Below the pieces are notes generated by a model. The model worked only from the letters and a program-made list of their open reading frames with translations. It ran no database searches and was not told the origin of the DNA. 63,981 nt of DNA from an uncultured Lachnospiraceae bacterium (GTDB taxonomy: Bacteria > Bacillota > Clostridia > Lachnospirales > Lachnospiraceae): assembly GCA_902781215.1 (NCBI GenBank), contig CACZIO010000007.1, positions 1 through 63,981 on the forward strand, read 5' to 3'. The number at the start of each line of letters is the position of its first letter. Positions within the stretch are counted from its first letter, which is position 1. Position numbers and translations under genes: made by a program. This document shows, in pieces, positions 1-63,981 of this stretch.

Positions 1-297
1 AGATCCAGCGCCGGAAAGCTGGCCGACGGCAGCGGGCGCAGATCAGGCCGCTCAGGCTGCCGCAGGCCGTCTCAGAGCGCCGGGAGAGTCCCTCTGCCAT
101 TATGGCCACAGTCAGGAAGATGAAAGCGGCAGCGGGCGTCTCAGGCAATCGCGGATCCACGCCGGGAAGCTGGAAGGCTTCAGGCGGGACAGAAAGGCCA
201 GGCCACTGCGCGGATCCCTCAGCTGTCGCGGATCCACGCTGCCGGGAAGACGGCCAGCGGCAGCGGGCGCAGATCAGACCGCGCAGACCGTCTATTA
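1..297 (+). repeat. GC-rich mosaic repeat block 1
   Basis: Non-coding mosaic of short modules such as AGATCCAGCGCCGG, GCAGATCAGGCCG, CGGATCCACGCCGGGA and GCTGGAAGGCTTCAGG. Positions 1 to 145 match 4499 to 4643 almost base for base, and 192 to 229 is a perfect 38-bp match to 4461 to 4498. The block stops within a few bases of the stop codon of the minus-strand repressor gene. All modules read in the plus direction, as in the other blocks. Long frames through it are composition artefacts. Confidence 0.85.
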
Positions 298-298
298 T

Positions 299-1012
299 TC
301 ATTTCGACAACATATCAATTGCCTCTTTTTTCCCCTCTGGACTAAGCTGCATAAACAGGGAAACTATTTCCCGCATTTTAGATGAGTAAGACGGTTCATT
401 TACTATCCCCTCAGCAGGCTGATAATGGGGACATTCGTTGGCTTTGGCATATTCGTCACGTTTTGCCCTAACAAAAGAGTGAATATATCTGTCGGTTATA
501 TATTGGATTCCAGCAAACAATTCTATCTCATATTCTACGTATTCATTAAGCGACATATCTATCCCGTCAACTGAACAATACGGGAAGAAATCGTTACTTT
601 TGCTGTCATAATATAATTTTTTGTAAGTCGATAAGATACCGAGAGATTCTAACAATGCAGTTATATGATCATATTGTGCATAAGATTCTTTGTTACGGGG
701 GAGAAAATATTTCTGCACATTATTAAATCTATTTGCATGTTTTGAACTGTGATAATTTGAACTGAAATCATATTCAGTAATAGCACCCTCCCCGCAGATC
801 CATTCACAAGGAACCGAGAACAATTCTCCCAATGTTTGCAAAGTGTCTAATGGAATATGCTGTTTCCCAGATACATAAAGGTAAAGTGTTTTTGTAGATA
901 CAAATAGTGCGTCGGCAATATAAGCATTGGTGTAATTGTATTTGTTTTTTAACAGTGCGTATCTATCGCGACAGATGAAATATTTCGTTTCTTTATTCAT
1001 ATCATTTTTCAT
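299..1012 (-). CDS. Cro/CI-type (XRE) transcriptional regulator, candidate element repressor
   Basis: The 237-residue protein has a helix-turn-helix near residues 16 to 70 (YTNAYIADALFVSTKTLYLYVSGKQ), followed by a longer domain with no family I recognise. The start at 1012 is preferred because GGGGAAA lies just upstream; a longer frame beginning at 1054 lacks a ribosome site. The gene is markedly AT-richer than the repeats and most neighbours, as expected for an imported gene. It is divergent from the excisionase-like gene, the usual arrangement for a lysogeny repressor facing an early operon. Repressor function is inferred from the domain and position; the target operator is not known. Confidence 0.75.
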   Translation of the reverse strand: MKNDMNKETKYFICRDRYALLKNKYNYTNAYIADALFVSTKTLYLYVSGKQHIPLDTLQTLGELFSVPCEWICGEGAITEYDFSSNYHSSKHANRFNNVQKYFLPRNKESYAQYDHITALLESLGILSTYKKLYYDSKSNDFFPYCSVDGIDMSLNEYVEYEIELFAGIQYITDRYIHSFVRAKRDEYAKANECPHYQPAEGIVNEPSYSSKMREIVSLFMQLSPEGKKEAIDMLSK

Positions 1013-1020
1013 GTGTTTTC

Positions 1021-1197
1021 CCCAGTGATAATAAGCAAAATGTAATAACGACAATAAGCAAACAAAACTTTGAAAAGTTAGCTGAAAATTTAGATGTTAA
1101 AACTGAATTAACTAAAACAATGAATGAAATAAAAGAAGATTTGTTTCCTCACGGTGCTATTAAAAAGCATGGTATATCATATTATACCACGTGGTAA
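1021..1197 (+). other. Possible start-less coding remnant upstream of the repressor
   Basis: A plus-strand frame reads ISKQNFEKLAENLDVKTELT and continues with KEDLFPHGAIKKHG to a TAA at 1195 to 1197. It looks protein-like in composition, but it has no ATG before 1120 and no ribosome site, and its 5' end runs into the start of the divergent repressor gene. It may be the 3' fragment of a lost gene, or a chance frame in AT-rich DNA that also holds the repressor promoter. Confidence 0.3.
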
Positions 1198-1281
1198 ATG
1201 AAAACAAATGATAACAAGACACGACACACTATAGAAACAGCAAACATGAAATGACATATTGGAAAACCTACCAGAAAGAAC

Positions 1282-1622
1282 GGCTCAGATCAGACCGCTC
1301 AGACCGCCGCAGGAATCCCGCTGCCGCCGGCAGATCCAGTGCGAGAGCTGGAAGAAGATCCAGACCGCCGGGCGGGCAGATCATGAAGATCAGGCCGCTC
1401 AGGCCGCCGCAGGCCGTCTCAGAGCGCCGGGAGAGACCCTCTGTCATTTACTCACAGATGGGAAGATGAAAGCGGTAGCGGGCGTCTCAGGCCGGGAGCT
1501 GGAAGGCTTCAGGCCGGATCAGGAAGCTGCGGGAGATCCAGCGCCGAAAAGACGGCCAGCGGCAGCGGGCGCAGATCAGGCCTTAGAAACGCTCAGGCCG
1601 GCGCGGATCCACGCCGGGATAC
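1282..1622 (+). repeat. GC-rich mosaic repeat block 2
   Basis: The same module vocabulary as block 1. Positions 1387 to 1491 are a third copy of the long unit, with a diverged AT-rich centre (TCATTTACTCACAGATGGG in place of CCATTATGGCCACAG). The block begins right after a short frame that starts with ATG at 1251 (MTYWKTYQKERL) and runs straight into the repeat, as if a gene had been cut off by it. It ends about 35 bases before the excisionase-like gene. Confidence 0.85.
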
Positions 1623-1656
1623 ATTCAACCATCATATTATTTGAGAAAGGGAAAGC

Positions 1657-1878
1657 ATGAAGGCAAGAACAGATATAGGCACAACCGACATTAGAAACAA
1701 GCGAATGCTCAATATGCATGAAGCTACTTTTTATACCGGAATGGGGTATACCAATTGCAGAAAGTGGCTGGAAGAGATCGGAGCTATCAGGCGTTTCGGA
1801 TCCCGCGTTATGGCCGACCGGCACATTATCGACGCGGCAATCGACGGTATGGGAACCGACGCGACGCAGACCGGCTAA
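1657..1878 (+). CDS. Excisionase-like small DNA-binding protein
   Basis: The 73-residue protein carries one helix-turn-helix/winged-helix region, MLNMHEATFYTGMGY followed by CRKWLEEIGAIRRFG and ending VMADRHIIDAAIDG. This is the layout of small Tn916-Xis/AlpA-type proteins that bind element ends or promoters. GAAAGGGAAAGC precedes the ATG. It is the first plus-strand gene after the divergent repressor and lies in the same element as a tyrosine integrase, which supports an excision or early-regulator role. It could instead be a general HTH protein; the family call is from pattern only. Confidence 0.6.
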   Translation: MKARTDIGTTDIRNKRMLNMHEATFYTGMGYTNCRKWLEEIGAIRRFGSRVMADRHIIDAAIDGMGTDATQTG

Positions 1879-1892
1879 CAAAGGGGGCGCGA

Positions 1893-2378
1893 ATGAAAAG
1901 AAGGACAACAAAGCGGCAGCCTATTGATTTTATGGCTATTCTCCCGCATGGAAAGGAAAACGCGATCAGTGCAGAACACTTGTGTAAAAAGATTGGAGCA
2001 AAGGACACAAGGGCGCTGCGGGATCAGGTTGCTATTTCGCGATTGTCCGGGCAGCTCATTTGTAGCGGCGGGACGGGTTATTATATCCCAGCAACACGGG
2101 CAGAGGTGAAAGATTTTGTGCTCAGGATGGAAGCGCAGGCAAAAAGCACATTTGCTGTGCTGAGGACTGCCCGCAAAGTGCTGAGAGAAGAAAACGAGAT
2201 CCCGGAAATGGAACCAGACAAACCACAGAGGACTGCGGAGATGGAAAGAAAGGCGGAGAGGCCAGACAGGACGCCGGGAGAGGATAAGGCCAGGCCGCCC
2301 GCTGGAAGCATGGAAGCACTGCGGAACAGGCTTCAGAAAGGGGGGATCAGTGGCAAAACGTCGCATGTTCAGCCTTGA
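1893..2378 (+). CDS. Phage-type winged-helix protein of unknown role
   Basis: The 161-residue protein begins MKRRTTKRQPIDFMAILPHG after a strong site (AAGGGGGCGCGA). Residues about 10 to 70 (NAISAEHLCKKIGAKDTRAL, SGGTGYYIPATRAEVKDFV) resemble winged-helix proteins common in early operons of Clostridia phages, where they accompany replication genes. The last 50 residues are charged and low in complexity, and the DNA there uses the same words as the neighbouring repeats (GACGCCGGGAGAGG, CAGGCTTCAGAAAG). Its last 29 bases overlap the next gene, so the two are probably translationally coupled. Function is not known. Confidence 0.6.
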   Translation: MKRRTTKRQPIDFMAILPHGKENAISAEHLCKKIGAKDTRALRDQVAISRLSGQLICSGGTGYYIPATRAEVKDFVLRMEAQAKSTFAVLRTARKVLREENEIPEMEPDKPQRTAEMERKAERPDRTPGEDKARPPAGSMEALRNRLQKGGISGKTSHVQP

Positions 2379-3129
2379 TGTGGTTGATACTGACAATTTT
2401 CTGGACATGCCGCTGTCAGCTCAGGCGCTTTATTTTCACATGGGAATGCGCGCAGATGATGACGGCTTTGTAGCAAGTCCCTTGCGCATACAAAAAATCA
2501 CGGGAGCTTCCAACGATGATTTGAAGCTATTAATTGCAAAGGGGTATGTTATCCCTTTTGAGTCTGGAATTGTGGTTATCACCCATTGGAAACAGCAGAA
2601 TAGTGTAAAAGCCGACCGGTATACACCGACGGTTCACATAGAAGAACGGAATATGTTAAACGTCGATGATTCGCAGGCTTATAGGATGGAACCAAAATGG
2701 AACCAAATTGGAACCACTGCGGAACCACAGTATAGGTTAGTAGAGGATAGGTCAGTAAAGTATAGGACAGTAGAGGAAAGTGATAAATACTGCGCAGAAC
2801 CGCAGCGCGCCTCTGCGCCGGATCCAGTCTCACAGGACATTGATTTTGCAGAGGTTGAACCACTGATTTTAAATGACGGCTCAGAGTGGAGACCGACAAA
2901 AAGAGACGTTGAAGAGTGGGAAAGACTTTATAGCGGTGTTGATGTGATTAGAGAGCTGCTCAGAATGAGACAATGGACGCTCAGCAATCCCGGAAAAAGG
3001 AAGACACGACGCGGGGCAAGAAGGTTTTGCACAAATTGGCTGGACATAGAACAGAACAGGGCGCGCCCGGCGTATTCTCCCGGCAGTGATAAATATACCG
3101 GGAGAATTAATGCAGTGGATAATTGGTGA
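2350..3129 (+). CDS. Phage replisome organizer / DnaD-like replication initiator
   Basis: The 259-residue protein starts with GTG after AAAGGGGGATCA. The N-terminus (MAKRRMFSLDVVDTDNFLDM, AQALYFHMGMRADDDGFV, LIAKGYVIPFESG) is the conserved start of replisome-organizer proteins of low-GC Gram-positive phages, which bind the phage origin and recruit the helicase loader. The middle (residues 105 to 160) is a low-complexity linker. The C-terminal segment (EWERLYSGVDVIRELLRMRQW) resembles a short DnaD-type domain. It is followed after 12 bases by the helicase loader gene, the expected order of a phage replication module. The origin may lie inside this gene, as in related phages, but I could not pick out iterons. 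Confidence 0.75.
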   Translation: MAKRRMFSLDVVDTDNFLDMPLSAQALYFHMGMRADDDGFVASPLRIQKITGASNDDLKLLIAKGYVIPFESGIVVITHWKQQNSVKADRYTPTVHIEERNMLNVDDSQAYRMEPKWNQIGTTAEPQYRLVEDRSVKYRTVEESDKYCAEPQRASAPDPVSQDIDFAEVEPLILNDGSEWRPTKRDVEEWERLYSGVDVIRELLRMRQWTLSNPGKRKTRRGARRFCTNWLDIEQNRARPAYSPGSDKYTGRINAVDNW

Positions 3130-3141
3130 GGCGGCCAGAAT

Positions 3142-3768
3142 ATGACACGTGATGAATTCAGACTCATTGCAAAAGCGGTTATAGCAGCATACCCGCGTGA
3201 TAATACGATGCCGAATGAATATACGTTCGGGCTGTGGTTCTCTCAGCTGTCAGATCTGGAATATGTCGATTGCAGGCGGGCAGTCCAAGCATGGATCAAT
3301 GAAAGCCGCTGGCCGCCGACAATTGCAGATATTCGCCAAAAAGTCCATGATTTGACCGCGCCGCCGGACAGGGGCGCGGCGGCTCAGTGGGGGGATCTTG
3401 TCAATTCTCTGAGGAAGGCTTTTAGTCCGGACGCGTTAGAGACGTGGGAAAACTTGCCAGAAACCACGCGGCAGATAGTCGGATCTTTTTCAGAGTTTCG
3501 CAATTGGTCAAACATACCCATTGATACGCTGGAAAGCGTGAATCGTTCACTTTTCATTAAGCGGTTAGAGACTATGCAGCAGGAAAATAGACGGCGGGCT
3601 GCGATCCCGGAACAGCTCAGAACGCCGAAAGCACCCATTGAGACCGTCCGGCAACTGAGAATTGAGGAAGGCAAGAAGAACAAAGAGGCCAGCGCCCAGC
3701 CGCCGGCTAAGAAGCTGGAAGAAATGAAAAAACGGCTGAGGAATCCGGGATCAGTAGGAAAGGCATAA
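3142..3768 (+). CDS. Helicase loader/inhibitor (G39P-like)
   Basis: The 208-residue protein begins MTRDEFRLIAKAVIAAYPRD and holds the ESRWPPTIADIRQ motif typical of phage loader/inhibitor proteins such as SPP1 G39P, which deliver the replicative helicase to the organizer-bound origin. It directly follows the replisome organizer, spaced by GAGGCGGCCAGAAT, which serves as ribosome site. The C-terminal 50 residues are charged, and their DNA begins to resemble the adjoining repeat block (CCGCCGGCTAAGAAGCTGGAAG). No helicase gene follows in the window, so the element probably loads the host DnaB/DnaC-type helicase; that is inference. Confidence 0.65.
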   Translation: MTRDEFRLIAKAVIAAYPRDNTMPNEYTFGLWFSQLSDLEYVDCRRAVQAWINESRWPPTIADIRQKVHDLTAPPDRGAAAQWGDLVNSLRKAFSPDALETWENLPETTRQIVGSFSEFRNWSNIPIDTLESVNRSLFIKRLETMQQENRRRAAIPEQLRTPKAPIETVRQLRIEEGKKNKEASAQPPAKKLEEMKKRLRNPGSVGKA

Positions 3769-3771
3769 CAG

Positions 3772-3995
3772 AGGCCGCAGATCCAGCGCTGAAAAGGTCG
3801 CCAGTGGCAGAGGGCGTCTCAGACAGGCTCAGGCCGTTGCGAGAATCCCTCTGCCGTCGCGGATCCTCTGTGAGAGATCCAGCGCCGGGCGCGGGAAGGA
3901 CACAGGCCGGATCAAGAAGCGCAGTCTACTGCGAGAGTCCCTCAGTTGTCACAGATCCACGCTGCCGGAAAGCTGGCCGACGGCAGCGGGCGGCA
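3772..3995 (+). repeat. GC-rich mosaic repeat block 3
   Basis: About 220 bases of the same modules (GCAGATCCAGCGC, GAGAATCCCTCTGCCGTC, GCGGATCCTCTGTGAGAG, AAGCTGGCCGACGGCAGCG) begin three bases after the helicase loader stop codon and end shortly before the zinc-ribbon gene. The last part repeats the start of the long unit seen at position 1. Confidence 0.8.
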
Positions 3996-4048
3996 CACAA
4001 TACGAGAAATCAGTCATGCAGGCAATAAGTGCAGGATAGAGAAAGGAC

Positions 4049-4303
4049 ATGCACAATATGGATGATGAAAAAATATCTTATTTCTGCCCGGTATGTAAAA
4101 GCGACAAACATACAACATTGTCATTTGTGGCAGGAATGCTATCCACAGGGGGATTCATACAAACAGTTATACATTGCGAAAAGTGCGGGAGAGAACGGCG
4201 CAGCGATAGTATAGCGACAGATCTGTTGAATATGTCGGTATATGCGGAATGTGATTTATTAGAACGCTCAATCAAAGAGGCGGCCAGCAGATGGGAAGAA
4301 TAA
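4049..4303 (+). CDS. Small zinc-ribbon protein
   Basis: The 84-residue protein has paired CPVC and CEKCG motifs at about residues 13 to 50, the signature of a zinc ribbon, followed by a short helical tail (LLNMSVYAECDLLERSIKEA). AGAAAGGAC precedes the ATG; a second in-frame ATG three codons on is also possible. Zinc-ribbon proteins of this size occur in many phage early regions and may bind nucleic acid, but no specific role can be given. The stop codon is followed within ten bases by repeat block 4. Confidence 0.6.
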   Translation: MHNMDDEKISYFCPVCKSDKHTTLSFVAGMLSTGGFIQTVIHCEKCGRERRSDSIATDLLNMSVYAECDLLERSIKEAASRWEE

Positions 4304-4311
4304 CCACAAAA

Positions 4312-4800
4312 CCAGATCAGGCCAGCGGCAGAGGGCGCAGATCAGGCCGGTCAGGCTGCCGGGAGAATCCCGCTGCCGTCACAGATCCACAGCGTCAAGC
4401 TGGAAGGCTTCAGGCCGTCGCGGATCCACGCCGGGAGCTGGAAGTCTTCAGACCGGATCAGAAAGGCCAGGCCACTGCGCGGATCCCTCAGCTGTCGCAG
4501 ATCCAGCGCCGGAAAGACGGCCAGCGGCAGCGGGCGCAGATCAGGCCACTCAGGCCGCCGCAGGCCGCCTCAGAGCGCCGGGAGAGTCCATCTGCCATTA
4601 TGGCTACAGTCAGGAAGCTGAAAGCGGCAGAGGGCGTCTCAGGCCGTCGCAGGAATCACGTTGCCGCCGGCAGATCCAGCGCCGGGAGCTGGAAGAAGAT
4701 CCAGACTGCCGCGCGGTCAGATCAGGAAGGTCAGGCCGGATCAGGAAGCTGTGGAAGATCCAGCGCCGGGAGAATGGCCAGCGGCAGAGGGCGTCTCAGA
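4312..4800 (+). repeat. GC-rich mosaic repeat block 4
   Basis: Nearly 490 bases of modules. Positions 4499 to 4643 are a 145-bp copy of the long unit found at 1 to 145, and 4461 to 4498 is the 38-bp perfect match to 192 to 229. GATC is very frequent, roughly a dozen sites against about two expected by chance. A frame stays open through the whole block, but the peptide is a run of Arg, Ala, Gly and Pro with no domain and is not taken as a gene. Confidence 0.85.
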
Positions 4801-5256
4801 TAGGCAAAAGCGTGGAGAAAAGAGGGAGTAAAGGTGTAGTAAGACTATAAAAGACGCGAGAAAGAGGCCGGAAACGGTTCAAGAACCGGTAAAATAGGGA
4901 AGTCAATTTGTTATGCGTTCTATAACATATAGAACAAAGCGCTCCCCAATTTATCCATTGTACCCGCACGCGGACAATGAAACGAATCCCCCCGCGTTGA
5001 AAAAGTCGAAAATTTTCTGCCATATATCGACCGGCGGCCAAACTGTCCGAGCGAGTTTTCTGATTTTACACGCGCGCGCGTGGGAAAAGACAGATTTAAC
5101 ACATTTAATACGTTAGATGGGTTAACGTCGCCGTCATACTCCCCCCATGCTCAGGAATTGAAAAATGGAAACCGCCTATCAAACAGGCATTCGCTTTTTT
5201 GTATTATTAACATTTCATGGATGAAGGACACAGGGCGCGTCAGGGGTTGAAACCAA
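4801..5256. promoter_or_regulatory. Non-repeat control region with palindromes
   Basis: This is the largest repeat-free gap of the element. It holds CGGTTC-AA-GAACCG at 4875 to 4888, GTTCTATA-ACA-TATAGAAC at 4917 to 4935, the 14-bp palindrome CACGCGCGCGCGTG at 5069 to 5082, and ACGTTA-N7-TAACGT near 5110 to 5128. The first two share GTTC/GAAC half-sites and look like operators. The region lies between the replication-type genes and the sigma factor, so it could control sigma expression or act in replication or transfer. No convincing gene is present; short frames on both strands lack ribosome sites. Confidence 0.45.
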
Positions 5257-6261
5257 ATGACCAATGAAGACATTGTTTTGGAGATCCAGAACGGGCGCGA
5301 CAGTGAAGGGCAGTTGTTGTACGACTTGTGGAAACGGAACAAAGGATTGATATATAAAGCGGTCAAGAGATATGAAGGGAGAATGGAGATTGATGATTTA
5401 ATGCAGGAATCATATTTTGCTGTCGTGAAGGCCGCAGAAAGCTACGATCCAGAACAGGGGCAGACATTCGCAGGCTATTTATTTACGCATGTACGTTCAC
5501 ATGTGGGGCGATATGTTGCGAATATGTCCGGGACTGTCCGGCTGCCGCAGAATGTCCAATTTCTTGTTTGGAGATATAACCGGGCACAGGCGGCTTATTT
5601 CAGCGAATACGGAGAGAATATGCCGGATGTTGTGGCCATGCGGGAGCTGAGGATCAGTAAAAAGCAATTAAAGAATCTGAAAAGTGTTTTGGAAGCGGCC
5701 AAAACTCCCAAAAGCATTGAAACCACGATCAGAGAGGAAGAAGGCGCGGAAACATTGAGGGAGCTGCTGCCAGATGGTAAAGACACAAGCGGGGAAGTCA
5801 TTTCTAAGATCTTCAGGATGGAGCGGGCGCAGGTAGTCCGGGAAGCTCTGGAAGACTTGCCAGAAAAGTATGCAGAGGTTTTGAAACTGAGGCACTATCA
5901 CGGGAAGGCGTGGGATGATATCTGCCGGGAATTGAATGTTTCTATTGGTGTGGCCAGACAGAGAGAGGCACAGGGGCGGTTTTATCTCAGGCGCACGCTG
6001 CGCAAAAAACTGGAATCATTCGATGATGAATCCGCGACATTCAGCAGAGGAACCGCGAGAACGGGCGCGGGAGCGTTCAGAATCACAGGAACAAGCGCAA
6101 CAGAGCGGGCAGCGCTATGCGAGATAGAGCAGGCCGCCGGGAGAGTCCCGCTGCCGTCGGCAGATCCAGCGCCGGGAGCTGGAAGGCTTCAGGCCGGATC
6201 AGGCCGGCGGGCAGGCTCAGGCCGCCGCAGGAATCCCGCTGCCGCTGCGGATCCTCTTTGA
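5257..6261 (+). CDS. Sigma-70-family RNA polymerase sigma factor with repeat-derived tail
   Basis: The 334-residue product has sigma region 2 at about residues 25 to 95 (KRYEGRMEIDDLMQESYFAV, FAGYLFTHVRSHVGRYV) and region 4 at about 190 to 256 (ALEDLPEKYAEVLKLRHYHG, WDDICRELNVSIGVARQRE). Such element-borne factors usually switch on later element genes. After residue 258 the reading frame becomes Gly/Ala/Arg/Pro-rich, and from about residue 290 it is encoded by repeat block 5. The alternate frame over 6040 to 6127 reads AEEPRERARERSESQEQAQQ and stops at TAG just before the repeat. That looks like the more natural C-terminus, so a frameshift near 6020 to 6045 is possible. Confidence 0.8.
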   Translation: MTNEDIVLEIQNGRDSEGQLLYDLWKRNKGLIYKAVKRYEGRMEIDDLMQESYFAVVKAAESYDPEQGQTFAGYLFTHVRSHVGRYVANMSGTVRLPQNVQFLVWRYNRAQAAYFSEYGENMPDVVAMRELRISKKQLKNLKSVLEAAKTPKSIETTIREEEGAETLRELLPDGKDTSGEVISKIFRMERAQVVREALEDLPEKYAEVLKLRHYHGKAWDDICRELNVSIGVARQREAQGRFYLRRTLRKKLESFDDESATFSRGTARTGAGAFRITGTSATERAALCEIEQAAGRVPLPSADPAPGAGRLQAGSGRRAGSGRRRNPAAAADPL

Positions 6262-6668
6262 GAGATCCAGCGCCGGGATCTGGAAGGCCACAGGCCGGAT
6301 CAGGTAGGCGGACAGTCTCAGGCTGTCGCGGGAGTCCCTCTGCCGCTGCGGATCCTCTGTGAGATCCACGCCGGGAGCTGGAAGGCTTTAGGCCGGATCA
6401 GGTCGGTCAGGACACGCCGGCGGACAGTCTCAGGCCGTTGCGGGAATCCCGCTGCCGCTGTGGATCCTCTGTGGAGATCCCGGCGCAGGCCGCTGGAAGA
6501 CTTCAGGCGGATCAGGAAGCAGAGACGCTCAGGCCGCCGCAGATCCCGCCGGGAAGTTGGAAGGCTTTAGGCCGGATCAGGCCAGCGCAGGCCACTGCGA
6601 GAGTCCCGCTGCCGCCGGCAGATCCCGCCGGGAGCTGGAAGAAGATCCAGACCGCCGGCGGGCACAGA
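6128..6668 (+). repeat. GC-rich mosaic repeat block 5
   Basis: Some 540 bases of modules, dominated by GCGGGAATCCCGCTGCCGC, TGCGGATCCTCTGTGAGATC and GCTGGAAGGCTTTAGGCCGG. It overlaps the 3' end of the sigma-factor frame. GCGGGAATCCCGC is nearly palindromic, so transcripts could form small hairpins at each copy. It contains no copy of the long-unit centre. Confidence 0.85.
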
Positions 6669-6977
6669 TAGAAATAAACGAAAAAACGGCAGAATGTGAA
6701 AAGCCAATACAACGGAAACACGCCGGAAAGAAGCAAAAAATAGGCCTTGAAACTGCGCGAAACAATTATTTCGCGAATAGTTGAATGGTCAATATGCACA
6801 AGACGCTTTTTCAAAATCGTTTCTAAGAGATTATCAGATAAGAAAAGATACAAAAGGATACTACACAGAAATGTATAAAAATGCATGGTATATGCGACTT
6901 TGTGCATTATCACGATGCATTTTTTCACCCTCAGAATATGCGTTTACGATAAACCGACAGGGAAGAAACACCGGCGG
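6669..6977. other. AT-rich island between repeat blocks, no gene recognised
   Basis: About 300 bases of ordinary AT-rich DNA separate repeat blocks 5 and 6. It contains CGCGAAA-N6-TTTCGCG (6756 to 6775) and the 10-bp arms AAAAATGCAT and ATGCATTTTT at 6877 to 6886 and 6915 to 6924. Frames on both strands cross it, but none has a ribosome site or a family I recognise, and each runs into repeat sequence. It may be the leftover of a gene whose ends were replaced by repeats. Confidence 0.4.
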
Positions 6978-7920
6978 CACAGCTCAGGCCAGCTCAGGCC
7001 GCCGGGAGAATCCCGCTGCCGTCGCGGATCCTCTGCGAGAAATCCCGGCGCAGGCCACTGGAAGACTTCAGACGGATCAGAAAGTAGAGACGCTCAGGCC
7101 GCCTCAGTTAGTGCAGGCCGCTGAGGATCCACGCCGGAAAGCTGGAAGGCTTCAGACCAGCTCAGGCCGTCGCAGTGAATCCCGCTGCCGTCGGCAGATC
7201 CACGCCGGGAGCTGGAAGGCTACAGACCGGATCAGGCCAGCGCAGGCCACAGCGGGAGTCCCGCTGCCGCTTTGAATCCATCTGCCGCCGGCAGATTAAG
7301 CCTCAGAGACGCTCAGGCCACTGTGGATCCATGCCGGGAAACTGGAAGGCTTCAGGCCAGCTCAGGCCGGCGGGCAGTCTCAGGCTGCCGGGAGAATCCC
7401 GCTGCCGTCGCGGATCCACTGCGGGAGATCCAGCCGGAAGCTGGAAGACTTCAGACCGGATCAGGAAGCTGCGGGAGATCCAGCGCGCGGGAAGCTGGCC
7501 GACGGCAGCGGGCACAGATCAGGCCGCTCAGGCCGCCGCAGGCCGTCTTAGAGCGCCGCGAGAGTCACTCTGCCATTATTTGCACAGATGAGAAGAAAAA
7601 AGCGGCAGCGGGCGTCTCAGGCTGTCGCTGCCAGATCCACGCCGCCGCGCGGTCAGATCAGGAAGGTCAGGCCGCACAGGATGCTGTGGGGAATCCCGCT
7701 GCCGGGAAATCCCATATTGGAAAGCTGGCAGGCAGTAGAGGGCGCAGATCTGGCCTCAGAGACGCTCAGACAGGCTCAGACAGGCTCAGGTCACTGCGGG
7801 AATCCCGCTGCCGTCGCGGATCCTCTGCGAGAGATCCCGCAGGAATCTGGAAAGCTTCAGGCAGATCAGGCCAGATCAGGCCGGTCAGGCTGCCGCCGGA
7901 CAGGCTCAGGAAGCTGAAAA
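6978..7920 (+). repeat. GC-rich mosaic repeat block 6 (longest)
   Basis: More than 900 bases of the module mosaic, including a fourth long-unit copy at 7476 to 7621 whose centre reads CCATTATTTGCACAGATGAG. It is the largest block and the last before the integrase; none is seen to the right. Open frames of up to about 230 codons cross it and are rejected as composition artefacts. Confidence 0.85.
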
Positions 7921-7981
7921 AGGACACAAAAAAGGCGCGCCGCGTTGGATGATAACAAAGGACAATACGCGACACGCCAAA

Positions 7982-8034
7982 ACCATACTTGCCACACGGC
8001 GCGAATGTGTGGTACAAAGAGTATACCATACTTG
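7982..8034. promoter_or_regulatory. Direct and inverted repeats upstream of the integrase
   Basis: ACCATACTTG occurs at 7982 to 7991 and again at 8025 to 8034. Between them lie the inverted arms CCACAC (7992) and GTGTGG (8007). Their position about 30 bases before the integrase ATG fits a promoter-operator or binding sites for the integrase or excisionase. The role is inference. Confidence 0.35.
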
Positions 8035-8063
8035 TTTTGCGCCGGAAAGGAGAGAAAAGGACA

Positions 8064-9206
8064 ATGAAGGCGCGAACAAAACGACGCTTGCCCATGGGGT
8101 TTACAGAGCGTGAAAACGGCTCTTTGATGTACAGATTCACGGTAAACGGGCGGAGAATAACCGTTTACGGCAGTACCATAAAGGAATGCAGGATCAAAGA
8201 AGCGGAAAAGATTCAGGAAATAGAGGAACAGTCATATAAGCCGGGAAAAGAACAGACTTTTGAGCAATACGCAGACCAATGGCAGGACATGAAGGCCGGC
8301 GCGGTGCTGGAATCGACAATAAGATCGAACCGGGTTATGTTAAATGCAATTATCCGCGCGCCGATCGACGCCGCCGGGAATACGTTCGGCAGTCTGAAAA
8401 TGTCAGACATAGAAGCCCAGAACGTGCGCGCATTGCAGAAAGAGCTTGCAAAGAGTCGGTCAACCAGAACGGTAAATGATTCTATCAGCATGGTCAGGGG
8501 GATTTTCAATGCTGCCATTGCAGAGAGGATTTTGCTGTGGAATCCGGCACAGGGGATCAGAGCGCTGAAAAGGACAGAGGAACGGGCAGCCGACACAATC
8601 CACAGGGCGCTGACAAGACAGGAAACCACTATTTTCTTGAATGCCGCGAAGGAAAGCAATGCATGGAATTATAACCTTTATGTGTTTTTGCTCAATACCG
8701 GGCTGCGGATCGGAGAGGCGGCGGCACTGACAACCGGCGATATTGTCGATGATGAAATAATCGTGAGGCGGACAGTTACCAGATCAGAATGCGGAGCTTA
8801 TAAAATCGGCAGTGATACCAAAACGGCAGCGGGCAGGCGCTCAGTCCCATTGAACGCTGAGGCCAGAAAAGCGCTGGAAGATCAGAAAGCCATTGAACGG
8901 CTTGTCAGGAATGAGAAGGTGACGAATATCAGAACACCGATATTCAGAGCAGAGCGCGGCGGGCTGTTGCACGCGACATTGGTTAACTACAATATCACGA
9001 AACTGTGCAGAGAAACGGGAATCGAAAGATTCACAGTGCACGCATTTAGAGACACTTTTGCCACAAGATGCATTGAATCCGGAATGCATGTGAAGACTTT
9101 ACAGGTAATTATGGGGCACACCGATATAAATATGACACTTGCCCTATATGCTCATTGCATGAAGGAAACGAGACGGGAACAGCTGGAAGCTGTCAATTTC
9201 ACATAA
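8064..9206 (+). CDS. int: Tyrosine recombinase / element integrase
   Basis: The 380-residue enzyme has an N-terminal arm-binding-type domain (residues 1 to about 55), a SAM-like core-binding domain (about 60 to 170) and a catalytic domain with the full set of residues: R215 in TGLRIGEA, K253, H326 and R329 in HAFRD, H352 in MGHTDINMT, and nucleophile Y362 in LYAH. It should catalyse site-specific integration and excision of the element. The ATG at 8064 is chosen because GGAAAGGAGAGAAAAGG precedes it; the frame is open upstream to 7989 without a ribosome site. It is the last gene of the element and points at the presumed right attachment site. Confidence 0.93.
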   Translation: MKARTKRRLPMGFTERENGSLMYRFTVNGRRITVYGSTIKECRIKEAEKIQEIEEQSYKPGKEQTFEQYADQWQDMKAGAVLESTIRSNRVMLNAIIRAPIDAAGNTFGSLKMSDIEAQNVRALQKELAKSRSTRTVNDSISMVRGIFNAAIAERILLWNPAQGIRALKRTEERAADTIHRALTRQETTIFLNAAKESNAWNYNLYVFLLNTGLRIGEAAALTTGDIVDDEIIVRRTVTRSECGAYKIGSDTKTAAGRRSVPLNAEARKALEDQKAIERLVRNEKVTNIRTPIFRAERGGLLHATLVNYNITKLCRETGIERFTVHAFRDTFATRCIESGMHVKTLQVIMGHTDINMTLALYAHCMKETRREQLEAVNFT

Positions 9207-9324
9207 CTTAATTTAGAAAAAATCCATATATATTGCAAAAATGGTGCAAAATTGGAGTATTTGACAAAAGTGTGCAGACGTTGCCGCAAACGTGGGATGA
9301 ATCCTGCTAGCCCAGCGCTGATCG

Positions 9325-9361
9325 ATAACTCCTGTCACAGGCTGACAGGAGTTATTTTTTT
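9325..9361 (+). terminator. Strong intrinsic terminator after the integrase
   Basis: The perfect 13-bp arms ATAACTCCTGTCA and TGACAGGAGTTAT enclose CAGGC and are followed by a T run. It lies 120 bases after the integrase stop and may belong to the chromosomal side of the junction. Confidence 0.85.
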
Positions 9362-9822
9362 GCCCCGGTCACACGGGGCGGAGGAGGACCGGAGCCGGCA
9401 GTTTAAAAGTACGGGAAACCGGGAGGACAGAACCGGTCAGACTCTTCCGGAGGCTTTTAAAAAAGCACCAAACACCAAAATGACAACATTTTAACTTTTT
9501 TACAGACAAATCCGGTAGACATGCGGTTTTTTCGAGTATATAATATTTGAATGCCTAATTATTTTTTCATTCCATAGAGATGTGGCCTGCATGCCAGTAT
9601 TGCGAGAGGCTCTCCCGGAGAAAGCGGACGGTCTGCCCGGTCAAAAGGGAGGTTTTCCTGTTTTTGAACAGTATTTGAAACGCAAACTGGAATGCCTTTG
9701 TTTTGATGAACAGAATCGGAGCGGAGCATGACGCATGCCTATGGTTCTGGACGGATGAGACGCAGTTACAGAAGATGGGCACATACGACCAGAAAGGCTT
9801 GGATGAAAGATTGGAAACAGTA
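9362..9822 (+). other. Spacer and long leader of the amidase gene
   Basis: This 460-base stretch holds the promoter at 9516 to 9544 and then about 270 bases to the preferred start of the amidase gene. The frame of that gene is open back to an ATG at 9703. I see no separate gene; short frames lack ribosome sites. Confidence 0.5.
9516..9544 (+). promoter_or_regulatory. Sigma-A-type promoter for the cell-wall amidase gene
   Basis: TAGACA and TATAAT are separated by exactly 17 bases in an AT-rich stretch, the first good vegetative promoter to the right of the element. Confidence 0.65.
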
Positions 9823-11832
9823 ATGCATACTCTGAGACAATTCCTTTTCGGGTCGGCAGCGTTTGCCGCGGCTCTGATCATTGCGGGAACTGCCCCGGTT
9901 TACGGAGCCGTCGGGCGGGCAGCTGACACAGGGCCTGCCGATGTGAAGCCGACGGAGGAAAAGCCGGCCGATGCAGCGTCCGGAAAATCTTCATTTGATG
10001 AAGCAATCGATTCTCTGTATGAACAGTCGCAGAGCATCACGGACGAGGAGATCCTGGAACGCTCCAGAGGAATCGAATCAGATGATAGCAAACTGTATTC
10101 CGGACTCGGAAAAGAGAAGGGGGCTGCCGCTGCGGCAGCGATGTCCGCTTATGAAGAGTCCAAGGCGGCCTATATGAGTGCCCGGATCAATGGAGATGAC
10201 AAGGATCAGCAGCAGAGCTCCGAAATACAGGAGTTCACGGCAGCGGGGGCAGATGCGGCTGAGAAGGCTCTTCGAGAGTGGAATCTGCAGAGTGAATACG
10301 CGCAGATGCTGATCGGAGAGGGCAGCGCCGTCAGGGAAATGATTCCCAGGTACAAGGTGACGGGCTGCACACTGCAGGACAATCTCCTGACGCTGGATGT
10401 CGAGGAATGGATGACCCAGGGATATGGCGCGCCGGATGAAAGCGGCGATATCAGCGCATCCTCATACAGCTATGATTTCTCTCTCTCATTCAGACGTGCG
10501 GATGAGGATTCCGCCTGGATCCCCTGCGCGATCAACGGGACGGATGTCAATTTTACCTGGCTCCGCGATGAAACGGATCCTGAGAAGCTGACGCCGGAAG
10601 CACCGGAGACGCCCTTTGCGGTGCAGTCTGACGCGGACGCCCACATCGTGTCATATGCCAGGATCGCAGCCGCGGGGCGGGACGCCGAAGCGGCGGACGG
10701 CTCTGACCCGGGCGCGGAAGCAGGAGAAAGGCTTGTCTTTGCCGTAAACGAAGAGGCGGCAGCAGTGCCGGCACAGGCGGATACGGAATATACCCGGATC
10801 CTGAATGCAGGGGAAGAGGCCGGCGCCGACGCGCAGGTGACCGCAGCAGCTGTCCCGGCGTATAGGTACACGGCATCAAAGGCTATTGCCTATGCCGACA
10901 CCTATTGGAAACACTACAACCGGAATTACAGGGAATACAGGGGGGTGGACTGCGCCAATTTTGTATCACAGTGCCTGTATGCCGGTGGAATGCCCAGAAC
11001 GGATGACTGGTATCCGCAGTCTGTGAACTGGATCAACGTCATGGGCCACATCCGCCATTTCAGAGCCTATGGAACCTTCCTGACCGCGCAGAACGCCAAT
11101 GTGCGCGCGGGAAATCCTGTCTATTATGACTGGAACGGCGACGGAACCTACGACCACACGGCAATCTGTGTGGGTACGAACGCAGCCGGCCTGCCGGTTG
11201 TTGACGGTCACACCAGCAATGTCTACCACGCCGCCTGGAGCATGGGATCCAGAGGAAAGCGCGGAACCATTGTTCTGCGGACCTCCTATGCGCCCGCTGC
11301 GCCGGCCGTTCCGAAAAACACATGGAAGACGGTCTCCGGCAAGGTCTATTACCTGGGCGCGGACGGAAAACCTGTCAAGAGCTCCTTCCGCAGGATCAAC
11401 GGCGCCCTTTATTACTTTAACGCCAAGGGCGTGCGGGTGACGGGTTCCTTCAAGGTCGGCGGAAACCGCTATTACGCAAATCCCTCCAACGGCGCTCTTG
11501 TCACCGGCTGGAAAAAACTGAGCGGCAAGTGGTACTACTACCAGCCCTCGAACGGAGCCCGCCTGAAGAAGGGAAAATACAAGATCGGGAGCGCCTGGTA
11601 TATCATCGGCAGCAGCGGCGCCATGAAGACCGGATTTGTCAAGTACGGCGGCAATTATTACTACGCCGATAAGAAGACCGGCGCCCTCGTCTCCGGCTGG
11701 AAGAAGATCAGCGGCAAATGGTACTACTTTGATAAGAAGACGCTGGTCCGGGCAAAGGGATGGAAGACCATTGACGGCAGAAAATGCTACTTTAATTCCA
11801 AGGGTGTCCTGAAAAAAGGAAAGCACGGCTGA
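9823..11832 (+). CDS. Secreted amidase-domain protein with cell-wall-binding repeats
   Basis: From the chosen ATG the 669-residue protein begins with a signal peptide (MHTLRQFLFGSAAFAAALII then AGTAPVYG). A long acidic, low-complexity region follows. An Amidase_6-type domain lies at about residues 346 to 495, with the likely catalytic Cys in VDCANFVSQC and His residues in YDHTAICVG and DGHTSNVYHA. The last 170 residues are aromatic cell-wall-binding repeats (GWKKLSGKWYYY, GWKKISGKWYYF, GWKTIDGRKCYF), as in choline-binding-type modules. It is probably exported and remodels or binds the wall. The start is uncertain: in-frame ATGs at 9703 and 9775 would place 40 or 16 residues ahead of the signal peptide. 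Confidence 0.8.
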   Translation: MHTLRQFLFGSAAFAAALIIAGTAPVYGAVGRAADTGPADVKPTEEKPADAASGKSSFDEAIDSLYEQSQSITDEEILERSRGIESDDSKLYSGLGKEKGAAAAAAMSAYEESKAAYMSARINGDDKDQQQSSEIQEFTAAGADAAEKALREWNLQSEYAQMLIGEGSAVREMIPRYKVTGCTLQDNLLTLDVEEWMTQGYGAPDESGDISASSYSYDFSLSFRRADEDSAWIPCAINGTDVNFTWLRDETDPEKLTPEAPETPFAVQSDADAHIVSYARIAAAGRDAEAADGSDPGAEAGERLVFAVNEEAAAVPAQADTEYTRILNAGEEAGADAQVTAAAVPAYRYTASKAIAYADTYWKHYNRNYREYRGVDCANFVSQCLYAGGMPRTDDWYPQSVNWINVMGHIRHFRAYGTFLTAQNANVRAGNPVYYDWNGDGTYDHTAICVGTNAAGLPVVDGHTSNVYHAAWSMGSRGKRGTIVLRTSYAPAAPAVPKNTWKTVSGKVYYLGADGKPVKSSFRRINGALYYFNAKGVRVTGSFKVGGNRYYANPSNGALVTGWKKLSGKWYYYQPSNGARLKKGKYKIGSAWYIIGSSGAMKTGFVKYGGNYYYADKKTGALVSGWKKISGKWYYFDKKTLVRAKGWKTIDGRKCYFNSKGVLKKGKHG

Positions 11833-11862
11833 CCGGGCTCCCTGCAATGGGATGGTGCATAC

Positions 11863-12681
11863 ATGTATAGTTTTGACAGCAGGATCCGCTACAGTGAGAC
11901 CGATGCGGACGGGCGGTTGACACCGGAAAAACTGATCGATTACTTTCAGGACTGCTCTACCTTTCAGTCAGAGGACAACGGCCTGGGCGTGGAGCGGCTC
12001 CGCAGACACGGACTTGCCTGGATCATCGTATACTGGCGCGTGGAGGTCCTGCGTATGCCGGTCCTCGGTGAGCAGGTCCGGATCGGGACCCTCCCCTATG
12101 CCATGAAAGGATCGATCGGCCTGAGAAACTTCTTTATGGAGACCGCGGGCGGTGAAAGGCTGGCCAATGCCAACTCCGTATGGTCGCTGGTGGATACGTC
12201 CACCATGCATCCGGTCCGGATCCCGGAGGAGATCCTGGCCGGATATCCGCTGGAGGAACGGCTGCAGATGCAGTACGACGCCAGAAAGATCCGGCTCCCG
12301 GATCAGAGCGGAAGGTCGATGGAACCCATCCGCGTGCAGGAGTATCATCTGGATACCAACCGGCATGTCAACAACGGCCAGTATGTAAGGATGGCGGCGG
12401 GATTCCTCCCTCCCCATACGGAGGTCAGCGTACTCAGGATCGAGTACAGACAGCAGGCTCTGCTGGGAGACATCATCCAGCCGGTCGTGTACACACGGTC
12501 AGAAGAGAACACCGGTCTGACAACCGGGCGCGCAGACGCGGCAGCTGTCGGAAATACAGACGGAAGCAACACGCGGCCCATGCCGGCAGAAGACAGCCGC
12601 AGCGGAGCCGCACAGACAGTCTGCATTGCTTTGAATGCAAAGGACGGCAGGCCATATGCCATTTTGGAGGCTATTTTTTGA
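11863..12681 (+). CDS. Acyl-ACP thioesterase (FatA/FatB-like)
   Basis: The 272-residue protein has two hot-dog halves. The first begins with SRIRYSETDADGRLTPEKLI and holds GLAWIIVYWRVEVLRMP. The second contains HLDTNRHVNNGQYVRMA, whose Asp, Asn and His match the catalytic region of bacterial acyl-ACP thioesterases. The enzyme releases free fatty acids from acyl-carrier protein in the cytoplasm. A low-complexity insertion of about 45 residues (TTGRADAAAVGNTDGSNTRP) interrupts the C-terminal half near residue 220 and is unusual for the family. It lies 30 bases after the amidase gene. Confidence 0.8.
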   Translation: MYSFDSRIRYSETDADGRLTPEKLIDYFQDCSTFQSEDNGLGVERLRRHGLAWIIVYWRVEVLRMPVLGEQVRIGTLPYAMKGSIGLRNFFMETAGGERLANANSVWSLVDTSTMHPVRIPEEILAGYPLEERLQMQYDARKIRLPDQSGRSMEPIRVQEYHLDTNRHVNNGQYVRMAAGFLPPHTEVSVLRIEYRQQALLGDIIQPVVYTRSEENTGLTTGRADAAAVGNTDGSNTRPMPAEDSRSGAAQTVCIALNAKDGRPYAILEAIF

Positions 12682-12785
12682 AAAGGATTTTACAGATTTT
12701 CGAGTTGAAGCGGACAGGCAATCTCCCGGGAGGGCTATGTACAGACCCGGCCATCGGGTGAGATGCTTGTCCGGAAAGGATAAGT

Positions 12786-13619
12786 ATGCTGAAGATTGGA
12801 GAAAAACAGATTTTACGGATCGACAAGCAGGTTCCGTTCGGTGTGTATCTGACCGGCGATGTCCCGAATGAGCGCGTGCTTCTGCCTCGTTCGCAGGTGC
12901 CTGAAAATGCTGCGATCGGCGATGAACTGGAAGTCTTCCTGTACAAGGACTCCGAGGACCGCCTGATCGCCACCCGCAAGGAGCCCAAGCTGACCCTCCA
13001 CCAGGTCGGATACCTGACCGTGATCCAGGTCAGCCGCATCGGCGCCTTCCTTGACTGGGGACTGGACAAAGACCTGCTGCTGCCCTATCACGAGCAGCCC
13101 CGCGAGCGGGTGAAAGAGGGGCAGACGGTCCTGGTCGCGGTCTATCTCGACAAGAGCGAGCGGCTCTGCGCCACCATGAATGTCTATCCCTGGCTTCGCA
13201 CCGACAGCCCTTACCAGGCCGGAGACCAGGTGACGGGGATCGTCTATGAGACCAGCCGCAATTTCGGCGCCTTTGTCGCAGTGGACAGCATTTTTTCCGC
13301 CCTGATCCCCCGCCGTGAGCTCGTCCGTGAGTTCCGGGTCGGCGAAGAGGTCAAGGCCCGTGTGACGGCGGTCAAGCCGGACGGAAAGCTGGACCTGAGC
13401 ATCCGTGAGAAGGGATTACTGCAGATCGACGCGGACGCCGAGACCATCCTCAGGATGCTCCGCGAACGGAACGGTGAGCTGCCCTTCACGGACAAGGCTT
13501 CCCCGGAGCTGATCCGCGAGGAAGTGCAGATGAGCAAGAACGAGTTCAAGCGTGCCGTCGGCCACCTTCTCCGGGACAATAAGATTGCGATCGAGGAAGA
13601 CCGCATCATTCTGCTATGA
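12786..13619 (+). CDS. cvfB: CvfB-type S1 RNA-binding protein
   Basis: The 277-residue protein has the CvfB layout: three S1-like OB folds (from residue 3; GYLTVIQVSRIGAFLDWGLD near 78; GDQVTGIVYETSRNFGAFVA near 146) and a C-terminal winged helix (FTDKASPELIREEVQMSKNE then FKRAVGHLLRD). Members bind RNA and affect virulence or regulatory RNAs in Firmicutes; the target here is unknown. GGAAAGGATAAGT precedes the ATG. The gene closes a run of plus-strand genes and is followed by a clear terminator. Confidence 0.9.
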   Translation: MLKIGEKQILRIDKQVPFGVYLTGDVPNERVLLPRSQVPENAAIGDELEVFLYKDSEDRLIATRKEPKLTLHQVGYLTVIQVSRIGAFLDWGLDKDLLLPYHEQPRERVKEGQTVLVAVYLDKSERLCATMNVYPWLRTDSPYQAGDQVTGIVYETSRNFGAFVAVDSIFSALIPRRELVREFRVGEEVKARVTAVKPDGKLDLSIREKGLLQIDADAETILRMLRERNGELPFTDKASPELIREEVQMSKNEFKRAVGHLLRDNKIAIEEDRIILL

Positions 13620-13636
13620 TATTGTCATGACCTTAG

Positions 13637-13664
13637 AAAAACACAGCGCAGGCTGTGTTTTTTC
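13637..13664 (+). terminator. Intrinsic terminator after cvfB
   Basis: The 11-bp arms AAAAACACAGC and GCTGTGTTTTT enclose GCAG and run into TTTCTTTT. The A run on the other flank would let it also work leftwards. Confidence 0.85.
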
Positions 13665-13976
13665 TTTTCGCACTTATATTCCCCGTCCGTCGAATTGCCG
13701 ACAGAACCAGAAAATGATTTGTGTATTTTTTACAAAAAAATAATGTGTTTTTGTGGAAAAATATTAAATTTTACTTTAAAATAGGATTCGAGAGGTTTTG
13801 ACAGGGCTGTGGACAGGTGCTGTCCGCATACCGGAGCCTGACCGCGAACGGACCGTACGGCCCGGGCGCGCGATCAAAGGGGCAGGAAGTTTCACTAAAA
13901 AGCCTGTACGGAGAGGACGTCAAAGCTGCGCTGGCAGCCTGGCAGAACTCCTGCACGGGCAGAAAGAGTGGGGGAA
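13665..13976 (+). promoter_or_regulatory. Promoter region and leader of the CdaR-like regulator gene
   Basis: An AT-rich stretch contains TGGAAA (13754) and TAAAAT (13777) with 17-base spacing, a plausible promoter. Almost 200 bases follow before the ATG, with a small hairpin GGACAG/CTGTCC near 13811. No gene is recognised in this gap. Confidence 0.4.
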
Positions 13977-15065
13977 ATGGTTTCGAATCAGGTTTTACAG
14001 AATACGATCGAGGGAATCCGGGACATCACTCATCTGGAGATCTGCGTGATGGATGCAGAGGGAAGGGAGATCACATCCACTGCACCTGTTTTTGAGGACG
14101 CAGTTCATGCGATCCCGGATTTTGTCGCTTCGCCTGCCGATTCGCAGTCGGCGGGACCTTACCAGTTCTTCAAAGTCCTGGAGAACCAGCAGCTGGAATA
14201 TGTGCTGGTGATCCGCGGAGATACGGACAATACCCTCCTGGTGGGCAGGATGGCCGCCTTCCAGCTGCACGGACTGATCGCGGCCTTCAAGGAGCGTTAC
14301 GACAAGGACAGCTTCATGAAGAACCTCCTGTTGGACAACCTCCTGCTGGTGGATATCTACGGACGGGCCAAAAAGCTCAGGATCGCGCCGGATGCCCGCC
14401 GGGTCGTCATGATCGTGGAGAACAGCGCGGGACGCGACAGGAACGTGCTGGAGCTGACCCAGGAATATATCGGAGCCGGAACGCCCGATTTCGTGACGGC
14501 CGTCGACGAGACCAATGTCGTCATCGTCAAGGAGCTTGCTGAAGGCAGCGGGGAGAAGGAGATCGAGAAGGCGGCGCTGGCGATCGAAGACCAGCTCCAC
14601 AAGATGGATATCATGGATATCCGGATCGCCTACGGGACCATCGTCGAGGAGATCAAGGAGGTCAGCCGGTCCTTCAAGGAGGCCAAGATGGCCCTGGACG
14701 TCAGCCGGATCTTCTTTGAGGACCGCACGGTGATCGCCTACAACGAGCTGGGCATCGGCCGTCTGATCTACCAGCTTCCGATCCCGCTGTGCAAAATGTT
14801 CATACGGGAGATCTTCAAGGGCAAGAATCCGGATGACTTCGACCAGGAGACCCTGTCGACGATCAATAAGTTCTTTGAGAACAGCCTGAATGTCTCAGAG
14901 ACTTCCCGCCAGCTCTTCATCCACAGAAATACACTCGTGTACAGGCTGGACAAGCTGCAGAAGAGCACGGGCTTGGACCTGCGCGTATTCGAGGACGCGA
15001 TCACCTTCAAGATCGCCCTCATGGTCGTCCGCTATATGAAATACATGGAGCAGTATGATTTCTGA
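13977..15065 (+). CDS. CdaR/PucR-family transcriptional regulator
   Basis: The 362-residue protein starts with a sugar-diacid-recognition-like sensor domain (residues about 5 to 130). A GGDEF-like linker domain follows, and a PucR-type C-terminal helix-turn-helix lies at about 305 to 355 (NVSETSRQLFIHRNTLVYRL). Proteins of this architecture are activators responding to sugar acids or purines. GAAAGAG lies eight bases before the chosen ATG; a GTG three codons upstream is also open. No sugar-acid operon adjoins it, and it is flanked by its own promoter region and the ctpA promoter, so its targets are probably elsewhere. The ligand is unknown. Confidence 0.8.
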   Translation: MVSNQVLQNTIEGIRDITHLEICVMDAEGREITSTAPVFEDAVHAIPDFVASPADSQSAGPYQFFKVLENQQLEYVLVIRGDTDNTLLVGRMAAFQLHGLIAAFKERYDKDSFMKNLLLDNLLLVDIYGRAKKLRIAPDARRVVMIVENSAGRDRNVLELTQEYIGAGTPDFVTAVDETNVVIVKELAEGSGEKEIEKAALAIEDQLHKMDIMDIRIAYGTIVEEIKEVSRSFKEAKMALDVSRIFFEDRTVIAYNELGIGRLIYQLPIPLCKMFIREIFKGKNPDDFDQETLSTINKFFENSLNVSETSRQLFIHRNTLVYRLDKLQKSTGLDLRVFEDAITFKIALMVVRYMKYMEQYDF

Positions 15066-15171
15066 CGCCGTTCATTTTGTGATACAGTGCAGACCTCCCC
15101 GCAATTCATGTCCCGCGGAGGCGTGAACTGTAATGACCTGTGATATTATCATGAATTTTTCCCGCCGGACC

Positions 15172-15200
15172 GTGACAAAGGGTGGCGGATTCATTACAAT
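15172..15200 (+). promoter_or_regulatory. Sigma-A-type promoter for the CtpA-like protease gene
   Basis: GTGACA and TACAAT are spaced by 17 bases and lie about 50 bases before the protease ATG. Confidence 0.6.
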
Positions 15201-15252
15201 AATCCTGCAGCGATACGGAACGGACAGCAGAATCTGACAGAAAGCAGGTGCA

Positions 15253-16518
15253 ATGGAAGAAAAAGAAACGATCGGCACCGGCAGCCAGCCGGTCACGACA
15301 AATAAGCGCGGCGGAAAAGCCGGCAGGGTCGGAATCTTTGTGCTGGGAATGGCAGCGGGCATGGTGCTCCTGCTGGGAGCTTTTCACATGTTCCCGCTCC
15401 GGACGGGCGCCGTACAGGCCTTCAGCAGCGCGCACGACGCGGAGTCAACCACCGATTCCGCCCTCAACCAGGATTCGATCGAGAAGATCCGGCTGCTGGA
15501 GGAGGCGATCCGCCAGTACTACTATCAGCCGGAGGACGCCACGGTCGGAACCCTGGAGACAGGCCTCTACAAGGGGCTGATGGACTCCCTCGGAGATCCC
15601 TACACGGTCTATTACACCGAGGAAGAATATAACACCATGAACGAGGAGACAAGCGGCATCTACAAGGGGATCGGCGCCTATATCGGCCTGGACCAGAAAA
15701 CAAATGCCCCGGTCTTTTCGGGGATCATGCCCGGTACGCCCGCTGAAAAGGCGGGACTCAAGACCGGCGACATCATCTGTGAGGTGGACGGAAAGGATAC
15801 GCTGGAGATGGATACAGCCGGCGTCGCCAGCCTGGTCAAGGGCCAGGAGGGCACGGAGGTCCAGATCAAGATCATGCGCGACGGCGAGTACCAGACCTTC
15901 ACCGTGACCCGCGCCACCATCAATGTGCCGACGGTCACCTCCGAGATGCTCGATAACAAGATCGGTTACCTGACCATCAGCGAGTTCAGCGACGTGACAG
16001 CCGCCCAGTTCGAGGAGAACTATTCCAAGCTCATGAAGGACGGCATGAAGTCTATGATCATCGACCTGCGGGGCAATCCGGGCGGAACGGTCACGGCCGT
16101 GACGCAGATCGCCTCGGAGCTGCTGCCCAAGGGCCTGATCTTCTACATGGAGGACAAGAACGGGGAGCGGGAGGAATACACCTGCCCCGGCGCGGCCTTC
16201 GATCTTCCCCTGGTCGTGCTGGTCGACGAGTACTCCGCCAGCGCCTCGGAGATCCTGGCGGGCGCGATCCAGGACGCCGGGATCGGCAAACTGGTCGGAA
16301 CGAAGACCTTCGGCAAGGGAATCGTCCAGAACCTGTACCCCCTGGGAGACGGCTCCGCCATCAAGATCACGGTCGCCGACTACTACACCAGGAACGGGCG
16401 CAATATCCACAAGGTCGGCATCGAGCCGGACTACACCGTGGAATTCGACAGTGAAAAATACGAAAAGGAAGAGGTCGACACGCAGCTGGAGAAGGCAAAA
16501 GAGCTTCTGACACAGTGA
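15253..16518 (+). CDS. C-terminal processing peptidase (S41 family, CtpA-like)
   Basis: The 421-residue protein has an N-terminal membrane anchor at about 25 to 47 (VGIFVLGMAAGMVLLLGAFH). A PDZ domain follows at about 130 to 220 (FSGIMPGTPAEKAGLKTGDI). The S41 catalytic domain carries the Ser motif EYSASASEILAGA and the Lys motif GTKTFGKGIVQ. It should sit outside the membrane and trim or degrade exported proteins using a Ser-Lys dyad. All key motifs are present and the length is normal. It has its own promoter and is followed by the small DUF6472 gene. Confidence 0.92.
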   Translation: MEEKETIGTGSQPVTTNKRGGKAGRVGIFVLGMAAGMVLLLGAFHMFPLRTGAVQAFSSAHDAESTTDSALNQDSIEKIRLLEEAIRQYYYQPEDATVGTLETGLYKGLMDSLGDPYTVYYTEEEYNTMNEETSGIYKGIGAYIGLDQKTNAPVFSGIMPGTPAEKAGLKTGDIICEVDGKDTLEMDTAGVASLVKGQEGTEVQIKIMRDGEYQTFTVTRATINVPTVTSEMLDNKIGYLTISEFSDVTAAQFEENYSKLMKDGMKSMIIDLRGNPGGTVTAVTQIASELLPKGLIFYMEDKNGEREEYTCPGAAFDLPLVVLVDEYSASASEILAGAIQDAGIGKLVGTKTFGKGIVQNLYPLGDGSAIKITVADYYTRNGRNIHKVGIEPDYTVEFDSEKYEKEEVDTQLEKAKELLTQ

Positions 16519-16634
16519 GGAGCCGCTGCGCAGTGAACCGGCGCGGACCGGCCTGACCGCCGCAGGGACGGGCAGCTGTCCGCTCTGAAGTCAGGGAACT
16601 GTGCCGGGCGGCAGCATACCGGAGGAATGGTCCC

Positions 16635-16811
16635 ATGCAGGCGGAATGCGATAACTGCGCCCTGTGCGCGTACGATGATGATTACGGAGACTATGTCTGC
16701 GAGGCGGACATGGACGAGGATGACTACGCGAGGCTGCAGACAGACCGGCATGCGGCCTGCCCCTATTATCAGAATGGGGACGAGTATATGGTCGTCAGAC
16801 ATCAGTTATAA
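16635..16811 (+). CDS. DUF6472-family small cysteine-rich protein
   Basis: A 58-residue protein, MQAECDNCALCAYDDDYGDY followed by VCEADMDEDDYARLQ and ending YYQNGDEYMVVRHQL. Four Cys residues (CDNC, VC, CPYY region) suggest a metal-binding fold, and the pattern matches DUF6472 proteins common in Lachnospiraceae. GGAGGAATGG precedes the ATG. Function is unknown. The stop codon is three bases before the structured leader of the SPFH gene, whose first hairpin probably terminates this transcript. Confidence 0.7.
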   Translation: MQAECDNCALCAYDDDYGDYVCEADMDEDDYARLQTDRHAACPYYQNGDEYMVVRHQL

Positions 16812-16813
16812 GT

Positions 16814-17020
16814 ATCCCATCGGAGAAACACTACGTGATTTCTCCTCGGGTTTTTCGCGCTTACGCGCTCAAAAAGGAGGAAATCAACATAAAACACGCC
16901 GATGCGGTGTTTTATGTTGATGGAAGGTCCGCAAGGGACGCGGACCTTCGATGATCCCATCGGAGAAACACTACGTGATTTCTCCTCGGGTTTTTCGTGC
17001 TTACGCACTCAAAAAGGAGG
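16814..17020 (+). promoter_or_regulatory. Structured leader of the SPFH gene with two copies of a terminator-plus-RBS module
   Basis: A 67-bp module at 16814 to 16880 recurs at 16954 to 17020 with 65 identical positions. Each copy holds a terminator-like hairpin (CCC, then GGAGAAACAC with loop TAC, then GTG-A-TTTCTCC, then GGG and TTTTT), a small hairpin, and AAAAAGGAGG. The small hairpin is GCGC-TTAC-GCGC in copy 1 and GTGC-TTAC-GCAC in copy 2, so the two differences form one compensated base pair. Between the copies lie two more perfect hairpins: ATCAACATAAAACAC with its complement (16883 to 16921) and GAAGGTCCGC with its complement (16923 to 16949). This suggests transcription attenuation or translational control. 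Confidence 0.7.
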
Positions 17021-17025
17021 TATAT

Positions 17026-18378
17026 ATGGGTCTTATTTTAGCAGCAGGCGCTTCACTCAGTTCTGTGCTCGGGGATCAGTGGAAGGAATATTTCTACTGC
17101 TCTGAAATGCCTACGGATGTCCTTGTGCGCAAGGGCGAGCATCACACCGGCAAATCCGGCCTCCTGAACAGGGGCGGGAGTGAGAACGTCATCACCAACG
17201 GGTCGACGATCGTGGTCAATGAAGGCCAGTGTATGATCATTGTCGACCAGGGCGCGATCGTGGATATCTGCGCGGAGCCCGGTGCCTACACGTATGATAC
17301 GTCCACCGAGCCCAGCATCTTTTCCGGAAGCCTGGGAGAGGGCATCAAGGAGAGCTTCAAGAAGTTCGCAGCGCGTGTTTCCTACGGCGGTGTGACGGCG
17401 CACGACCAGCGCGTCTATTATTTCAACACCAAGAATATCATCGGCAACAAGTACGGCACGGCCAGCCCGGTTCCCTTCCGGGTCGTGGACAGGAATATCG
17501 GACTGGATCTGGATATCTCCATCCGTTGCTTCGGCGAGTATGTCTACAAACTGACCGACCCGATCCTTTTCTACAAGAACATCTGCGGCAATGTGGACAG
17601 GGATTACACACGCGACAGGATCGACGATCAGCTGAGGTCCGAGCTCCTGACAGCCCTGCAGCCCGCCTTCGCCAGAATCTCTGACCAGGGGATCCGCTAC
17701 AGCTCCCTGCCCGGCCACACGAAGGAGCTCTCCGATGCCCTCAACAAGGAACTGTCCTCCACCTGGGGCCAGGTCTACGGCATCGAGATCGTCACCTGCG
17801 GCGTCAGCAGCGTCAAGGCCTCCGAAGAGGATGAGCAGGCGATCAAGAACCTGCAGCTCGGCCTCGCGGCGGGCGGCAATGCGGCGATCGCGGCCGGCAT
17901 CACCGTCCAGGCAAACGCCCAGGCCATGAAGGATGCGGCCAAGAATGCGGGCGGCGCCATGATGGGATTCGCCGGCATGGGCATGGCCCAGCAGGCCGGC
18001 GGCGTCAACGTCGGACAGCTGATGCAGCAGGCAGCAACACAGCAGCAAGCTGCAGTGTCACAGCAGCAGGCAGCAGCGCAGCAGGCAGCAGCGCCGCAGA
18101 TGCAGGCACCTTCTGCGGCAGCCGGATGGACCTGCCCTTCCTGCGGCCAGACCGGAAATGCCGGCAAGTTCTGCTCCAACTGCGGCACGGCCAAGCCCGC
18201 GGAGCCTGAGGAGTGGACCTGCCCCAACTGCGGCCAGACCGGCAACAAGGGTAAATTCTGCCCCGGCTGCGGAACGGCTAAACCCGCGGCGGACAGCGGT
18301 TCCTGGACCTGCCCGGAATGCGGCCAGACCGACAACACCGGCAAGTTCTGCTCCGGCTGCGGCAAGCCCAGGGCATAA
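17026..18378 (+). CDS. SPFH-domain protein with three C-terminal zinc ribbons
   Basis: The 450-residue protein starts after AAAAAGGAGG. Residues about 1 to 270 form an SPFH/virion-core-like domain (FDVSI-type segments such as GLDLDISIRCFGEYVYKLTD and SSTWGQVYGIEIVTCGVSSV). A Gly/Ala/Gln-rich linker follows, and three tandem zinc ribbons end the protein (WTCPSCGQTGNAGKFCSNCG and two near copies). Proteins of this kind occur beside a TFIIB-type zinc-ribbon membrane protein, as here, and are thought to organise membranes or stress responses; the precise role is unknown. The 5' leader is highly structured, so expression is probably regulated. Confidence 0.8.
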   Translation: MGLILAAGASLSSVLGDQWKEYFYCSEMPTDVLVRKGEHHTGKSGLLNRGGSENVITNGSTIVVNEGQCMIIVDQGAIVDICAEPGAYTYDTSTEPSIFSGSLGEGIKESFKKFAARVSYGGVTAHDQRVYYFNTKNIIGNKYGTASPVPFRVVDRNIGLDLDISIRCFGEYVYKLTDPILFYKNICGNVDRDYTRDRIDDQLRSELLTALQPAFARISDQGIRYSSLPGHTKELSDALNKELSSTWGQVYGIEIVTCGVSSVKASEEDEQAIKNLQLGLAAGGNAAIAAGITVQANAQAMKDAAKNAGGAMMGFAGMGMAQQAGGVNVGQLMQQAATQQQAAVSQQQAAAQQAAAPQMQAPSAAAGWTCPSCGQTGNAGKFCSNCGTAKPAEPEEWTCPNCGQTGNKGKFCPGCGTAKPAADSGSWTCPECGQTDNTGKFCSGCGKPRA

Positions 18379-18418
18379 ACAGACCAGGGCTCTGTCCCTG
18401 TACATGGACGGAATATGT

Positions 18419-18444
18419 GTGGGACAGGAGTGATCCTGTCCCAC
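18419..18444. repeat. Perfect inverted repeat after the SPFH gene
   Basis: GTGGGACAGGA and TCCTGTCCCAC are perfect 11-bp arms around GTGA. It lacks a T run, so it may stabilise mRNA ends rather than terminate by itself. Confidence 0.6.
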
Positions 18445-18448
18445 TTGT

Positions 18449-18527
18449 ATATCGGATTTGTATACCGGATGTGAATATCGGATTTGTACATCGGATTCGT
18501 ATACCGGATTTGAATACCGGATCTTGT
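18449..18527. repeat. 13-bp tandem repeat, six units
   Basis: Six head-to-tail units of about 13 bp, consensus ATAYCGGATTTGT, run from 18449 to 18527; the last unit is 14 bp. The array lies between the SPFH gene and its zinc-ribbon partner gene and codes for nothing recognisable. Confidence 0.85.
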
Positions 18528-18645
18528 AGATCTGATTTCTGCATCAGATGGGGGACGGTTCCCGCTGTGAGTGCGCCTGCGCACAGAAGTGCTCCGGCAC
18601 GGTAAGGAAAATGTGAAGCTACGCAATGTACTGAGGAGAAAATCG

Positions 18646-20127
18646 ATGGCGGACAAGGTGACCACGTATCAGTGCCCTGCATGTACCGGGCCGCTTCATT
18701 TTGACGGAAAGACGGGAATACTCAAATGTGACTACTGCGGCAGCACCTACACGGTGGAGGAGGTGGAAAAACTCTTTGCGGCCAAAAATGAGGCTGCGGC
18801 CGCTGCCTTTACGGACGGCGCCGGCAAGGACACCGGTCCGGAAGCGGGCGGCAGTCAGCCTGCCGCGGGCAGTGCCTCCGGAAAAAATGATCAGAGCGCC
18901 GCGGCAGGATCTTCCGCTGCAGACAGCCAGTCAGCAGCGGCCTCATCCGATCCGGCAGCTTCCGGCTGGGGGAACGATGCCGCGAAGATGCGGGCCTACA
19001 ACTGCACCTCCTGCGGGGCGGAGCTGATCTGCGATGAGACGACCGCCGCGACCAGGTGCCCCTACTGCGGCAACAACACGATCATCCCCGGACAGTTTGC
19101 CGGAACCCAGAAGCCGGACTATGTCATCCCCTTCCAGTATGAGAAGAAGGATGCCGTCAACGCGCTCAAAAGCTATTACAAGGGCAAGACGCTCCTGCCG
19201 GGTGCTTTCCGGAACGAGAACCACCTGGACGAGATCAAGGGCGTCTACGTTCCCTTCTGGCTCTACAGCGGCCATGTGGATGCTGCAGGCCGGTACGACG
19301 CGAAGCAGGACGAGGTCTTCCGCCAGGGAGAGTATGAGGTGACCCGGTCCAAGCACTATGAGGTGGACCGCGAAGGCACCATCAGCTTCACACGTGTGCC
19401 GGTGGACGCTTCCACGAAGATGCCGGATGACCTCATGGACAGCATCGAGCCCTTCGATTACCGGGCGATCACGGACTTCTCCCTCGCCTATATGCCGGGT
19501 TACCTGGCCAACAAATACGATGTCAGCAGCAAGGAGTGCGGCAAGCGCGCCTATGAGCGGTCTCGCACGACGGCGGAGGAATCCCTGCGGGGGACTGTCA
19601 CCGGCTATACCAGTGTCTCCACCCGCGATCACAGGGAGAAGGTCGTCAATGAGAAGACCGAGTACGCGGTCTTCCCGGTATGGCTCCTGAGCACCAGCTG
19701 GCAGGGGCAGAACTTCCTCTTCGCCATGAACGGCCAGACCGGCCGCATGACCGGCAACCTGCCGGTCTCCAAGGCAAAACAGGCGCTGTGGTTTTTCGTG
19801 GTATTTGTCCTCTGCCTGCTCCTGTTCGGGTCCTTCCTGCTGAGCGGAGAAAATACCACAACAGTTTCCTACCTGATCGCCCTTGTCTTCGCCCTCATTC
19901 CGGCGGCCATTGTCAACGCCGTCCTGGTGGGCCAGATGAAGCCGGTCGCCCAGGAGAAGCGGGCGGCGGCCTACGTCACGGACGGAGGGATCCATCTGAA
20001 GGTACAGAATGACCGCTACATCCGCACGACGGAGTCCCGTGTCAAACTCCAGAACAGACAGGCCCCCGGCGGCGGCAAAAACCCGGGCGGTCCGCCCCAT
20101 GGACCGGGACGTCCCGGCAGGCACTGA
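18646..20127 (+). CDS. TFIIB-type zinc-ribbon membrane protein, SPFH partner
   Basis: The 493-residue protein begins after TGAGGAGAAAATCG. A first zinc ribbon is at about residues 10 to 35 (CPACTGPL, CDYCG). A low-complexity Ala/Ser/Gly linker follows, then a second ribbon near 120 to 150 (CTSCGAELIC, CPYCGN) and a large uncharacterised domain. Two membrane segments lie near 385 to 440 (ALWFFVVFVLCLLLFGSFLL and YLIALVFALIPAAIVNAVLV). It is found next to SPFH/virion-core-like proteins in many Firmicutes and probably works with the upstream gene at the membrane. The biochemical role is unknown. Confidence 0.7.
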   Translation: MADKVTTYQCPACTGPLHFDGKTGILKCDYCGSTYTVEEVEKLFAAKNEAAAAAFTDGAGKDTGPEAGGSQPAAGSASGKNDQSAAAGSSAADSQSAAASSDPAASGWGNDAAKMRAYNCTSCGAELICDETTAATRCPYCGNNTIIPGQFAGTQKPDYVIPFQYEKKDAVNALKSYYKGKTLLPGAFRNENHLDEIKGVYVPFWLYSGHVDAAGRYDAKQDEVFRQGEYEVTRSKHYEVDREGTISFTRVPVDASTKMPDDLMDSIEPFDYRAITDFSLAYMPGYLANKYDVSSKECGKRAYERSRTTAEESLRGTVTGYTSVSTRDHREKVVNEKTEYAVFPVWLLSTSWQGQNFLFAMNGQTGRMTGNLPVSKAKQALWFFVVFVLCLLLFGSFLLSGENTTTVSYLIALVFALIPAAIVNAVLVGQMKPVAQEKRAAAYVTDGGIHLKVQNDRYIRTTESRVKLQNRQAPGGGKNPGGPPHGPGRPGRH

Positions 20128-20207
20128 GGCGGGATCTGTGCCGGTTCATGACCGCGCAGTATGCCAGAGGAACTGTTCATATCATAGAATGATGCCGGAA
20201 AACCAGA

Positions 20208-20232
20208 CTGAAACGATGTTTCAGGAGCTTTT
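20208..20232 (+). terminator. Weak terminator-like hairpin
   Basis: CTGAAAC-GAT-GTTTCAG is a perfect 7-bp hairpin followed within five bases by CTTTTC. It lies between the zinc-ribbon gene and the CotH gene and may only partly terminate. Confidence 0.4.
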
Positions 20233-20263
20233 CTAGAGGCTGGAACAGCAGACAGGTTGATGG

Positions 20264-22603
20264 ATGAAGAACAAAAATATCTATTTCAGAAAATATACGC
20301 TGATCAGCGCCGCTGCCATTACAGTGGCGCTGATTTTGCTTCTCCTTGAGACTTATATGCAGAATGACCGGGCGAGAACGCTTCACAGAGCCATGCAGAC
20401 AGTCGACGGAGAACCGCTTGTTTTTTCAAAGGACAGCGGCTTTTATACAGAGGGCTTTACGCTGAAACTGGGGCGGGATCCTGCCATTCCGGAGGACGTC
20501 GAGATCCGGTACACAACGGACGGAGACGAGCCGACCTCGGAGAGCCTGTTGTACGAGGGCGGGATCGACCTGGCCGCCATTGCGGAGGCAGCGCTGCAGG
20601 AACGCAGGGCGGAAACTGCGAAGACGGAAAAAGCTCTGGAGATGGAGAGGGCTTCCGCAGCGGAGACCGGGATGGAGGACGGGGATTCCTCCGACGGGGA
20701 CGCGGAGGGAGATGACTCTGCCGGCGACAGGAGCGGGGCGGTCCCCACGATCGACGAGAACCGTGAGATGTGGCGCCGGGAAATGGCCGCGGCGGCCTCG
20801 GACAAGGGGGTCGTTCCGCGGGCGGCGGAGGACGGGATCAGCGTGATCCCTGTGCGGGCCCGCCTGATCCAGGGTGAGGATAAGAGCGACGTTGTAACGC
20901 GGACCTATGTGATCGGCAGGGACGTCTTCAGCCGGTACGGGGCCTGGGTCGTCTGCCTGTCTACAGATGCCGCCAATCTCTTTGATTATGAGAATGGTTT
21001 TATGATCAGGGGAAGTCACTACCAGGAGGACATCGACAGCGGAACCCGTGTGGACCGGTCAGGAAACTATTTTCATACCGGCGACGACTGGGTGCGGGAT
21101 GCCCATGTGACCCTCCTTTCCCCGGATGGACAGGTCCTGCTGGAGGAGGAGGGCGGTCTGTCTGTCACGGGATTCAGCTCGCGGAATCTGCCCAACCGGT
21201 CCCTGCGCCTGGAAGCTTCGACGGACAGGGGGAGCCGGGACAAGTATTTTCAGCTGGATCTCTTTTCCGGGGACAGTTGTTACGGGATCCTTCCCCTGCA
21301 GGAGGAGGCCGGCTCCGGGAGCACAGGAGGCGGAGAAGAGGAAGAGAAAGAGAAGGAGACGGCGGAGGATCCTGCGGGGACAGCCTTCAGGAAACTCAAA
21401 TTCAGGTCCCACGGCGTTCCCCAGTATCATATGCGGGCTGTGCGCAGCCAGTATGCCAAGATCCTGACCGACCAGTGCGGCTTTCCCGGACTGGCGGAAA
21501 ACCGGCTCGGCGCGGTGTATCTGAACGGGGAGTTCTATACCATCTGTGACATCACGCCGTCTGTGGACAGGGAGTACATGTGCCGGCTGTTCGGGCTGGG
21601 CGTCCCGGATGCCATCGACAAATATGAAGGCAATGACTACAATGTTTTTACGCAGGCAGGGATCGTAAAGCTGCTCGAGACAGATCTGACGCAGGAGGAA
21701 AACCAGGCCCGGCTCGAAGAGAAGGTGGACATGAACAACTACCTCTTTTATTATGCGCTCGAGGTCCTGATGAACAACTCGGACTGGCCTTTCAACAATA
21801 TCCTGATGTGGCGCTACCTGGGAGAGGCGGATCCGGAAAATCCATATTCGGATGGAAGATTCCGCTTTGTGCTGGACGACATGGATCACATTCTGACCAA
21901 CGACCTCCACAGCATGCCGGAGCACTGGTCGACCGAGGTCTTTGACTACCTGATGAAGGACGAAAAAAGCACCTTCCACCATGTCATGGAGTGCAGCCGC
22001 TACCGTGACATGTTCCTGACTTATGTCGACGACCTCCTGCAGACGGCCCTTGCGCCGGATCCGGACTGCGAGATCCTGGACAGCCTGTATGCCCAGATGG
22101 AAAAAGAATACCGGATGGACTATGGCGATGATTTCTGGCAGGAGATGGTGGAGACGGCGGAGATCACAAAGAAAAATGTGCGCGACAAGGAGCCGATGCT
22201 GCGGGCGGACATTGAAAAATACCTGGGCCTGAAGGACCGGTACAGTGTCCAGATCGAAGCCGGAGAAGGGACAGAAATATCCTGGAACAACATCACCCTG
22301 CAGGCCGGTGAGGCCATGGATTCGGAGCACTACTGCGGAACAGCGTTTGAGATCACCGCTGAACCCGCGGAAGGATATCACATCGTTGGCTGGGAGATCA
22401 ACGGCGTCCTGACAGAGACGGAGGACAGGGAGACCGGGGAGAGGAAGGCCGCGGTCCTGACCGTCTCCGACGCCCTGTGCAAAGATGAGGCGGATCCCGC
22501 CGGTAAAGCTGAAGCTGGAAGAGCCGCGAATGCTGCGGATACCGGAACGGGCGCGGGCGCAGAGGCGCCGGCTCTGACGGTGCGCGCAGTCGCGGAACCC
22601 TGA
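20264..22603 (+). CDS. CotH kinase family membrane-anchored protein
   Basis: The 779-residue protein has an N-terminal membrane anchor at about 10 to 30 (YTLISAAAITVALILLLLET). A short chitobiase-C-like/FN3-type repeat follows (YTEGFTLKLGRDP, VEIRYTTDGDEPTSES), interrupted by an acidic insertion at about 110 to 180. The CotH kinase-like domain spans about 250 to 660 (LKFRSHGVPQYHMRAVRSQY, GRFRFVLDDMDHI, NNSDWPFNNILMWR), and a C-terminal beta-rich module ends it. CotH proteins are atypical secreted kinases related to spore-coat CotH; the substrate here is unknown. Family placement is good, specific role is not. Confidence 0.8.
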   Translation: MKNKNIYFRKYTLISAAAITVALILLLLETYMQNDRARTLHRAMQTVDGEPLVFSKDSGFYTEGFTLKLGRDPAIPEDVEIRYTTDGDEPTSESLLYEGGIDLAAIAEAALQERRAETAKTEKALEMERASAAETGMEDGDSSDGDAEGDDSAGDRSGAVPTIDENREMWRREMAAAASDKGVVPRAAEDGISVIPVRARLIQGEDKSDVVTRTYVIGRDVFSRYGAWVVCLSTDAANLFDYENGFMIRGSHYQEDIDSGTRVDRSGNYFHTGDDWVRDAHVTLLSPDGQVLLEEEGGLSVTGFSSRNLPNRSLRLEASTDRGSRDKYFQLDLFSGDSCYGILPLQEEAGSGSTGGGEEEEKEKETAEDPAGTAFRKLKFRSHGVPQYHMRAVRSQYAKILTDQCGFPGLAENRLGAVYLNGEFYTICDITPSVDREYMCRLFGLGVPDAIDKYEGNDYNVFTQAGIVKLLETDLTQEENQARLEEKVDMNNYLFYYALEVLMNNSDWPFNNILMWRYLGEADPENPYSDGRFRFVLDDMDHILTNDLHSMPEHWSTEVFDYLMKDEKSTFHHVMECSRYRDMFLTYVDDLLQTALAPDPDCEILDSLYAQMEKEYRMDYGDDFWQEMVETAEITKKNVRDKEPMLRADIEKYLGLKDRYSVQIEAGEGTEISWNNITLQAGEAMDSEHYCGTAFEITAEPAEGYHIVGWEINGVLTETEDRETGERKAAVLTVSDALCKDEADPAGKAEAGRAANAADTGTGAGAEAPALTVRAVAEP

Positions 22604-22607
22604 TCGG

Positions 22608-22695
22608 TAAAAAAGAAAGCGGCTTCAAGCAGCACACTTCAGAGTGCCCTGCAGGGAAGAGACAGGGCACCGAAGGGCAGACGCGGCTTTCTGTA
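22608..22695. terminator. Probable bidirectional terminator between convergent genes
   Basis: GTGCCCTG and CAGGGCAC (22644 to 22670) form a perfect stem within outer arms GAAAGC and GCTTTC, with an A run to the left. It separates the convergent cotH-like and proA genes. Confidence 0.5.
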
Positions 22696-22698
22696 TGG

Positions 22699-24012
22699 TC
22701 ACATGAGGTCGCGGAAGTGGAAGGAACTCCGTCCGCTGGCGTAGTCGCCGACGATCTGACCCTCCCCGCGCAGGAGGTATTTGTAGGTCACGAGGCCCTC
22801 CAGGCCGACCGGTCCGCGCGCGTGAAGCTTGCTCGTGCTGATGCCGACCTCGGCGCCGAATCCGTAGCGGAAACCGTCGGCAAAGCGGGTGGAGCAGTTG
22901 CGGTAGACGCCGGCGGAGTCGACCATCTGCAGGAACCTGTCCGCGGCGGCATCGTCCCGTGTGATGATGGAATCTGTGTGATGGGAGCCGTAGCGGTTAA
23001 TGTGGTCGATGGCCTCTTCGACATCCGCGACGACCTTGACGGACAGGATGAGGTCCAGATATTCGGTCCGGAAGTCTTCATCTGTCATGATGTCCACAGC
23101 GTCGATGGCGGCCGCCGCTTCGACAGACCCGACGATCAGGTCCTCCGCCTCCTGTGTTCCGCGGAGCCTGACAGAGGCGGAATGAAGAGCCCGCGCCAGC
23201 TTGGGGAGGAAGGAGGGGGCGATGTCTCTGTGGACCAGGACGGTTTCCACTGCGTTGCAGGCTGCGGTGTACTGGGTCTTGGCGTCGAGGATGACCTGGA
23301 CCGCCATTTCCTGGTCGGCGTCGCGGTCCACATAAATGTGGCAGATGCCGTCCGCATGGCCCATGACCGGAATTTTTGTGTTGTTCATGATGTACTGAAC
23401 AAACTGGTTGGAGCCGCGGGGAATGAGAAGGTCGACCTCCTTTTCGCACTGCAGGAGTTCGTCGATCTCATTGTGGAGCTCCGCCTGGAGCAGGCAGGAA
23501 GCAGGGAGACCGGCGGAAACGGCGGCATCGCGGATGATGGAGAACAGGACGCGGTTGGTCTGCGCGGTCTCCTTTCCACCCTTGAGAATGGCACAGTTGC
23601 CGCTCTTTAGGCAGAGTGTGGAGATCTGTACCAGGGCGTCGGGGCGCGCCTCAAAGATGACCCCGATGACGCCGATCGGCACGCTGACGCGCTCGAGGAC
23701 GAGTCCTGCGTCCAGCTCCCTCTTCAGAAGTGTCCGTCCGATCGGGTCGGGGAGGGAGATGAGCTGATCGATCCCTTTGCAGACATCTGTGAGCTTGGCC
23801 TCGTTGAAGACAAGCCTCTTCATGACGGCCTGCGCGATGCCCGCCTCTTCGGCCGCCCGACAGTCCTCTGCGTTTGCGGCAAAGATCGCCTCCTTCTGTG
23901 CCTGCAGGGCCTGGCCGATCGCGCGCAGGGCTGCATTTCGCTCCTCATTGGAGGAGGCAGCCAGAACGGGCGCGACCTGTTTCATTTTAACCGCTTCTTC
24001 ACGAATATTCAT
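22699..24012 (-). CDS. proA: Glutamate-5-semialdehyde dehydrogenase (gamma-glutamyl phosphate reductase)
   Basis: The 437-residue enzyme reduces gamma-glutamyl phosphate to glutamate semialdehyde in proline synthesis. The sequence is a full-length ProA, with VPIGVIGVIFEARPDALVQI near residue 107 and the aldehyde-dehydrogenase-type region around the catalytic Cys (AKTQYTAACNAVETVLVHRD). The ATG at 24012 follows GGAG by six bases and is preferred over the ATG four codons upstream. It lies 40 bases behind rlmH on the same strand, so the two are probably cotranscribed. No proB is seen in the window. Confidence 0.95.
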   Translation of the reverse strand: MNIREEAVKMKQVAPVLAASSNEERNAALRAIGQALQAQKEAIFAANAEDCRAAEEAGIAQAVMKRLVFNEAKLTDVCKGIDQLISLPDPIGRTLLKRELDAGLVLERVSVPIGVIGVIFEARPDALVQISTLCLKSGNCAILKGGKETAQTNRVLFSIIRDAAVSAGLPASCLLQAELHNEIDELLQCEKEVDLLIPRGSNQFVQYIMNNTKIPVMGHADGICHIYVDRDADQEMAVQVILDAKTQYTAACNAVETVLVHRDIAPSFLPKLARALHSASVRLRGTQEAEDLIVGSVEAAAAIDAVDIMTDEDFRTEYLDLILSVKVVADVEEAIDHINRYGSHHTDSIITRDDAAADRFLQMVDSAGVYRNCSTRFADGFRYGFGAEVGISTSKLHARGPVGLEGLVTYKYLLRGEGQIVGDYASGRSSFHFRDLM

Positions 24013-24052
24013 ACGAAACTCCATTCTGCCGCCTGAAGATGCGGCACTCTGA

Positions 24053-24538
24053 TCATTTGTGGTAGGTCCTGCCGTGCAGGATCATAAAGGCGCGGTAGAT
24101 CTGTTCCAGGATCAGGACCCGTGTGAGCAGGTGGGTGAAGGTCAGGTCCGAGAGCTTCCAGCGCACATCCGCCCGGTCCGTGAGGGCCCGGCCGGGGCCC
24201 AGGGAGCCCGCGATCACAAAGACAAGATCGCCGCCCTTCTGCGCGGACTGTTGCTGCCAGCCGTCCAGCTGCCTCGAAAAGCCTTCGCTGTCCCACATGC
24301 GTCCGTGCAGGTCCAGCAGCACGACCAGGTCGGCTGGCCGGAGCTTTGCCATGACCCGCTCGGCCTCCGCGTCCTTGATCCGCGCGGCTTCCGCGTCCCT
24401 CTCCGCGTGCGCGTTGGGCTCATCCTTGACTTCGATGACCTCGACCCTGGAGAAGGAACTGATGCGCTTCACATATTCCGCTGCCAGAGTCTGCAGGGCC
24501 CGGTCCTTCATTTTACCTATACAGAGCAGTCTGATCAT
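24053..24538 (-). CDS. rlmH: 23S rRNA pseudouridine-1915 N3-methyltransferase
   Basis: The 161-residue SPOUT methyltransferase is complete. It begins MIRLLCIGKMKDRALQTLAA, contains FVIAGSLGPGRAL and ends with the signature LILEQIYRAFMILHGRTYHK, which builds the trefoil-knot SAM site. It methylates pseudouridine 1915 in helix 69 of 23S rRNA on assembled ribosomes. It is followed by proA on the same strand. The 300 bases upstream of it hold no gene. Confidence 0.95.
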   Translation of the reverse strand: MIRLLCIGKMKDRALQTLAAEYVKRISSFSRVEVIEVKDEPNAHAERDAEAARIKDAEAERVMAKLRPADLVVLLDLHGRMWDSEGFSRQLDGWQQQSAQKGGDLVFVIAGSLGPGRALTDRADVRWKLSDLTFTHLLTRVLILEQIYRAFMILHGRTYHK

Positions 24539-24837
24539 GATCCTCCGATGTCCTTCCGGAGACGTCCTGCCGCCCGATGCGGGGACGCCGTTTTGCAGGC
24601 AGATGCGGGATAATGCAGAGATATGCAGCCATTAGCGGGACCCGCCTGCGAATCCTGCGCCCCGCCTGCCCGATGCCGGCAGAGGCATCACCTTCCGCAC
24701 CGGGATAAATTCTGATACAAAGACCATCTTAGCAGGTGCATCCGCGAATTGCAAACAGTGTGATCCCCGCCGGGGGCTGCCCGGCCGCAGGCTGCGGACA
24801 TAAGGCATCCTTTCAGACACTGCCCATCCTTTTTTTG

Positions 24838-25062
24838 TCAGATCTCGGGGTAGGGGCGCGGGACATGGCTCGCGCCGGAGATATAGTCCAGGCTGCAGTC
24901 GTAGAACCTGGCCAGTGCGGCCAGATGGTCCAGCGGGATGCGGCGGTCACCGGACTCATAATAGCTGTAGGTGCGCTGCGGGATCCCGATCAGGGAGGCG
25001 ACAGAGGCCTGGGTGAGCTTGTTCCGGACCCTCAGACTGCGGAGTCTTTCATGGCAGGTCAT
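24838..25062 (-). CDS. Small XRE-family helix-turn-helix protein
   Basis: The 74-residue protein is a single Cro/CI-type HTH domain (LRSLRVRNKLTQASVASLIG then IPQRTYSYYESGDRRIPLDH) with a short tail. It is probably a DNA-binding regulator or antitoxin-like protein; no toxin gene is adjacent on either side. It stands alone between rlmH and the histidine-kinase-like gene and is transcribed away from the latter, so it could control that divergent promoter. Confidence 0.75.
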   Translation of the reverse strand: MTCHERLRSLRVRNKLTQASVASLIGIPQRTYSYYESGDRRIPLDHLAALARFYDCSLDYISGASHVPRPYPEI

Positions 25063-25279
25063 GGCAGTTTCCTTTCCGTACGATCATTCGACATCACAGG
25101 AGCCCGGGGCCGCCCCGCGGCACAAAGCTCCCTGGCAGCAAATACTGTATTGACAGAGTTTTCTGCTGTTTTCGATCAGGCCCCTCGTCAGAGCGGCAGC
25201 CGATATGGTACGACCCGGCGGGCGCAAAAAGGGACCTGATCGGGTCCATATGTTTTTCCGCGCAGTTCATCCGCCTGTC

Positions 25280-25308
25280 TCGCAAAAACCACCGGGCTCT
25301 GCTATAAT
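25280..25308 (+). promoter_or_regulatory. Extended -10 promoter directly in front of the kinase-like gene
   Basis: TGCTATAAT is an extended -10 motif, with TCGCAA 17 bases upstream as a weak -35. The -10 ends six bases before the ATG, so transcription would start at or next to the start codon. Confidence 0.55.
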
Positions 25309-25314
25309 GAAGCC

Positions 25315-28269
25315 ATGCAGACTCCTATCGATTTTGGAAAAGATTTTTTAAATAAATATTTTGATGAGAAAGATGTGGACGGCTGTCTGTCGATGCTGGC
25401 AGGGGACCTGGTCTGGATCACACCGGAGGATATGCATCATTTCCTGTCCGAGGGGGCGGTGCTGAAATTTCTGCAGAGGTCGATTGAAGAGGATAACGAA
25501 TCGAGGTATGTCGATCTGATCTCCATCAAGAGTTCTCCGAGCGCGGACAATATCATGACAGTGGCATACGAGGTCAATCTCGTATCGAGGGAAGATGAAA
25601 GGCCGCTGTATCTGCGCTGTTCCATGGCGATCTGCCGGCGCAGCCGGAAGCTGGAGATCACCTTCCTGCATTTTTCCAGAAAGACCGAGCGGGACAGCTC
25701 CGAGCAGCTGCGCGGATTTGTCTCCAACCTGCCCTGCGGCGTCATGATCCTGGCCTGCCTGGACGGGCAGCGGGAGGAAGCGGTCTTCTATAACGATTAC
25801 TTCGCCCGCAGGCTCAGATACGGGGAGAAGGAGTTCGACCGCGCCATGGCGCAGAATCCCTTCTTTATGACATCGGAGGAGGACCGGGAGGAGATCCGGG
25901 ACCAGATCGAACAGGCGAGGAAGACCGGCGGCAACATCTCCGCAAACCTGCGCTTTTTCCGCAGGGACGGCAACAGCTTCTACTACCGGATGATCGGGGC
26001 GCCGGCCTATCAGGCGGACGGCGGCACGGTCTATTACTGTGTCTTTCAGGAGACCACCGGGTTCCGGTTGACCAATGACAGGCTGCAGAGCAGGCTGGAT
26101 ACAGCCTCCGGCATCCTGCGCCAGATCCCGGAGGCCATCTGCGGGATCGAATATCCTCTGCAGGCGGGGGAGCCTGTGCAGGAAGCGGCCGGGGACGCAG
26201 CCGGAGATTCGGCACAGGACGGCGCCGGTCCGAACGCTGTCAGGGTCCGGCAGGGAAGGACTGCGGGAAAGGGCCCGAGGGTCTTTTTTATCAGCAGGAA
26301 TATTCCGGCCATGTTCGGTGTCTCCAACAGTGCCTACAGCAAAAATATCCTCCTGGATCCCTTCTACGGGCTGGAGATCACCAGCATTACCCGCGACCGG
26401 CTCCTGGAGAATCCGGTCTTCGGAAAGATGAAGGGCGCCTCGGCGGGGCCTCTCTCCTGCGGGATCTTCCGTCTCAGGGGCGGAAGCGGGGCAGGCAGCG
26501 CAGCGCTGAAGGGAAGCCGGACCGGGGACAGCGAGATGACTTCGGCCGAGGGGACGCCGGAAGGGCCGCGGCAGCTGCAGAGGGGGGAAGGCGCTTCTTC
26601 AGAGGCGCCGGAAGCCGTGTCTGTCAGGCACAGCGTGCCGGAGACGGGCGGGGAGATGCCCCGCGTGGAACTGGTGGTCCGCCGCGTCCGGGAAAAGAAC
26701 GGCACCGTCAGGATGTACCTCTTCTATTACGACCGGGAGGCCCAGCAGAAGGAGCTGGAGCAGAGGATCGACCGGGCCATGAAAATGGGCCGGGCCGGTC
26801 AGGACCAGCTGCGCGCCAATCTGCGGCGGGCTAAAGAAGGGGCCGCGCGGAGGCAGAGTGAACTGCAGGCCTCCATGAAGGCGGCGCAGGAGAAGCATGA
26901 GGTGGAGATCACCCGCGCCGAGAACCGGCTGCTGGAGGAGAAAAACAGGGCGGTGCTCCTGGCACGTCAGCTGGACGAGGCCAGAGCTGCCCGCAGGCAG
27001 ATGTCCGAAGAGCTCGCGGAGGTGAAAGCCGACGCTGACCGCAGGATCCTCACAGGCAAGGCCGATGCAGACCGTCTGGTCAGAGAGGCCGGGACGGCGC
27101 GTGACCTGCTGGAGGAGCAGCTGAGGGAAGCCCAGGAGCGCGGCCGCAGGCTGGAGAGCCGGCTGCGGAGTGAGAGGACCCGCCGCCTGCTGCTGGAGGA
27201 GCAGTTCCGGGAGGTCCGCGCCGCCGCGCTCAAACAGAATGCGGGGGCGGCGGAAGCCGATGCCGGGACCGCGGGGGACGGCTTTGCCTCTGTCTATGCG
27301 GACAATGGCGGGGGACAGGTGCCGGAGCCGGCGGGAAATCCGTCCGGACCGGACCGGAAGAACAGCAGTCCGCTTACACCGGTGGTCTCAGGACCCGGAT
27401 CCGCAGCGGATCCGTCGCATGACTGGATGGCCGGCTCGGGATCCCTGACGGTCTTCTCTTCGATCGATCCGGGATCTGCCGATGATGTTCCGGAAAGCCG
27501 GAGCAGCCTTCACACCGCAGATCCATCCCTCCTTCCGGGCGCAGCCGGGGAGACGGCGGATGAGGAGCGGGCCTTCCTGGCGGAGAAGCAGATCCGGGCC
27601 AGGGAGCAGGAGAAGGCCCAGCGGCGGCTCCGGAGGATCATGGACCGGGCAGCGAAATCGGGTGATGATCTGAGCGACATGCTGGACGATTTCCTGACGG
27701 CGGCATCCTCGGGCAGGGTCCTGCTGCAGGAGCAGGCGTTTTCGCCGGCCGCGTGCCTGGAGAACATTCTGCGCTATGAGGATTTTGCCTGTACGGAGAA
27801 AGAGATCACACTGCGGCTGTACAGAGACAGCAGGCTGCCGGAGTCCGCGCGCGGGTTCGGAGCCCTGCTGGTGCGGGCCCTCTGCGAGCTGCTGGAAAAT
27901 GCCATCGCCAGTACACGGCGGGGCGGACTGATCAGTGTGCACTGCCGCGCGGACCGTCCGTCCGGCGGACTGGTCAATGTACATTTCCGGATCGACGACA
28001 GCGGGGCCGGCATATCGCCGTCCCGGATCCAGTCGATTTTTGAGGTCAAGAGGGAGGCGGGAACAGACCGGCCGGTCCACTCCGGCCTCTTCGCGGCCAG
28101 GGAGGCCGCCAGGCTGATGGGAGGAAGTGTCCATGCCCGCAGCGGACCCGGCGGCAGCCGGTTTACACTGAGCATTGCTCTTCGTGTGCAGGATTCCGCG
28201 GTTGATCCCGCGGCAGGACAGCACTTTGACATGCAGGGAAGACCTGAAGGGGAGAGAATAAGCAGGTGA
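25315..28269 (+). CDS. Multidomain histidine-kinase-like signalling protein
   Basis: The 984-residue protein starts with an NTF2/SnoaL-like domain (about 1 to 125, FLNKYFDEKDVDGCLSMLAG). A PAS-like region follows (about 135 to 260), then low-complexity segments, a coiled coil at about 475 to 650 and a GHKL ATPase domain at about 815 to 965 (N box ELLENAIAS, G1 DDSGAGIS). I cannot find a phospho-acceptor His of the usual H box, and the G2 loop is degenerate (HSGLFAAREAARLMGG). It may be a pseudokinase, or part of a split relay. No ribosome site precedes the ATG. The stop codon overlaps the hydrolase start, so the two form an operon. Confidence 0.7.
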   Translation: MQTPIDFGKDFLNKYFDEKDVDGCLSMLAGDLVWITPEDMHHFLSEGAVLKFLQRSIEEDNESRYVDLISIKSSPSADNIMTVAYEVNLVSREDERPLYLRCSMAICRRSRKLEITFLHFSRKTERDSSEQLRGFVSNLPCGVMILACLDGQREEAVFYNDYFARRLRYGEKEFDRAMAQNPFFMTSEEDREEIRDQIEQARKTGGNISANLRFFRRDGNSFYYRMIGAPAYQADGGTVYYCVFQETTGFRLTNDRLQSRLDTASGILRQIPEAICGIEYPLQAGEPVQEAAGDAAGDSAQDGAGPNAVRVRQGRTAGKGPRVFFISRNIPAMFGVSNSAYSKNILLDPFYGLEITSITRDRLLENPVFGKMKGASAGPLSCGIFRLRGGSGAGSAALKGSRTGDSEMTSAEGTPEGPRQLQRGEGASSEAPEAVSVRHSVPETGGEMPRVELVVRRVREKNGTVRMYLFYYDREAQQKELEQRIDRAMKMGRAGQDQLRANLRRAKEGAARRQSELQASMKAAQEKHEVEITRAENRLLEEKNRAVLLARQLDEARAARRQMSEELAEVKADADRRILTGKADADRLVREAGTARDLLEEQLREAQERGRRLESRLRSERTRRLLLEEQFREVRAAALKQNAGAAEADAGTAGDGFASVYADNGGGQVPEPAGNPSGPDRKNSSPLTPVVSGPGSAADPSHDWMAGSGSLTVFSSIDPGSADDVPESRSSLHTADPSLLPGAAGETADEERAFLAEKQIRAREQEKAQRRLRRIMDRAAKSGDDLSDMLDDFLTAASSGRVLLQEQAFSPAACLENILRYEDFACTEKEITLRLYRDSRLPESARGFGALLVRALCELLENAIASTRRGGLISVHCRADRPSGGLVNVHFRIDDSGAGISPSRIQSIFEVKREAGTDRPVHSGLFAAREAARLMGGSVHARSGPGGSRFTLSIALRVQDSAVDPAAGQHFDMQGRPEGERISR

Positions 28270-29243
28270 AAAAGACAAAGAAGGAATGCGGGCTCCGCAG
28301 TGTGGCAGAATCGGTGCTGCTGGCAGGAACCTGTGCCGGGGCGGGCGCCCTGCTCGGAGCGGCGGAGCATTTTTACAAATTCGCCCTGACGCCCAAAAAA
28401 CATGATGTGAGAAAAGACAGAGACCCCATCGAAAAGGACTATGTCGAGGGGCGCAGGTGGATGAAAGGCCATCCCCGCAGAGAGGACATATATCTGCGCG
28501 CGGGGGACGGCCTGCAGCTGCACGCGAATTTCATCCCGTCGGAGTATGGTGACGGGGAGCACCGGTACGCGGTCTGCGTGCACGGCTATGCCGACGCGGC
28601 GGACAGCATGGGCATCTATGCCCGTGTCTACCGGGACCGGCTGGGCATGCATGTGCTCCTGCCGGACCTGCGCGGCCATGGCAAGAGCGACGGGGACTAT
28701 GTCGGGATGGGTTATCACGACAGCCTGGATATCCTGTCCTGGATCGACTGGATCCTTGAGCGGGACCGCGACGCGCAGATCATTCTGCACGGGATCTCGA
28801 TGGGGGCGGCCGCAGTCCTGCTGACGACCGGCCACCGGCTCCCCGCGCAGGTCGCGGCGGCCGTGGCGGATTCCTCCTACACCTCCGCCATGGACGTCAT
28901 GAGCTCCATGTACAGGGGACTCGGGGGGCCTGCCGCCACTGCCCCGGTCATGATGGAGGCGGTCCGCGGAATCGCGCTGGTCCGGGCGGGCTATGACATC
29001 GCCAAGGCCTCTCCGCTGCAGGCGGTCGCCAGGTCTCAGACCCCTACCCTCTTCATCCACGGGCAGGCGGATGACTTCGTGCCGGCCCGGATGATGCCGG
29101 CACTCTACAGGGCGGCTTCCTGCCCCAAAGCCTTCCAGTGGGTCCCGGAGGCGGGACATGTCCAGTCCGTGATCTATGATCCCGAGCTTTACTGGGCCCG
29201 GATCGAGCGCTTTTTGCATGCGCACGGTGTCGCCATCGTCTGA
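28266..29243 (+). CDS. Alpha/beta hydrolase (membrane-anchored, YqkD-like)
   Basis: The 325-residue protein starts with GTG overlapping the preceding stop codon by four bases. An N-terminal hydrophobic segment (SVLLAGTCAGAGALLGAAEH) may anchor it. The hydrolase fold shows the oxyanion HG (AVCVHGYADAADS), nucleophile elbow HGISMGAAAV, catalytic Asp region FIHGQADDFVPA and His in PEAGHVQS. It is a likely esterase or peptidase of unknown substrate. Tight coupling to the kinase-like protein suggests a shared function, but nothing in the sequence shows what it is. Confidence 0.85.
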   Translation: MKKTKKECGLRSVAESVLLAGTCAGAGALLGAAEHFYKFALTPKKHDVRKDRDPIEKDYVEGRRWMKGHPRREDIYLRAGDGLQLHANFIPSEYGDGEHRYAVCVHGYADAADSMGIYARVYRDRLGMHVLLPDLRGHGKSDGDYVGMGYHDSLDILSWIDWILERDRDAQIILHGISMGAAAVLLTTGHRLPAQVAAAVADSSYTSAMDVMSSMYRGLGGPAATAPVMMEAVRGIALVRAGYDIAKASPLQAVARSQTPTLFIHGQADDFVPARMMPALYRAASCPKAFQWVPEAGHVQSVIYDPELYWARIERFLHAHGVAIV

Positions 29244-29251
29244 CCAAAAAA

Positions 29252-29297
29252 ATCCCCTGTCCGGCAGCGGAAAGGCTGCGGGCAGGGGATCCTTCTT
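29252..29297. terminator. Bidirectional terminator
   Basis: ATCCCCTG and CAGGGGAT close a longer hairpin with GCAGC/GCTGC inside. An A7 run lies on the left and CTTCTTTTT on the right, between convergent genes. Confidence 0.8.
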
Positions 29298-29400
29298 TTT
29301 GCATAGAATTGCATAGAAACTGTCCTGTATAAAGGGCAGCGGAAAACGGCTGTCTGAAAGGGCTGCAGCGGATGCGGTGCTCCGCGGATACGGCGCTCCG

Positions 29401-30591
29401 TCACTGGCCCTTGCGGAGCATGACGTGGCGGCCGTTGACCTCCACGGACGGGATCATGCGGTTGAGGTAGACGGAGAAGCGCGTCACGCCGCTCTTGCGG
29501 ATCGTGGCGTCGAGCTTGTCGTTGATCTCCTCCAGCTCCTTGCGGAGGGTGCTGATGTACATATCGTCCGTGTGATGGCTCTCAAAGATCCGCAGGATCT
29601 GACTCTCGATATCGGAGTCGGGGGAGCTGCTCAGGGAGACCCAGACGGCACTGTCCCGGTTTTCCACGGAGAGAGAAGGGAAATCCTTGAGAAACTCCGA
29701 CAGCTTGCTGTAGTGATAGTTGCGGATGTCAAAGTCGGGGAAGATCTTGACGAGCCGGGACCCGATCTCTCCCAGGCCGGTCTCCTTGCCCTCCGCATTG
29801 TTGTCCTCGATCAGCTTGACGATCGTGGATTCGATCGTCTCCGGAGGAGTGAACAGAGGATCGTCGCCGTCGCTGTCCGGATCGCTGCCGTATCCGTAGC
29901 TGTTCTCCGAGACATAGGCGTCGCCGCTGTCCGTATAGCCGGCAGGGGTCGCATAGGCAGAGGCATCCCCGCCGGATTTGCGGCGGCGGCTTCCGTAGCT
30001 GCCTCCGCTCTGGGCACTGGCGGATCCGCTGCCTGCGCTGCCGTAGCCGGCATTTCCATACAGGGACGCGGGGGCGGGCAGCTGGGGCTGGGACGTCTTT
30101 TTGCGCGAAGCGCGGGCCCGCCTGTCTGCGGCGGGGGAGACGTCGTCGTCGCTGTCGCTCTCGTTGATGACCTCGAGGAAAATGAAGCGCTCGCAGGACA
30201 CGCGGAAGGATTCGGGGGTCTTTTTTTCGCCCATGCCAATGACGACCTTGCCGGCCTCCCGGAGCCGGGTGGCGAGCTTGTTGAAATCGCCGTCGCTCGA
30301 GACGATGCAGAAGCCCTGCACATCGCCCGTGTACAGGATGTCCATGGCATCGATGATCAGACCGATGTCCGAGGCGTTTTTGCCCGGCGTGTTGTTGGGC
30401 TGCATGACCGGCGTCAGCGAGTAGCCGGACGCCCGGTTCAGCCAGGCATGCAGGCGGTCCTGCGACCAGTCACCGTACATGCGGCGCACGGTGATCTTGC
30501 CGTATTTGGACAGTTCGCTCAGAATGCCGGGGATATATTTGGAGCTGACGTTGTCAGCGTCGATCAGCATGGCAATATTGATATCATCCAT
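29401..30591 (-). CDS. NYN-domain putative RNase with C-terminal OST-HTH/LOTUS-like domain
   Basis: The 396-residue protein begins with a NYN/PIN-like nuclease domain (MDDINIAMLIDADNVSSKYI, with acidic residues in KNASDIGLIIDAMD and CIVSSDGDFNKLATRL). A Ser/Gly/Tyr-rich linker follows at about 155 to 235, then an OST-HTH-type module near 240 to 325 (VKLIEDNNAEGKETGLGEIG then SRLVKIFP) and a further helical region. Such LabA/DUF88 proteins are thought to cleave or bind RNA. GAGG lies nine bases before the ATG. The promoter at 30697 to 30725 reads towards it. Confidence 0.8.
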   Translation of the reverse strand: MDDINIAMLIDADNVSSKYIPGILSELSKYGKITVRRMYGDWSQDRLHAWLNRASGYSLTPVMQPNNTPGKNASDIGLIIDAMDILYTGDVQGFCIVSSDGDFNKLATRLREAGKVVIGMGEKKTPESFRVSCERFIFLEVINESDSDDDVSPAADRRARASRKKTSQPQLPAPASLYGNAGYGSAGSGSASAQSGGSYGSRRRKSGGDASAYATPAGYTDSGDAYVSENSYGYGSDPDSDGDDPLFTPPETIESTIVKLIEDNNAEGKETGLGEIGSRLVKIFPDFDIRNYHYSKLSEFLKDFPSLSVENRDSAVWVSLSSSPDSDIESQILRIFESHHTDDMYISTLRKELEEINDKLDATIRKSGVTRFSVYLNRMIPSVEVNGRHVMLRKGQ

Positions 30592-30696
30592 CAGAGGGGA
30601 CCTCGCAGAAAAAGATTTGGCCCGGCAGCTATGTCAGTGTGTGCAGGCATGCAAGCATGCCGACACACACGGCCGCACCGCCGGAGCTTTTACGAT

Positions 30697-30725
30697 ATTG
30701 TAACAGCTTTGTGGGGAGTCAGCAA
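30697..30725 (-). promoter_or_regulatory. Promoter for the NYN-domain gene
   Basis: On the minus strand TTGCTG and TACAAT are spaced by 17 bases. It is divergent from the mrp promoter within a 326-base gap that holds no gene. Confidence 0.55.
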
Positions 30726-30741
30726 TGCCGGCAGGGACAGC

Positions 30742-30770
30742 TTGTAATTGGGGAGCAATGATTGTATCAT
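30742..30770 (+). promoter_or_regulatory. Promoter for the Mrp-type ATPase gene
   Basis: TTGTAA and TATCAT are spaced by 17 bases, about 150 bases before the start codon. Confidence 0.5.
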
Positions 30771-30917
30771 AATAAGGATGCTGTCCGGCATTGACCGGGC
30801 TCTGTCCCGCAGGAATTCCCGGACATCGATGGGACGGCATATGCAGCAGCGCAGATACATCCGCGGCGGCCCGTCCGGACCGCGGCTGAACAATAGAAAG
30901 GAGACAACAATAAACCT

Positions 30918-31736
30918 ATGAGCAACGAAAACACTCCCAAGGCCAATACCGGCCACATGGCGCCTCCGCAGCCCAATTTCAAGGTGGATCCGAATCCGGG
31001 TACGCACGTGAAGAAGATGATCGCTGTTGTCAGCGGCAAGGGCGGCGTCGGCAAGTCCTCCGTCACCGCAATGAGCGCCCTGTGGGCCAGCCGCCGCGGC
31101 TATTCCGTAGGCATTCTGGACGCGGATATCACCGGTCCCAGCATCCCGCGTATGTTCGGCCTGCACCCGACGGACCTGTCCGCCAATGAGACCACGATCT
31201 TCCCCGCCACTTCGATCACCGGAGTCAAGGCCATGTCCATGAATCTGCTGATGGAGAACGAGGAGCAGCCCGTCGTCTGGCGCAGCCCCGTCATCACCGG
31301 CGCCCTCAAGCAGTTCTGGACGGACGTCGCCTGGGGAGATATTGACTACATGTTCGTCGATATGCCGCCCGGAACCGGCGACATTCCGCTGACGGTTTTC
31401 CAGTCTCTGCCCGTGGACGGCATCCTGATCGTCACGACGCCGCAGGACCTGGTCAGCATGATCGTCGGCAAGGCCGTCGCCATGGCCAAGATGATGGATG
31501 TTCCGATCCTGGGTCTGATCGAGAACATGAGCTATATCAAATGTCCGCACTGCGGAGAGGAGATCCACCTCTTTGGAGACGGGCATGTCGAAGCGACCGC
31601 GGCAGCGGAGGGCATCCCGGTCGTGGCCCGCATCCCAATCGACGCCTCCATGGCGGCGGCCTGTGACACCGGCAAGATCGAATACTACAGGGGAGAATAC
31701 ATGGACGGCCTCGAGCAGGTCCTTCCCAAGATCTGA
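30918..31736 (+). CDS. Mrp/NBP35-family iron-sulfur carrier ATPase
   Basis: The 272-residue P-loop protein contains SGKGGVGKSSVTAMSAL (deviant Walker A), LDADITGPSIPRMFG and MFVDMPPGTGDIP. A CxxC pair lies near the C-terminal third (YIKCPHCGEE) and would hold a bridging Fe-S cluster in a dimer. Members receive and deliver Fe-S clusters in the cytoplasm. The N-terminus lacks the MIP18-like domain and the extra ferredoxin-like cysteines seen in some relatives. GAAAGGAGACAAC is upstream of the start. A strong terminator follows. Confidence 0.9.
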   Translation: MSNENTPKANTGHMAPPQPNFKVDPNPGTHVKKMIAVVSGKGGVGKSSVTAMSALWASRRGYSVGILDADITGPSIPRMFGLHPTDLSANETTIFPATSITGVKAMSMNLLMENEEQPVVWRSPVITGALKQFWTDVAWGDIDYMFVDMPPGTGDIPLTVFQSLPVDGILIVTTPQDLVSMIVGKAVAMAKMMDVPILGLIENMSYIKCPHCGEEIHLFGDGHVEATAAAEGIPVVARIPIDASMAAACDTGKIEYYRGEYMDGLEQVLPKI

Positions 31737-31830
31737 CCGGTCTGACCTGCAGACAGGGCTTGAGAAAAAAGAGTGAAAAGGAAGATTGAAAAATATGAAC
31801 CCGGCTTCGTCTGTGAGTCCGGGGCCAGGG

Positions 31831-31863
31831 CGGACAGGCCGGGGGCCTGTCCGTTTACTTTTT
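31831..31863 (+). terminator. Terminator after the Mrp-type gene
   Basis: CGGACAGGC and GCCTGTCCG (9 bp) enclose CGGGG and are followed by TTTACTTTTTT. Confidence 0.85.
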
Positions 31864-31906
31864 TGGCCGTTTCCCCGGATCCCGCAATGTTTTTTGAGTT
31901 ACCATT

Positions 31907-31935
31907 TTGACATATCTGCGGCACATTCATGTATT
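31907..31935 (+). promoter_or_regulatory. Candidate promoter for the alpha-galactosidase leader
   Basis: TTGACA is 17 bases from TGTATT, a good -35 with a weak -10. It lies between the mrp terminator and the structured leader. Confidence 0.4.
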
Positions 31936-31998
31936 GAAAAAGCCCCTCTTTTCCATGAGAATGTACTCATAACTGATCGGCTTTCGCGCTGAAACTAA

Positions 31999-32180
31999 CG
32001 TCTCAGCGCATAAGCGCTTCGACATGGAGGAACGAGATCAAAATCCTGTCGATACAGGATTTTGATCTCAAGAGGTTTGCGGGCAGGCCGCAAACCTCTG
32101 CATATCCCGTCGCCGGAATCCCCTCCGGGATTCCGCCTCGGGCGTCTCAGCGCGTAAGCGCTTCGACATGGAGGAAAGAG
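31999..32180 (+). promoter_or_regulatory. Multi-hairpin leader of the alpha-galactosidase gene
   Basis: Two copies of the motif CGTCTCAGCGC, then a 4-base loop, GCGCTTCGACATGGAGGA, flank three perfect hairpins. These are GAGATCAAAATCCTG with its complement (32034 to 32069, 15 bp), AGAGGTTTGCGG with its complement (32071 to 32099, 12 bp) and CGGAATCCC with its complement (32114 to 32135, 9 bp). The small hairpin is AGCGC-ATAA-GCGCT in the first copy and AGCGC-GTAA-GCGCT in the second. The third hairpin exposes CCTCC (32122 to 32126), complementary to the GGAGG at 32170 to 32174. This suggests control of translation or attenuation; the signal is unknown. Confidence 0.65.
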
Positions 32181-32186
32181 GAATAA

Positions 32187-34448
32187 ATGAACATTCAGTT
32201 TCTTGAAAAGGAAAGAATTTTTAAGATCGATACAGAGCATGTCAGCTATGTCATGGCTGTCATGGATGATGAGCAGTTCCTGGAGCATGTCTATTTCGGC
32301 AGGCGGGTCGGCGATTCCGACCTGCGCTACCTGCTGCGTCACAGGGAGAATCCCTATACAGTTTCCTCTAACGGCGGGGAGCGGGGCAAGGTGCTGGCCT
32401 GCATGCATCATGAGCTCCCCGGAGAGCTGACGGGCGACCACCGGGACGGCGCCGTGACGGTCCGGACACAGGGCGGCCACACAGTCCTGCAGCCCTACTA
32501 TGTATCCCACCGCATCTACAAGGGCAAGGACAGGCTGGAGGGGCTTCCGGCGACCTTCGGCCATGCCGATGATACCATGACCCTGGAGATCACCATGGAG
32601 GATCCGGTCCTTCATGTCCGCTTCCTGCTGTCCTATTCCATCTTCGGCGACACCGACGCGATCATGCGCAACATGAAGGTCATCAACGACGGCGGCAGTG
32701 CCGTGCGCCTGGAGAAGGCCCTGTCCCTGTCCCTCGATATGGACGTCTTTGACGGGGACCAGCATCCCTTCCGCCTCCTGACCCTGGACGGCATGTGGGT
32801 CCGCGAGCGCCACATGAACTTCCGCGACATCGGCTACGGCTTCCAGGGGATCTCCTCCAACCGCGGTGAGACCTCCCATCACGAGCAGCCCTTCCTGGGT
32901 CTGGTCTCCCCCAACGCCACCCAGCACGTGGGTGAGGTCTACGGCTTCCACCTCATCTACTCCGGCAACTTCCGCGGCCAGGTCGAGCGCGATGCCTACG
33001 ACTGCATCCGCGTGACCCTGGGGATCAACCCCGACCGCTTTGCCTTCACCCTTCAGCCCGGCGAGTCCTTCCAGACACCGGAGGGCGTCATGGTCTACTC
33101 CGATGCCGGTCTGGGCGGCATGACCCATACCTTCCACGACCTCTACCGCAATCACCTGATCCGCGGCGTCTGGAGGGACAAGAAGCGCCCCATCCTCATC
33201 AACAACTGGGAGGCGACCTACTTCGACTTTGACGAGCAGAAGATCCTCGACATCGCCCGCGAGGCCAAAAAATGGGGCATCGAGATGCTGGTCATGGACG
33301 ACGGCTGGTTTGGCAAGCGCGACGACGACCACTCCGGTCTGGGCGACTGGTTTGTCAATGAAAAGAAGATCAAGGGCGGCCTGAAAAAGCTGGTCGACGA
33401 GATCAATGCCCTGGGCATGAAATTCGGCCTCTGGTTCGAGCCGGAGATGATCTCCCCCGACTCTGACCTCTACCGCGCCCATCCCGACTGGGCCATCCGT
33501 GTTCCGGACCGCGAGCCCTGCCAGCTCCGCTGGCAGTATGTCCTCGATCTCTCCCGCAAGGAGGTCAGGGACAGGGTCTACGAGATGGTCTCCAACGTCC
33601 TGCGCAGCGCCAACATCGAATATGTCAAGTGGGATATGAACCGGACCCTGACCGATTTCGGCAGCACCTGCCTGGGCGCGGACAACCAGGATGAGCTCTG
33701 CCACCGCTATGTCCTGGGCCTCTACGAGATGCAGGACCGGCTGACAAAGGACTTCCCCAACCTCCTGCTGGAGAACTGCTCCGGCGGCGGCGCCCGCTTC
33801 GATCCCGGCATGCTCTACTACAGCCCCCAGATCTGGTGCTCCGATGATACGGATGCTGTCGAACGCCTCATGATCCAGGAGGGAACCTCCCTGATCTACC
33901 CGCTCTCGACCATGGGTGCCCACGTGTCCGTCGTCCCCAACCATGTGGTCGGCCGCAGCACCTCCTTCGAGACCCGCGGCAACGTCGCCCTGGCCGGCAC
34001 CTTCGGCTACGAGCTCGACATCACCAAGCTGGATGACAAGGACAAGGCCCACATTCCTCACCAGATCGCCCTCTACCACAAGTACAACGACCTGATCCGG
34101 CGCGGGGACTACTACCGCATCGCGTCCTATCGGGAAAACCACCTGTACGACTGCTATGAGGTCGTCTCCAAGGACAAGACCGAGGCCCTGATCACCTACG
34201 TCCAGGTCCTCAAGGTTCCCGAGGACCGCAGCCGCATCCTCCGCATCCCCGGACTTGACCCCGACAAGGAGTACGCGGTCATCGTCGACCGGACCGGCGC
34301 CATCGCACCCGAGGACGACGAAACCATGGTCCTGCCTGTCGGTCCCCGCACACAGATGCGCGGCGATGCCCTCATGTACGCAGGCCTCCCCATGCCCAAT
34401 TTCTGGGGAGACTTCCGGTCCGCCCTCATCTATCTCTCCGAGATCTGA
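32187..34448 (+). CDS. Alpha-galactosidase, glycoside hydrolase family 36
   Basis: The 753-residue enzyme hydrolyses alpha-1,6-galactosides such as melibiose and raffinose. It has the N-terminal beta-sandwich (to about 320), the TIM barrel (about 330 to 660) and the C-terminal beta domain of GH36. The nucleophile is D483 in YVKWDMNR and the acid/base is D553 in CSDDTDAVERL; the spacing of 70 residues matches characterised members. It lacks a signal peptide, so it acts on imported sugars. AGAGG precedes the ATG by five bases, after a long structured leader. No transporter or regulator gene for galactosides adjoins it. Confidence 0.95.
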   Translation: MNIQFLEKERIFKIDTEHVSYVMAVMDDEQFLEHVYFGRRVGDSDLRYLLRHRENPYTVSSNGGERGKVLACMHHELPGELTGDHRDGAVTVRTQGGHTVLQPYYVSHRIYKGKDRLEGLPATFGHADDTMTLEITMEDPVLHVRFLLSYSIFGDTDAIMRNMKVINDGGSAVRLEKALSLSLDMDVFDGDQHPFRLLTLDGMWVRERHMNFRDIGYGFQGISSNRGETSHHEQPFLGLVSPNATQHVGEVYGFHLIYSGNFRGQVERDAYDCIRVTLGINPDRFAFTLQPGESFQTPEGVMVYSDAGLGGMTHTFHDLYRNHLIRGVWRDKKRPILINNWEATYFDFDEQKILDIAREAKKWGIEMLVMDDGWFGKRDDDHSGLGDWFVNEKKIKGGLKKLVDEINALGMKFGLWFEPEMISPDSDLYRAHPDWAIRVPDREPCQLRWQYVLDLSRKEVRDRVYEMVSNVLRSANIEYVKWDMNRTLTDFGSTCLGADNQDELCHRYVLGLYEMQDRLTKDFPNLLLENCSGGGARFDPGMLYYSPQIWCSDDTDAVERLMIQEGTSLIYPLSTMGAHVSVVPNHVVGRSTSFETRGNVALAGTFGYELDITKLDDKDKAHIPHQIALYHKYNDLIRRGDYYRIASYRENHLYDCYEVVSKDKTEALITYVQVLKVPEDRSRILRIPGLDPDKEYAVIVDRTGAIAPEDDETMVLPVGPRTQMRGDALMYAGLPMPNFWGDFRSALIYLSEI

Positions 34449-34511
34449 CCGGGTTGAGACACTTGCGGGACAGGTGACGTTTCCCTGCTATATTTGTCAC
34501 TGAGATAAAAC

Positions 34512-34555
34512 ACAGCCGGTGTGGCCTTGATCGACCACACCGGCTGTTAGTTTAT
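34512..34555. terminator. Bidirectional terminator between alpha-galactosidase and coaX
   Basis: ACAGCCGGTGTGG and CCACACCGGCTGT (13 bp) form a perfect stem, with ATAAAA on the left and TAGTTTA on the right. It separates convergent genes. Confidence 0.7.
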
Positions 34556-34630
34556 GTCTATTATTTCGTCTTTTTCCGCCCGTCTCACTGCCGTTTTTTT
34601 TGCACCGGCAGATCAGGAGTTTCATGCCCT

Positions 34631-35431
34631 TTATTTCGTTTTTTTCCTGCTGCCCCGGTTCTTTTCCCAGATGATGTGCAGGCCCTTGAGCAGGAGGTTG
34701 TCGTCCATGACGATCTGGTGCCTGCAGCAGGGGCAGATCGTCCCCGCCAGTCCGCCGGTCGCCACGATGCTCCACTCCTCATCGCCGGTCGCCTGCAGGG
34801 ACTCCGTGAATCGATCGAGCACACCGTCGATCGCGCCCGCGGCTCCGAATATGATGCCGGCTTTCATGCACTCGACGGTATTGGTGGCAATGACCTTGTT
34901 GGGCGGGACGATCTCGATCTTGGGCAGGAGAGAGGTCCCGGCGGTCAGCGCGTTCATGGACAGGCCGACACCGGGCAGGATGGCCCCGCCGATGTAGCGC
35001 CCCTTCTGATCGACGACCGTCACGGTCGTCGCTGTCCCCATATCGATGATGATGCAGGGCAGGGGATAGTACTCTTTGGCTGCGACAGCGGTCGCGACCA
35101 GGTCGGCGGCGATGGTCCCGGGATCGTCGATCATGATCGGGAGGCCGGTCTTGACGCCGGCACCGACCACCAGGGCGTCCACGCCGGTGATCAGCTTGAC
35201 GGCGTTTTTGAGAACGACTGTCAGCGGCGGAACGACGGAGGAGATCACAGCGCCGTCAATCTTTTTCAGGCTGACGCCGTTGAGCTCCAGGATGAGCTTC
35301 ATACTCGCTGCATATTCATGCTCTGTCTTATAGAGATTGCTCTCCATCCGCATAATGTGGGCGATCTCTCCATCGGGGTTGATGCACCCGATCACAGTAT
35401 GGGTATTGCCGGTGTCGATCGCGAGGATCAT
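34631..35431 (-). CDS. coaX: Type III pantothenate kinase
   Basis: The 266-residue enzyme phosphorylates pantothenate, the first step of coenzyme A synthesis. It shows the ASKHA phosphate motif at the start (MILAIDTGNTHTVIGCI), the GVDALVVGAGVKTGLPIMID region and IIIDMGTATTVTVVDQKGRY with GGAILPGVGLSM. CPCCRHQ near the C-terminus is Cys-rich and unusual. It is a single gene reading away from the folC fusion and ends in a basic tail (WEKNRGSRKKTK). Confidence 0.95.
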   Translation of the reverse strand: MILAIDTGNTHTVIGCINPDGEIAHIMRMESNLYKTEHEYAASMKLILELNGVSLKKIDGAVISSVVPPLTVVLKNAVKLITGVDALVVGAGVKTGLPIMIDDPGTIAADLVATAVAAKEYYPLPCIIIDMGTATTVTVVDQKGRYIGGAILPGVGLSMNALTAGTSLLPKIEIVPPNKVIATNTVECMKAGIIFGAAGAIDGVLDRFTESLQATGDEEWSIVATGGLAGTICPCCRHQIVMDDNLLLKGLHIIWEKNRGSRKKTK

Positions 35432-35818
35432 GCCTGTCTCCTTCCTGCCTTCAGATGATGACGTGTTTTACATACAGCCCGCAGCCGGCCGTATGCTCGG
35501 GGACATGAGGCAGGCGCGCAGGCGGTTTTTGAACTACATACAAGACACCCCGGCGGCCGCGTATATCAACGACTCTCTCTTATTTTTGCTCTGAATACCG
35601 GCCGGACAGTCCGGCGGCATGTCATTCATGCTGCCTCGCCGCCCTCCTCCCGGAACCGGGGATGCTGTACACTATTTTAGTGCCGGACGTGCGGGATTGC
35701 AAGTACAGGACAGGCCTTACCGGATCGATCGCCTTCACAAGCTCGGCATGGCTTTTTCATGCATGAGCGGTAATCTGCAATGCTGTTTCCCTGCCCGTGT
35801 TTTTTCGCTATAATGAGG

Positions 35819-35824
35819 GTCAGC
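35819..35824 (+). promoter_or_regulatory. Candidate -10 box for the folC fusion gene
   Basis: A TATAAT box lies 150 bases before the start codon, without a clear -35 match. The leader between them holds no hairpin I trust. Confidence 0.3.
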
Positions 35825-35973
35825 GCGGGGAGGCTCCCCGGGCAGGGTTTAGGAAGAGCGGCATGGCTGGAAAGAATGAAGGGTACAGTTCCCTGGAGAC
35901 GGCGCCTGCCGCATGCCCTTTCGGCAGGCGCGGAACGCAGGGATATTTGGAAAAGAGCGGAGGACAGACCGGG

Positions 35974-37944
35974 ATGACAGTACAGGAAGCGATCGAATAT
36001 ATCAATGCCCACACCTGGAGCCAGTGGAAGCTGGGGCTCTCGAGGACAGAGGACCTGCTCAGGCTCCTGGGTGATCCGCAGAAGCGCCTGCGCTTTGTCC
36101 ATGTGGCGGGCAGCAACGGCAAGGGCTCCACCTGTGCCATGATCGAGAGGATCCTGCGGGAGGCGGGGTACAGGACCGGATTCTACCCGTCCCCCTATAT
36201 CGAGGATTTCCGGGAGAGGATCCAGGTGTGCGGGGAATATATACCGGAGGACGCCCTGGCCCGCATCACTGCCCGGGTCCGGGACCTGGCGGAGACCATG
36301 GAGGACCATCCGACCCAGTTCGAGCTGATCACGGCGATCGGCATGGTCTGGTTCGCGGAGCAGAAGTGTGATCTCGTCGTCCTGGAGGTCGGCCTGGGAG
36401 GAACCTTTGATTCGACCAATGTGATCGATGCGCCGGAGGCGGCCGTCATCACCCGGATCGGGCTGGAGCACACGGAATATCTGGGTTCAACCCTGGCGGA
36501 GATCGCCGGCAATAAGTGCGGGATCATCAAGCCCGGCTCCGATGTCATCTGCTATGAGAATGAGCCGGAGGTTATGGAGGTCGTGCGCAGGACCTGCGGG
36601 GAAAAGGGGTGTCCCCTGCATATCGCCCGTTTTTCGCGCGTGGAGCTCCTGTCGCGGAGCCTGGAGGGCCAGGAATTCCGTTTCCTGCCGGAGCCGGTGC
36701 CGGAAATGCAAATGGATCATGGCGGAAGCGGCCTGGAATCGGAAGAAAGCTCCGCCCGGTCCGCCGCCCAGGAGCCACCCTTCCGTCTGGCCCTGACCGG
36801 TGAGTATCAGCTGCACAATGCCGCCACGGCCCTGACAGTGGTCGAAGCCCTGCGCGGCCGCGGCTTCGACATTCCGCAGGAGGCGGTCCGGCGCGGTCTG
36901 GCGCTGGTGACCTGGCCCGCCCGCTTCGAGGTCCTGACCCGCAGTCCCCTCTTTATCCTGGACGGCGGCCACAATCCCCAGTGCGCGGAGGCTCTGGCAG
37001 AATCTCTGCACACATATCTGCCCGGAAAAAAGATCTTCTTTCTCCTCGGAATGCTCCGGGACAAGGACTACGGCGCGGTCATCGACCTGCTCCTGCCCTT
37101 TGCGGCTGGATTCGTCTGCCTGACGCCGGACAGCCCGCGCGCCCTGCCCGCTGAGGAGCTGGCCCAGGTTCTGACAGAGCGGGGGATTCCCGCGCGGGCC
37201 TGCGGGACACCGCGGGAGGGAATCCGCCTGGCACTGGCGCAGGTACAGGCACAGGAGCTGCCGGTCGTGGCCTTCGGATCCCTCTATATGGCCGGTGCCA
37301 TCCGCCAGGCCTATCGAGAGGAGATCCGGATGCGCAAGGACGACCGGCGTGCCCTTGCCACACAGCGGCGCCGCGCGCTCACAGACCGGGAGCGGGCAGA
37401 GAAGAACGAAAAAATTTGCCAGAACCTGTCAGGACTTCCGGAGCTGATGCGCGCCCGGACGGTCTTTACCTACGCCGCCTCATGGGACGAGGCGGATCCC
37501 GGCATGCTGATCAGGACGCTCGCGGAGGAGGGAAGGACCATCTGCTATCCGGCCTGCGGGGAGGCCGGACACATGGATGCCGTGATCCCGGACGCCGGTG
37601 ATCCCCTGGCCTGGCGCACGGGACCCTTCGGCATCCGGGAACCGGACCCGGCGCGCGCGCAGCCTGTCGATCCCGCTTCCATCGACGTGGTCCTGGTCCC
37701 CTGCGTCGTCTTTGACCGGCAGGGCGGCCGCTGCGGACACGGAGCGGGATATTATGACCGCTATCTGGCAAAGCTCCCTCCGGAGATTCCGAAGATCCTG
37801 CTCGCCTTTGACGCCCAGGAGGCGGATGAGGTGGTGATGGAGCGGACAGATATTCCGATGGACCTGGCGGTCACCGAGAGCAGTGTGTACCGGTTTGGCA
37901 CCCGGAGAGTGCGGCTTTCTCGGAAGGCGGAAGGGACTTTTTGA
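35974..37944 (+). CDS. Fusion of folylpolyglutamate/dihydrofolate synthase and 5-formyl-THF cyclo-ligase
   Basis: The 656-residue protein joins two folate enzymes. Residues 1 to about 445 are FolC, with the P-loop HVAGSNGKGSTCAMIERIL, the LEVGLGGTFDSTN motif and ILDGGHNPQCAEALA. Residues about 455 to 645 are 5-formyltetrahydrofolate cyclo-ligase, with KDDRRALATQRRRALTDRER at its start and the signature GRCGHGAGYYDRYLAKLP. FolC adds glutamate to folates, and the cyclo-ligase returns 5-formyl-THF to the active pool. The frame is continuous with no stop or frameshift. The ATG at 35974, just before the FolC domain, is preferred; GGAGG is 11 bases upstream. An insertion near residue 230 to 270 is Ser/Glu-rich. 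Confidence 0.9.
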   Translation: MTVQEAIEYINAHTWSQWKLGLSRTEDLLRLLGDPQKRLRFVHVAGSNGKGSTCAMIERILREAGYRTGFYPSPYIEDFRERIQVCGEYIPEDALARITARVRDLAETMEDHPTQFELITAIGMVWFAEQKCDLVVLEVGLGGTFDSTNVIDAPEAAVITRIGLEHTEYLGSTLAEIAGNKCGIIKPGSDVICYENEPEVMEVVRRTCGEKGCPLHIARFSRVELLSRSLEGQEFRFLPEPVPEMQMDHGGSGLESEESSARSAAQEPPFRLALTGEYQLHNAATALTVVEALRGRGFDIPQEAVRRGLALVTWPARFEVLTRSPLFILDGGHNPQCAEALAESLHTYLPGKKIFFLLGMLRDKDYGAVIDLLLPFAAGFVCLTPDSPRALPAEELAQVLTERGIPARACGTPREGIRLALAQVQAQELPVVAFGSLYMAGAIRQAYREEIRMRKDDRRALATQRRRALTDRERAEKNEKICQNLSGLPELMRARTVFTYAASWDEADPGMLIRTLAEEGRTICYPACGEAGHMDAVIPDAGDPLAWRTGPFGIREPDPARAQPVDPASIDVVLVPCVVFDRQGGRCGHGAGYYDRYLAKLPPEIPKILLAFDAQEADEVVMERTDIPMDLAVTESSVYRFGTRRVRLSRKAEGTF

Positions 37945-38161
37945 CCTTTTGCCCATTGCGTGATAAAATCATAATGTTTTGCTGTTTTTTTGCGGAACAT
38001 TTATAGGAGCATATCGAAGAGAACGAAATAAAACATGCATGATGATGTCTCTCCGCCGTCTGACCGGGCCGGCGCGGGAGCTGCCGGTGCCCGGACGGGA
38101 CAGATTGACTGACCGCCGCCGGTGGCCGGATCTTTGCGACGAAGGACACAGGAATTTTGGG

Positions 38162-39997
38162 ATGGACAGTATTGTAAAAATGGGCGTGAGACAGAACAGG
38201 GATGGCAGGCCGGAGGAGGACTCCGCCGCCGCGGCGAAAGCCGCATCCCGTCTGTCTGATGAGCGCCCCTGCACAGGACAGGCAGGCAGCCGCAGGGCGG
38301 GAGAATTTCCGCCCGCAGGCGGCAGAGACGAGATGAAAGGCACGGAAGCGGCAGACACAGGCAGACCGGACCGGAAAGAGACGGGCGAGGACCTGACGGA
38401 GCAGGAAGGCGCCGCTGCACAGGAAAAACAGCAGCAGCGCGAGCTGAGGAGGATCTGCCGGACAGTTGCCCGCTATGCGGTCGTGGCGCTTGTCGTCAGC
38501 TACATATGCACACGCATCGCCGACCATATGGGCGGCATCCTGCAGGCCGCCGCACGCGCGGCGGGCATGGCCGGCATGCTGCTGCAGCCCCTGTTCTGGG
38601 GCTTTGTGCTTGCCTATGTCCTGCTCCCGCTTGAAAAGATGTGTGAGAGACGGCTTCGCGGGATCCCTCCCTTCAACAAAAAGGGTGCCCGCCGCCGCGG
38701 ACCTGCCGTCGCCATCACCATGGCCGGCGTCCTGCTGGCCCTGCTGGCCCTCCTCTCGGTCGTCGTCTCCGCCGTCACACGGAGCCTGAAGATCGCCAGT
38801 CTCGCGGACCTGGTCGACATGGTCCGGTCCTTTGCCCAGACCTTCCAGAACTTTGCCCAGACCATTATGGACAGCCTGGCGGAATACAGCATTTCATCCG
38901 AGGAGGTCAGCGCGGCCGTCCGTGAGATCGGCCAGCGCCTGGCGGGCTTTACCGGCGGGCTCGGCAGCGGGCTTGCTGGCAGGGTCACACAGATCGGCGG
39001 CTTCCTGACAGGGGCCCTCTTTGCCGTGATCTTTGCCGTCTATTTCCTGATGGACCGGGAGAACCTCGGACGCTACTGGAGCCGGGTCCTGTTGGCTGTC
39101 GGCGGCAAAAAGGCCCGCCGCACCTTCCGTGTCCTTACAAAGGACGCGGATGCGGTCTTTTCGGGCTATATCCGCGGACAGCTGATCGACGCCCTGATCA
39201 TGGCCGTCCTCGTCAGCGCCTCCCTCTCCCTGATCGGCGTGCACTACGCGGTCATCATCGGCATCCTGAGCGGGATCGGCAACCTGATCCCCTATGTCGG
39301 ACCCGTGGTCGCCTACGGCTCCACCATCCTGGTCTGCCTGGTCTCGGGTGACCTGCGCAGGCTCCTGGCGGCCCTGATCATCCTCTTTATCATCCAGACC
39401 CTGGACGGCAACGTCATCAACCCCAGGCTCCTGAGCAACACCGTCGATATCCATCCCATGCTGGTCATTGCCGCCCTGATCATCGGCGGTTCCGTGGGCG
39501 GCGTGGTCGGTATGCTCTTTGCGGTCCCCGTCGCGGCTTTCCTGCGGATCCAGTTTGACCGGATCATCGACCGCCTCCTTCTGGTCAGGGTGCCGGAAAA
39601 GGCCGCCCGCAGAAAGAAGCGCCCCGGATCAATCGGAAAGCAGAACAGAGCAGGAGAGGAAAAGGACGCTGCGACCGGCAGCAGAACAAGAGAAGAAGCG
39701 GCGGACGATACAAGGGCATCCGGATTCAACCAGCCGGAGCCTGCATCTGTGAAAAAGGCAGCAGCCAAAAAGCGGACATCCTCAGGTGATTCCGAAAAAA
39801 AGAACGCAGGTGAGAAAACGTCTGTGCAGGCGGCGGGAAAAAAGAACGCAGGTGAGAAGACATCCACGCGGGCTGCTGAGAAAAAGGCTGTTGCCGCTAG
39901 AAGTAAGAGAAACAATCCTGCTGCGAAGAAAAAAACGGCCGGCAATAAGAAAACGGCCGGAACCGGCCGCAAGGCGCCGGAGAATCAAAAGAAATGA
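38162..39997 (+). CDS. AI-2E-family (PerM-like) membrane transporter with basic C-terminal tail
   Basis: The protein of about 611 residues (start uncertain) has an Ala/Glu-rich cytoplasmic N-terminus and then the AI-2E-family membrane domain, eight or so hydrophobic segments from about residue 100 to 465. It includes the conserved stretch SGIGNLIPYVGPVVAYGSTI and NVINPRLLSNTVDIHPMLV. Members export small molecules or act as Na+/H+ antiporters; the substrate is unknown. The last 130 residues are Lys/Ala-rich, with the repeat KKNAGEKTS twice, like histone-H1-type tails. The stop codon overlaps the start of the SGNH gene by four bases. Confidence 0.8.
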   Translation: MDSIVKMGVRQNRDGRPEEDSAAAAKAASRLSDERPCTGQAGSRRAGEFPPAGGRDEMKGTEAADTGRPDRKETGEDLTEQEGAAAQEKQQQRELRRICRTVARYAVVALVVSYICTRIADHMGGILQAAARAAGMAGMLLQPLFWGFVLAYVLLPLEKMCERRLRGIPPFNKKGARRRGPAVAITMAGVLLALLALLSVVVSAVTRSLKIASLADLVDMVRSFAQTFQNFAQTIMDSLAEYSISSEEVSAAVREIGQRLAGFTGGLGSGLAGRVTQIGGFLTGALFAVIFAVYFLMDRENLGRYWSRVLLAVGGKKARRTFRVLTKDADAVFSGYIRGQLIDALIMAVLVSASLSLIGVHYAVIIGILSGIGNLIPYVGPVVAYGSTILVCLVSGDLRRLLAALIILFIIQTLDGNVINPRLLSNTVDIHPMLVIAALIIGGSVGGVVGMLFAVPVAAFLRIQFDRIIDRLLLVRVPEKAARRKKRPGSIGKQNRAGEEKDAATGSRTREEAADDTRASGFNQPEPASVKKAAAKKRTSSGDSEKKNAGEKTSVQAAGKKNAGEKTSTRAAEKKAVAARSKRNNPAAKKKTAGNKKTAGTGRKAPENQKK

Positions 39998-40662
39998 AGA
40001 AAGCACTCTTTTTCGGGGATTCCAACACCTACGGATATGACCCCGCCGGTTTTATGGGCGGACGCTACCCGCGCGATGCCCGCTGGACGACGATTCTGGA
40101 GAGATATCTCTCGGGGCAGGAGCCCTGGCAGATCGCCGATGACGGAATGCCTGGCCGCGCCCTCCCCGTGACGCGCTGGGAGTGGGAATATCTGGCTTCC
40201 CTACTGCGCCGGGAGACACCCCTGGACCTGTTCGCGGTCATGCTGGGGACCAATGACCTCCTGAGCACCCTTCGGCCGGATCCCGACCGGACGGCGCGCA
40301 GGATGAATGACATGCTCACATTTGTGGAAAATGTCCTCGTGGAGGTCGCGGAGGAGGCCGGATCCGAAGGCCCCGCGCCGCAGATCCTCCTCATCGCCCC
40401 GCCCCGCATCCGGCTGACGGAAGCGTCCTTCGGTGCCTCCTATGTCAGCGGAGATATGAGCTGCGCGCAGATGTATTACGAAGCGGGCCGGAAACTGGCG
40501 GAAAATTATGCCGAACTTGCAAAGTGGCGGCAGATTCGTTTCGCGGACGCCTCCAAATGGGAACTGGATTTCGCCTATGACGGCGTCCACCTGTCGGAAA
40601 AGGGCCACCTGCTCTTTGCAAAACAGATGGCGGAGGTCCTGCGCGGAGATGCGCAGAACTGA
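39994..40662 (+). CDS. SGNH/GDSL-family hydrolase
   Basis: The 222-residue enzyme has block I MKKALFFGDSNTYG with catalytic Ser10, block III MLGTNDLLST and block V DGVHLSEKGH with the Asp and His. It has no signal peptide and probably acts in the cytoplasm as an esterase or deacetylase; the substrate is not evident. The ATGA overlap with the transporter gene points to one transcript and coupled translation. Confidence 0.9.
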   Translation: MKKALFFGDSNTYGYDPAGFMGGRYPRDARWTTILERYLSGQEPWQIADDGMPGRALPVTRWEWEYLASLLRRETPLDLFAVMLGTNDLLSTLRPDPDRTARRMNDMLTFVENVLVEVAEEAGSEGPAPQILLIAPPRIRLTEASFGASYVSGDMSCAQMYYEAGRKLAENYAELAKWRQIRFADASKWELDFAYDGVHLSEKGHLLFAKQMAEVLRGDAQN

Positions 40663-40834
40663 CAGATCCTGTGTCCGCTGGGACGAAAATACCTGCGACG
40701 CAAAAGCAGCGCGAGTCAGCCGTCTGAATGTACAGAATGTACAGACAGATCAAACAGATTCTCAGGCTGCAGGCGGCAGAGCCCTCCATACGTGACATGT
40801 ACGGGGCTCAAAGACAATAAACGGAAAAGGATAT

Positions 40835-41497
40835 ATGGAAGAAAAGAATCTGGACGCCGAAAAAAAAGCGGCGGATAAGGAAGCGAAAAGGGAAGCAAAA
40901 AAGAAGGCATTCGTGGAGGAACTCCTGGACTGGGTCAAGTCCTTTGTCATCATGTTTGCCGTCGCCCTCTTCCTGACACAGTTTATCATCATCAACGCGG
41001 TCATCCCCTCCGGTTCCATGGAGGACACGATCATGACCCATGACCGCCTGATCGGAGCCCGCTTCAGCTACTGGTTTGACGATCCGCAGCGCGGGGATAT
41101 CGTGATCTTCCACTATCCGGTGGATGAGAAGAAGATCTATATCAAGAGGATCATCGGTCTGCCGGGAGAGACGGTCTATATCGACGACGGAGAGATCTAT
41201 ATCAATGACGCGGACGAACCGCTCCGCGAGGACTACCTCAAGGAGGACTGGGAGGTCCTCAATACGGACTTTGAATTCCACGTCCCCGAGGGCTGCTACC
41301 TGATGCTGGGCGACAACCGCAACTGGTCCGAGGACGCCCGCTACTGGGCCGACAACGCCATGAGCGAGGGCCTGGCACAGACGGAGGAGGAGGCGGAACA
41401 GTACGCCTACGTCCGACGGAACAAGATCCTTGGCAAAGCCATCTTTACCTATTTCAGCAAATTCAGGATCCTGGAGCACGGGAAATCCTACGAGTAA
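40835..41497 (+). CDS. lepB: Signal peptidase I
   Basis: The 220-residue enzyme cleaves signal peptides on the outer face of the membrane. A charged N-terminus is followed by one membrane segment (about 34 to 55). The catalytic dyad is S61 in IPSGSMEDTI and K104 in IYIKRIIGLPGE. The C-terminal box GDNRNWSEDARYWA is a variant of the usual GDNR-S-DSR signature. A charged, mostly Lys/Glu/Ala N-terminal stretch of 30 residues is longer than usual. AAAGG precedes the ATG. It has no tightly coupled neighbour. Confidence 0.93.
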   Translation: MEEKNLDAEKKAADKEAKREAKKKAFVEELLDWVKSFVIMFAVALFLTQFIIINAVIPSGSMEDTIMTHDRLIGARFSYWFDDPQRGDIVIFHYPVDEKKIYIKRIIGLPGETVYIDDGEIYINDADEPLREDYLKEDWEVLNTDFEFHVPEGCYLMLGDNRNWSEDARYWADNAMSEGLAQTEEEAEQYAYVRRNKILGKAIFTYFSKFRILEHGKSYE

Positions 41498-41684
41498 AAA
41501 ACGGGAGTTCCGGCGATGAAGATCACAGCAGATTCCGGTGCACGGAGCATCCTCCCGGCAGAGCAGTATACAGGAAACAGAAACAGGAATCATGAAAGAA
41601 GCCCCGGGCACGCCGTATGTATACGGACGCGCCTAAGGCTTTTTTTTGCCCTGGTATTCATATTTTCAACCATGCTGCCCGCGA

Positions 41685-41706
41685 GGGCGTCAGCGTAAGC
41701 AACATG
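41685..41706 (+). repeat. Degenerate copy of the alpha-galactosidase leader motif
   Basis: GGGCGTCAGCGTAAGC followed by AACATG resembles the leader motif GGGCGTCTCAGCGCGTAAGC of the alpha-galactosidase gene, but it has lost the hairpin arms and the ribosome site. It lies in the 260-base gap after lepB that otherwise holds no gene. Confidence 0.35.
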
Positions 41707-41757
41707 TCCGACACATGCTTTCCATTCCCGGGTGCAGTTTTCACAAAGCCTGCATTT

Positions 41758-42630
41758 TCAGCCCTTGACAGCGCCGGCTGTCAGACCGGCCACAATGCTC
41801 CTGCCCATAAAGAGGTAGACCACGATGACCGGCAGGATGGCCATGAAGATGAACATGTAGACCTGGGCCATGTCGAACTTGAGAAAATCCGCCGAGCGCA
41901 AGGTCGCAATCAGGATTGGCAGGGTCTTCATGCTGTCCTTTTTGAGGACCAGGGCCGGGACAAAGTAGTTGTTCCAGCTCGCCACGAAGGAGAAGATGGC
42001 CTGCACGGCGATGGCGGGCTTCATCAGGGGAAGGGCGATCTGGTTGAAGGTCCGAAACTCGCCGGCCCCGTCAATGCGCGCCGACTCGATCAGGTCCCTG
42101 GGCAGGTTGGACTCCATATACTGCTTCATGTAGAAGAAGACGGCCGGAGAAGCGATTGAAGGAATGATCAGGGGGATGAAGGAGTTCATCAGCCCGATCC
42201 TCCGCAGCAGGCTCAGGAAACCCAGTGCCGTGACCTGGGTCGGGATCATCATGATGGCCAGGATGAAGGTGAAGGCCGCGTTTTTGAGCTTGAAATCATA
42301 GGCGTGGATGGCGTAGGCCGTCATCGCGGAGAAATAGGAGCTCAGGGCCGCGGCGCTGATGGCCACAAAGAAGCTGTTCAGCAGGCCCCGCAGGATGGGG
42401 AGATTGCTGTTGTGGAACAGATTGTAGAGGTTCCTGAACGCGTAATGGCTGGGAATCAGGGTGAAGCCCTGATTCAGCTGCGCCTTGGATCTGGTCGCGT
42501 TGACGAACAGCAGATAGAACCAGAACAGGCACAGGATGGTCAGCAGGATCAGGACGATGTAGGCGATGACGCGCCTTGCGCCGACACCCAGGCTATAGCC
42601 TGTTTTTCTTTCCTCATTCTTTGCTGTCAT
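41758..42630 (-). CDS. Carbohydrate ABC transporter permease (MalG-like)
   Basis: The 290-residue protein has six membrane segments and the EAA loop (PRDLIESARIDGAGEFRTFN) that docks the ATPase. It is the second permease of a sugar importer. GAAGGAGG lies seven bases before the chosen ATG; the frame is open 11 codons further. The gene order, solute-binding protein, MalF-like permease and this gene, next to a LacI regulator and cellobiose phosphorylase, points to cellobiose or cellodextrin uptake. No ATPase gene is present, so a shared MsmX/UgpC-type ATPase must be supplied from elsewhere; that is usual for this family. Confidence 0.9.
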   Translation of the reverse strand: MTAKNEERKTGYSLGVGARRVIAYIVLILLTILCLFWFYLLFVNATRSKAQLNQGFTLIPSHYAFRNLYNLFHNSNLPILRGLLNSFFVAISAAALSSYFSAMTAYAIHAYDFKLKNAAFTFILAIMMIPTQVTALGFLSLLRRIGLMNSFIPLIIPSIASPAVFFYMKQYMESNLPRDLIESARIDGAGEFRTFNQIALPLMKPAIAVQAIFSFVASWNNYFVPALVLKKDSMKTLPILIATLRSADFLKFDMAQVYMFIFMAILPVIVVYLFMGRSIVAGLTAGAVKG

Positions 42631-42727
42631 CTTCTTCCTCCTTCGTAACAGACCTGTCCGCATGGATGCACGGCGATAGCAGGATTTATGGTCCGGATCA
42701 TCGAATCAATGTCCGCAGCTGCGGCTC

Positions 42728-42759
42728 CGGAACCTGCAGCCACTGGAACCTGCAGCCAC
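42728..42759. repeat. Two copies of a 16-bp direct repeat
   Basis: GGAACCTGCAGCCAC occurs twice in tandem in the gap between the two permease genes. The first copy is followed by T, the second by C. Confidence 0.6.
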
Positions 42760-42786
42760 CTGACTGTGCAGGTGTTACAGTCCGGT

Positions 42787-43701
42787 TTACTGCTGTGAAC
42801 GGGTGTTGATCCTGAAAATGATGATGCTCAGGATGCCGGTGATGATAAACAGGATGACGGAGAGCGCGCCGCCCATGCCGTAATTCTTGCTGTAGAGATG
42901 CTTGTTGAGGTACATGATCAGGGTCATGGTCGTCCGGTTGGGCCCGCCCTGGCCGTTGGTCAGGATCTGGGGCACATCGAAGAGCTGCAGTCCGCCGATC
43001 AGGGACGTGATCACCACGTAGAGGAGGATGGGCCGCAGGATGGGAAGCGTGATCCGGAAGAAGATCTGAGTCGCGTTGGCCCCGTCCACCTCCGCCGCCT
43101 CGTACAGGGTCTGGTCGATCCCCAGCATGCCGGCCAGCAGCAGGATCGTCGTGTTTCCGAACCACATCAGGAAATTCATGCCTGCCACAAGGGCTCTGGC
43201 GCTGAAGGTGTGGGACAGGAACTTGTAGGGGGCGCGGAAAATGCCGATCTGCAGCAGCATGGTGTTGATCGGGCCGGTGTCCGCAAACAGGGCAAAGAAG
43301 AGCATGGCGAAGGCGGAGGCCATGATCAGGTTGGGCATGTAGATGACGGACTGGAAGAACTTCCTGCCCCGGAGCCGCAGAGAGGGATCCGAGAACCAGG
43401 CGGCCAGGAGCAGGGAGACAATGATCTGGGGGACAAATCCCATGACCCACATGATCATCGTGTTCTTGAAATACTGGCCGATGTCACCTGACGAAAACAG
43501 GGTCCTGTAGTTGGCCAGGCCGACGAAGTTGGGCCCGACCTCGGTCAGCCCGTTCCTGAAATAGTGCTCAAAAAAGCTGTTGTAGATGGTCGTTCCGAGC
43601 GGAATCAGCTGGAATATGATAAATACGAGAAAGAAGGGGATCAGAAAATAATATCCCCAGCGATTGTGGCGCAATACATTTCCTGTACTTTTCTTTTTCA
43701 T
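42787..43701 (-). CDS. Sugar ABC transporter permease (MalF-like)
   Basis: The 304-residue protein has about six membrane segments and the EAA motif (DQTLYEAAEVDGANATQIFF). It forms the transmembrane channel together with the MalG-like protein encoded next. AAAGGGCGG is upstream of the ATG. It lies 190 bases behind the solute-binding protein gene, separated by a perfect hairpin that could reduce its expression relative to that gene. Confidence 0.92.
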   Translation of the reverse strand: MKKKSTGNVLRHNRWGYYFLIPFFLVFIIFQLIPLGTTIYNSFFEHYFRNGLTEVGPNFVGLANYRTLFSSGDIGQYFKNTMIMWVMGFVPQIIVSLLLAAWFSDPSLRLRGRKFFQSVIYMPNLIMASAFAMLFFALFADTGPINTMLLQIGIFRAPYKFLSHTFSARALVAGMNFLMWFGNTTILLLAGMLGIDQTLYEAAEVDGANATQIFFRITLPILRPILLYVVITSLIGGLQLFDVPQILTNGQGGPNRTTMTLIMYLNKHLYSKNYGMGGALSVILFIITGILSIIIFRINTRSQQ

Positions 43702-43749
43702 GGTGCTTTACCGCCCTTTTTTGCTGGTGTGTCTGTGCCGTAAACCCAT

Positions 43750-43781
43750 TGTGTGCCCCCTCATTATCGAAGGGGCACACA
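43750..43781 (-). promoter_or_regulatory. Intercistronic hairpin between binding-protein and permease genes
   Basis: TGTGTGCCCC and GGGGCACACA are perfect 10-bp arms around a 12-base loop. With no T run on the minus strand it is more likely an mRNA-processing or stabilising hairpin than a full terminator, which would give more binding protein than permease. Confidence 0.55.
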
Positions 43782-43890
43782 GTTGACGGGTTCATCAGCC
43801 GGTTTCATCTTACGGCTTCATCATCTGATTTGATCTCCCGTATCCGTAAGAATCCGTATGCGTCGGTCCGGATCTGTCCGTAAGGGAAGA

Positions 43891-45315
43891 TCAGTACTCG
43901 AGCTCAGGATATTTCTCGGTGACGGATTTGTAGAAGGACTGGAGCGCTTCCTCATAGGTCGCGTTGCCCTCGAAGTATTCCTTCATGGCCAGCTGGAAGG
44001 ACTCGTTGCAGCCCTGGTCATACTCGCAGGTGTTGGCGAGGGAGATCTTGTCGGCGCCTTCGCAGAACATGCCCAGAGGGTTCTGGCCGCCCAGGGGCTT
44101 GAAGGCGAAGCTGTCGTCGGTCGCGGCCGCTTCCATGGCGGGCTTGTTGTTGACGAAGTCATTGTCCATCTTGACGATGTCGGTCAGGACCTGCTCGTTG
44201 GTGGTCATCTGTCTCATGATCTCGGCGACCGCGGTGGGGTTGTCCGTGCCGGCAGCTGCGCAGATCCATGTGCCGCCCCAGTAGAAGCCCTGCGGGCCTA
44301 CGGTGGCGCCCCAGCCGCCCGCGAAGGTGCGGGAGCCGTCGTCTTCATTGTTGCCGTCGTCCACGTTGCCCATGGAGAAGTTGATCAGCCATGCGGGTCC
44401 GAAGTAGCAGAAGACATCCGCGTCCTTGGCAAAGCCCTTGGACCAGTCATCGGACCAGAGGTCAGCGGTTCCGGTCTCGCCGGCGTCGACCTGGGCCTTG
44501 GACATGTCGACCCATGCCTTGATGCTGTCGTCCACGTTGATCTTGCCGTCCACGACCCAGGGGGAGGAGACGTTGTTGGAGAACACGCGGTAGGAATCAT
44601 TGACGGTGGAGGTGATCCTGTAGCCCTTCTCCTTGAGGGCCGCGGCCGTCTTGTTAAAGGTATCCCAGTCCGCGACAGCCTTCTGGACCTCTTCGGGATC
44701 ATCGGAGCCCAGGACTTCCTTGGCGATGTCCCTGTTGTAGATCAGGACGCCGGGGCAGCCCTGCCAGGTCAGGCCCTTGAGATTGCCGTCCGCATCCGTG
44801 ACGATATCCTTTGTGTACTGGTACTGGTTGGCCAGCTCATCCTCGGTGATGCCCAGATCCGCGACCGGGAGGGCGACGGGGGTGTTGACATATTTGAGGG
44901 CGTAGTCCGCCTCGATGAGGAACAGATCCACCTTCTCATCCGCGGGCGCGTCCGCGTTCTCCGGCAGGACGGCGTCCAGATTGTTCTGATAGGCGTTGTC
45001 TGTGGAAGGGGTCACGGTGAACCGGACCTCCACATCGCCGAGCTTGCCGCCCTTGGTGGCATCGTCCTTGTCAGCGGCTTCATAGCCGGGCATGTGGTCG
45101 CTCATCCTGCGCGCGAACTCATCGTTCCAGCACTGGATGTTGAGAACTTTGCCCTCCCCGCTGTCGGCTGCTTCTGTCGTGGCAGCTCCCGTGGATCCGG
45201 AAGCCGCGCCGCCGGAAGCCGCGCCGCCGGAGGAAGAGGCGCCGGAGCCGCCGCAGGCCGCGAGGGAGGCGGCCATCATGCCTGCCAATACAATACTGAT
45301 GATTCTCTTTTTCAT
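43891..45315 (-). CDS. Sugar ABC transporter solute-binding lipoprotein
   Basis: The 474-residue protein begins with a lipoprotein signal (MKKRIISIVLAGMMAASLAA, lipobox Cys21). A Gly/Ser/Ala-rich spacer follows and then an extracellular binding protein of the cluster that binds oligosaccharides. AAAGGAG precedes the ATG; a start five codons upstream is less likely. It delivers sugar to the two permeases encoded downstream. The neighbouring GH94 phosphorylase and LacI regulator suggest cellobiose as ligand, which is inference from context. Confidence 0.9.
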   Translation of the reverse strand: MKKRIISIVLAGMMAASLAACGGSGASSSGGAASGGAASGSTGAATTEAADSGEGKVLNIQCWNDEFARRMSDHMPGYEAADKDDATKGGKLGDVEVRFTVTPSTDNAYQNNLDAVLPENADAPADEKVDLFLIEADYALKYVNTPVALPVADLGITEDELANQYQYTKDIVTDADGNLKGLTWQGCPGVLIYNRDIAKEVLGSDDPEEVQKAVADWDTFNKTAAALKEKGYRITSTVNDSYRVFSNNVSSPWVVDGKINVDDSIKAWVDMSKAQVDAGETGTADLWSDDWSKGFAKDADVFCYFGPAWLINFSMGNVDDGNNEDDGSRTFAGGWGATVGPQGFYWGGTWICAAAGTDNPTAVAEIMRQMTTNEQVLTDIVKMDNDFVNNKPAMEAAATDDSFAFKPLGGQNPLGMFCEGADKISLANTCEYDQGCNESFQLAMKEYFEGNATYEEALQSFYKSVTEKYPELEY

Positions 45316-45458
45316 AACTACTCCTTTCATGACAGATGTCTTATTGATCTGAATGAAATGTTAATAGTGAACGTGGGGCATATATCAGCTGCAGCTTTCT
45401 GTTCGGCTGCAGGCTGTGACGATGGAAGCGATGGCAAAACGATATTTCTACATGATTT

Positions 45459-46484
45459 TTATATCTCCGCGACGCTGGTCCCCTCCAGAATATGACCGGA
45501 TACGGAGATCTCCTCGGGGATACAGGTCTTTTTGTTCTCGATCGTCTCCACGAGCTTGGCGGCTGAGACCCGTCCGATCTGGGCGGCGTCCTGGTGGTAG
45601 GTCGTCAGCCTGGGGCGGATGAACTGGCTGATCGGGATGCCGTCGTAGCCTGCCGTGCTGACATCCCCGGGAACGGACAGGCCCATTTTCTCCAGCTCCG
45701 TCATGCCGCCGATGTAGGAAAAATCATCGGGATACATGATGACGGTCGGCGGATCCGGCAGCTCCATCAGGTACCGGGTCGCCTCGCGGCTCTTCTGCGG
45801 ATCGTGGAAGCGGCCCTGGACGATGTATCTGTCGTCGGGCACGATGCCGTGGTCCTTCAGCGCCCGGTTGAAACCGACCAGCCTCTTGTTGGTGACGGAG
45901 GTCCGCTCACCGTGTATGAAGGCGATTTTGCGGTGGCCCCTGCCGATCAGGTAGGAGGTCAGCGCATAGGCGCCCTCCATATTGTCGGACATGACGCAGC
46001 TGGTGCTGTCAAAGGCGTAATCGATGGTGATGACCGGCAGGCCGCTCGTGACCAGCTCGATGATCCCGGGATCCGAGAAATCCACGTTGGCGATCAGGAC
46101 GCCGTCCACCTTCCGGTACTGACAGTGCTCCAGATAGGTCATGGGCTTTCCGCCGATGTTCTTCCCTATAAAGGTGATGTCGTAGCCCAGCCGTTCCGCC
46201 TCGGCCCTGGCGGCATCCAGGATCCCGGAGAAGTACTCGTGGGCCAGGCCGGAGTTCATCTCATCCACAAAGAGGACACCGATGTTATGCGAAGTGTTGG
46301 TCTTGAGCTGGCGGGCGGCCGTGTTGGGAACGTAGTGCATTTCCCTGGCCGTCTGCCGGATCAGCTCCGCGGTCTCCGGCGCGATGTCGCCGTAATGGTT
46401 CAGCGCCTTGCTGACGGTGGAGACGGAGACGCCGCACTTTCGGGAGATATCCTTGATCGTAACAGTCCCTTTTCTTTTTTCCAT
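45459..46484 (-). CDS. LacI-family transcriptional regulator of the cellobiose locus
   Basis: The 341-residue protein has the LacI HTH at residues 8 to 30 (VTIKDISRKCGVSVSTVSKA) with the hinge AARQLKTNTSHNIGV, and a periplasmic-binding-protein-like sugar domain. GGGAGAAAAG precedes the chosen ATG. It lies between the importer operon, which it leads on the same strand, and the divergent phosphorylase gene. Candidate operators at 46592 and 46714 suggest that it represses its own promoter and that of the phosphorylase. The effector is probably cellobiose or a related sugar. Confidence 0.9.
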   Translation of the reverse strand: MEKRKGTVTIKDISRKCGVSVSTVSKALNHYGDIAPETAELIRQTAREMHYVPNTAARQLKTNTSHNIGVLFVDEMNSGLAHEYFSGILDAARAEAERLGYDITFIGKNIGGKPMTYLEHCQYRKVDGVLIANVDFSDPGIIELVTSGLPVITIDYAFDSTSCVMSDNMEGAYALTSYLIGRGHRKIAFIHGERTSVTNKRLVGFNRALKDHGIVPDDRYIVQGRFHDPQKSREATRYLMELPDPPTVIMYPDDFSYIGGMTELEKMGLSVPGDVSTAGYDGIPISQFIRPRLTTYHQDAAQIGRVSAAKLVETIENKKTCIPEEISVSGHILEGTSVAEI

Positions 46485-46544
46485 GATGCTTTTCTCCCGG
46501 ACATGCGCCTTGTCAAATCCGTCCGAATACGTTTTCGTAAATCT

Positions 46545-46573
46545 ATTGTAGCCTCTCCGGAAGGCGATTTCAA
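46545..46573 (-). promoter_or_regulatory. Promoter of the LacI-family gene
   Basis: On the minus strand TTGAAA and TACAAT are spaced by 17 bases, 60 bases before the ATG. Confidence 0.65.
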
Positions 46574-46591
46574 TCCATAAGAATCCCCAAT

Positions 46592-46622
46592 TCGAAGCGC
46601 TTATTTTTGTCAAATATTGACA
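46592..46622. promoter_or_regulatory. Candidate operators between lacI and GH94 genes
   Basis: TCGAAGCGCTTATT (46592 to 46605) resembles a LacI/CcpA-type box around the palindrome AAGCGCTT. TGTCAAATATTGACA (46608 to 46622) is a near-perfect palindrome. Both lie just upstream of the lacI promoter. Confidence 0.4.
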
Positions 46623-46648
46623 AATTATCAAACTATTCAGCCTTGTTA

Positions 46649-46678
46649 TTTACAATTGTGCCCGCAGTACTATATACT
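46649..46678 (+). promoter_or_regulatory. Promoter of the cellobiose phosphorylase gene
   Basis: TTTACA and TATACT are spaced by 18 bases. The transcript would start near 46685, upstream of the operator-like box at 46714. Confidence 0.5.
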
Positions 46679-46713
46679 GACAAAAAAGAAAAGTGCGAAA
46701 CTGCCCTATGAAG

Positions 46714-46727
46714 CGAAAACGATTTCG
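46714..46727. promoter_or_regulatory. LacI-type operator candidate downstream of the GH94 promoter
   Basis: CGAAAACGATTTCG is nearly palindromic with the central CG of LacI-family operators. A bound repressor there would block transcription. A shorter related string, AAAACGATATTTC, lies at about 45436 upstream of the binding-protein gene. Confidence 0.5.
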
Positions 46728-46841
46728 ACACGAGAAGGGATTTGATGGGAAGGAAAGAAGAACAGGCAGACCGGGCCGGGCAGAAGCCCGGAGGCAAGGG
46801 AGATCGAAGAGGGCTGCATGCGTCCTGAACAGGAGGAAAAG

Positions 46842-49280
46842 ATGGGTAAATACGGCTATTTTGATGATCGGAAGAGGGAATATGTCATCACGGATCCGAG
46901 GACACCGCTTCCCTGGATCAATTATCTGGGCTCGCAGGATTTTTTCCGGCTGATCTCCAATACGGCCGGCGGCTACTGCTTCTATAAGGATGCAAAGCTC
47001 CTGCGGCTGACCAGGTACCGCTACAACAACAGTCCCATGGACTGCGGCGGCCATTATTTTTACATCAGGGAGGGGGAGACAGTCTGGAATCCCGGCTGGC
47101 AGCCGGTCCAGACGAAACTTGATCAGTACAAATGCCGCCATGGTCTGGGCTATACGGTGTTCGAATCCGCCAAAAATGAGCTCGCAGCCATACAGGAGGT
47201 CTTCGTCCCGGTCGACGCCCCCTGTGAGATCGACCGCCTCACCCTGCGAAACGAAAGCGAAAACGAAAAGCTGGTCGATGTTTTCAGCTACGTGGAGTTC
47301 TGCCTCTGGAACGCGGAGGACGACGCCTCTAATTTCCAGCGGAACTTCTCGACGGGAGAAGTGGAGGTCTGCGGAAGCCGGATCTATCACAAGACCGAGT
47401 ACCGGGAGCGCAGGAACCACTACGCGGTGTTTGCCGTCAACCGGGAGATCACCGGCTTCGACACCAGCCGCGATGCCTTTGTCGGGCTCTACAACGGTCC
47501 TTCCCGCCCGCAGGCGGTCATGGAGGGGAAGAGCCGGGACAGCATCGCCCACGGATGGGCCCCGGTGGGGAGCCATCACCTGTCGGTCCGCCTGGCGCCC
47601 GGCGAGACCACGTCCATGATCTTTGTCCTGGGTTACTGTGAGAATCCGGAGGATCAGAAGTTTGAGGCGCCGGGCGTGATCAACAAGGCCCCGGCCGACC
47701 GCCTGTTGGAGCGCTTCCAGACAGATGCCCAGGTGGATGCGGCGCTCGCCCGCCTCGCGCAGTACTGGGAGTCGCTCCTGTCCCGGTTCCGGATCGAGAG
47801 CGGGGACGACCGGCTGGACCGCATGGTCAATATCTGGAACCAGTACCAGTGCATGGTCACCTTCTGCATGAGCCGCAGTGCCAGCTATTATGAGAGCGGC
47901 CTGGGAAGGGGCATGGGCTTCAGGGACTCCTGCCAGGACCTGTTCGGCTTTGTCCACCTGATCCCGGAGCGGGCCAGGGAGCGCATCATCGATATCGCCA
48001 ATACCCAGTTTGAGGACGGCAGCGCCTACCACCAGTACCAGCCGCTGACCAAGCGGGGCAATGCCGGCGTCGGGAGCGGATTCAACGACGATCCCCTCTG
48101 GCTCATCGCCGCAGCGTCCGCCTACATCCGGGAGACCGGGGACTACTCCATCCTGGAGGAGATGTGCTCCTTTGACTCCAGTGAGACCAGGAAGGCCCCG
48201 CTTATGGAGCACCTGCGCAGGAGCTTCCGCTACACCTGCACCCACAGGGGCCCTCACGGCCTGCCCCAGATCGGCCGGGCGGACTGGAACGACTGCCTGA
48301 ACCTGAACTGTTTTTCCACGACGCCGGGCGAGAGCTTCCAGGTCACGGGGCCCAGTGAGGGCCCGGTCGCCGAGAGCGTCTTCATCGCGGGCATGTTCGT
48401 CAAATACGGCAGGGAATATGCGGACCTGTGCGAACACACCGGCCTGATGGAGGAGGCCGCACAGGCCCGGGCCGAGACGGATGCCATGGAGAAGTGCATC
48501 CTGGACGCCGGCTGGGACGGCGAGTGGTTCGTGCGCGCCTACGACGCCTTCTCGAACCCGGTCGGCAGCCATGTCTGCGAGGAGGGCAGGATCTACATCG
48601 AGCCCCAGGGCATGTGTGTCATGGCCGGCGTCGGTGTACAGACGGGCCAGGCGGCAAAGGCCCTGGAGAGCGTCGGGAAATATCTGGACACGGACTACGG
48701 CATCGTCCTCCATCAGCCGGCCTACACGGTTTATCATCCGGAGCTGGGAGAGATCTCCTCCTATCCGCCCGGATACAAGGAGAACGCCGGCATTTTCTGC
48801 CACAACAATCCCTGGATCGTCTGCGCCGAGACCGTCCTGGGCCACGGCAGCAGGGCCTTTGAGGTCTTCCGCAAGACCTGTCCCTTCTACCTGGAGGACA
48901 AGGTCGATACCCGGCGGGTGGAGCCCTATGTCTACTGCCAGATGATCGCGGGACCGGATTCCGCCTCTTTCGGCGAGGGCAAGAACAGCTGGCTGACCGG
49001 TACGGCCGCCTGGACCTTCTCCTGCGTGACCCAGTCCATCCTGGGCATTCAGCCGACCCTGGACGGCCTCCGGATCGACCCCTGCATTCCGGATACCATG
49101 AAAAAGATCCGCTGTGAACGGACCTATCGCGGAGCGGTCTACCATATTGAAATTGACAACGCGGCAGGTGTCCAGCGCGGCGTGGCCTCGATGTCGGTGA
49201 ACGGAAAAGCGGTGTCCGGGAACCTGATCGCCCCGGAGAAAGGCTGCGGGGAGTACAGGGTCTCCGTCGTCATGGGCTGA
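46842..49280 (+). CDS. Cellobiose phosphorylase, glycoside hydrolase family 94
   Basis: The 812-residue enzyme splits cellobiose with phosphate into glucose 1-phosphate and glucose in the cytoplasm. It has the N-terminal beta-sandwich (from MGKYGYFDDRKREYVITDPR) and the alpha/alpha barrel with the catalytic acid D484 in ADWNDCLN. The phosphate-site region (YHPELGEISSYPPGYKENAG then IFCHNNPW) is intact. The length fits cellobiose phosphorylase better than the larger cellodextrin or chitobiose enzymes. AGGAGG precedes the ATG. It is divergent from the LacI regulator and the sugar importer and would act on the imported disaccharide, saving ATP. Confidence 0.93.
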   Translation: MGKYGYFDDRKREYVITDPRTPLPWINYLGSQDFFRLISNTAGGYCFYKDAKLLRLTRYRYNNSPMDCGGHYFYIREGETVWNPGWQPVQTKLDQYKCRHGLGYTVFESAKNELAAIQEVFVPVDAPCEIDRLTLRNESENEKLVDVFSYVEFCLWNAEDDASNFQRNFSTGEVEVCGSRIYHKTEYRERRNHYAVFAVNREITGFDTSRDAFVGLYNGPSRPQAVMEGKSRDSIAHGWAPVGSHHLSVRLAPGETTSMIFVLGYCENPEDQKFEAPGVINKAPADRLLERFQTDAQVDAALARLAQYWESLLSRFRIESGDDRLDRMVNIWNQYQCMVTFCMSRSASYYESGLGRGMGFRDSCQDLFGFVHLIPERARERIIDIANTQFEDGSAYHQYQPLTKRGNAGVGSGFNDDPLWLIAAASAYIRETGDYSILEEMCSFDSSETRKAPLMEHLRRSFRYTCTHRGPHGLPQIGRADWNDCLNLNCFSTTPGESFQVTGPSEGPVAESVFIAGMFVKYGREYADLCEHTGLMEEAAQARAETDAMEKCILDAGWDGEWFVRAYDAFSNPVGSHVCEEGRIYIEPQGMCVMAGVGVQTGQAAKALESVGKYLDTDYGIVLHQPAYTVYHPELGEISSYPPGYKENAGIFCHNNPWIVCAETVLGHGSRAFEVFRKTCPFYLEDKVDTRRVEPYVYCQMIAGPDSASFGEGKNSWLTGTAAWTFSCVTQSILGIQPTLDGLRIDPCIPDTMKKIRCERTYRGAVYHIEIDNAAGVQRGVASMSVNGKAVSGNLIAPEKGCGEYRVSVVMG

Positions 49281-49318
49281 AGGCCTGCGGCGCTGATCGA
49301 TAGATTCAGATAAAAAAA

Positions 49319-49361
49319 GATCCCGGATGTCCGCTTGAAACGACGTCCGGGATCTTTTTTG
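49319..49361. terminator. Bidirectional terminator after the phosphorylase gene
   Basis: GATCCCGGATGTC and GACGTCCGGGATC pair over 13 positions with one wobble, with an A run to the left and T6 to the right. It separates convergent genes. Confidence 0.9.
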
Positions 49362-49415
49362 TCCGTGTGGTGATCTTATATCTGTATGTGTGTCTTTTGT
49401 CCGTATGTTGACCGT

Positions 49416-51008
49416 TTATTCGTCTGTTTTTTTTATGACAGGTGTTTCCCTGAGCGTGATCATATCGCGCAGGTCGATGTGTTGGTCCATGTCGGCCCTG
49501 GGCCTGGGAATATAGTGCTCCAGGATGGGCAGGAGGATGAGGGCGGTAATGCCCGCCGTGAAGCCGCCGTTGTAGAGCATGAGCCCGCCGTGCAGGGCTG
49601 CCGTGGAGGTGCACAGGGCGGCGCAGAGCATGCCAGCCACGATGCCGGGGATGGTCCCGTAGCGGCCGACGATGGGGCAGAGGCCGGTGGCGAAGGCCAC
49701 GCTGTTGATGTAGGCCTGGGTGGAGACCGTCCAGACAGCATCGCCGCCGATCATGTGATTAAAGAGCGTTGCGAAGAGGGAGAGCAGGGGGTATCCGACG
49801 AAGATCGGCCAGACGTTCCGGACGTGCTGTCCCATGGCGGTGAATGTGAGGGCGGCAAAGATGACCCCGAAGGTCGGGCCTGTGAAGCCCGCCCCCTCTG
49901 TAAAGTGGACGACCAGGTTGATATAGATCAGAAAGAGCGTGCCGTAGAAACCGATGTTGATCAGGCAGAGGGGCATGCCGTACTTCATGGCGAAGTTGCT
50001 CTGATAGCCGGTGTCCCGGAAGAGATGCTCGATCCCTCGCAGGCTCCTGCCGTTGTAGAGCCAGCCCGCGAACAGGCAGAGGCCGAACAGGACCAGGAAA
50101 AAGACATTTCCAAAGAACTGATAGGAATTGCCGAAGCTGTTGTAGATCACATTGTCCCGGACAGGAATGGACGGCGCTTCGATCCCCATGGTCCGGTAGA
50201 GAAAGCTGAAGAGCAGGAAGCCGAACATACCGTAGGCCAGGCCGCCGTTGTAGAGATTGTAGCCCTTGTGCCAGGCCTTGACGCCGGGCAGAATGGCGGG
50301 CGCGACGAAGGCGATGAGAAGGGCGAACAGGACCGTCAGCAGGATCCCGCGGGCTGTGAGCGAGACCTGCCCCTGGACATAAGCCTCCCCCTGCGTGTAG
50401 CGGAAGAGCAGCTCGCCCACGAAGGGTGAGAAGCAGGTCGAGAACATGCAGACGTGCAGGTTCTCATTGAAGTCCAGCCGCTTGAGGCGGAAGTAGAGAA
50501 AGGGCGCCAGAAAGCAGGGCCACATGTTGAGATAATTGAGGCCGTAGAAGCAGTGCGCGATCACCAAAAAATAGCCCGCCAGGGTATTGACGTGCGAGGG
50601 ACCGGGCAGAAAGAACATGAAGCAGGCCATGGCCAGGCCGCAGAGTCCGGCATTTAGGAAAGTCGCCGGCAGGCTCCCCAGAGCAAAGTAATCCGTGACG
50701 GTCGGCGCCGGCGTCGTGAGGATCCTGAAAAAATCCGCCGCCAGGGTCGAGCCCGTGTGTGTGTAGAGAGCGCCGGCAAGCGCGGCCGCCAGCAGGGCGG
50801 CCGAAAAGCCGAAGGTGATGCCGTCGATCAGCATGCTGTTGCGCTCGACGCTGATCTCCGGGACCCGGCGGCTGCCGTCCTGTAACCGGGCTCCGGTTTC
50901 CTCGAAATTTTCGTGCCCGCCGTTGTCCTGATACCGGCCCCCGGTTTCCGCGGACCGGTCGTATCTGCTGCCTGCGGCAGTCTTTTTTTCCATGATCTGG
51001 TCTGACAT
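49416..51008 (-). CDS. DUF1576-family integral membrane protein
   Basis: The protein of about 530 residues has a charged N-terminal stretch of roughly 60 residues and then a dozen or so hydrophobic segments (for example MLIDGITFGFSAALLAAALA, ALGSLPATFLNAGLCGLAMA). Two similar halves are suggested by the repeated pattern near GLAYGMFGFLLFSFLY and LHGGLMLYNGGFTAGITALI. Family members are widespread in Clostridia and have no known function; a transporter role is likely. The start codon at 51008 is preceded by an uninterrupted run of nine G residues serving as Shine-Dalgarno site. Confidence 0.75.
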   Translation of the reverse strand: MSDQIMEKKTAAGSRYDRSAETGGRYQDNGGHENFEETGARLQDGSRRVPEISVERNSMLIDGITFGFSAALLAAALAGALYTHTGSTLAADFFRILTTPAPTVTDYFALGSLPATFLNAGLCGLAMACFMFFLPGPSHVNTLAGYFLVIAHCFYGLNYLNMWPCFLAPFLYFRLKRLDFNENLHVCMFSTCFSPFVGELLFRYTQGEAYVQGQVSLTARGILLTVLFALLIAFVAPAILPGVKAWHKGYNLYNGGLAYGMFGFLLFSFLYRTMGIEAPSIPVRDNVIYNSFGNSYQFFGNVFFLVLFGLCLFAGWLYNGRSLRGIEHLFRDTGYQSNFAMKYGMPLCLINIGFYGTLFLIYINLVVHFTEGAGFTGPTFGVIFAALTFTAMGQHVRNVWPIFVGYPLLSLFATLFNHMIGGDAVWTVSTQAYINSVAFATGLCPIVGRYGTIPGIVAGMLCAALCTSTAALHGGLMLYNGGFTAGITALILLPILEHYIPRPRADMDQHIDLRDMITLRETPVIKKTDE

Positions 51009-51013
51009 ATCTT

Positions 51014-51022
51014 CCCCCCCCC
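51014..51022 (-). repeat. Homopolymer G9 tract acting as ribosome binding site
   Basis: Nine consecutive G on the minus strand lie five bases upstream of the DUF1576 ATG and replace a normal Shine-Dalgarno motif. Slippage here would change spacing and so translation. Confidence 0.7.
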
Positions 51023-51077
51023 TCTTGTTCTGACATGTCGGAACACGGCGCCGCACAGGCGCCGGTATTTTTATTTG

Positions 51078-51971
51078 TTATTTGATGTCGATGTATTTCC
51101 CGTCCAGGACGTCCTTCAGATACTGGCCGTACTGGTTCTTTTTCAGGATCTCATAGACGGCCATGACGTCCTCCCGGGAGATCCAGCCGTTGAGATAGGC
51201 GATCTCCTCCAGGCAGGCGATCTTGCGGTGCTGATGCTGCTCCATGGTCTTGACGAAATTGGTGGCGTCGACCAGGCTCTCGTGTGTGCCCGTATCGAGC
51301 CAGGTGAAGCCCTGGCCGAGCAGCTCGACATGGAGCTTGTGGTTCTCCAGATAGATCCGGTTCAGGTCGGTGATCTCATATTCTCCGCGGGCCGAAGGCC
51401 TGAGGCTCTTGGCGTATTCCACGACCTTTTCGTCATAGAAATAGAGTCCGGTCACGCAGTAATTGCTCTTGGGATGTTCCGGCTTCTCCTCGATGGAGAC
51501 CGCGTTTCCGTCCGCGTCGAATTCGACGATGCCGAAGCGCTCGGGATCATCCACATAATAGCCGAATACGGTCGCCCCGTCCCCGCTCTCGGCGCGCTGC
51601 ACGGCGGCGCGCAGTCTTTTTTTCAGGCCGTGCCCCGCGAAAATATTGTCGCCCAGGATCATGGCGGCGGGCTCCCCCTGGATGAACTCCTCGCCGAGCG
51701 TGAAGGCCTGGGCCAGGCCGTCCGGCGCGGGCTGCGCTTTGTAGGACAGCTGGATGCCGAACTGATGGCCGTTCCCCAGCAGGATCTCAAAGCGGGGAAG
51801 GTCCTGCGGTGTCGAAATGATCAGGATGTCCCGGATGCCCGCATTCATCAGGACCGAGATCGGATAATAGATCATCGGCTTGTCGTAGATGGGAAGGAGC
51901 TGTTTGGAAGTGACCGTTGTGAGCGGATAAAGCCTGGTGCCGGAACCGCCGGCGAGAACGATGCCTTTCAT
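51078..51971 (-). CDS. rfbA: Glucose-1-phosphate thymidylyltransferase
   Basis: The 297-residue enzyme makes dTDP-glucose from glucose 1-phosphate and dTTP, the first step towards dTDP-rhamnose. It shows [20 protein letters not shown], the [20 protein letters not shown] motif and [19 protein letters not shown], and has normal length. GAGGAG precedes the ATG. It is a single gene without rfbB, rfbC or rfbD nearby, so the rest of the pathway must be elsewhere. Glucose 1-phosphate from the cellobiose phosphorylase could feed it, which is inference. Confidence 0.95.
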
Positions 51972-52009
51972 ATATAAATCTCCTCATAAGGTTGTCGGTG
52001 GGCCAAAAT

Positions 52010-52042
52010 ACAGGAATAATACAGGAATAGTACAGGAATATT
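52010..52042. repeat. Three 11-bp tandem repeats in the rfbA leader
   Basis: ACAGGAATAAT, ACAGGAATAGT and ACAGGAATATT follow each other without gap, between the -10 box and the ribosome site of rfbA. Confidence 0.75.
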
Positions 52043-52068
52043 GTAAAGGAAACAGGCGGATTTCGCAA
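52040..52068 (-). promoter_or_regulatory. Promoter of rfbA
   Basis: On the minus strand TTGCGA and TACAAT are spaced by 17 bases. The transcript would include the 11-bp repeats in its leader. Confidence 0.55.
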
Positions 52069-52086
52069 TGTGATGCGCGCAGCCCT

Positions 52087-52174
52087 GCGCTTTCGCCCCT
52101 TCCCGGAAATCTGTTTGCGCTGTCATGCCTCATGTTCCAAAGTTCGCGCGCTTTCGCCCCTTCCCGGGAATCTG
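52087..52174. repeat. 27-bp direct repeat, two copies 61 bp apart
   Basis: GCGCTTTCGCCCCTTCCCGG followed by RAATCTG occurs at 52087 to 52113 and 52148 to 52174 with one mismatch, in the gap between rfbA and tRNA-Pro. Confidence 0.8.
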
Positions 52175-52250
52175 ACTGCCGGCAGCCCTGAATCGGTGAC
52201 GCAGCTGCAGCCCTTGCCGGGGACCGCTCCTGCCGGCAGGAACAAAAATA

Positions 52251-52281
52251 CCCCGGAAGCCTTAAAATAAAGCTTCCGGGG
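52251..52281 (-). terminator. Terminator of the tRNA-Pro gene
   Basis: The perfect arms CCCCGGAAGC and GCTTCCGGGG enclose an AT-rich loop and are followed on the minus strand by TATTTTTG, 17 bases after the tRNA. Confidence 0.85.
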
Positions 52282-52297
52282 TTGCCCCTGCCAAGAG

Positions 52298-52371
52298 TCG
52301 AGGCGACGGGATTCGAACCCACGACCTCTGCGTCCCGAACGCAGCGCTCTACCAAACTGAGCCACGCCTCG
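52298..52371 (-). tRNA. tRNA-Pro (anticodon CGG)
   Basis: A 74-base cloverleaf on the minus strand. The acceptor stem is CGAGGCG/CGCCTCG, the D region GTGGCTCAGTTTGGTAGAGC, the anticodon arm CTGCG-TTCGGGA-CGCAG with anticodon CGG, and the T arm GTGGGTTCGAATCCCGT has the usual GTTCGAAT loop. The discriminator is A and CCA is not encoded. It has its own promoter and terminator. Confidence 0.95.
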
Positions 52372-52399
52372 ATTTGTGCCCTCAAAACAAGCAAGAGTT

Positions 52400-52428
52400 A
52401 TAGTAGCAAATGTAGAGGTCAAAGTCAA
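52400..52428 (-). promoter_or_regulatory. Promoter of tRNA-Pro
   Basis: On the minus strand TTGACT and TACTAT are spaced by 17 bases, about 30 bases before the mature tRNA 5' end. Confidence 0.65.
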
Positions 52429-52519
52429 GCACTATTTTTAACGGAGGATCCCATTTGTCCCGCGAAGCCACAGTACAGACCCGCCTGAAAACGCGAGTTG
52501 TAACTCCGCGATCCTAGAA

Positions 52520-52548
52520 TTGGCAAAGCTGCGATTCTGAAGTATACT
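52520..52548 (+). promoter_or_regulatory. Promoter of the TrmH/SpoU methyltransferase gene
   Basis: TTGGCA and TATACT are spaced by 17 bases, about 165 bases before the ATG. Confidence 0.6.
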
Positions 52549-52561
52549 GGTGTTTGCAAAT

Positions 52562-52638
52562 CCTGCAGACCAGACTCGGCCGGCCCCTGTCATTTGCGGG
52601 GCTGACGTGAACAGATGCACCTGCAGGGGCGTTTTTTT
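52562..52638 (+). terminator. Leader terminator, possible attenuator of the methyltransferase gene
   Basis: GCCCCTG (52583) can pair with CAGGGGC (52624) directly before GTTTTTTT, giving an intrinsic terminator inside the leader. The same GCCCC can instead pair with GGGGC at 52598. CCTGCAG at 52562 can also pair with CTGCAGG at 52621. These mutually exclusive pairings are typical of attenuation. Confidence 0.55.
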
Positions 52639-52713
52639 ATGGTTATTCTAAGGAAAGATTACTAAAATGGATGCAGGGCATCAGAAACAGGCTGAAAGGT
52701 TTCCGGAGGGGCG

Positions 52714-53616
52714 ATGTTGCGTCTGATACAGGTTTCGGGGCTGGAGGATCCGGCGCTGGATGTTTTTACAAAGCTGTCCGAGGTACAGCTGAAACGTTAT
52801 TATGAGCCGCGCGGGGGCCTCTTTATTGCGGAGAGCCCCAAGGTCGTTCTCCGCGCCCTGGATGCGGGATGCCGGCCCGTCTCCCTCCTGGTGGAGGACC
52901 GGCACGTCCGGGGAGAGGCCGCGGGGGTCCTGGCGCGGATCGGAGAAAGCGAAGCGGAGATCCCGGTTTACACGGGCCCCTATGAGCTGCTCACCAGGCT
53001 CACCGGCTATGCCCTGACGCGCGGGGTCCTGTGCGCCATGCGCCGGCCGCCGCTGCGGGATGCCCGTCAGCTGCTGGGCGGGATCGATGGACAGACCCGC
53101 GATGACCGGAACCGGCCCCGCCGGATCGCGGTGCTGGAGAACGTGGTCAATCCGGCCAATGTCGGCGCCATTTTCCGGAACGCGGCGGCACTGGGCATGG
53201 ATGCGGTCCTCCTGACAGACGGATGCAGCGACCCGCTCTACCGCAGGACTCTCCGCGTCAGCATGGGGACGGCCCTGCAGGTCCCCTGGGCCTGGATCGG
53301 GAAGGATCCCGAAGACTGGCGCCGGAACGGGATGAAGCTCCTGCATGAATGCGGATGGCGCACAGTGGCCATGGCCCTGCGACCGGATGCCGTGGAGATC
53401 GGAGATCTGGACCTGGGCGGGACGGACAGGGCGGCGGTGATCCTGGGGGCGGAGGGCGACGGCCTCCTGCCGGAGACGATCGCGGCTGCGGATACGGTGG
53501 TCCGCATTCCCATGCAGAGGGGTGTGGATTCCCTCAATGTGGCTGCCGCGAGCGCGGTCGCATTCTATCTCATCGGCGGAAAAGACTCATTGGCAGAAAA
53601 AAAACCGCTTCCATGA
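52714..53616 (+). CDS. TrmH/SpoU-family RNA 2'-O-methyltransferase
   Basis: The 300-residue protein has an N-terminal substrate-binding domain (about 1 to 110) and a SPOUT domain with the three family motifs: ENVVNPANVGAIFRNAAALG, VILGAEGDGLLPE and RIPMQRGVDSLNVAAASAVA. It should methylate the ribose of a tRNA or rRNA nucleotide; the exact target cannot be told from sequence. GGAGGGG precedes the ATG. A possible attenuator in the leader suggests regulated expression. It lies next to tRNA-Pro but is divergent from it. Confidence 0.92.
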   Translation: MLRLIQVSGLEDPALDVFTKLSEVQLKRYYEPRGGLFIAESPKVVLRALDAGCRPVSLLVEDRHVRGEAAGVLARIGESEAEIPVYTGPYELLTRLTGYALTRGVLCAMRRPPLRDARQLLGGIDGQTRDDRNRPRRIAVLENVVNPANVGAIFRNAAALGMDAVLLTDGCSDPLYRRTLRVSMGTALQVPWAWIGKDPEDWRRNGMKLLHECGWRTVAMALRPDAVEIGDLDLGGTDRAAVILGAEGDGLLPETIAAADTVVRIPMQRGVDSLNVAAASAVAFYLIGGKDSLAEKKPLP

Positions 53617-53794
53617 AGGAGGCGGGATTAAATGATACATTTTATAGAAGCGGGGGCCTTCCCTCGCTGAGATAAACAGCCGGCCCCGAAGGCGGCCCCG
53701 GGCGGTCCGTGTGCTTTATGTCCCTGCAGCCGGGCCGGGCGCGCAGGATGTGGTCAACATCGTGCAGGCTGTGATCAACAAGAAGGAGGTTATG

Positions 53795-54478
53795 ATGTCT
53801 CTGTCAGATATGCTTTACAAGATCCTGTCCGAAGGATATTCACCCTCGGAATACGGCGGGAAGGGAATCCTCATCGCCATGCTGGCATCCATTGTGCTGA
53901 GCCTGTATATCTATGCCTGCTACCGGGTCACGGGGCGGAGGTCCTTCTACTCCATGAGCTACAACCTGTCTCTGCTGGGGGCGGGACCGGTGACGGCAGC
54001 CCTGATCCTGCTCATGCACCAGAACGCGATCGCTTCCATCGGTGTTGTCGGCGCCCTGTCGATCATCCGTCTGCGCTCCGCCGTCAAGGAGCCCATGGAC
54101 CAGGTCTTCATCCTCTGGTCGGTGGCCTGCGGCATCTTTATCGCCAGCGGTATGTGGCGCGTGGGGATCGTCGTTTCCATCTTTATGACCGTGATCGTGA
54201 TCGTCCTCGATCTGTTGCCTCTGGGCAGAGCGCCCCTGATCCTGTCCGTCTACGGACAGCCGGGCAGCAGGGACGACCTGCAGCGGGCCTGCGCGGAGGT
54301 GATCAGCAGGTGCTGTGACGGCACAAAGCTGATCTCGACCGGAAAAATGGACGACAGACAGAACCTGGTCCTCAAGGTCCGGACCAGGCAGAGGCTGCGC
54401 CTGACCAATGAGCTTGCCGGCCTGCCGGAGGTCGAGAGCGTGACCCTCCTGGAGCAGGGGGGCGAGGTGTCCTTCTGA
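53795..54478 (+). CDS. DUF4956-family membrane protein
   Basis: The 227-residue protein has about four membrane segments in its first 150 residues (GILIAMLASIVLSLYIYACY, VGIVVSIFMTVIVIVLDLLP) with the conserved stretch ASIGVVGALSIIRLRSAVKE. A soluble ACT-like tail follows (about 155 to 227). AAGGAGG lies at a proper distance from the second of two adjacent ATG codons, which is chosen. In other Firmicutes such genes sit beside VTC-type polyphosphate polymerases and CotH proteins. Here neither is adjacent, though a CotH gene lies 30 kb away. Function is unknown. Confidence 0.8.
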   Translation: MSLSDMLYKILSEGYSPSEYGGKGILIAMLASIVLSLYIYACYRVTGRRSFYSMSYNLSLLGAGPVTAALILLMHQNAIASIGVVGALSIIRLRSAVKEPMDQVFILWSVACGIFIASGMWRVGIVVSIFMTVIVIVLDLLPLGRAPLILSVYGQPGSRDDLQRACAEVISRCCDGTKLISTGKMDDRQNLVLKVRTRQRLRLTNELAGLPEVESVTLLEQGGEVSF

Positions 54479-54482
54479 GCGG

Positions 54483-55442
54483 TCAGTTTGATGACAGATG
54501 AAAATAGTAGAGGGAGAGGGACTGGATCGTGCTTCCGTCCGTGCCGGTCTGTGCAGTCAGAAGCTCCGCGATCCTTTTTTCCTCCGCCTCCGCGAGGACG
54601 GGGATCTGCTCATCCTCATTCAGTCCGTTGGAGAACTGATAGCGGACCATGCGGGTGCCGTCATTGAACCTGGTCTCTGAGAAGACCGAGCCGTCGGTCC
54701 CGAAGACGGATGTCAGATCATCCAGCCGGCTTCCGAGGCCCGCGCCGAAGGAGGTGTTCAGGGAGAACCCGCCGCCTGCGTTCGCGCTGATCCCGCAGAC
54801 AGCGCACTGATCAGGGGACAGGGGGCTGTCGGTATCATTTGCAAGGCAGAGACGGATCGTCCAGTCGTCTCTGTTCTTTTTTATGAAGGAGCCGGTCCCG
54901 GAGTCTGCGGGGACGGCATCATAGAATTCATAGGAATAGGGCGGGATCAGCTCCTCTTCCCGGCTGTTTCCGGCGGTTGCCGCTGCGGAGTCCTGCGTGC
55001 CGTCCGCCGCGAGGCGCCAGCCTGCCGCGGTCAGATCGGCCATGCTGCAGGGGAGCCGCAGGGAGGCCCCGTTCAGTGTGAACTGATAGTAGGAGTCGAT
55101 CGCCTGGGCCGTGTAGAGATCACTGCCGGTTCCCTCCAGCCAGGCCCGCCTGGTCCTGGCGTCCTCCTCACCGTCGCCTTCTCTGCCGGGCTTTTCGCCG
55201 TCGCGCCGCCTGCGGCTGCCGTGCCCGTGGCGGCTGTCCCCGGTATCCGCCGGTATGCCGGACCCCTCCGCTGTCTCTGCGGCGGCTGTCCCGCCGGAGA
55301 TTCCCTCCGAGGGTGTCGTCTCAGGCGTGTACATGGTGCCGGTGCCGGAGCAGCCGGCGAGCAGGGCCAATATGAACAGAAGCGCAGCCGCTGCGGCAGG
55401 TGTGCGCCGCAGCCTGCGGTTAAATCCGGATTGACTGGTCAT
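54483..55442 (-). CDS. Lipoprotein of unknown function
   Basis: The 319-residue protein has a lipoprotein signal (PAAAAALLFILALLAG, lipobox Cys31). A long charged, low-complexity linker follows (about 45 to 110, rich in Arg, Gly, Glu and Asp), then a globular domain with ANDTDSPLSPDQCAVCGISA and LFGT-like stretches that I do not recognise. AAAGGGG precedes the chosen ATG. It is convergent with the DUF4956 gene, the stop codons being four bases apart. It should be anchored outside the membrane; nothing more can be said. Confidence 0.6.
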   Translation of the reverse strand: MTSQSGFNRRLRRTPAAAAALLFILALLAGCSGTGTMYTPETTPSEGISGGTAAAETAEGSGIPADTGDSRHGHGSRRRRDGEKPGREGDGEEDARTRRAWLEGTGSDLYTAQAIDSYYQFTLNGASLRLPCSMADLTAAGWRLAADGTQDSAAATAGNSREEELIPPYSYEFYDAVPADSGTGSFIKKNRDDWTIRLCLANDTDSPLSPDQCAVCGISANAGGGFSLNTSFGAGLGSRLDDLTSVFGTDGSVFSETRFNDGTRMVRYQFSNGLNEDEQIPVLAEAEEKRIAELLTAQTGTDGSTIQSLSLYYFHLSSN

Positions 55443-55511
55443 GGTCAGATCCCCTTTCGTCAGATGATTCAGAAAACACATAGAACATGATACCACAAGA
55501 AGTAGAGACAA

Positions 55512-55546
55512 GAGCGAAAAACTTGTGGATACAAGATTTTTCGCTC
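55512..55546. promoter_or_regulatory. Near-perfect 15-bp inverted repeat between divergent genes
   Basis: GAGCGAAAAACTTGT and ACAAGATTTTTCGCTC pair throughout apart from one bulged base, around GGAT. It lies between the starts of the lipoprotein gene and tex and could be an operator or a leader hairpin of tex. Confidence 0.5.
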
Positions 55547-55604
55547 CGGAAAGAATGTTATTATAGCATCTGCATCGTGGATTCAGGAATACAGGAGATC
55601 ATAT

Positions 55605-57971
55605 ATGGAAAGAACAAAAAAGGCGGCGCAGGTTTCTGCGGCCCCGGAAGCAGCGGAAAACCCGTCGAAGGTGGGAAAAGGGCCTGCAGGCCCTGGCGGG
55701 CAGGACCCGTCCGTCACCGAAAAGAGGATCGCCTCGGCGATCGCGGATGAGCTGAAGGTCCGGCTCTGGCAGGTCGAGGCGGCCGTGGCCCTGATCGACG
55801 AGGGCAATACGATTCCCTTCATTGCCCGCTACCGCAAGGAGGCGACCGGAACCCTGGATGATACGCAGCTGCGCACCCTGGATGAGCGGCTGGCCTACCT
55901 GCGTACCCTGGAGGACAGAAAGGCAAAGGTCCTGGAGAGCATCGCGGAACAGGGGCAGCTGACAGAGGACCTGCGCGCGCAGATCGAGGCCGCCGCGACC
56001 CAGGTCGCGGTCGAAGACCTCTACAGGCCCTTCCGGCCCAGGCGGCGGACGCGGGCAGGCATTGCGAAGGAGAAGGGTCTGCAGCCCCTGGCCGACTGGC
56101 TCCTGTCAGCTGACGCGGACTGTCCTCCCCTGGAGAAGGCGGCCGCCTATGTCTCCGAAGAAAAGGAAGTATCTTCCGCGGAGGATGCGCTGCAGGGGGC
56201 GGAGGATATCGTGGCGGAGATGATCTCGGATCAGGCCGGGTACAGGACCTGGATCCGGGAGTGCACGGCGAAGGACGGCTTCCTTGTCTCCGCCCGCAGA
56301 GAGACCTCCGCGAAGAAGAAGGCGGCATCCGCACAGGATGCGGATGGGCCGGACCCGGAGGCCGGCGGCAGGACGTCCAAAGCTTCCGGCGCGGGAAAGA
56401 AAAACGCCCGCGAGGACCGGAGCGATGTCTACGAGATGTATTTCGACTATGAGGAGCAGGTCTCCCGGATCCCGGGGCACAGGATCCTGGCCCTGAACCG
56501 CGGCGAAAACGAGGGCTATCTCTCTGTCAGGGTCGACGCCCCGCGCGAAAAGATCCTGCGCTGGCTGGAGCGCCAGGTGATCCCCCGCAGGAAGGGGGCG
56601 GTCAACCCCTATACGGCACCTGTCCTGGAGGCGGTCGCCGCGGACAGCTACGACCGCCTGATCGGACCGGCCATCGAGCGTGAGATCCGCAGCTCCCTGA
56701 CGGAGAAGGCGGAGGACAGCGCGATCGTGGTCTTCAAGCAGAATCTGGAACAGCTCCTGATGCAGCAGCCCGTCGCGGGCCGGGTGGTCCTGGGCTGGGA
56801 CCCCGCCTTCCGGACCGGCTGCAAGCTGGCGGTCGTGGATCCGACCGGCCGGGTGCTGGACACGGCGGTTATCTATCCGACGGCCCCCCAGAACAGGGTC
56901 CGCGAGGCGGAGCAGGTCCTGGAGAGGCTCATTGACCGCTACAGGGTCACTCTGTTTTCCGTCGGCAACGGGACGGCCTCGAGAGAGTCCGAGCAGATCA
57001 TCACGGATTTCTTTAAAAAAACCGGGAGGCCCCTGCAGTATGTGATCGTCAACGAGGCGGGGGCGTCCGTTTACAGCGCCAGCAAACTGGCGGCGGAGGA
57101 ATTCCCACAGTTCGACGTGGGCCAGCGCAGCGCGGCCTCGATCGCGCGCAGGCTCCAGGACCCGCTCGCGGAGCTGGTCAAGATCGATCCCGGCGCGATC
57201 GGCGTCGGCCAGTACCAGCACGACATGAACCAGAAAAAGCTGGAGGCGGCGCTCTCCGGCGTGGTGGAGAAGTGCGTCAATGCCGTCGGCGTCGACCTCA
57301 ACACGGCCTCTGCCCCCCTCCTGTCCCGGATCGCCGGGATCAGCGCCTCCGTGGCGAAAAACATTGTTGCCTGGCGCGAAGAGAACGGCCGTTTCGCGGC
57401 GCGCAGCCAGCTCCTCAAGGTCAAGGGCCTGGGGCCCAAGGCATTTGAGCAGTGCGCCGGCTTCCTCCGGATCCGCGACGGGTCGGACCCCCTGGACAAC
57501 ACAGCCGTGCACCCGGAGAGCTACGGGGCGGTCAGGACCCTGGCGCAGCTCCTGCAGGTTCCCATGGACAGCGCCTCCCTGCGCGGCCTCCGGCAGATGG
57601 TGCCCGATACCCGCGCGGCGGCTCAGCGCCTGCAGATCGGTGAGATCACCCTGCGCGACATTCTGGCGGAGCTGGAAAAGCCCGGCAGGGATCCCAGACA
57701 GGATATGCCGGCGCCGGTCCTGCGCAGCGATGTCCTCTCCATGGAGGACCTGACCCCCGGCATGAAGCTCAGGGGCACCGTCAGAAACATCGTCGATTTC
57801 GGCGCCTTTGTGGACATCGGCGTCCACCAGGACGGCCTCGTCCATATTTCCAAGCTCAGCAGCCGCTTCATCAAACACCCTCTCGAGGTCGTCCACGTCG
57901 GCGACGTCGTGGAGGTGACCGTCCTGGCGGTGGACCCGCGGAAAAAGCGGATCTCCCTGTCCATGGTATGA
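55605..57971 (+). CDS. tex: Tex-family S1 RNA-binding transcription accessory protein
   Basis: The 788-residue protein has the full Tex layout. The N-terminal helical domain begins near residue 40 (KRIASAIADELKVRLWQVEA) and contains IPFIARYRKEATGTLDDTQL. A YqgF-like RNase H fold lies near 385 to 510 (LGWDPAFRTGCKLAVVDPTG), helix-hairpin-helix motifs near 555 to 620 (GVDLNTASAPLLSRIAGISA), and a C-terminal S1 domain near 715 to 785 (GTVRNIVDFGAFVDIGVHQD). It binds nucleic acid during transcription. An inserted charged linker at about 230 to 265 (SAKKKAASAQDADGPDPEAG) is longer than usual. Confidence 0.95.
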   Translation: MERTKKAAQVSAAPEAAENPSKVGKGPAGPGGQDPSVTEKRIASAIADELKVRLWQVEAAVALIDEGNTIPFIARYRKEATGTLDDTQLRTLDERLAYLRTLEDRKAKVLESIAEQGQLTEDLRAQIEAAATQVAVEDLYRPFRPRRRTRAGIAKEKGLQPLADWLLSADADCPPLEKAAAYVSEEKEVSSAEDALQGAEDIVAEMISDQAGYRTWIRECTAKDGFLVSARRETSAKKKAASAQDADGPDPEAGGRTSKASGAGKKNAREDRSDVYEMYFDYEEQVSRIPGHRILALNRGENEGYLSVRVDAPREKILRWLERQVIPRRKGAVNPYTAPVLEAVAADSYDRLIGPAIEREIRSSLTEKAEDSAIVVFKQNLEQLLMQQPVAGRVVLGWDPAFRTGCKLAVVDPTGRVLDTAVIYPTAPQNRVREAEQVLERLIDRYRVTLFSVGNGTASRESEQIITDFFKKTGRPLQYVIVNEAGASVYSASKLAAEEFPQFDVGQRSAASIARRLQDPLAELVKIDPGAIGVGQYQHDMNQKKLEAALSGVVEKCVNAVGVDLNTASAPLLSRIAGISASVAKNIVAWREENGRFAARSQLLKVKGLGPKAFEQCAGFLRIRDGSDPLDNTAVHPESYGAVRTLAQLLQVPMDSASLRGLRQMVPDTRAAAQRLQIGEITLRDILAELEKPGRDPRQDMPAPVLRSDVLSMEDLTPGMKLRGTVRNIVDFGAFVDIGVHQDGLVHISKLSSRFIKHPLEVVHVGDVVEVTVLAVDPRKKRISLSMV

Positions 57972-57976
57972 CAGCC

Positions 57977-58006
57977 TTCGACTTTTGAGCGGCGGTAGTG
58001 TATGAT
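57977..58006 (+). promoter_or_regulatory. Candidate promoter of the prsW-like gene
   Basis: TTCGAC and TATGAT are spaced by 18 bases, so the transcript would begin just before the first leader hairpin at 58026. Confidence 0.4.
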
Positions 58007-58025
58007 GGAAATAGTCAAAAATATG

Positions 58026-58128
58026 GTTCTTTGCGCCGGAGCGCCGCAAAGAACTTATGATGGCAGATGAGAAATCCCCTTCGGAATTTCTCATCGCCCC
58101 GTCGCGCAAAGCGCTCCGGAAGGAGGAA
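58026..58128 (+). promoter_or_regulatory. Structured leader with predicted pseudoknot before the PrsW-like gene
   Basis: GTTCTTTGCG and CGCAAAGAAC (58026 to 58054) form a perfect 10-bp hairpin with the loop CCGGAGCGC. That loop is perfectly complementary to GCGCTCCGG at 58111 to 58119, which touches the ribosome site AAGGAGG. A second perfect hairpin, GATGAGAAAT with its complement (58066 to 58095), sits between them and has a CTTCGG-type loop. GCGCAAAG at 58104 can alternatively pair with CTTTGCGC at 58029. The layout suggests a riboswitch-like or protein-controlled translational switch. Confidence 0.65.
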
Positions 58129-58131
58129 GGT

Positions 58132-59292
58132 ATGAATCTGATCGTACTGCTGATCGCCGCATGGCTGCCGCTTCTGCCGGTCCTGTTTATTCTTCTGCGA
58201 TCCGGATCCTTTGGGAAGGGCTCACTGGGGATGCTGCTCCGGCTCTTTTTCCTGGGTGTCGCGGCCGCTGTGCCTGCCTTCCTGATGGAAGCGGGCGCCC
58301 TGATCGTGGTCACGATCCTGCTCCGGCTCTTTCCGGACGTCGAGGGAGGCGGGGGGCTCCTGCTTTTGTCCGTCATCCTGCGCTATATGGTGGTCGCGGC
58401 GGTGATCGAGGAGGCCTGGAAGCATTTCGTCCTGCGCGTCTCGACCTGGAAACAGATGACCATGGAGACAGCCGCCGACGGGATCGCGGCAGCGGGTGTC
58501 GTCAGCGCCGGCTTCGCGGCGGTGATGTACGGCTTCTGGCAGGCGGGCGCGGTCCTGACCGCGGATATGGAGATGCTCCAAAGGGCCATGCCAGAATTTC
58601 TGACGGCCGGCCCGGTGGTGGCCTTCCTCTTTGCCCTGCTCTACATTTTCTCCCATTTCGGTTTTGCGGGTCTGATGGGTGCCCTCTACGGGATCGCCAA
58701 GGGCTCGGAACAGAAATCCCACGCCGGGAGGGCGGGCTTCATGCTCTTTGTCAGCTGGATTCTCCCCGTCCTCGCGCACGGGACCTGCGCTGCGCTGACA
58801 GCTTACGGGATCGCTTCGGGGCATGTGCTCTGGGTCGTGCTCGGCCTGGGCGCCCAGACCATCCTGGCCCTGATCATCGCCGCGGCGCTGAGCAGCGCTT
58901 CGGATGCGGACAGCATGGACACAGCAGCTGAGGACCAGGCGCCTGTGGATTTCGCGGATTCCGAGGAATTCGCGGACTTCGCCGAGGCGGAGGGCGGCAG
59001 CCTGCCGGGCGGCCCCGCGGAGGGGATCCCCATGCAGGACGGATATGACGGATACGGGCAGGATGACTCCGTGCAGAACGGCGGCCCGGCGGAGACCTCC
59101 GCGCAGGACGAATATGATGGCGGCGCGGGGCAGGCAGATGCTGCGGCGGAGGATATGAGCGCTGCAGCCGATGCGTCCGCTGAGACCGGTTCGGTACAGG
59201 ATGCCCCCTATGGAGGGACATCATACGAAAAAGAGGAGACGACTACGCCCGAATTGCTGTTCGGGGAAGACATCTCCTCTGAGAATGTGTAA
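58132..59292 (+). CDS. PrsW-family intramembrane metalloprotease-like protein
   Basis: The 386-residue protein has eight or so membrane segments in its first 260 residues. Conserved active-site motifs are EEAWKHF (Glu-Glu-x-x-Lys) near residue 99, HFGFAGLMG near 180 and a further His in VLAHGTCAAL near 220. PrsW-type proteases cut anti-sigma factors or other membrane proteins. The last 125 residues are an acidic low-complexity tail (Asp/Ala/Glu/Gly-rich) that is not part of the family. AAGGAGG precedes the ATG. No anti-sigma or sigma gene is adjacent, so the substrate is unknown. Confidence 0.75.
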   Translation: MNLIVLLIAAWLPLLPVLFILLRSGSFGKGSLGMLLRLFFLGVAAAVPAFLMEAGALIVVTILLRLFPDVEGGGGLLLLSVILRYMVVAAVIEEAWKHFVLRVSTWKQMTMETAADGIAAAGVVSAGFAAVMYGFWQAGAVLTADMEMLQRAMPEFLTAGPVVAFLFALLYIFSHFGFAGLMGALYGIAKGSEQKSHAGRAGFMLFVSWILPVLAHGTCAALTAYGIASGHVLWVVLGLGAQTILALIIAAALSSASDADSMDTAAEDQAPVDFADSEEFADFAEAEGGSLPGGPAEGIPMQDGYDGYGQDDSVQNGGPAETSAQDEYDGGAGQADAAAEDMSAAADASAETGSVQDAPYGGTSYEKEETTTPELLFGEDISSENV

Positions 59293-59371
59293 AAATGCGG
59301 TCTGAGGACGCTCATGACGGCGGAGGCAGCAGCCCTTCAATCGATCCGCATCCTGAATCAAAATCGATCCG

Positions 59372-59396
59372 CCTCCTGCGCGGGATGCGCAGGAGG
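59372..59396. terminator. Inverted repeat between convergent genes
   Basis: CCTCCTGCGC and GCGCAGGAGG form a perfect 10-bp stem around GGGAT, between the prsW-like and alcohol dehydrogenase genes. It lacks a T run, so termination strength is uncertain. Confidence 0.5.
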
Positions 59397-59448
59397 GGAC
59401 GGGAATGCCGGCAGCACACGCTGTGAGGCGGGCCGGCGAATGGTCTGA

Positions 59449-60537
59449 TCACCTGCCGGTCAGGCCCGCGATGCGGCACAGGACCGCCTCGTCCACGGGG
59501 AAGGGACACTGGGCGAGCTTGGCCGGGCTGGCCATGGTGGCGTCCACGGATTTGGCCAGGACGGCGGCGGGCGCTTCGTCCCGGCCGCAGGTCTCGCGGT
59601 AATAGAGCTCCAGGGAATCGATGTCCGTGAAGCCGGCGGTCTGCAGCAGATAGGCGGCCGCGGCGGGATCCGCCTCGCGCAGATATCCAGGCAGGAAATA
59701 TCCGCAGGCCTTGCCGTGCGGCATGCCCGTCTCGTAGGTGAGCGGGTAGCTCAGTCCGTGCGGCAGTGTCGTTCCGGTGTGGGCAATCGCCATGCCGGCG
59801 AACATGGAGGCCAGCAGCATGTCGTTGCAGTTCTGCAGGGTCAGGGGGCTGCCGGAGAAGATGGCTTTCCTGCTGCGCGCCCAGACCTTGAGGCCCGCGT
59901 CCACGCACATGCGGCTGCAGTCGGTGGACTTGGTGTTGAGGTAGGACTCGTACATATGCGAGAGAGCGTCGATCGAGGTGTCGGCGATGACGCTGCGCGG
60001 TGCGGAGAGCAGGTATTTGCCGTCCAGCAGGGAGAGCTGCGGGAAGATCTTGTGCGGGATCGAGCCCTTGGCGCGAAGGTTGTGACGGGTCAGGACGGAG
60101 ACGGCGGTCACCTCGGAACCGGTGCCGCAGGTCGTGGGAATGCAGACGACCGGCAGGGCGTCCGTGACCGCATCCTTGTCGTAGAGGTAGTCGGCGCCGT
60201 CGTCTTTGCGGCGGATCATCAGGGCGATGGCCTTGGCGGCATCCATGGGGGACCCGCCTCCGATGCCGATGACATAATCCACCCCCTGTGCGACGCCCAG
60301 GTCGCGGCCCTTCATGACGGTCTCGACGGAAGGGTTTTCCTCCACTTCGGAGAAGACGACACCTTCCACGCCGTTTTCAGAGAGGGCGTTCTGGACATCC
60401 CGGATGGACCCGTTGTGAAAGGCGCTGCTGCGGCCTGTGACGATGAGGGCCTTTTTTCCGAAGGAGGCCAGCTCCGCGGCATGGACCCGGACACAGTCTT
60501 TATCACAGTATACTTTTGTCGGCATATAAAAATTCAT
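59449..60537 (-). CDS. Iron-containing alcohol dehydrogenase
   Basis: The 362-residue protein belongs to the group III metal-dependent dehydrogenases. NAD(P) binding is marked by IGIGGGSPMDAAKAIAL. The metal site is formed by Asp and His residues in SIDALSHMYESYLNT, HTGTTLPHGLSYPL and GMPHGKACGYFLP. It oxidises or reduces small alcohols or aldehydes in the cytoplasm; the substrate cannot be set from sequence. GGGAGG lies five bases before the ATG. It is divergent from the thioesterase gene. Confidence 0.9.
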   Translation of the reverse strand: MNFYMPTKVYCDKDCVRVHAAELASFGKKALIVTGRSSAFHNGSIRDVQNALSENGVEGVVFSEVEENPSVETVMKGRDLGVAQGVDYVIGIGGGSPMDAAKAIALMIRRKDDGADYLYDKDAVTDALPVVCIPTTCGTGSEVTAVSVLTRHNLRAKGSIPHKIFPQLSLLDGKYLLSAPRSVIADTSIDALSHMYESYLNTKSTDCSRMCVDAGLKVWARSRKAIFSGSPLTLQNCNDMLLASMFAGMAIAHTGTTLPHGLSYPLTYETGMPHGKACGYFLPGYLREADPAAAAYLLQTAGFTDIDSLELYYRETCGRDEAPAAVLAKSVDATMASPAKLAQCPFPVDEAVLCRIAGLTGR

Positions 60538-60681
60538 GAGAACCTCCCATTTGCTGAAGCGGATTGACAAGTCTTTTTTAACATTGTAACAGTCCGGAGG
60601 GAAAAGTGCACGCGGCAGATCGAAAAACGGCCCGGGTCCGCCGCGCGCCATGTGGAAAAACAGAAGGTGAAGGCGCGAAAT

Positions 60682-61152
60682 ATGGAAAAGAAGAGAGAAA
60701 CGGCTGCAGAATACAGAAGAACGAGGGAAGAGGACTTCAAGGCCGCCAAATATCTGGGCGAGGAGGTCGGCTTCTCCAAAGATATAGGGATCGAGATCCT
60801 GGAGCTTGCGGAGGGATACTGCGTCGGCAGGATCAAGGTGGAAAAACGCCACCTGAACCCGCTGAACACGGTCCACGGCGGGGTCTTTTTCTCACTGGCG
60901 GACACCATCTGCGGCATCGCGGCGGCATCGACCGGCCACGGCGGCCCGACAGTCCAGGGGGACATGGACTATATGCGGGCAGTGCGGGGCAGGGAGATCA
61001 TATGCACGGCCAGGGTCACCAAGACCGGCAGCACGCTGACCTGGGTTGACGGGGTCATCTCGGATGACACGGGCAGAGAGGTCACCAGGACCAAATTTAT
61101 CTACTACCGCCTCAAGGAGGCGAAACATTTCGGCTTTGAGAGCAGAGACTGA
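60682..61152 (+). CDS. PaaI-family hot-dog thioesterase
   Basis: The 156-residue protein is a single hot-dog fold with the family signature LNPLNTVHGGVFFSLADTIC and GMATATLEL-type strands (GPTVQGDMDYMRAVRGREII). It should hydrolyse acyl- or aryl-CoA thioesters, for example phenylacetyl-CoA. The ATG at 60682 is preferred over an in-frame ATG at 60652 because AAGG lies upstream of it. It has no coupled neighbour in the window. Confidence 0.85.
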   Translation: MEKKRETAAEYRRTREEDFKAAKYLGEEVGFSKDIGIEILELAEGYCVGRIKVEKRHLNPLNTVHGGVFFSLADTICGIAAASTGHGGPTVQGDMDYMRAVRGREIICTARVTKTGSTLTWVDGVISDDTGREVTRTKFIYYRLKEAKHFGFESRD

Positions 61153-61294
61153 TCCCGGCCCCTTCCCGCCCCTGTGGTATAAAAGATCATTCCGCGGAAG
61201 AGTTTGTGCATAAATGATCCATTGAAAGCTAATATATATGCAGGTTTCATGCAAACGCCTTGAAAAATGTGCATTATTTATCTAATTGTACATA

Positions 61295-61322
61295 TTCAAA
61301 AAGGCATTATATTTTATATAAT
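61295..61322 (+). promoter_or_regulatory. Promoter and palindromic operator of the TetR-like gene
   Basis: TTCAAA and TATAAT are spaced by 16 bases. The perfect palindrome ATTATAT-TTT-ATATAAT (61306 to 61322) covers the -10 box, so a bound dimer would block the promoter. The rest of this nearly 300-base AT-rich gap holds no gene. Confidence 0.55.
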
Positions 61323-61449
61323 CTGTATTGATTGATGTACGGATATCTCACAAAGAATAGACATTCAGAAAGCAAGCCGGAAATCAAGAGGAAAGATGAG
61401 AGATTATACAGTGTGAGCTGGGTAATTCTTTGGAAGTCGGAGGTATAAT

Positions 61450-62010
61450 ATGACTGCTGGAGATGCGAACACGAGGCTGGAAAATGCGTTCCTGAAGCTG
61501 ATTGAAGAGAAACCTTTTTCGAAGATCACTGTGAATGACATAGTAAAGGAAGCGGGCGTTCACAGAAACACATTTTACTACCATTATCAGAGCATTCCCG
61601 CCATGCTCAGTGAGATCTGCCGCAGGATGACGGATAAGATGTTCGATATTTATCAGAATGTTCAGTCCCCTGCCGACTGTATCCTGCCCCTGGTCAAATA
61701 TTCCCTCGCCCACCGCACTGCCATCCTGCATATTTTTGAATCGGAGGCCAGGTCGATCCTGATGGATTATGTGCGCAGGATCGGACGTTTTTCGATTGAA
61801 CAGTATATCGACCAGGTGACGGAAAAGATCGGGATCAGCCGGATCGACAAGCAGATCATGATCCGCTTCTACACAGCCGGCGTGGTCGGTGTGTGGACGG
61901 AATGGGTGGAGGAAGGCATCGAGACGGATTCCTCGGAGGATTTTGTCCGGATCGGCAATATTCTGGAGCGGACGACCCTGCAGGATCTGGGGGTTACCCG
62001 CCTCCTGTGA
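61450..62010 (+). CDS. TetR/AcrR-family regulator
   Basis: The 186-residue protein has an N-terminal TetR HTH (KPFSKITVNDIVKEAGVHRN then TFYYHYQ) and a helical C-terminal domain like that of the DhaS-type subgroup (YTAGVVGVWTEWVEEGIETD). GGAGG precedes the ATG. It probably represses itself through the palindrome over its -10 box. No target gene is coupled to it; the PaaI-type thioesterase upstream reads in the same direction but is separated by nearly 300 bases. Confidence 0.88.
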   Translation: MTAGDANTRLENAFLKLIEEKPFSKITVNDIVKEAGVHRNTFYYHYQSIPAMLSEICRRMTDKMFDIYQNVQSPADCILPLVKYSLAHRTAILHIFESEARSILMDYVRRIGRFSIEQYIDQVTEKIGISRIDKQIMIRFYTAGVVGVWTEWVEEGIETDSSEDFVRIGNILERTTLQDLGVTRLL

Positions 62011-62130
62011 GCAGAACGATATAAACGGCTGTGATCCGGGTGAGGCTGACAGGCAGCTCACTGCCATGTCCGGGAGCGACCGCGGACAGATGACCACAGT
62101 CATAGAGATGAACAGGGACCGGATTTTTTG

Positions 62131-62165
62131 AACCGGCTGCAGTCCGTACTGCAGCCGGTTTTTTG
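62131..62165 (+). terminator. Terminator after the TetR-like gene
   Basis: AACCGGCTGCAG and CTGCAGCCGGTT (12 bp) enclose TCCGTA and are followed by TTTTTTG. Confidence 0.92.
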
Positions 62166-62528
62166 TGTCCGGCAGCGGGCCGGGGGAACATGGATGTGGT
62201 CCGCGGCCGGCAGCGGCGCGGCTGAACCCGGGCGGCAGCAGTGGATCCCGCCGGATTCATGTACATTTGACAATACAATCAGGGGAGTGTATCCATGCCG
62301 GTACAATGTGAAAAGCCGGTGCTACAAAAAGCCATAAATCCGCATGATTGCACCATTCCCATTAAAAAAGCCCAAATATATTATTTTTTCAGGTTCACAG
62401 AAACTTTACATAGACGGAACTATACATGGACTGAAATCTACAGGGATACGAATACGGATGAATGGATCTGTATACCGGAATTTGCATAAAAGGATGGCAT
62501 CCGGCAGCATATCTATGCGGGGCAGTGT
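62166..62528 (+). other. Gap upstream of the AraC-like gene
   Basis: About 360 bases with a weak promoter candidate (TTGACA at 62268, TATCCA 17 bases on). A 64-codon frame at 62295 to 62489 follows AGGGGAG at a fair distance, but its sequence (MPVQCEKPVLQKAINPHDCT at the start) matches no family I know, and it is left as non-coding. The region is AT-richer than its surroundings. Confidence 0.4.
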
Positions 62529-63434
62529 ATGGGAAAACAAGGCTTGGGAGATATCGAGAGCGCATTCGCTTTTTTTGAGGAACAAGAGGAGGACGAGACA
62601 TCCTTCATGAATAGGGTGCTCCGTTTTCAGTTCTGCGGGATCGAGCGCTGCCTTCCGGGACATGGATACGGGCCGGAAAAGAGTGACGGTTTCCTGATCC
62701 ACTGCATTCTGGACGGGCACGGCGTCTTTGAATACCGGGGGGAGAAACATCGTCTGGAGCGGGGGCAGGCCTTCCTGATCTATCCGGATGAGGATGTCTA
62801 CTATCAGGCGGATTATTCGGAGCCGTGGAAATACTGCTGGGTCTCTTTCCGGGGAGGCTCCGCGGAGACCGTCGCGCAGGAGATCGGTTTTACGCGGGGG
62901 TATCCCATCTGCCGGCTCTCGGATGTGGACGAGATCGAGGAGAGTATCCGCGGGATCCTGTCGCACAGGGGTGACACCCGTGGCGAGCGCTTTACCCGGG
63001 CGGGATTTTTCCTGTGTACGATCGCGGCCATGCTCTGCCAGGGGCGCGAGCAGGGCGCGCGGAACGGAGAGGAGATCAGGCCGGAGGACCTGCAGCTGGG
63101 CACCCGGGCCTATACGGCGGAAGCCATCCATTATCTGGAGACCCACTTCCGGGAAAAGATCCGGATCCAGGACCTGGCCCATGAGATTGGGATCTCCAGG
63201 AGCTACCTGACCCAGCAGGTCAAGGAGGCGATCGGCATCTCCCCCAGAACGCTCCTGATCAACATACGGATGGAGCACGCCGGCCGCTATCTGGCCTCCT
63301 CCAATGACCCCATCCAGCTGGTCGCCCTCGAGTGCGGCTACGATGATGCCCTGGCATTTTCCAAGGCCTTCAAGGCCCGCTACGGGATGAGCCCCAGCGA
63401 ATACAGAAAAAAGAAGCGCGGCAGCGCAGAGTAA
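62529..63434 (+). CDS. AraC-family transcriptional regulator
   Basis: The 301-residue protein has an N-terminal cupin sensor domain (about 40 to 140, with GHGVFEYRGEKHRLERGQAF and DEDVYYQADYSEPWKYCWVS). A C-terminal pair of HTH motifs follows at about 195 to 295 (IRIQDLAHEIGISRSYLTQQ, QLVALECGYDDALAFSKAFK, GMSPSEYRKKK). This cupin type usually senses a sugar and activates transport or hydrolase genes. The start is uncertain: no ribosome site precedes the first ATG, and an in-frame ATG at 62607 lies after GAGGAGG. A strong terminator follows. Confidence 0.9.
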   Translation: MGKQGLGDIESAFAFFEEQEEDETSFMNRVLRFQFCGIERCLPGHGYGPEKSDGFLIHCILDGHGVFEYRGEKHRLERGQAFLIYPDEDVYYQADYSEPWKYCWVSFRGGSAETVAQEIGFTRGYPICRLSDVDEIEESIRGILSHRGDTRGERFTRAGFFLCTIAAMLCQGREQGARNGEEIRPEDLQLGTRAYTAEAIHYLETHFREKIRIQDLAHEIGISRSYLTQQVKEAIGISPRTLLINIRMEHAGRYLASSNDPIQLVALECGYDDALAFSKAFKARYGMSPSEYRKKKRGSAE

Positions 63435-63464
63435 AAAAACCACTGGCTGGTCCAGTGGTTTTTT
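63434..63464. terminator. Bidirectional terminator after the AraC-like gene
   Basis: CCACTGG and CCAGTGG enclose CTGGT, flanked by A6 and T6. Confidence 0.9.
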
Positions 63465-63522
63465 GCGTATCCGGAGGTCAGGCAGCGCCGGCGCGGCCTG
63501 ACCGTGATGCGTATGATGCACA

Positions 63523-63981
63523 TTACTTGTGGAAGAGCTTTTTGCTCTCGTAGTGGGCCTCGCAGGTCTGGTTGACGCCGAGCTTTTTGAAGACGCCCTC
63601 GTCGATCTGGGAGAGGATGACGGAGGAGTGGGCGTCGAGTCCCGCCAGCAGGGGCAGGGCGTCGAGCGCCTTCTTGGCGTTTTCGTCCTCGACGGCGGCG
63701 ATGGCCAGGATGATCAGGATCTCATTGAGGTGCAGGAGCGGGTTCCGCTCGCCCAGATGGTGGACCATGAGATTCTGGCTGGCCTCGATCATGACCGGCG
63801 ACAGGAGCTTGACCTCCTCCGGAATATGGGCGAGGTACTTGAGGGCGTTGAGGAGCAGGGCACTGGAGGCGCCCAGGAGGGAAGTGGTCCGCCCGGTCAG
63901 GATGGTGCCGTCCTCCATCTGCATGGCGGCGGCGGGACCGCCGGTCTCCTCGTGGCGGACGTTGGCGGCCATGATGACCGG
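63523..63981 (-). CDS. DUF1846-family protein, C-terminal part (cut by window end)
   Basis: The frame is open to the end of the window and codes for the last 152 residues of what is normally a protein of about 500. It contains TILTGRTTSLLGASSALLLN, LLAGLDAHSSVILSQIDEGV and the end motif GVNQTCEAHYESKKLFHK, which fit DUF1846 proteins. Their function is unknown. Start, promoter and upstream neighbours lie outside the window. Confidence 0.8.
   Translation of the reverse strand, partial: PVIMAANVRHEETGGPAAAMQMEDGTILTGRTTSLLGASSALLLNALKYLAHIPEEVKLLSPVMIEASQNLMVHHLGERNPLLHLNEILIILAIAAVEDENAKKALDALPLLAGLDAHSSVILSQIDEGVFKKLGVNQTCEAHYESKKLFHK

Follow-up and report, generated by a model that had tools for sequence, protein, structure and literature searches.

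A GC-rich, directly repeated intergenic sequence found in one small integrative element of an uncultured Lachnospiraceae bacterium

The stretch of DNA analysed here (the window, 63,981 nucleotides) opens inside a phage-like integrative element of 10,163 bp (10.16 kb), the left part of which lies on another contig, C67. The two contigs overlap exactly over 99 bp, with the break inside the first of six repeat blocks, and the host genome (132 contigs, 94.7% complete) is probably metagenome-assembled. The integration site is a tRNA-Gln with a 21-bp att repeat; the repeat of the tRNA-Gln end at 9299..9319 (+ strand) forms the right end of the element, its counterpart is at C67:12887-12907, and the two ends of the element correspond to a single tRNA-Gln att site. 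The element carries about nine genes, among them an integrase, regulators and replication genes. An HTH repressor-like gene (299..1054, minus strand; family match below the cut-off) lies within an AT-rich cassette at 292-1281, the GC content of which is 0.339, compared to 0.375-0.499 in six other segments. On the plus strand are a small gene with a weak DUF6462 match (1657..1878; E=2.8e-4, below the curated cut-off), a phrog_2113 gene of unknown function (1893..2378; start picked by eye, scan covering 1755-2378), a DnaD-like helicase loader (2350..3129; phrog_8489, E=5.9e-60), a second helicase-loader-like gene (3142..3768; phrog_9804 and phrog_2289, with a weak match to Inhibitor_G39P), a Cys-rich protein of 84 amino acids and unknown function (4049..4303), and, by family matches, an RNA polymerase sigma factor (5257..6261) and a tyrosine integrase (8064..9206). 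Among the nine gene ORFs scanned, no structural, capsid, packaging or small terminase gene was recognised. Phage satellites and PICI-like islands are small, tRNA-integrated and equipped with an integrase, a divergent repressor-like gene and replication genes. The element shares with them an integrase and a tRNA att site, with no capsid genes recognised, but neither a small terminase nor a capsid-redirecting gene was recognised and we do not class it as a PICI. To our knowledge, intergenic repeat blocks of the kind described below are not a known feature of such islands.

Six GC-rich blocks with one common vocabulary, 2,932 bp in total, lie on the plus strand at 1..297 (b1), 1282..1622 (b2), 3772..3995 (b3), 4312..4800 (b4), 6128..6668 (b5) and 6978..7920 (b6, the longest). 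Block b1 is truncated by the contig edge and continues to the left over C67:13634-13829, so that its true start is C67:13634 and its overall length 394 bp. A preliminary description of this DNA had reported these six blocks and their density in GATC, and both observations were borne out. Comparison of positions 1-9400 of the window with themselves gave 131 matches over 2,804 bp, all of them direct and none inverted, and in block-against-block comparison all 356 rows at E<=1e-4 (180 once self and exact reciprocal rows were dropped) were plus/plus and none minus. By comparison, 33 control loci (sets of 24 and 9) gave 0-5 direct matches per locus, including two (L116 and L163) in which a small number of long direct repeats extend over 1,115 and 1,495 bp. 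The density of GATC is 23.8/kb in the blocks against 5.5/kb in the genes of the element, with 10.1 and 11.9/kb in the chromosome alongside, and the 70 sites observed in the blocks compare with 23.9 in shuffles. At E<=1, sequence outside the blocks gave 44 weak matches, 21 on the plus and 23 on the minus strand, those in the flanks reaching E=0.047 at best. An origin from the element's own genes was rejected, two of these weak matches, both in the integrase (E=0.025 and E=0.57), being all that pointed to it.

The spacing of the repeats is irregular, as was first described, yet it is structured: lags near 100 and 200 bp are enriched in the blocks, and b5 has a 101-bp tandem period, the clearest such periodicity being at 6162-6403. 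The near-identical repeats and regular unique spacers of a CRISPR array are absent, as the preliminary description had also concluded. Its statement that blocks abut gene ends holds to within about 10 bp for b1 (repressor stop), b3 (3768) and b4 (4303) and fails at b2 and b6, while the sigma reading frame runs into b5 for its final ~44 codons. No sequence common to all block ends was found.

The modules of the blocks are pieces of one unit of 75-92 bp, which is matched 26 times within the element and always on the plus strand. The best-scoring example of this basic unit, the A unit, is at 7378..7465 (+). A longer variant, Y, at 1..152 (+), has four copies in all, the others lying near 1387-1492 (partial), 4499-4650 and 7477-7628. 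One exception to the one-way direction is a core of 10-15 bp inside the units: CCCGCTGCCG occurs 13 times in the blocks and its reverse complement 8 times, and an alternative core letter (G/T) is present in 3 of 16 cores in the plus and 4 of 12 in the minus orientation. A 15-nt core within an A unit, at 7181..7195 (+), has its exact reverse complement inside two Y copies (22-36 and 7498-7512) and also at 3976-3990. An exact inverted match of 15 nt joins one copy of each unit type, a length reached in 0 of 400 shuffles (longest, 14). The claim that all copies read in the same direction is therefore correct for units and incorrect for the core, and the addition that they do so whatever the strand of neighbouring genes depends on one gene, the only neighbour on the minus strand.

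Long plus-strand ORFs span several blocks. Each of b1-b4 has at least one open plus frame, b5 and b6 are without any single open frame, and stops on the plus strand are depleted (23 versus 42.4 in shuffles; 7 versus 21.9 with substitutions relocated). Protein coding was nevertheless rejected, because the scanned block ORFs had no Pfam or PHROGs match and the depletion of stops is not evidence of translation, given that a shuffle that preserves columns leaves 9.6 stops (P=0.105) and that 130 of 2,169 comparable triplet sets were equally depleted.

Genome searches with repeat queries (1,349 in all), pattern scans and searches of phages and plasmids yielded no convincing relative of the repeat. 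The genome sets, which overlap and include the genome itself, comprised the own genome, 99 genomes searched with b6, 392 of the order searched with b4, and 62 of the genus, 397 of the family and 398 of the phylum searched with the unit model R1; only the best 4, 2, 76, 11 and 11 candidates were scored per genome, so that weak families could be missed. Within the own genome, 15 of 15 and 24 of 24 matches were in the C7 blocks or at the C67 end. Block b6 had short matches in two of its 99 genomes (27 and 31 bp) and b4 in two of its 392 (29 and 42 bp). R1 gave 13 matches in 12 genomes of the genus (E 5.6e-4 to 0.0092; best 21 bits versus 75.8), at 11 of which places no second match lay nearby, nothing at 1e-4 in the family and one match (E 7.2e-4) in the phylum. 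An 18-mer scan of genome contigs returned 50 scattered single matches, and these loci had at most 33 12-mers in common with the blocks, against 865 and 1,056 for two loci derived from the window. Five exact patterns had 0 matches in IMG/VR, b6, the only block queried there, had no blastn match in phages and plasmids, and neither the integrase nor the second loader led to a closer relative in viral contigs. Six DnaD-like relatives at 42-50% are without such blocks. The literature searched yielded no account of repeats like these in a small integrative element, and no family was matched in the protein and Rfam comparisons. The repeat is thus intergenic, apparently non-coding and, as far as searched, confined to one 10.2-kb element.

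How the copies are related between blocks bears on how they spread. Collinear segments of several units are common to b4 and b6 (423 aligned columns, 68% identity), b1 and b6 (269, 85.5%) and b1 and b4 (170, 89%). For pairs with at least 35 shared columns, the nearest copy was in the same block for 4 of 23 units (4.1 expected) and identity was 0.752 within blocks, 0.719 between adjacent units and 0.730 between blocks. With longer copies only, the nearest was in the same block for 5 of 19 (3.8 expected; 0.756, 0.736 and 0.739), and for the 17 longest in 4 of 17 (3.4 expected; 0.778, 0.753 and 0.748). Since copies cluster little by block and blocks have multi-unit segments in common, local slippage alone is insufficient, and the earlier term self-expanding does not suit the repeat if local expansion is meant, as copies resemble those of other blocks nearly as much as those of their own.

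We tentatively favour, at less than even confidence, an intergenic repeat of the STAR kind, restricted to a single element and spread in cis by segmental copying, with blocks that perhaps act as homology linkers between gene cassettes. Segments of the array would be copied from block to block, by homologous recombination or by template switching during replication of the element, which would keep their orientation, and unequal exchange would then trim and shuffle units into a mosaic. Copying alone predicts neither the uneven conservation of columns nor the core word in both orientations. STAR elements of Staphylococcus aureus are, according to PMC3532100, GC-rich direct repeats in intergenic clusters with recurring spacers, dispersed over the chromosome and with no known function or mechanism of spread. 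The blocks resemble them in being GC-rich, directly repeated, with recurring spacers, and intergenic, likewise in a Firmicute. STAR occupies many chromosomal loci with spacers distinct for each locus, whereas the blocks occupy one mobile element, cluster little by locus and have at most a slight within-block excess of identity in place of locus-specific spacers. The 14-bp STAR consensus T(G/A/T)TGTTG(G/T)GGCCC(C/A), with up to 3 mismatches, occurred 22 times in the window (37.8 expected) and never in the blocks. Because the whole family, as far as searched, is in one 10-kb mobile element whose blocks draw on a single pool of copies, the birth and spread of a repeat could be traced in a small system.

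The second part of the favoured reading, more weakly held, is that the blocks may be interchangeable homology linkers, with recombination between repeats of like orientation letting cassettes in or out. The repressor cassette could represent one such event, given its deviant base composition and the matching 25-bp direct repeat on each side (266..290 and 1282..1306, both +; 23 of 25 identical, reciprocal best, the next-best places in the element scoring 21 and 22), as if the cassette had entered the array. This evidence is weak. A reciprocal-best flanking repeat is present at one of five junctions. When the end of each block was compared with the start of the next, 20 of 720 permutations did as well and p was 0.097 against random cuts (71 of 720 and 0.155 with block ends set by eye). 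No relatives with and without a block were found, and neither gain nor loss nor exchange of a block was observed. In favour of the cassette, the repressor had no relative at E<=1e-10 in the 61 further genomes of the genus, whereas integrase relatives at E<=1e-40 were present in 10 genomes. The sigma frame in b5 points the opposite way, suggesting that the repeat was joined onto the gene rather than the gene into the repeat; the idea that repeats had filled pre-existing gaps is accordingly at odds with the repressor junctions and in keeping with b5. A bolder version, which we regard as distinctly unlikely, is that the element consists of gene cassettes in a self-made scaffold of like-oriented linkers, where the repressor and other modules would be swapped by ordinary recombination from one block to another, with no part played by integron attC sites or a cassette integrase. 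Homology linkers, if real, would account for the exchange of modules among small phage-like elements with gene orientation kept.

The main rival to segmental copying is an array of sites bound by one of the element's own proteins (the sigma factor, the repressor or a replication protein), in which units would be promoters, operators (stoperators) or a partition or origin array; we consider this possible but rather unlikely. The conserved words CTCAG, GAATCCCGCTGCCG, GATCC, CTGGAAG and CAG are interleaved with variable spacers, and the variance among unit columns (0.0276) exceeds that of all 2,000 simulations (mean 0.0066, maximum 0.0114), although shared ancestry of the copies inflates this test. 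The core and its G/T alternative in both orientations, and a sigma factor encoded by the element itself, would also fit. However, the 26 unit matches far exceed the regulatory need of about nine genes, just one of 17 sigma-70-like sites in positions 1-9400 is inside a block (3923-3952, minus strand), and core orientations are unpaired within blocks, b5 having five plus-oriented cores and no minus. Halovirus HF2 likewise has directional repeats in the gaps between genes of one viral genome, of 58 or 29 bp with AT-rich motifs, which function as promoters and show conservation among related viruses (PMC8707807); the blocks differ in being GC-rich, in filling hundreds of bp per gap and in that no relative was found. 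BIMEs are mosaic intergenic combinations of palindromic REPs in alternating orientation (PMC2817692), to which the two-way core bears a faint resemblance, while whole units here hold one orientation. If the blocks are a binding array, the element carries an unusually large one.

Plain neutral expansion of intergenic DNA without function, through slippage during replication and unequal exchange, is doubtful. It would account for the 101-bp period of b5, the excess of matches at lags of about 100 and 200 bp, the absence of coding, RNA and family signals and the slight within-block excess among the 17 longest copies. Slippage nevertheless predicts that neighbouring copies are clearly the most similar, which was not seen, and expansion alone does not place one vocabulary in six separate gaps.

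A structured RNA (transcript leader, tail or separate ncRNA) or a fold of the replicating single strand is improbable. Folding was slightly better than that of shuffles (z of -1.8 for b5 plus, -1.4 for b5 minus, -1.7 for b6 plus with 20 shuffles, and -2.7 for b4 plus), and the two unit types have core words with complementarity of up to 15 nt. Against this, in b5, where alone both strands were folded, the opposite strand does about as well, Rfam had no match up to E=1 in positions 1-12000 of the window, and RNAalifold, modelling a single unit type from 17 copies, predicted 6 pairs, none with compensatory change, so the ncRNA role first proposed gained no support from covariation.

Even slightly less probable is a MITE-like or BOX-like element moved by a transposase supplied elsewhere. 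BOX elements of Streptococcus are, according to PMC3049150, modular composite intergenic repeats with a variable number of modules, which the make-up and position of the blocks recall, but they have terminal inverted repeats, target duplications, chromosome-wide dispersal and a predicted RNA fold. Here the inverted 10-15 bp core is internal and does not frame the units, the nearest thing to a target duplication is the 25-bp repeat at one junction, common block ends are absent, units have a single orientation and no copy was found elsewhere in the host genome as assembled (94.7% complete). An assembly artefact, suggested by the fragmented genome and by the contig break in b1, where the exact overlap resembles a branch of the assembly graph, is very improbable in view of blocks that diverge by about 10-36% over aligned stretches, unique flanks and ends that fit one att site. 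Packaging filler, repeat DNA bringing a phage satellite to packageable length, would suit an element of this size and gene content with no structural gene among the scanned ORFs, yet no packaging gene was recognised and we give it hardly any weight. Finally, CpG sites in the units were more variable, for transversions as well as transitions, which is not the signature of deamination, and decay by CpG deamination was rejected for this reason.

The intergenic repeat of this Lachnospiraceae genome is genuine and unusual. It adds a new form to the intergenic direct repeats and is confined, as far as searched, to one element. Six blocks (b1 to b6, at window 1-297, 1282-1622, 3772-3995, 4312-4800, 6128-6668 and 6978-7920; 2,932 bp in total) share one vocabulary, and each of the 356 block-against-block matches at E<=1e-4 is in direct orientation. 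Seven seed copies served to start an iterated profile, which gives 26 matches to the basic unit, a repeat of 75-92 bp, all on the + strand; a longer variant is present in four copies, one of them partial. Lags near 100 and 200 bp recur, and Tandem Repeats Finder (TRF) reports a 101-bp period at 6162-6403. GATC density is 23.8/kb in the blocks versus 10-12/kb in the chromosome, in line with the preliminary description of GATC-dense repeats with a common vocabulary. Several GATC sites are part of the unit, and the richness is therefore one property of one unit and carries no independent weight.

The genome comprises 3.33 Mb in 132 contigs, and the window is the start of one of these (C7, CACZIO010000007.1). 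The last 99 bases of a second contig, C67 (13731-13829), are identical to window 1-99, an overlap within b1, and the element therefore continues leftward of the window. This exact overlap inside a repeat block probably reflects a branch in the assembly, and the sampled population may thus vary in b1. Inspection by eye placed a hairpin and T run resembling a terminator directly ahead of b1 on C67 (L025 13581-13628, coordinates approximate). A tRNA-Gln gene lies at C67:12831-12904, and a 21-bp sequence (att) at C67:12887-12907 has a second copy past the integrase gene, at window 9299-9319; the element is thus 10,163 bp long, and integration is therefore placed at the end of tRNA-Gln. Its leftmost gene, on C67, encodes a 114-aa orphan and is followed by an HTH repressor-like gene (299-1054, - strand) and by genes for a weakly DUF6462-like protein, phrog_2113, a DnaD-like helicase loader, a second loader-like protein, an 84-aa Cys-rich protein, a sigma factor and a tyrosine integrase. 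Families of structural, packaging, transposase or reverse-transcriptase proteins were not recognised among the nine ORFs scanned, in agreement with the earlier statement on the last two. Short tandem repeats occur twice within the DnaD-like gene (2.8 copies of 11 bp and 3.1 copies of 15 bp, window 2686-2777). ORFs across b2 (1259-1660) and b4 (4291-4803), neither with a protein family match, overlap the adjoining genes in a coupled-looking manner (ATGA at 1657; ATG at 4291 ahead of a stop ending at 4303), probably a coincidence of the stop-poor unit. Adjoining the right att site is a large ORF (9703-11832) with C-terminal aromatic repeats of the GWKKLSGKWYYY type, which we take to resemble cell-wall-binding repeats.

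Within its own genome the repeat matches only the blocks of C7 and the last part of C67, and its reported absence from the flanking chromosome is upheld. Direct repeats do occur in that chromosome at window 16814-17020 and 18127-18362 (97% over 67 bp; 77% over 149 bp), with no block match among the matches listed. The proposed search of genomes and phages was run with repeat queries, patterns and blastn and found no convincing relative. Across 1,349 genome searches, in overlapping sets that include the own genome and with the best few candidates scored per genome, any other genome gave at most one or two matches, all weak and short; the family-level sample covered 397 genomes from 334 genera of a large host family. 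Five exact patterns had no relative in IMG/VR, one 18-mer brought up none in GTDB genome contigs, and the longest block had none among phages and plasmids by blastn. None of 33 additional loci showed comparable self-similarity (at most 5 direct matches, versus 131 in the element); 31 of them were taken from around related genes (DnaD-like, integrase or sigma), the other two for a short repeat match. The nearest known kind is STAR of staphylococci, described as intergenic direct repeats, rich in GC and with recurring spacers, of unknown mechanism and function (PMC3532100). The STAR consensus is absent from the blocks, and STAR is chromosomal with locus-specific spacers (PMC3532100), both points in which the present repeat differs. 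BOX elements are bounded by terminal inverted repeats and target duplications (PMC3049150).

On-the-spot slippage would leave copies most like their neighbours. Using the 23 of 26 matches that span >50 model positions, the nearest copy came from the unit's own block in 4 of 23 cases (4.1 expected), and identity was 0.719 between adjacent copies versus 0.730 between blocks. Restriction to longer copies gave 5 of 19 where 3.8 were expected, and 4 of 17 where 3.4 were, with a slight within-block excess of identity (0.756 vs 0.739, n=19; 0.778 vs 0.748, n=17). The self-expansion proposed in the preliminary description, if taken as local growth, is thus not borne out beyond this slight excess. Because separate blocks have stretches of several units in common (the longest 423 aligned columns at 68%, another 269 at 85.5%), sequence comparison points to block-to-block segment copying, or to one diversified array split up later. 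A 25-bp direct repeat flanks the repressor cassette (292-1281, GC 0.339), 23 of 25 positions being identical and the pair reciprocally best in the element (other places reach 21 and 22), which suggests that the array was split by the cassette at this one place. When block ends were scored against next starts at all five junctions the signal was weak (20 of 720 permutations, p=0.097; an earlier scoring gave 71 of 720, 0.155). The sigma reading frame (5257-6261) enters b5, which fits better with a repeat joined to a gene. We tentatively favour segmental copying in cis, in which array segments would be copied between blocks and the blocks might serve as linkers, as a possible rather than a probable account.

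Ranked next, and rather unlikely, is that the units form a protein-binding array. Over the same 23 copies some columns are nearly invariant and others free (variance 0.0276, simulated maximum 0.0114); these conserved columns may be binding sites or shared ancestry, which look alike in a simulation that treats copies as independent. A regulatory role is kept alive by analogy with halovirus HF2, whose directional intergenic repeats can act as promoters (PMC8707807). RNA structure in the unit is not supported (0 compensatory pairs, 0 Rfam matches to E=1 in window 1-12000, modest folding z-scores). The conserved columns account for the apparent stop-codon avoidance, which is therefore no evidence of coding.

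The claim that all copies read in the same direction stands for units and block matches and fails for the core word. Counted over the blocks, CCCGCTGCCG is the most frequent word. Its 13 forward copies lie in the basic unit and its 8 reverse-complement copies mainly in the longer variant; the blocks differ in the balance of the two, b5 carrying five forward copies and no reversed one. The 15-nt core is found in both orientations across blocks (window 22-36, 3976-3990, 6147-6161, 7181-7195 and 7498-7512). The exact inverted match between one basic-unit copy and one longer-variant copy is 15 nt, a length reached by none of 400 shuffled pairs (one reached 14), and the same alternative letter appears in both core forms (3 of 16 and 4 of 12). 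As a sequence pattern this would fit a binding site that works in either orientation, a pairing element or a copy inverted long ago.
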